15,370 nucleotides of DNA, from assembly GCA_900556055.1 (NCBI GenBank), contig USNJ01000028.1:1-15370 (forward strand), given 5' to 3'. A program made the translations under genes and the position numbers. Below the pieces are notes generated by a model, which was given only the letters and a program-made list of their open reading frames with translations, was not told where the DNA came from and searched no databases. Below are positions 1 through 15,370 of the stretch, piece by piece. Position 1 is the stretch's first letter; each line of letters opens with the position of its first letter. Source of the DNA: an uncultured Ruminococcus sp. GTDB taxonomy: Bacteria > Bacillota > Clostridia > Oscillospirales > Ruminococcaceae.

Positions 1-381
1 TGCGAAATTCGTCAGCCCCACCATTTCCAGCATGCTGTCCGCGATGTCCTCGCGCTCATCTTTGGGGACGTGCATTATCTCCAGCGGGAGCATCACATTC
101 CTGCGGACTGTGCGCCAGTCATAGAGCACCGGGCTCTGGAACACTATGCCGTATCGCTGCGCCAGCCGGGCTTCCCGGGGAGTTACCCCGCCGACCGTTA
201 TCTTTCCGGAGGTCGGGTGGAGCAGATCCGCGATAATTCTAAGGAGCGTTGTCTTGCCGCAGCCCGAAGGTCCGAGCAGGCAAACAAATTCTCCCTCGTC
301 TGCACTCATGCTGACATTATTGAGCGCCGTAAAGCTGCCGTATTTTTTAGTGATGCCTTCTGCTCTGAGTAATTCCGCCAT
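1..381 (-). CDS. ABC transporter ATP-binding protein, NitT/TauT (SsuB/TauB-like) type, partial (C-terminus outside window)
   Basis: This is the ATPase of an ABC importer of the nitrate/sulfonate/taurine class. It would energise uptake of a small organic solute through a membrane permease. The ATG at 381-379 opens a frame that runs off the left edge, giving 127 residues. Visible elements are the N-terminal beta strand with KKYG (about residues 12-15), Walker A GPSGCGKTT (about 37-45), and the Q-loop region VFQSPVLYDWRTV (about 92-104), whose trailing tryptophan is typical of SsuB/TauB-like proteins. The signature, Walker B and H-loop lie outside the window. A purine-rich AGAGGGGG precedes the ATG. 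Its promoter shares an octamer with the promoters of the aminotransferase and eutA genes. I therefore infer that the substrate is an aminoethyl compound such as 2-aminoethylphosphonate, taurine or ethanolamine. The substrate cannot be read from the ATPase itself; thiamine-precursor uptake (ThiZ-like) is an alternative. Confidence 0.9.
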   Translation of the reverse strand, partial: MAELLRAEGITKKYGSFTALNNVSMSADEGEFVCLLGPSGCGKTTLLRIIADLLHPTSGKITVGGVTPREARLAQRYGIVFQSPVLYDWRTVRRNVMLPLEIMHVPKDEREDIADSMLEMVGLTNFA

Positions 382-657
382 AATTAGCGCCCCCTCTTAT
401 CGGTTTACAAATACGGTGATCGTTTTTGCTCTCTCCGTATCGTTTGATTATAGTATAGCTTGGTGCCAGGGTAATGTAAATATAATTTTTGAAAGTTTGT
501 GTTAATAAACATTCATTTTTGAATCCAACAGCAGTTTTTGTACAAAACCATCAAATCATCATTCTATCGTGTTTTATCTGTTATAATTTGATTAACAGAG
601 CCGCAAGATTGACTTGATTATGCAAGATACCAAGTTAAACATTGCATTGCGATGTAT
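382..657. other. Intergenic region without a supported gene
   Basis: This AT-rich stretch lies between the minus-strand ABC gene and the terminator of the aminotransferase gene. It holds the ABC promoter and a short unsupported inverted repeat (ACTTG/CAAGT, about 611-635). A plus-strand TATAAT at 582-587 has no convincing -35 at 17 bp. One plus-strand frame of 53 codons starts at 620 but has no ribosome binding site and overlaps the aminotransferase gene antisense, so it is not called. Confidence 0.6.
452..480 (-). promoter_or_regulatory. Sigma-A promoter of the ABC ATPase gene with TGGCACCA operator in spacer
   Basis: On the minus strand the -35 is TTTACA (480-475), the spacer is exactly 17 bp and the -10 is TATACT (457-452). 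The octamer TGGCACCA occupies spacer positions 7-14 (468-461). The start point would fall near 445, leaving about a 64-nt leader before the ATG. The -35 and -10 each match consensus at 5 of 6 positions. The octamer has the same placement in two other promoters of this window, so it is read as a regulator binding site. Confidence 0.75.
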
Positions 658-694
658 TAAAAAAATCGGTGCGGCTCATATGGACCGCATCGAT
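658..694 (-). terminator. Rho-independent terminator of the aminotransferase gene
   Basis: On the minus strand, 16 nt past the stop codon, ATCGATGCGG (694-685) pairs with CCGCACCGAT (674-665) with one A/C mismatch. The loop is 10 nt and contains CATATG. The right arm is followed directly by a run of six T (664-659). This ends the phnW-like transcript before the ABC gene's promoter region. Confidence 0.75.
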
Positions 695-710
695 GCAGAA
701 ATTATTCCGA

Positions 711-1844
711 TCAATATTCAGCGGGAATTGAAACACCCGTTGCAATGCATGCTTCCTCAAAGACCTTCCAGAAGTTCTTGATGTCCTCGGGATAGATCTG
801 ACCAAGTGTGCAAAGGCGGAACGTATCCGTGCTTGCGACCTTTCCGGGATAGATAGTAAATCCGCGCTCGTAGCAATAATCATGGATCTTCTTGAAATCC
901 CAGTTAGGATCGTTCGGATACTTTATGGAAACTACCATGCCGCTCTGCCATTCACGCTTGATGATATCCCTGAAGCCAAGGCGTTCCTTGCCCTCGTGGA
1001 TAGCATTCCACACATCGATATGACGCTGATAACGCTTTTCTTCGCCGTCTGCCCAATATTCGAGGATCGCCTGCTTCGTTGCATAAACGGTCTGAACGGG
1101 AGGTGTAAAATGCATCTCGCCTGTTTTCTCGAAGAAATCATACTGGAGATAAAGATTGCAGTAATAGGAGCGTGTCGGGTAATCCTTGGACTTTTCGATA
1201 AGCTCCTTATTTCCGACGATAAACGAAAGTCCCGTGAATGCCATAAGTCCCTTCTGAGCGGATGCCATAACGAAGTCGATGTTGTCCCTGTCCATGTCGA
1301 TAGGGATCATTGCGTATGTCGATGTAGTATCAACAACAAATGTGCAGCCGTATCTGTGAGCGATCTCGCCTATATCCTTGATAGGATTGAGAATTCCTGT
1401 GCCTGTTTCATTGTGTGTTGTATAAACAACAGCGATATCGGGATCGGATCTCAGCGCTTCCTCGACCTTTGCGAGATCGGGACGCTCATCAAAAGCAAAT
1501 TTCATATCAATATATGGCAGATGATAATACTGTGCGACCTCAACGCCTCTTGATGTATATGCGCCGTTATCAACGAACAGTATCTTCTTGCCCTCAGGCA
1601 GCAGCGAGTTCACGCAAACGTCGATATTCATTGTGCCTGAACCTGTGAACAGTACCGATGTGTACTTTTCGGGATCGCCGTGAACGATCTTCACAAGCTC
1701 ACCCCTCATCCATCTCATGATATCACCGAATTCCTTTTCACGGGGACAGATATCGGGAACGACCTGTGCGTATTTAACGGTATCAGTCGTTGTTGCGGGT
1801 CCGGGGTTTAAAAGTACGTTTCTTTTTACAGGTTCAAATGCCAT
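711..1844 (-). CDS. phnW: Class V PLP-dependent aminotransferase, 2-aminoethylphosphonate--pyruvate transaminase-like
   Basis: The predicted protein is a 377-residue fold-type I aminotransferase of the PhnW/AGXT group, cytosolic, with no signal peptide. PhnW moves the amino group of 2-aminoethylphosphonate to pyruvate, giving phosphonoacetaldehyde and alanine. Visible signs are an N-terminal LLNPGPATTT (11-20), a phosphate-binding GSGT (68-71), THNETGTG (143-150), Asp172 in VDTTST (expected to contact the pyridine nitrogen) and the likely Schiff-base Lys198 in ASAQKGLM. The N-terminal part resembles 2-AEP transaminases, while the SAQKGLM context is closer to serine/alanine-glyoxylate enzymes, so the substrate is uncertain. 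I chose the ATG at 1844 because AAAAGGAG lies about 9 nt upstream; an in-frame ATG at 1886 has no such site. The gene has its own promoter with the shared octamer and its own terminator. No phnX or pepM gene is visible in the window. Confidence 0.85.
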   Translation of the reverse strand: MAFEPVKRNVLLNPGPATTTDTVKYAQVVPDICPREKEFGDIMRWMRGELVKIVHGDPEKYTSVLFTGSGTMNIDVCVNSLLPEGKKILFVDNGAYTSRGVEVAQYYHLPYIDMKFAFDERPDLAKVEEALRSDPDIAVVYTTHNETGTGILNPIKDIGEIAHRYGCTFVVDTTSTYAMIPIDMDRDNIDFVMASAQKGLMAFTGLSFIVGNKELIEKSKDYPTRSYYCNLYLQYDFFEKTGEMHFTPPVQTVYATKQAILEYWADGEEKRYQRHIDVWNAIHEGKERLGFRDIIKREWQSGMVVSIKYPNDPNWDFKKIHDYCYERGFTIYPGKVASTDTFRLCTLGQIYPEDIKNFWKVFEEACIATGVSIPAEY

Positions 1845-1897
1845 AATAAACAGCTCCTTTTCGTATGTTGCCTTAGCGGTTTTCATTTGACAAGCTT

Positions 1898-1926
1898 ATG
1901 GTAACATGGTGCCAACATTGTGTCAA
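1898..1926 (-). promoter_or_regulatory. Promoter of the phnW-like gene with TGGCACCA operator in spacer
   Basis: On the minus strand the -35 is a consensus TTGACA (1926-1921), the spacer is 17 bp and the -10 is TACCAT (1903-1898), preceded by an extended TGT. TGGCACCA lies at spacer positions 7-14 (1914-1907). The weak -10 (4 of 6) and the octamer inside the spacer suggest regulated expression. The predicted start near 1891 leaves a leader of about 47 nt. Confidence 0.75.
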
Positions 1927-1946
1927 TAGCAAATTTGTGATATCAT
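1918..1946 (+). promoter_or_regulatory. Divergent promoter of the EamA gene overlapping the phnW-like promoter
   Basis: On the plus strand TTGTGT (1918-1923), a 17-bp spacer and TATCAT (1941-1946), preceded by TGA as an extended -10, form a plausible promoter. Its -35 overlaps the -35 of the opposing phnW-like promoter. The shared octamer (1907-1914) ends three bases upstream of it. A protein bound there could affect both directions. Confidence 0.55.
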
Positions 1947-1968
1947 CAGAGCAAAGGAGATGATCAAA

Positions 1969-2835
1969 ATGATCGCACTGCTGCTTATAGCATCGGCTGT
2001 CTGCCATGCAGGCTGGAACATTATCGCAAAGGGCGCAAAGGACAAACTGACATTTCTGTGGTGCCAGATCGTGTTCGCAGCTGCTGTGATGACGGTGCCG
2101 GTTCTGCTTTTCTGCCCTGCCCCGAAGCCCAAAGTATATATCTTCCTTGCAATATCGGGGATCATGCAGGCGGCGTATTATTTTCTGCTCGCAAAGACAT
2201 ATTCTATCGGCGAGATATCGGTAGTATATCCGCTGACAAGAGGAAGTGCGCCCGTGTTTGTGTGCCTGTTTTCGGCACTCGTGGGAACAGAAAACATCAC
2301 TCTGCCTGTATTTCTGTCAGTCCTGATGATATTCGCAGGGATATATACCGTGAATATGAAAAAATTCTCAGCAGAGGAATTCGCCGCCCCGATAAAGACG
2401 CTTGCAAAGGTCCCGCAGACACGCCTTGCGCTGCTGAACGGTCTTATCGTTGCCGCCTACACAATGAGCGACAGCCGTTCCGTCGGATACTGCGATCCGC
2501 TTATGATATACTGGGTGATAGCAGTCATTCCCGCCGTTCTACTTGCGCCAATGATAATAAAGCGAGGCAGATTATCGGAAGAGATAAAATGCGGCAAATT
2601 CAGGATAGCTGCCGTTTCACTTCTGACATTTGCGGCATATTTTCTTGTGCTGACGGCTATGAAGCACGCCGGAGCAAGCTATGTATCCGCAGTCAGGGAA
2701 ATGTCGGTGATATTCGTTGCCGTTTACTCTGCCGCAAAGCTGAAAGAAAGTCTGCCTGCGTCCAAGATAGCGGGATCGGTCATGATATTTGCGGGAATAG
2801 TGCTGCTTTCGTATTTCAGTGAAAAAATATCTTGA
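1969..2835 (+). CDS. EamA/DMT-superfamily membrane transporter
   Basis: The predicted protein is a 288-residue integral membrane protein made almost entirely of hydrophobic segments, consistent with the ten-helix EamA (drug/metabolite transporter) architecture of two five-helix halves. Recognisable pieces are the N-terminal CHAGWNIIAKGA (about 11-22) and the end of each half, with FAGIYTVNMKK and a closing MIFAGIVLLSYF. The start at 1969 is preferred because AAAGGAGA ends 8 nt before it. The ATG at 1960 abuts that site and is too close. The gene sits between the divergent phnW-like gene and eutABC, and its stop codon overlaps the -35 of the eutA promoter. No EutH permease is present in the window, so import or export of ethanolamine or a related amine is a reasonable guess, but it is only positional inference. 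EamA proteins have diverse substrates. Confidence 0.85.
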   Translation: MIALLLIASAVCHAGWNIIAKGAKDKLTFLWCQIVFAAAVMTVPVLLFCPAPKPKVYIFLAISGIMQAAYYFLLAKTYSIGEISVVYPLTRGSAPVFVCLFSALVGTENITLPVFLSVLMIFAGIYTVNMKKFSAEEFAAPIKTLAKVPQTRLALLNGLIVAAYTMSDSRSVGYCDPLMIYWVIAVIPAVLLAPMIIKRGRLSEEIKCGKFRIAAVSLLTFAAYFLVLTAMKHAGASYVSAVREMSVIFVAVYSAAKLKESLPASKIAGSVMIFAGIVLLSYFSEKIS

Positions 2836-2860
2836 CATTATGTTGGCACCAAGATATAAT
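2832..2860 (+). promoter_or_regulatory. Consensus promoter of eutABC with TGGCACCA operator in spacer
   Basis: TTGACA (2832-2837), a 17-bp spacer and TATAAT (2855-2860) match both sigma-A hexamers perfectly. TGGCACCA occupies spacer positions 7-14 (2844-2851), within the larger inverted repeat TTGGCACCAA. A promoter this strong for a catabolic operon normally needs repression, which fits a repressor seated between -35 and -10. The start is predicted near 2867. Confidence 0.85.
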
Positions 2861-2880
2861 CATATAAAAACAAACAAACT

Positions 2881-2927
2881 TGGCAGCAATGGCGTTGTAT
2901 TACAGCGTCATCGGCTGCCATTTTTTT
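2881..2927 (+). terminator. Intrinsic terminator-like hairpin in the eutA leader (candidate attenuator)
   Basis: TGGCAGC (2881-2887) pairs with GCTGCCA (2914-2920). After a small bulge, ATGGCGTTG (2889-2897) pairs with CAGCGTCAT (2903-2911), with two G-T wobbles, across a 5-nt loop. Seven T follow (2921-2927). The hairpin lies downstream of the eutA promoter and a few bases upstream of the eutA ribosome binding site. It may terminate the EamA transcript, but any RNA begun at the eutA promoter must also cross it, so it can act as an attenuator. Confidence 0.75.
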
Positions 2928-2944
2928 AAAGGGCGGTGAAGAGC

Positions 2945-4357
2945 GTGGAAGAAAAAATACTGAGTGCGGGCATTGATGTCGGCACGTCCACAACCCAGGT
3001 GATATTCAGCCGCATGACAGTCAGGAACACCGGCGGCTTCGGAAGTGTGCCAAAGATCGAAATAACCGACAAGGAGATCATCTACGAGAGCGGCATAATG
3101 TTCACTCCGCTTCTCTCGGAAAATGAGATTGACAGCAGCGGAGTCAAGGCGATAGTTTCGGAAGAATACCGCAGATCGGGCATCTCACCCGAGGACATTT
3201 CAACGGGTGCTGTCATCATCACGGGAGAAACATCACGGAAGCGGAATGCATCTGCCGTTGCTGCGGCACTTTCGGAATTTGCGGGAAGCTTCGTGGTCGC
3301 TGCGGCAGGTCCCGATCTTGAATCCGTCCTTGCGGGAAAGGGTTCGGGCGCTGCGGAGCTGTCTGCCGAGACAGGGAAAATCACCGCAAATTTCGACATT
3401 GGCGGAGGAACAACAAACATCTGTGTTTTCCGTGACGGCGTTCCTGCCGATACCGCATGTCTTGACATAGGCGGACGGCTCATAAAGGTGAACAGTGAGC
3501 ATAGGATAACCTACATTTCACAGAAACTCGGCAGGCTTATGCAAATGAAAAATATTATCCTGAATGTCGGGGATATTCTTGACGAAGCATTGGCGGATAT
3601 CATAGCATCGGAAATGACGGAAGTGATAGAACAGGCGGCAGGTCTGAGAGATCCCGATAAAAGACTTGATCTTATGATAACAAATCATGGTCTGACAAAA
3701 GGAATATCACCTGAGATCATCACATTTTCGGGCGGCGTTGCCGATTGTATGAACGGAGGCGGAGATAAATTCCGCTATGGAGACATCGGCGTTTTTCTGG
3801 GCGAAGCTGTCAGCCGTTCGCCGCTGCTTACCCCGTTTATGACAGAAAGCTCGGCGGAAACTATCCGTGCGACAGTCATAGGTGCGGGAAATTTCAGCAT
3901 GGAAGTCTCGGGCAGCACGATAGAATACAAAGGCTGTTCCCTGCCGATAAAAAATATCCCCGCCGCGGGATTGAAGCTTGATTCCGCGGACGATCTTCCG
4001 ATGCTTGCCGAGCAGGTCAGCGAAGCACTGTCACGATATGAAGCACCGCTTACGGCTCTCACCTTCAAGGGTATCCCCTGCCCGTCATTTGCGCAGATCG
4101 AAGCTATGGCAGACGCTTTCTTTGATGGCGCACATGAGTATATCTCCGAGGGAAAGCCGCTTATCCTCGTGATGGAAGCTGACACGGGAAAGGCACTCGG
4201 TCAGGCTCTGAAGCGGCGCATAAAAGGCAGCTGCGGATTTGTCTGCATTGATGGGATATCCTGTTCGGACGGCGATTTCATCGACATCGGCGAGCCGCTC
4301 GCACACGGCAAGGTGCTGCCTGTTATCGTTAAAACACTGATATTTTCAATGGGGTGA
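2945..4357 (+). CDS. eutA: Ethanolamine ammonia-lyase reactivating factor EutA
   Basis: EutA is the ATP-dependent chaperone that removes damaged cobalamin from ethanolamine ammonia-lyase so that fresh adenosylcobalamin can bind. The 470-residue product matches the family length (E. coli EutA is about 467). It shows the ASKHA nucleotide-binding pattern: phosphate-1 loop DVGTSTT (about residues 11-17) and phosphate-2 loop DIGGGTTN (about 151-158). A later stretch, TFSGGVADCM, matches the adenosine-region glycine pattern. The start is a GTG. I prefer the one at 2945, with GGTGA five bases upstream; the GTG at 2936 is in frame but has only a crowded AAAGGG. It is the first gene of a tight eutABC operon, with only 4 nt between its stop and the eutB start. 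Both the operator and the leader hairpin precede it. Confidence 0.92.
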   Translation: MEEKILSAGIDVGTSTTQVIFSRMTVRNTGGFGSVPKIEITDKEIIYESGIMFTPLLSENEIDSSGVKAIVSEEYRRSGISPEDISTGAVIITGETSRKRNASAVAAALSEFAGSFVVAAAGPDLESVLAGKGSGAAELSAETGKITANFDIGGGTTNICVFRDGVPADTACLDIGGRLIKVNSEHRITYISQKLGRLMQMKNIILNVGDILDEALADIIASEMTEVIEQAAGLRDPDKRLDLMITNHGLTKGISPEIITFSGGVADCMNGGGDKFRYGDIGVFLGEAVSRSPLLTPFMTESSAETIRATVIGAGNFSMEVSGSTIEYKGCSLPIKNIPAAGLKLDSADDLPMLAEQVSEALSRYEAPLTALTFKGIPCPSFAQIEAMADAFFDGAHEYISEGKPLILVMEADTGKALGQALKRRIKGSCGFVCIDGISCSDGDFIDIGEPLAHGKVLPVIVKTLIFSMG

Positions 4358-4361
4358 TTTT

Positions 4362-5741
4362 ATGGCATACAAAGTCAGACTGTACGGACGGACATACGAA
4401 TTCGGCAGTGTCCGTGAGGTTATGGCAAAGGCAAACGAGCTGAAATCGGGCGACTGTCTTGCAGGGATAGCCGCAGAGGATGCAAAGGAACGCATTGCCG
4501 CAAAAATGGCGCTTGCAAACATGACTGTGCATGAGATAAGGGAAAATCCCGCCGTGCCTTATGAGCTTGATTCGGTCACAAGGATAATCCAGGACGATCT
4601 GAATATCCCGATATACAATGAGATCAAGGGCATGACTATCGCCGAGCTTCGTGAATGGATGCTCGACAGCGCAACAACGGGAGATATGATACTCCGTGCG
4701 GGACGGGGCATGACAAGCGAGGTCATAGCCGCCGTATGCAAGCTGATGGGAAATCTTGACCTTATGTATGCTGCGAAAAAGATCGACATTGTGACCCACT
4801 GCAACACATCGGTAGGTCTTCCAGGAACTATGTGTTCACGTCTTCAGCCAAATCACCCGACAGATGATCCGAAAGGTGTTGCCGCATCTCTGCTCGAGGG
4901 ACTTTCCTACGGCATGGGCGATGCTGTTATCGGGCTTAATCCCGCAACGGATTCAGCTGATTCGACAGGCGAAATACTCCGACTTTTCAAGGACGTTATG
5001 AACAAATACGAAATACCGACACAGAACTGCGTTCTTTCCCATGTAACGACGCAGATGGAAGCTATCCGCAGAGGCGCACCCGCCGATCTCTGCTTCCAGT
5101 CGATAGCAGGCTCCGAAAAGTCAATGGACGCTTTCGGTGTGACGGTCGGAATGCTTGAAGAAGCAAACGAACTGATGAGGACAGACGGCACGGGAACAGG
5201 TCCGAACTATATGTATTTCGAAACAGGACAGGCATCGGAACTTTCCTCGGACGGTCACAACGGCTGGGATCAGCAGACGATGGAATCACGCTGCTACGGA
5301 CTTGCACGGCACTATTCGCCGTTTCTCGTGAACACGGTCGTCGGCTTTATCGGTCCTGAATATCTCTACGGAAGCGATCAGATACTGCGTGCGGGTCTGG
5401 AGGACAATTTCTGCGGACACGTCCACGGTCTGCCTATGGGCTGCGACGTATGCTACACGAACCACAACACCTGCGATCAGAGTGCAATGGATAACCTGCT
5501 CGTGATGCTCGGTGCTGCGGGCGTAAACTATGTCATGGCTATCCCGCACGGAGATGATATCATGCTCATGTATCAGACGACGGGACATCATGACGTATTC
5601 GCAGCACGTGAGATACTCGGTCTGAAACCAAATCCCGAGTTTGAAAAGTGGATGATGAAGTGGGGCATAATCGACGAAAACGGCAGATACACCGACCGTG
5701 CGGGAGATCCGACCATATTTGGCGAGGGGGCGATCATATGA
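4362..5741 (+). CDS. eutB: Ethanolamine ammonia-lyase large (catalytic) subunit EutB
   Basis: EutB is the TIM-barrel catalytic subunit of the AdoCbl-dependent lyase that converts ethanolamine to acetaldehyde and ammonia. The product is 459 residues, about family length. Residues that bind substrate in the Salmonella/E. coli enzyme appear at matching numbers: Arg160 in CSRLQPNHP, Asn193 in GLNPATDS and Glu287 in YFETGQ. The segments NTVVGFIGPEYLYG and GLPMGCDVCYTNHN are strongly diagnostic. The ribosome binding site GGGGTGA coincides with the end of eutA, suggesting translational coupling. The enzyme needs adenosylcobalamin, but no cobalamin adenosyltransferase gene or cobalamin riboswitch is visible nearby. 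Nothing in the sequence suggests a broken gene. Confidence 0.97.
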   Translation: MAYKVRLYGRTYEFGSVREVMAKANELKSGDCLAGIAAEDAKERIAAKMALANMTVHEIRENPAVPYELDSVTRIIQDDLNIPIYNEIKGMTIAELREWMLDSATTGDMILRAGRGMTSEVIAAVCKLMGNLDLMYAAKKIDIVTHCNTSVGLPGTMCSRLQPNHPTDDPKGVAASLLEGLSYGMGDAVIGLNPATDSADSTGEILRLFKDVMNKYEIPTQNCVLSHVTTQMEAIRRGAPADLCFQSIAGSEKSMDAFGVTVGMLEEANELMRTDGTGTGPNYMYFETGQASELSSDGHNGWDQQTMESRCYGLARHYSPFLVNTVVGFIGPEYLYGSDQILRAGLEDNFCGHVHGLPMGCDVCYTNHNTCDQSAMDNLLVMLGAAGVNYVMAIPHGDDIMLMYQTTGHHDVFAAREILGLKPNPEFEKWMMKWGIIDENGRYTDRAGDPTIFGEGAII

Positions 5742-6526
5742 ATTTCAATTCCTTTTTCGACTATGAACATAACGATATAACTGCGATAAAAATGCAGGAG
5801 TTCTGTCTGCTGAGTTCTCCCGAGGATCCGAAGCAGATGCAGCTGCTGAAAGAAAAAACGCCCGCCAGGATAGGCATGGGACACTGCGGCGCACGCTATC
5901 CGACAGCTTCATATCTCAGGTTCCGTGCGGATCAGGCGGCGGCTGCGGATGCCGTATTTGCCGAAGTTGACAGCGGGCTTGTCAAGGAATTGGGACTCTT
6001 TGAGGTGCGCACCAGATGCGAAAACAAGCATATGATGCTGACACGTCCCGACCTCGGCAGGCTGTTTGACGAGGAAACTCAGAAGATCATCTCCGAGCGA
6101 TGCAGGCACGATGTCGATGTCCAGATATATGTCGGCGATGGGCTTTGTGCGCCGAGCGTAGGTGCAAATGTCCCCGATATTCTGCCTGCTGTCACAAAGG
6201 AGCTTGAAGCGGAGGGCGTGACTGTCGGAACTCCGTTTTTCGTGAGATACTGCCGTGTAAATACAGCAAGGACTATCGCTCCCCTGCTGAATTCAAAGCT
6301 CACCTGCGTGCTTATCGGCGAGCGGCCCGGACTTCTGACAGCGGAAAGCATGTCGGCTTACATGGCTTACAATGCCCGTCCCGATATGCAGGAATCGGAA
6401 TATACCGTAGTTTCAAACATCAGCCGCCATGGTATCCCGCCCGTTGAGGCAGCAGCGCATATAGCCGAGCTTATGCTTGAGATACTGAAGCAGAAAAAGA
6501 GCGGAGTTGAATTGAAGCTTACGTAA
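5738..6526 (+). CDS. eutC: Ethanolamine ammonia-lyase small subunit EutC
   Basis: EutC is the small subunit that, with EutB, holds adenosylcobalamin. The product is 262 residues, shorter at the N-terminus than the E. coli protein (about 295), where the extra segment includes an N-terminal targeting/solubility extension. The loss fits the absence of microcompartment shell genes in this window. Diagnostic stretches are ARIGMGHCGARYPT, YVGDGLCAPSVG and ISRHGIPPVEAA. The ATG at 5738 overlaps the eutB stop by four bases (ATGA) and has a GAGGGGG site about 7 nt upstream. An in-frame ATG at 5648 would lie inside eutB and is not used. A strong terminator follows. Confidence 0.95.
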   Translation: MNFNSFFDYEHNDITAIKMQEFCLLSSPEDPKQMQLLKEKTPARIGMGHCGARYPTASYLRFRADQAAAADAVFAEVDSGLVKELGLFEVRTRCENKHMMLTRPDLGRLFDEETQKIISERCRHDVDVQIYVGDGLCAPSVGANVPDILPAVTKELEAEGVTVGTPFFVRYCRVNTARTIAPLLNSKLTCVLIGERPGLLTAESMSAYMAYNARPDMQESEYTVVSNISRHGIPPVEAAAHIAELMLEILKQKKSGVELKLT

Positions 6527-6545
6527 ATCCCGCAGAATATTGCAA

Positions 6546-6590
6546 AAGCCGCATATGATGATTTTCATCGTCATATGCGGCTTGATTTTT
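6546..6590 (+). terminator. Rho-independent terminator after eutC
   Basis: The arms at 6546-6562 and 6567-6583 form a 17-bp stem with a single T-G wobble and a TTTC tetraloop. A short T-rich tail (GATTTTTG) follows. It begins 20 nt after the eutC stop and separates eutABC from the AraC-family gene, which has its own promoter. Confidence 0.88.
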
Positions 6591-6591
6591 G

Positions 6592-6620
6592 TTGAATGCG
6601 GCGGTGTTATATGCTATAAT
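6592..6620 (+). promoter_or_regulatory. Promoter of the AraC-family regulator gene
   Basis: TTGAAT (6592-6597), a 17-bp spacer and TATAAT (6615-6620), preceded by TGC as an extended -10, make a good sigma-A promoter. The ribosome binding site CGGAGGA (6636-6642) precedes the ATG at 6647. The TGGCACCA octamer is absent here. Confidence 0.75.
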
Positions 6621-6646
6621 AGAAAAAAATACTTGCGGAGGATATT

Positions 6647-7498
6647 ATGTCGGAGAAAACACATAACAGAATGCTTGGCTGCATGACCAAGTCGCCGCTT
6701 TCCTTTTCGGTCTGCGGACAGCTCATCAGTCCATCGGGATTTTTGCATCACCGCCGCCGATTTGACGAAAATGTGCTTATAATGATAACAGAAGGCACTC
6801 TTTATATCACAGCGGACAATGCCGAACACACTCTTTCGGCGGGACAGTATATCCTCCTGCCTGCGGGAGAAGAGCATTTCGGTCACCGTCCGTCAGACGG
6901 AAGATTATCATATTTATGGACGCATTTCAGATCTGACTGCGGCTTTGAAGAGGCAGATGACAGCAGTGCTGAATATACATATCTTCTGCCCGAAGCATCG
7001 GCTGTCTTTTCATCGGGAATAACTGCACAGCTGTTTCATCGGCTGATAGATATCTCGCTTGAAGAGGATAACTACACAAAAACCATGTCGGATTACACGC
7101 TGAGCCTGCTGCTTATGGAGCTTTCGCAGGAGCATCTGCGGAGCCGTGACAGCAGCCTGACACTTCCGCCGCTCGTCATTTCGGCAAGAGAATGGATCAG
7201 AGATCACTGTTATATGCCGTTCGATGTTTCCGAGCTTGCGCACGCTCTCGGTTATCGTGCTGATTATCTGTCATCGGTTTTCAAGCGCAGCATGGGCATT
7301 TCGATCGTCCGATACACAAATCGGCTGAGGATAAATACCGCAAAAAATCTCCTGCCGAACTATGGCGTGACAATAAAAGAAGCCGCATATTCCTGCGGCT
7401 TCTCTGACGAAAAATATTTTATGAAGGTATTCAAAGAACTGGAAGGCATGACGCCCACTCAGTATAAGAATTCATTTGAGCGAAAAAATTTCGGCTGA
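6647..7498 (+). CDS. AraC-family transcriptional regulator (cupin sensor plus double HTH)
   Basis: The 283-residue product is a cytosolic one-component regulator. The N-terminal half has a cupin-like AraC ligand-binding fold: ITEGTLYITADN (about 47-58) and AGQYILLPAGEEHFG (about 65-79). The C-terminal 100 residues carry two helix-turn-helix motifs, the first around LAHALGYRADYLSSVFKR (198-214) and the second around IKEAAYSCGFSDEKYFMKVF (243-262). The GMTPTQYK that ends the domain is characteristic of the family. The neighbouring gene, convergent with a 2-bp gap, encodes a GH127-like arabinofuranosidase, and such regulators often control nearby glycan genes, so a sugar effector is the first guess. 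E. coli EutR is also AraC-type, so control of eutABC is possible but not supported by the operator data, since AraC sites are usually direct repeats. Confidence 0.93.
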   Translation: MSEKTHNRMLGCMTKSPLSFSVCGQLISPSGFLHHRRRFDENVLIMITEGTLYITADNAEHTLSAGQYILLPAGEEHFGHRPSDGRLSYLWTHFRSDCGFEEADDSSAEYTYLLPEASAVFSSGITAQLFHRLIDISLEEDNYTKTMSDYTLSLLLMELSQEHLRSRDSSLTLPPLVISAREWIRDHCYMPFDVSELAHALGYRADYLSSVFKRSMGISIVRYTNRLRINTAKNLLPNYGVTIKEAAYSCGFSDEKYFMKVFKELEGMTPTQYKNSFERKNFG

Positions 7499-7500
7499 TA

Positions 7501-9279
7501 TCATTTCTTTGTGAAATATACGGTGTATTTTTCATCGGTTATATCATAGATCGGAACAAACTCGAAATTCTCGGGCTGATTTATCGTGCGGTAAACGCTC
7601 TGCTGCCACGGGAACGTGCTGTATGTATGCTCGATCGTGCCTGCAAGTGCGCTTTCGGGGTCGTTGTTTTCCACACAGATGCCGCAGTCCTTTTCGCAGA
7701 GTCCCGCAAGAACGATAGGTCCTTCGGAAAATGCTGTAAGCTTCGGCATATCGGGCAGTGAGGACATTGTAAGTGCCGCCGGGAAGTACACATTTATTGT
7801 GTCATTTTCCCATGTTCGTTCAATATCCGCAAATCCGTTTGATGCGGATATCTTCATTTCTTCGCCGTTTACATATACAGCAGGTTCGCCCTTTACCCAC
7901 TCGGGAATCCTGAGAGAAAGAGTGAATTTCTCGGGCTTTTCCGCTCTGACATTCAGCTTTATGTACCATCTTGACATTCTGCTGTCGTCATGCTCATCGA
8001 AAGATGCGCCGTCATTGTAATACTTCATGTCAACGCTCTGCGTAACTGTGACATTATCGCTGCGCATGTACTCGGAATTTATGTACTGTGCCGCAATAAG
8101 GCGTTCGCCGTCCTCATACCAGCAGAGCTGAGGATAGATAGTGTGTGCCTGTACAGTCGTGCCGTGGCAGCACCAGAAATCCTTGGTCTTGCTTCCCCAT
8201 TTCTTTGCGCTGCCTGACTTCATCGGCAGGAAATATGCGGGCATTCCCGTGAATTTATTCTGCTGAGCAAGGAAGCCGTTGTAGAGATTTTTTTCGATAT
8301 AATCAAGATATGAGCTTTCGCCTGTGAAGCAGAAAAGATAATCCGCAAGGCGCACCATATTGTAGACTGTGCAGAACTCCTGTGTACGGTCGCCGATATA
8401 CATTCCGAGCTTATGGGGAGGGATCCAGAATTCGCCTGAGTTCTGACCGCCCGTGCAGAAGGCTTCTCTGTCGAGGACTGCGCACTTCCAGAAACGCTTG
8501 ACAAGATCCAGCCATTTTTCATCGCCCGTGATCTCATACATTTTAGCAGCTCCGTGCGCCCACGGAATGCTTGCGTTTGCGTGACAGTCGGAAAGCGGAT
8601 CTCCGTCATCGGAAAGCTTTTTGAAGATCGAAGGATGTGAATAACGCTCAGCAAGCGTAAAATATCTCTTATCACCCGTCAGCTGATACAGACCTGCCCA
8701 TACCTCTAGCATTCCGCCCTCCTCACCGCTGTAAACGGCGTGGGGATTTTTCTTTTCCATGTCCTCTGTCCAGTCTGTATACCAGTCAGCGGCATTGCTG
8801 AGGATAGTGAGTGCCTTTTCATTTCCGGCATACATTGCGCTGTGATAAAGTCCCAGCAGCGTCTTATGCAGCGTATACTGCGGCGACCAGATATATTCAT
8901 TCTTTTCGAGCTTCTCAAAATATTTTTCGGGAATGGAACCTATCCATCTTCCGCCGTTGAGCTTCTGACAGCGTTCAAGCTCGTCGATGATATTGTCAAG
9001 CTTTGCTTTCAGTTCACGGTCGCCGTTTTCTGCGATAAGCAGTGATGCGGCAGAGAGCCAGTGTCCGAGAAAATGTCCTCTCAGCTGACAGGTCGGAGAT
9101 TCCCAGCCAAGATGCATTTCGGTGATGTCCCTGTCGGTGCGGACACCTGCTTCAAGCAGAAAATTCTGTACTAGATTTTCCGTTTTCAGCTCCATAAGAT
9201 AAGCCCTGTTGACATCGGAACGCTCCTTGAAAAGTCCCGGGAGAAGATGTGAATTCCGTGCGTTTATATTTTTCGGCAT
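7501..9279 (-). CDS. GH127/DUF1680-family glycoside hydrolase, probable beta-L-arabinofuranosidase
   Basis: The 592-residue product has an (alpha/alpha)6-barrel followed by beta domains, as in GH127 and the related GH146. In the Bifidobacterium HypBA1 enzyme zinc is held by Glu338, Cys340, Cys417 and Cys418, with Cys417 as nucleophile. The counterparts here are Glu301 and Cys303 in TQEFCTVYNM and the CysCys pair 370-371 in FWCCHGT. An acidic residue upstream (Glu283 in NSGEFW) is a candidate acid/base. There is no signal peptide, so it should act inside the cell on imported oligosaccharides. The ATG at 9279 is supported by GGAGGTC 7 nt upstream. No arabinose-transport gene is visible beside it. 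DUF1680 proteins vary in specificity, so the exact linkage is uncertain; the family call is firm. Confidence 0.88.
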   Translation of the reverse strand: MPKNINARNSHLLPGLFKERSDVNRAYLMELKTENLVQNFLLEAGVRTDRDITEMHLGWESPTCQLRGHFLGHWLSAASLLIAENGDRELKAKLDNIIDELERCQKLNGGRWIGSIPEKYFEKLEKNEYIWSPQYTLHKTLLGLYHSAMYAGNEKALTILSNAADWYTDWTEDMEKKNPHAVYSGEEGGMLEVWAGLYQLTGDKRYFTLAERYSHPSIFKKLSDDGDPLSDCHANASIPWAHGAAKMYEITGDEKWLDLVKRFWKCAVLDREAFCTGGQNSGEFWIPPHKLGMYIGDRTQEFCTVYNMVRLADYLFCFTGESSYLDYIEKNLYNGFLAQQNKFTGMPAYFLPMKSGSAKKWGSKTKDFWCCHGTTVQAHTIYPQLCWYEDGERLIAAQYINSEYMRSDNVTVTQSVDMKYYNDGASFDEHDDSRMSRWYIKLNVRAEKPEKFTLSLRIPEWVKGEPAVYVNGEEMKISASNGFADIERTWENDTINVYFPAALTMSSLPDMPKLTAFSEGPIVLAGLCEKDCGICVENNDPESALAGTIEHTYSTFPWQQSVYRTINQPENFEFVPIYDITDEKYTVYFTKK

Positions 9280-9311
9280 AAGCTTTGACCTCCGTAATAT
9301 TTTCTGAATAT

Positions 9312-9340
9312 ATTATAGCGCATCATATCGGAAATGTCAG
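9312..9340 (-). promoter_or_regulatory. Promoter of the GH127-like gene
   Basis: On the minus strand CTGACA (9340-9335), a 17-bp spacer and TATAAT (9317-9312) lie just downstream of the MATE stop codon and about 33 nt upstream of the GH127 start codon. The -10 is perfect and the -35 matches 5 of 6 positions. No terminator was seen between the MATE stop and this promoter, so read-through from the MATE gene is also possible. Confidence 0.7.
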
Positions 9341-9383
9341 TAGACAAACATTGCGAACAGGTGGAAAATTCTTTGTTTTATAA

Positions 9384-10721
9384 TTATTGCTCCATGCGTT
9401 TGAATATCCGAAGAAGATACACATATGAAAATACTGCCGTTACAAGCTCTGTCAGCCAGAATGCATGCCATACGCCGACTGCACCTGCGATGCTGCTCAG
9501 AACGAGCGCAGCGGGTATGATAACCAGCACATATCTGCAAAGTGATATCATAAGCGACGGAAGTCCCTTGCCAAGGCCTTCAAGCGAGCCTGTCGCCGTT
9601 ACGGATACCGATGATACAATAAATCCGATGCAGAGTATCCTGAGTGCCTCACCGCCCTTTGTGACAGTATCCGCATTCTCGGTGAATATAGCTGTCAGCT
9701 GTTCGGAAAATGCGAGCGACAGCACAGTTCCGACTGCCATTATCCCGCACACTATTGCCATAGCGGTGTAAAATATCCTGCGCACACGGCGGAATTCCTT
9801 TGCCCCATAATTGTATCCGATAATAGGACGCATTCCCTGAACAACGCCGTTTGCAGGCAGATACAGAAACGTCTGGAGCTTGTAATACACGCCGAGCACA
9901 AAAACATAGCTCTGCGAAAATCCGCCGAGAATGACATTAAGAACGGAAATAAGCAGTGACGGAAGTGCCATATTCAGTGCCGCAGGTATGCCGACCGCAT
10001 ACAGCCTTCCGCATATGCGGCTCTCGGGCTTCATGTATCCCCATCTGTATTTTATCGGTATCGGTGAGAATATACAGAACAAAATGTAGCAAAGAAGGCT
10101 TATGGTCTGACCTATTCCAGTTGCAAGTGCGGCACCTCTCATGCCCATTTCGGGGAAGATCCACAGTCCGAATATCAGCACGGGGTCAAGCACGATGTTA
10201 GTCACAAAGCCTGCCAGCATGCATATCATCGTCGCCGTCATGCGTCCGACAGCCTGAAATGTTTTCTCAAATACCAGCTGCCACGCTATCACGACCGAGA
10301 ATGCGAATGCAATGTCCGAATAGCTCGTTCCGAGTCCGATAAGAGCGGCATCGGCGGTAAAAAGCCGCAGGAAATATTTCATTCCGAATATGCAGACAAC
10401 TGTCAGAAATATCCCGTGGAATGTTGAAAGCATAATTCCCTGACTCGCAGAACGCTCCGCTTCTTCCTTATTTCCTGCTCCGAGAAAATATGATATCGCC
10501 GCATTTACGCCTATGCCGAAACCGATCATCGCCGAATTTATCAGATTCTGGACCGGGAACACCAGCGACAACGCAGTCATTGCGTCCTCGCTTATCTTTG
10601 CAACAAAGAAACTGTCCACAATATTGTACATTGAATTCACAAGCATTGAAATGACCATCGGGAGCGACATTTTAGTGATAAGCGGAAGTATTTTTTCATC
10701 TTTCATATAAGTCTGATCCAT
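9384..10721 (-). CDS. MATE-family multidrug/solute efflux transporter
   Basis: The 445-residue product is a polytopic membrane protein of MATE length (about 450, twelve helices). It couples export of organic cations or other compounds to an ion gradient. Family signs are PMVISMLVNSMYNIVDSFFVA near the N-terminus, GFGIGVNAAISYFLGAGNKEEA after the second helix and QGMRPIIGYNYGA in the second half, together typical of the MepA-like Firmicutes subgroup. The ATG at 10721 is preferred. An in-frame ATG at 10769 lies within a terminator hairpin in the leader and cannot be the normal start. The ribosome binding site is weak (AAGG). The gene is divergent from the rhodanese-TtcA-like gene. The leader hairpin suggests expression is controlled by premature termination. 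The substrate is unknown. Confidence 0.93.
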   Translation of the reverse strand: MDQTYMKDEKILPLITKMSLPMVISMLVNSMYNIVDSFFVAKISEDAMTALSLVFPVQNLINSAMIGFGIGVNAAISYFLGAGNKEEAERSASQGIMLSTFHGIFLTVVCIFGMKYFLRLFTADAALIGLGTSYSDIAFAFSVVIAWQLVFEKTFQAVGRMTATMICMLAGFVTNIVLDPVLIFGLWIFPEMGMRGAALATGIGQTISLLCYILFCIFSPIPIKYRWGYMKPESRICGRLYAVGIPAALNMALPSLLISVLNVILGGFSQSYVFVLGVYYKLQTFLYLPANGVVQGMRPIIGYNYGAKEFRRVRRIFYTAMAIVCGIMAVGTVLSLAFSEQLTAIFTENADTVTKGGEALRILCIGFIVSSVSVTATGSLEGLGKGLPSLMISLCRYVLVIIPAALVLSSIAGAVGVWHAFWLTELVTAVFSYVYLLRIFKRMEQ

Positions 10722-10745
10722 TTTACCTTGTATCCCCTTTCCGAC

Positions 10746-10782
10746 AAAAAAAACGCCACACCCCCGCAAAGAGGGTGTGACG
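10746..10782 (-). terminator. Terminator hairpin in the MATE leader (candidate attenuator)
   Basis: On the minus strand CGTCACACCC (10782-10773) pairs with GGGTGTGGCG (10763-10754) across a 9-nt loop, then eight T follow (10753-10746). It lies between the MATE promoter and the MATE start codon. The GH127-MATE genes are on this strand and the divergent gene starts far upstream, so the only transcript it can stop is the MATE mRNA itself. Confidence 0.8.
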
Positions 10783-10794
10783 AAAACAGATCTC

Positions 10795-10819
10795 AGAAAA
10801 ATTCACACTGATTTTCTGC
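10795..10819 (-). promoter_or_regulatory. Upstream leader hairpin with possible antiterminator loop (MATE leader)
   Basis: On the minus strand CAGAAAA and TTTTCTG form a 7-bp stem at the very start of the predicted MATE transcript. Its 11-nt loop contains GTGTGA (10808-10803), which is complementary to TCACAC (10780-10775) in the left arm of the following terminator. Pairing between the two would break the terminator. The six-base match is modest and could be chance. Confidence 0.4.
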
Positions 10820-10824
10820 ATGAC

Positions 10825-10853
10825 AGTATATCACATTATCGGATAATTTTCAA
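10825..10853 (-). promoter_or_regulatory. Promoter of the MATE gene
   Basis: On the minus strand TTGAAA (10853-10848), a 17-bp spacer and TATACT (10830-10825), preceded by TGA as an extended -10, predict a start near 10818. This leaves a structured leader of roughly 97 nt before the MATE start. Confidence 0.7.
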
Positions 10854-10911
10854 GCGTTAATGATATATTTAACATTTTATTAAGGAAACGCAGGAGATTT
10901 GACAAAGCCTA

Positions 10912-10940
10912 TAGACACGATAGATATTATGTGATATAAT
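10912..10940 (+). promoter_or_regulatory. Promoter of the rhodanese-TtcA-like gene
   Basis: TAGACA (10912-10917), a 17-bp spacer and TATAAT (10935-10940), preceded by TGA as an extended -10, predict a start near 10947. That excludes the ATG at 10943 and supports translation from 10967, which has AAAGGAG nine bases upstream. A TTGACA at 10899-10904 is too far from the TATAAT (30 bp) to pair with it. Confidence 0.7.
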
Positions 10941-10966
10941 ATATGACAGAAAAGGAGCGAATACAG

Positions 10967-12088
10967 ATGAATAAGGAAATGACCCTCACTGAACTGAAAG
11001 ATCTCATGCCCGACAGCTTTATGCTCATAGATATCAGAGATGAATATGCCTTTGAATACGGGCATATCGAAAGTGCCGTAAATATACCTCAGAAAACAAT
11101 AAATGAAAGCATTTCTTCTCTGCCGAAGGACAAAAAGCTGATAATCTGCTGCAAAAGCGGAGAGATAAGCCGTGAAACAGCGGATGAACTGTGTGAACAG
11201 GGATTTGATGCGTATAATCTGACAGGCGGATATGTCGAATGGCTGCGCACAAAGCTCGAAAATGCCGAAAAAACTTCATTGGCAGAAAAAAGCATAAGAA
11301 AGAAATTCAGCAAAACTATATGGAGCAAATTCGCCAAGGCTGTCACGACCTATGATCTTGTATGTCCGGGTGACAAAATAGCAGTCTGTATCTCAGGCGG
11401 CAAGGATTCAATGCTTATGGCAAAGCTTTTCCAGGAGCTTAAAAGGCACGATAAATTCCCGTTTGAGCTTGTTTTTCTTGTTATGGATCCCGGTTACAGC
11501 CCCGAAAACAGGAGCATTATCGAAAAAAATGCCGAGGCGCTGTCTATTCCCATAACCATATTTGAATCGGACATTTTTGAGGCTGTCTATAACGTGGAAA
11601 AATCTCCGTGCTATCTCTGTGCAAGAATGAGAAGAGGACATCTTTACAGCAAGGCTAAGGAGCTTGGCTGCAATAAGATCGCTCTCGGACATCATTTTGA
11701 TGACGTTATCGAAACTATACTGATGGGCATGCTGTACGGCGGTCAGGTGCAGACTATGATGCCGAAGCTCCACAGCACGAATTTTGAAGGCATGGAGCTT
11801 ATCCGCCCTATGTACCTTATCCACGAAGACGAGATCAAGCATTGGCGTGACTATAACGATCTGCATTTTATCCAGTGCGCATGCAGATTTACCGATACCT
11901 GCACTACCTGCACACCGACAAATACCGGTTCAAAGCGTCAGGAGATAAAGCGGCTTATCGCAGAGATGAAAAAGACAAATCCGCAGGTCGAAATGAACAT
12001 ATTCCGAAGCGTTGAAAACGTCAACCTCAACACGGTCATCGCATACAAAGACGATAACGGAACACACTGCTTTCTTGATGAGTATTGA
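10967..12088 (+). CDS. Rhodanese domain fused to a TtcA-like PP-loop ATPase (probable tRNA thiolation enzyme)
   Basis: The 373-residue product joins two domains. Residues 1-100 are rhodanese-like: LIDIRDEYAFEYGHI and the active-site loop around Cys62 in CCKSGEIS, which can carry a persulfide. Residues about 117-373 are a TtcA-family adenylating sulfurtransferase: PP-loop SGGKDS (143-148), CYLC (215-218), GHHFDDVIETILM (241-253), and Cys304/Cys306 in QCACRF. TtcA makes 2-thiocytidine at tRNA position 32 using a [4Fe-4S] cluster held by three cysteines; Cys215, Cys218 and one of Cys304/306 are the likely ligands here. Fusion to a rhodanese suggests built-in sulfur delivery, as in ThiI, whose rhodanese domain is at the other end. 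A further cysteine-rich insert (TCTTCT, 311-316) is unusual. The start at 10967 has AAAGGAG nine bases upstream. The true substrate could be another thionucleoside. Confidence 0.88.
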   Translation: MNKEMTLTELKDLMPDSFMLIDIRDEYAFEYGHIESAVNIPQKTINESISSLPKDKKLIICCKSGEISRETADELCEQGFDAYNLTGGYVEWLRTKLENAEKTSLAEKSIRKKFSKTIWSKFAKAVTTYDLVCPGDKIAVCISGGKDSMLMAKLFQELKRHDKFPFELVFLVMDPGYSPENRSIIEKNAEALSIPITIFESDIFEAVYNVEKSPCYLCARMRRGHLYSKAKELGCNKIALGHHFDDVIETILMGMLYGGQVQTMMPKLHSTNFEGMELIRPMYLIHEDEIKHWRDYNDLHFIQCACRFTDTCTTCTPTNTGSKRQEIKRLIAEMKKTNPQVEMNIFRSVENVNLNTVIAYKDDNGTHCFLDEY

Positions 12089-12112
12089 GCGGCGGAATGT
12101 CCCGAAAAAGGT

Positions 12113-12222
12113 ATATAATACTAAAAACCCATTGAATTATGGGAATCTCTCGCCGCAAAACCGCATATATCAAAGCTTTTGTGGCGATTTCTTCTCCATA
12201 ATTCTAATGGTTTTTATTATAA
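12113..12222. repeat. Imperfect 110-bp palindrome (MITE-like element or large RNA hairpin)
   Basis: The two arms (about 12113-12160 and 12177-12222) are imperfect reverse complements over their whole length. The outer ends both read TATAATA followed by AAAAACC; the middle is ATT-GAATTATGG on both sides; the inner part is TCGCCGCAAAA facing TTTTGTGGCGA (11 pairs with one wobble). The loop is about 16 nt. There is no coding capacity. It lies 24 bp after the rhodanese-TtcA-like gene and is not followed by a T-run, so it is unlike a normal terminator. A non-autonomous inverted-repeat element is the leading reading. Confidence 0.6.
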
Positions 12223-12227
12223 TCAAG

Positions 12228-12285
12228 AGCTGATTTTTTTGCTGTATTTCTATAAACCGCCTCAGCAACATAAAATCGGCTGTTT
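12228..12285 (+). terminator. Second intergenic hairpin, weak terminator candidate
   Basis: AGCTGATTTT (12228-12237) pairs with AAAATCGGCT (12272-12281) with one wobble, with an inner GCTG/CAGC pairing and a large loop. GTTTTAC follows. It lies between the plus-strand rhodanese-TtcA-like gene and the minus-strand ABC exporter gene and could end either transcript inefficiently. Confidence 0.35.
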
Positions 12286-12289
12286 TACA

Positions 12290-14032
12290 TTAAGCTCTTT
12301 CAAGCTTCCAGCCTGCCGCCTTTTCCCTTGCGGCAATAAAATCGGCATATAATCCCTTTTGTGAAATAAGCTCGGAATGAGTACCCTCCTGAACTATGCT
12401 GCCGTTCTCAACTGCAATTATGTGGTCGGCATTTTTTATGGTGTTAATGCGGTGAGCTATCATAATGACCGTTTTGCCACGGGTAAGTTCGCCCAGTGCA
12501 GATAATATCTTCTGCTCATTTTCAGCATCGAGCGCACTTGTGGCTTCATCGAGGATTATAATGGGCGAATCCTTAAGTATGGCTCTTGCAATGGATATTC
12601 TCTGCTTTTCACCGCCCGAAAGACTGCTTCCGCCCTCCGAAAGAACTGTATCATAACCATTCGGAAGTTCTCTTATAAAATCATCGCACCTTGCCGCTTT
12701 TGCAGCTAAATAGACCTCTTCGTCCGAAGCGTCGGGCTTTCCGAAGCGGATATTGTTGGCGATGGTGTCCGAGAACAGATAGGTCCGCTGAAACACAAAG
12801 GAGAAATTGCGGATGAGGCTGTCGTAGCTGTACTCCCGCACATCGTGCCCACCAAGGCTCACGCTGCCTGACTGCACGTCCCAGAACCGCGCCATAAGAT
12901 TGCACAGCGTGGTCTTGCCGGAGCCGGAGGGGCCGACGATAGCAACAGTCGTTTTCTCCGGGATGGTCAGGGACACATCGTGCAGAATGGGCTTGCTGTC
13001 ATAGGAGAAATTCACATGGGACAGGGTGATGTCCTCCCGTTCCGGCGACAGATCCTCCCCATCAATATCCATGGGCTCCACACGCAGAATCGCGTTTGCC
13101 TTATCTACGCCGATGTCGATGGAGCGGAACAGAGCCGAAAAGCTCCCGGCAGAATCCAGCTGCTCAAAGAGGATGAAGGAGCAGATCAGCATCAAAAGGC
13201 AGTTTGTCAGCTCCATCGTTCCGCCGAAGTAAAAGACGATGGCGGCCGCGCAGACGGCGACACCGGTGAGCTTGTTGACAACAAACTGCGCCAGCATATA
13301 AAGTACCGACGGAATCTCCATGGCAAAGGAAGCCTTGCGGGCCTCCTCCACCGCGCCGTGTACCTGCGTGGCGGAATCGTGGGTCAGGTCGAAGTTCTTG
13401 ACCTCGGCGATACCCTGCACATATTCCAGCACCTTGGACACAAGCCGCTCGTCGGCATTGAACTTCCGCTGGGAAAGGGCCTGCTCCGCCCGCTGCATGG
13501 CGGCGTTGACGGCGAAGAACAGCACCAGTCCCGCCAGCGTAATAAGCCCCATACGCCAGTCAAAGAGGAACATCATCGCTGCGATGATGCCGGAGGTCAG
13601 AAAGCCGCGGGTCGTGACCATTACCACGCGGGTAGCCACATTCGCCATGTTTTCCATGGTGTTGGTGGTGACGGACGTGACCTCGCCGAGGCTGTTGTCA
13701 TTGAACCAGCCCATAGGCAGGTAGCGCAGGTGCTCGGCGATTTCGATGCGTTTGTTGGCGCAGGCTCGGTAGCCCGCACGGGTCTGGAGCATGGTGGCCT
13801 TCATGTTGATGGCGATGGTCACAATCAGTGATGCAACGATGATGCCGAGGCTCGTCCATAAAGTTGCCATAGTGACGTTCCTTTCCAGCAGCGCCTGAAT
13901 GACGATGGCGGCTGCCGGAATACGCATGGCAGAGCAAATGGCGCTGACCACACCCAGCCAGATAGAGGCGATGAACATTCTGCGGTTGTCCTCACCGCAG
14001 AAATCAAAGAACTTTTTCAGTGTCTGGAACAT
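12290..14032 (-). CDS. ABC exporter half-transporter (TMD-NBD), second gene of a heterodimeric pair
   Basis: The 580-residue product has an N-terminal six-helix exporter domain (about 1-320) and a C-terminal nucleotide-binding domain. The NBD shows Walker A GPSGSGKTT (about 362-370), Q-loop VFQRTYLF, signature LSGGEKQR (about 470-477), Walker B IIILDEAT and the H-loop in IAHRINT. Its catalytic glutamate is present. It would export a drug, peptide, lipid or siderophore-like compound, or act as a YbtPQ/IrtAB-like importer; the sequence does not decide. The ATG at 14032 overlaps the stop of the upstream gene by one base (TAATG) and has GGAGGTG close upstream. Base composition and codon choice change within the gene near 12715: the last 140 or so codons use TTA, ATA and AGA, while the rest uses CTG, ATC and CGC. 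Confidence 0.93.
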   Translation of the reverse strand: MFQTLKKFFDFCGEDNRRMFIASIWLGVVSAICSAMRIPAAAIVIQALLERNVTMATLWTSLGIIVASLIVTIAINMKATMLQTRAGYRACANKRIEIAEHLRYLPMGWFNDNSLGEVTSVTTNTMENMANVATRVVMVTTRGFLTSGIIAAMMFLFDWRMGLITLAGLVLFFAVNAAMQRAEQALSQRKFNADERLVSKVLEYVQGIAEVKNFDLTHDSATQVHGAVEEARKASFAMEIPSVLYMLAQFVVNKLTGVAVCAAAIVFYFGGTMELTNCLLMLICSFILFEQLDSAGSFSALFRSIDIGVDKANAILRVEPMDIDGEDLSPEREDITLSHVNFSYDSKPILHDVSLTIPEKTTVAIVGPSGSGKTTLCNLMARFWDVQSGSVSLGGHDVREYSYDSLIRNFSFVFQRTYLFSDTIANNIRFGKPDASDEEVYLAAKAARCDDFIRELPNGYDTVLSEGGSSLSGGEKQRISIARAILKDSPIIILDEATSALDAENEQKILSALGELTRGKTVIMIAHRINTIKNADHIIAVENGSIVQEGTHSELISQKGLYADFIAAREKAAGWKLERA

Positions 14033-15370
14033 TACGCCACCTCCCCATCGTCTTTGACGCTGATGTGGGCTTCCCACATGGCTTGATAAAGCGGGCAGGA
14101 AGCAAGCAGCTCCGCCTGCGTGCCGGTCGCTTCGATCTTGCCTTGATTGACAACAATGATCTGATCGGCGTCCGCAATGGTGGACAGCCGGTGGGCGATG
14201 ACCAGCAGCGTCTTGCCCCGCACCAGCTTTGCCAGTGCAGACTGGATGACCGCCTCATTCTCCGGGTCGGTGTAGGAGGTGGCCTCGTCCAAAATGACGA
14301 TGGGCGCGTCCTTCAGCATGGCACGGGCAATGGAGATGCGCTGCCTTTCACCGCCGGACAGATGCCCGCCCGACGCGCCGCATACGGTCTGATAGCCGTT
14401 CTCCAGCCCCATGATGAACTCGTGGCAACCGCATTTCTTCGCGGCGTCAATGACCTCCGCCTCGGTCGCGCCCTTTCTGCCCATGCGGATGTTGTCCATC
14501 ACCGAAAGGTCAAAGAGATAGTTGTCCTGGGATACATAGGCGATGCGCTTCGTGCACTCCGCCAGCGGCAGCGTGCGAATGTCCACACCGCCCAGCTCGA
14601 TAGAGCCGTCCTTCACGTCCCAAAGGGAGGCGATGAGCCGGGCGATGGTGGATTTTCCACTGCCGGAAGGCCCGACCAATGCGTTGACCGTCCCCGGGGC
14701 AATGTGTAGATTGACTCCGTGCAGTACCTCCTTGTCGTGATAGGCAAAGCGGACATCTTTCAGCTCGATGGAGTTGTCCGCAGGCAGCTTTTCCGCACGT
14801 TCCGGACGCTGCATATCCTCGCCGGACAGCACCTCCGCCACCTCGCCCACGATGGTCGTCACCTGTGCAATGTCGTCGGTGTAGGAAAAGGCGGTGATCA
14901 GCGGCTGCATAACGCCGAAGGAAAGCACGATGACTGCCAGAAATGTTTCTGCCGACAGTGTGCCGTGTATATAGAGAAGGCACCCCACCGGCAAGATGCC
15001 GAGAAGCGTTGAAGGGAGTATCGCCATTCCGGCTACCTGCCCGAAGAGGCTGCCCCGCATCCAGTCGATGAAGCAGTCTGCCCCTTCCTTTGCAGCAGAG
15101 ACAAACTTTGCGTAGCTGGTTTTGGACTGACCGAAGGCCTTGATGACCTCAATGCCGCTGATGTACTCGACTGCCGTGTCGTTCAGTGCCTTTGTCGCGG
15201 TGACCGTGCGCTGAAACTTTTCGTGATAGCCGCTGAACATGGACATAAAGCAGATAATGCCCAGCGGCACGACGATCAGCATGGAAAGCCCCATGCGCCA
15301 GTCCTCGAGAAACAGCAGCACCAGCACCGCCAAGGCGCCGACGATGTTGGCTGTCATTTCCGGCAGAAGG
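12715..15370. other. GC-rich segment with foreign-looking codon usage
   Basis: Counting G+C in sampled 60-bp rows gives 42% at 12541-12600 and 42% at 12661-12720, then 57% at 12721-12780, 62% at 12841-12900 and 67% at 13441-13500. The rest of the window to the left looks like the lower value. The change falls inside one intact reading frame, between the Q-loop and signature codons of the downstream exporter gene. No repeat, tRNA or transposase marks the boundary. Confidence 0.75.
14032..15370 (-). CDS. ABC exporter half-transporter (TMD-NBD), first gene of the pair, N-terminus outside window
   Basis: The frame is open to the right edge of the window, so the ATG at 15357 is internal and the first one to two transmembrane helices are missing. 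The visible 445 residues contain the later exporter helices (FLEDWRMGLSMLIVVPLG and onward) and a full NBD: Walker A GPSGSGKST, Q-loop VSQDNYLFDLSV, signature LSGGERQR, Walker B IVILDEAT and H-loop IAHRLST. The D-loop reads SYTDPENE instead of the usual SALD, a variant known from YbtPQ/IrtAB-like pairs. It overlaps the next gene by one base, so the two products should form a heterodimer. The whole visible part is GC-rich compared with the left 12.7 kb. Confidence 0.92.
   Translation of the reverse strand, partial: LLPEMTANIVGALAVLVLLFLEDWRMGLSMLIVVPLGIICFMSMFSGYHEKFQRTVTATKALNDTAVEYISGIEVIKAFGQSKTSYAKFVSAAKEGADCFIDWMRGSLFGQVAGMAILPSTLLGILPVGCLLYIHGTLSAETFLAVIVLSFGVMQPLITAFSYTDDIAQVTTIVGEVAEVLSGEDMQRPERAEKLPADNSIELKDVRFAYHDKEVLHGVNLHIAPGTVNALVGPSGSGKSTIARLIASLWDVKDGSIELGGVDIRTLPLAECTKRIAYVSQDNYLFDLSVMDNIRMGRKGATEAEVIDAAKKCGCHEFIMGLENGYQTVCGASGGHLSGGERQRISIARAMLKDAPIVILDEATSYTDPENEAVIQSALAKLVRGKTLLVIAHRLSTIADADQIIVVNQGKIEATGTQAELLASCPLYQAMWEAHISVKDDGEVA

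Follow-up and report, generated by a model that had tools for sequence, protein, structure and literature searches.

We analysed a 15,370-nucleotide stretch of DNA from an uncultured Ruminococcus sp. (the window) together with its relatives. Searching species genomes with the PhnW protein of the window as the query gave 46 loci, among them one from an uncultured Ruminococcus MAG (L001, genome G001) and one from a Roseburia MAG (L002, genome G002). The left end of the window cuts off phnT2 (1..381, minus strand), which encodes the ATPase of a putative aminoethylphosphonate (AEP) ABC importer. The NitT/TauT-type label originally given to this gene has been replaced by PhnT2, the best NCBIfam family for the truncated piece (117.5 bits); its full-length counterpart in L001 scores 457.8 against a cut-off of 457.7, or 455.4, just under, in a six-frame reading. 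Next to it lies phnW (711..1844, minus strand), encoding a 2-aminoethylphosphonate aminotransferase (TIGR03301, 443.5 bits; cut-off 360.8), whose start was set at the ATG behind AAAAGGAG by reading the sequence.

Between phnW and eutA stands a gene for an EamA-type membrane protein (1960..2835, plus strand; NCBIfam/Pfam), for which phn_DUF6 is the nearest family, under its cut-off. The ethanolamine ammonia-lyase genes follow on the plus strand: eutA (2945..4357, with a GTG start at 2945 or 2936; PF06277, 548.9 bits), eutB (4362..5741; NF011649, 655.4 bits, cut-off 554) and eutC (5738..6526; NF003971, 266.3 bits, cut-off 230). Acetaldehyde is the product both of AEP breakdown by PhnW plus PhnX and of ethanolamine breakdown by EutBC, with the release of phosphate and ammonia. 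The window shows phnW only, while phnW and phnX are both present in G001 and both in G002. In the right part of the window (about 12600-15370), within an ABC exporter gene, the G+C content climbs from 0.42 to 0.55-0.60, as if this end were acquired, recombined or chimeric.

Predicted operators at phnT2, phnW and eutA

The original prediction had described an identical octamer, TGGCACCA, at a fixed spacer position in three promoters. The corresponding 29-mer pattern, TTKACA-N6-TGGCACCA-N3-TANNNT, has three exact, in-register copies in the window, where the earlier reader had located them, and never arises in 200 dinucleotide shuffles of the window (mean 0, largest 0). They lie at the promoters of phnT2 (452-480, minus strand), phnW (1898-1926, minus strand) and eutA (2832-2860, plus strand), and contain predicted 16-bp operators at 457..472, 1903..1918 and 2840..2855, respectively. 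The spacer is 17 bp in all three promoters, which match the sigma-70 consensus TTGACA-17-TATAAT at 10, 10 and 12 of 12 positions; their flanking bases differ. On its own, the octamer has four copies in the window (shuffle mean 0.43; 1/200 shuffles reached four). Its fourth copy (2059-2066, minus strand) sits within the phn_DUF6 reading frame and is not part of a promoter. The partial inverted repeat that had also been described is a perfect decamer, TTGGCACCAA, at just one of the three sites, that of eutA; the corresponding bases are CTGGCACCAA at phnT2 and TTGGCACCAT at phnW.

TGGCAC resembles the sigma-54 -24 element and TGGCACC resembles the T-box motif UGGNACC. This is a match of letters only, and we consider it scarcely credible that the element is either a sigma-54 promoter element or a T-box RNA motif. 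The pattern TGGCACN5TTGCW occurs at chance level (12 matches with two mismatches; mean 8.9), and among the three octamers only that of phnW matched it, with two mismatches. Moreover, the octamer lies upstream of the predicted transcription start, and no T-box was found in a search with Rfam.

L001 has the same gene order as the window; behind its PhnT2 come PhnU2 (645.7; cut-off 593.25) and PhnS2, which is truncated and scores 324, under the cut-off of 392.75. Its phnW promoter reads TTGACG-N6-TGGCGCCA-N3-TAGAAT and its phnT2 promoter TTTACA-N6-TGGCAACA-N3-TATAAT, both in the register of the window, and one of these two sites has one changed octamer base. At L001 eutA, TTGGCGCCAA lies outside the spacer, two bases upstream of the -35 element; this site has left the spacer and kept its bases, which indicates that the operator is separable from the promoter. 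Similarly, the phnW promoter of L002 (TTGACG-N6-TGGTACCA-N3-TATACT) carries the site in register, at the head of the genes phnW, phnX and a GntR/UTRA regulator, and a pattern scan found an in-register site, TTGACATCCTGTTGGTACCAAGTTATCTT, at the phnW promoter of a further genome, G637. The site is therefore kept upstream of orthologues, at three of three promoters in L001 and at phnW in L002 and G637. The claim of a fixed register holds for seven of the eight sites, which lie in the spacer, but not for L001 eutA.

The eight sites define a partly symmetric operator with the core TTGGYRCCAA. Invariant in all eight are TGG, the second C and the final A of the octamer, and a G and a T at two and four places 3' of it. 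Symmetric pairs occur at 4, 3 and 2 bases from the centre in 8/8, 8/8 and 7/8 sites and at 8 bases in 7/8, while positions 1, 5, 6 and 7 are symmetric in just three or four of the eight. Where the site lies in the spacer, as it does in seven cases, its outermost T doubles as the first base of the -10 element. The phnW operator of the window is identical to those of L001, L002 and G637 at 13/16, 12/16 and 13/16 positions, respectively, and the region from -80 to -15 of the octamer at 21/65, 18/65 and 17/65. Downstream of the phnW -10 element, 19/28 bases are kept between the window and L001. Within the regions 1870-1926 of the window and 5436-5490 of L001, GCTTGTCAAATGA follows the -10 element in both and is absent from L002; this stretch may be a second element.

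A tree of 42 phnW proteins unites the four operator-bearing ones in a single clade (support 100/100), which spans Oscillospiraceae and Lachnospiraceae. Six of the 46 loci (L041-L046), being partial or remote matches, were omitted from both the tree and the scoring of upstream regions, and L029, with 95 bases upstream, from the scoring alone. The 13-position score derives from the sites of the window, L001 and L002, which match it by construction; G637, which took no part in building it, scores 12/13. None of the 37 other phnW loci scored (of 38) exceeds 11/13. Within the 20 kb of L111, two further positions also reach 12/13, and one of these lies in phnW.

Specificity and reach of the site

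We scanned genomes with TTKACR-N6-TGGYRCCA-N3-TANNNT, using the reversed pattern as a control. Among 297 genomes of the family of L001 there was one match, the phnW of L001 itself, and among 392 genomes of the order of L002 seven genomes matched, two of them at phnW (L002 and G637) and five elsewhere. The reversed pattern gave no match in either set, and the pattern with one extra base, a control for register, none in the 297 genomes. Since the L001 and L002 sites were known before the scans, G637 is the sole blind find. The five other matches of the 392-genome scan are background. Two of them (L105 and L106) are copies of one stretch outside the listed frames of at least 90 residues, which itself reads as coding; another lies within a 1009-residue frame (L108), and another between frames at a contig end, where no downstream gene is listed (L110). 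In G341, a full in-register match, TTGACGCAGATATGGCGCCATGCTATAAT, precedes an unrelated gene (L107:1501-1529).

That the sites arose by chance or by copying of a promoter is very improbable. The window holds just three of them and both sets of pattern matches include unrelated ones, but the absence of the 29-mer from all 200 shuffles, the differing flanks of the three promoters, the retention of the site at orthologous promoters and the G637 match all speak against it.

A genome-wide regulon was not supported, as TTGGYRCCAA occurs three times in G001, which is not above the reversed control (four). In G002 there are nine copies against four for the control, eight of the nine lying within listed frames (the ninth is L097). 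The two G001 copies away from eutA lie between frames, one upstream of a gene read as gdhA-like, the other of one read as encoding a membrane protein; neither fits the in-register pattern, of which G001 has a single match. The first of these regions contains a perfect TTGGCGCCAA (L087:1501-1510) upstream of a gene reading as glutamate dehydrogenase, not in promoter register. The set under control therefore looks small and local. A PhnT2-type transporter was also sought in G002 and rejected: the best match (L099, 383.9) falls under the cut-off of 457.7, and the two TGGNNCCA matches there read TGGGACCA and TGGTCCCA, not TGGYRCCA.

The eut genes are linked to the site in just two loci, those of the window and L001. 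Of the 18 eutA loci in the family, 17 are without the site, that of G001 alone reaching at least 12 of 13 within 400 bases. The element is real and operator-like, and it marks a mini-regulon of phosphonate control that is unusual in taking in ethanolamine ammonia-lyase. What stands of the shared control circuit first proposed is that a conserved site links transport, transamination and ethanolamine lysis; what changes is that the transporter is a putative AEP importer, which makes AEP and ethanolamine the theme, and that the set is local.

The eutA leader and the candidate regulator

The eutA leader is predicted by folding to contain a terminator-like hairpin followed by seven T (2881..2927, plus strand; the fold of 2867-2950 has -28.5 kcal/mol, z -3.37). 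It begins about 14 nt after the predicted transcription start, with a similar placement in L001. Folding and reading of the leader show just this hairpin, the model search having covered Rfam alone. It may act in attenuation or be left over from antitermination, and eutABC may have a second layer of control. In each of the three other genomes of the family examined (of 17 with eutA), eutA has an ANTAR gene no more than about 1.5 kb away, whereas the single ANTAR match in G001 lies away from eut, beside a gene read as dapF, so that the eut genes here may have left EutV-type control. Upstream of eutA in L068 and L074, repeated AACAG-type hairpin loops precede a terminator, with ANTAR genes nearby; these leaders are probable EutV targets.

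A search for a regulator gene that accompanies the site had been proposed. A GntR/UTRA gene adjoins phnX in both G001 (L049:1173-1937) and G002 (L002:2415-3143), where it is the sole UTRA match in either genome and the neighbouring phosphonatase gene scores over its cut-off. The candidate belongs to the GntR/HutC group, with a GntR winged helix at its N terminus and a UTRA domain at its C terminus: PF07702 is over its cut-off, and PF00392 and PF07702 are listed for clusters P0001 and P0006. It matches YvoA over residues 16-232, covering both domains, and its best NCBIfam model is TIGR02325, the PhnF equivalog, at 101.3 and 113.8 bits, both under the cut-off of 156.8. The protein is rare: a single search of 5.8 billion proteins gave six clusters at E 1e-10, and a profile search gave 27. 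There was no match in the five other genomes of the genus of L001 (E 1e-20) nor in 391 of the 392 genomes of the order of L002 (E 1e-30), a set that includes G637, which thus has the site and no regulator detected at E 1e-30. The gene is not within the window, and that of G001 (L049) has no in-register site of its own. We infer that the G001 contig bearing phnX and the regulator (C214) continues the transporter operon of another (C45); the first 32 residues of C214 match no family.

The gene within the window that might encode the binding protein is an AraC-type regulator (6647-7495). Although it lies behind eutC and has an AraC DNA-binding domain, it is most unlikely to be the one: a convergent GH127 glycosidase gene comes next, its own promoter is without the octamer, and in L001 there is no such gene in the 680 bases behind eutC. 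More broadly, the operator could be real and bound by another protein, an activator or a repressor encoded elsewhere, the GntR/UTRA protein having a different role. The centre of the L001 eutA site falls near -42, a position also used by activators; no UTRA relative was found in G637 at E 1e-30, and the HutC consensus, as given in passages of PMC4494728, is not matched. We nevertheless regard another binder as unlikely, since the GntR/UTRA gene is the sole UTRA match and phnX-adjacent in both G001 and G002, repression suits sites inside the spacer, and half-site residues are partly retained. The operator, TTGGYRCCAA, departs from the HutC type, GT-N4-AC (NyGTMTAKACNy); according to passages of PMC4494728, GT and AC are separated by four bases in most HutC sites, with exceptions named. 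With the GG/CC spacing off this rule, the choice of the GntR/UTRA protein leans mainly on co-occurrence.

Proposed mechanism and comparison with known systems

Our main reading, to which we give a probability of about 0.68, is that the octamer is the core of a conserved, predicted operator at the putative AEP importer, phnW and eutABC, and that it is likely bound by one PhnF-like GntR/UTRA repressor, which would keep the three promoters shut in the absence of AEP and its breakdown products. In the organism of the window, the DNA to the left of this stretch would contain phnU2, phnS2, phnX and the regulator gene. The GntR/UTRA protein would bind the predicted sites and repress, either by filling the spacer of an ideal 17-bp promoter or by abutting the -35 element; a protein lying between -35 and -10 would block polymerase, which favours a repressor. 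AEP or phosphonoacetaldehyde would be the ligand that releases it. The logic would be head-group salvage, with the use of AEP and of ethanolamine switched on together; acetaldehyde, as the shared product of the PhnW-PhnX path and of EutBC, would account for a joint response. A more far-reaching history is tentative and, on balance, doubtful: a rare gut-Clostridia GntR/UTRA clade would have moved its operator to a compact in-spacer GG-YR-CC palindrome and captured eutABC from EutV-type antitermination, giving one head-group regulon that salvages AEP and ethanolamine on a single signal.

The analysis yields a testable predicted operator and a named candidate regulator for AEP use in Clostridia. 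For a bacterium that feeds on membrane head groups, having a phosphonate and ethanolamine in one control unit would make sense; as a marker of rumen protozoa, AEP has been both employed and questioned (passages of PMC4659874). In the parts covered of the full-text, open-licence literature we found no paper that connects AEP control with that of ethanolamine ammonia-lyase.

Among known systems, PhnF provides the best NCBIfam model of the candidate. This protein of the GntR/HutC type represses phosphonate transport and C-P lyase genes, and part of PMC10574752 describes it as an operon repressor. Unlike PhnF, the candidate scores under the cut-off, its predicted targets are the PhnWX path and eut rather than C-P lyase, and the operator departs from the HutC rule. 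The substrate-responsive PhnWX regulators described in passages of PMC9311074 and PMC10574752 are LysR-type. One of them, AepR of Pseudomonas putida BIRD-1, resembles the system proposed here in its substrate-responsive control of phnWX, but it belongs to another protein family, each AepR is considered to control the operon next to it, and the passages on it in PMC9311074 describe no eut genes. The terminator-like hairpin in the eutA leader recalls EutV (ANTAR) antitermination; however, the roughly 14 nt predicted ahead of this hairpin would leave no room for the dual hairpin described in part of PMC3369931, and the single ANTAR gene of the L001 genome lies away from eut.

The best solved relatives over both domains are the HutC repressors NagR/YvoA and DasR (4u0v, E 4e-14), which also have palindromic operators. 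The wing Gly and Arg48 of NagR are kept in the candidate, whereas Arg38 is Asn; all eight aligned rows (six different clusters) have this Asn and keep Arg48. The roles of the two arginines are treated in passages of PMC4333415. Asn at HTH position 28, taken here to correspond to NagR Arg38, showed a weak, not significant preference for A/T pairs in the part of the HutC study consulted (PMC4494728), and would fit the T before G in TTGG. Unlike the wider HutC spacing, GG and CC are two bases apart here, and if the GntR protein binds, this compact site would be a new case of half-site spacing in the GntR family.
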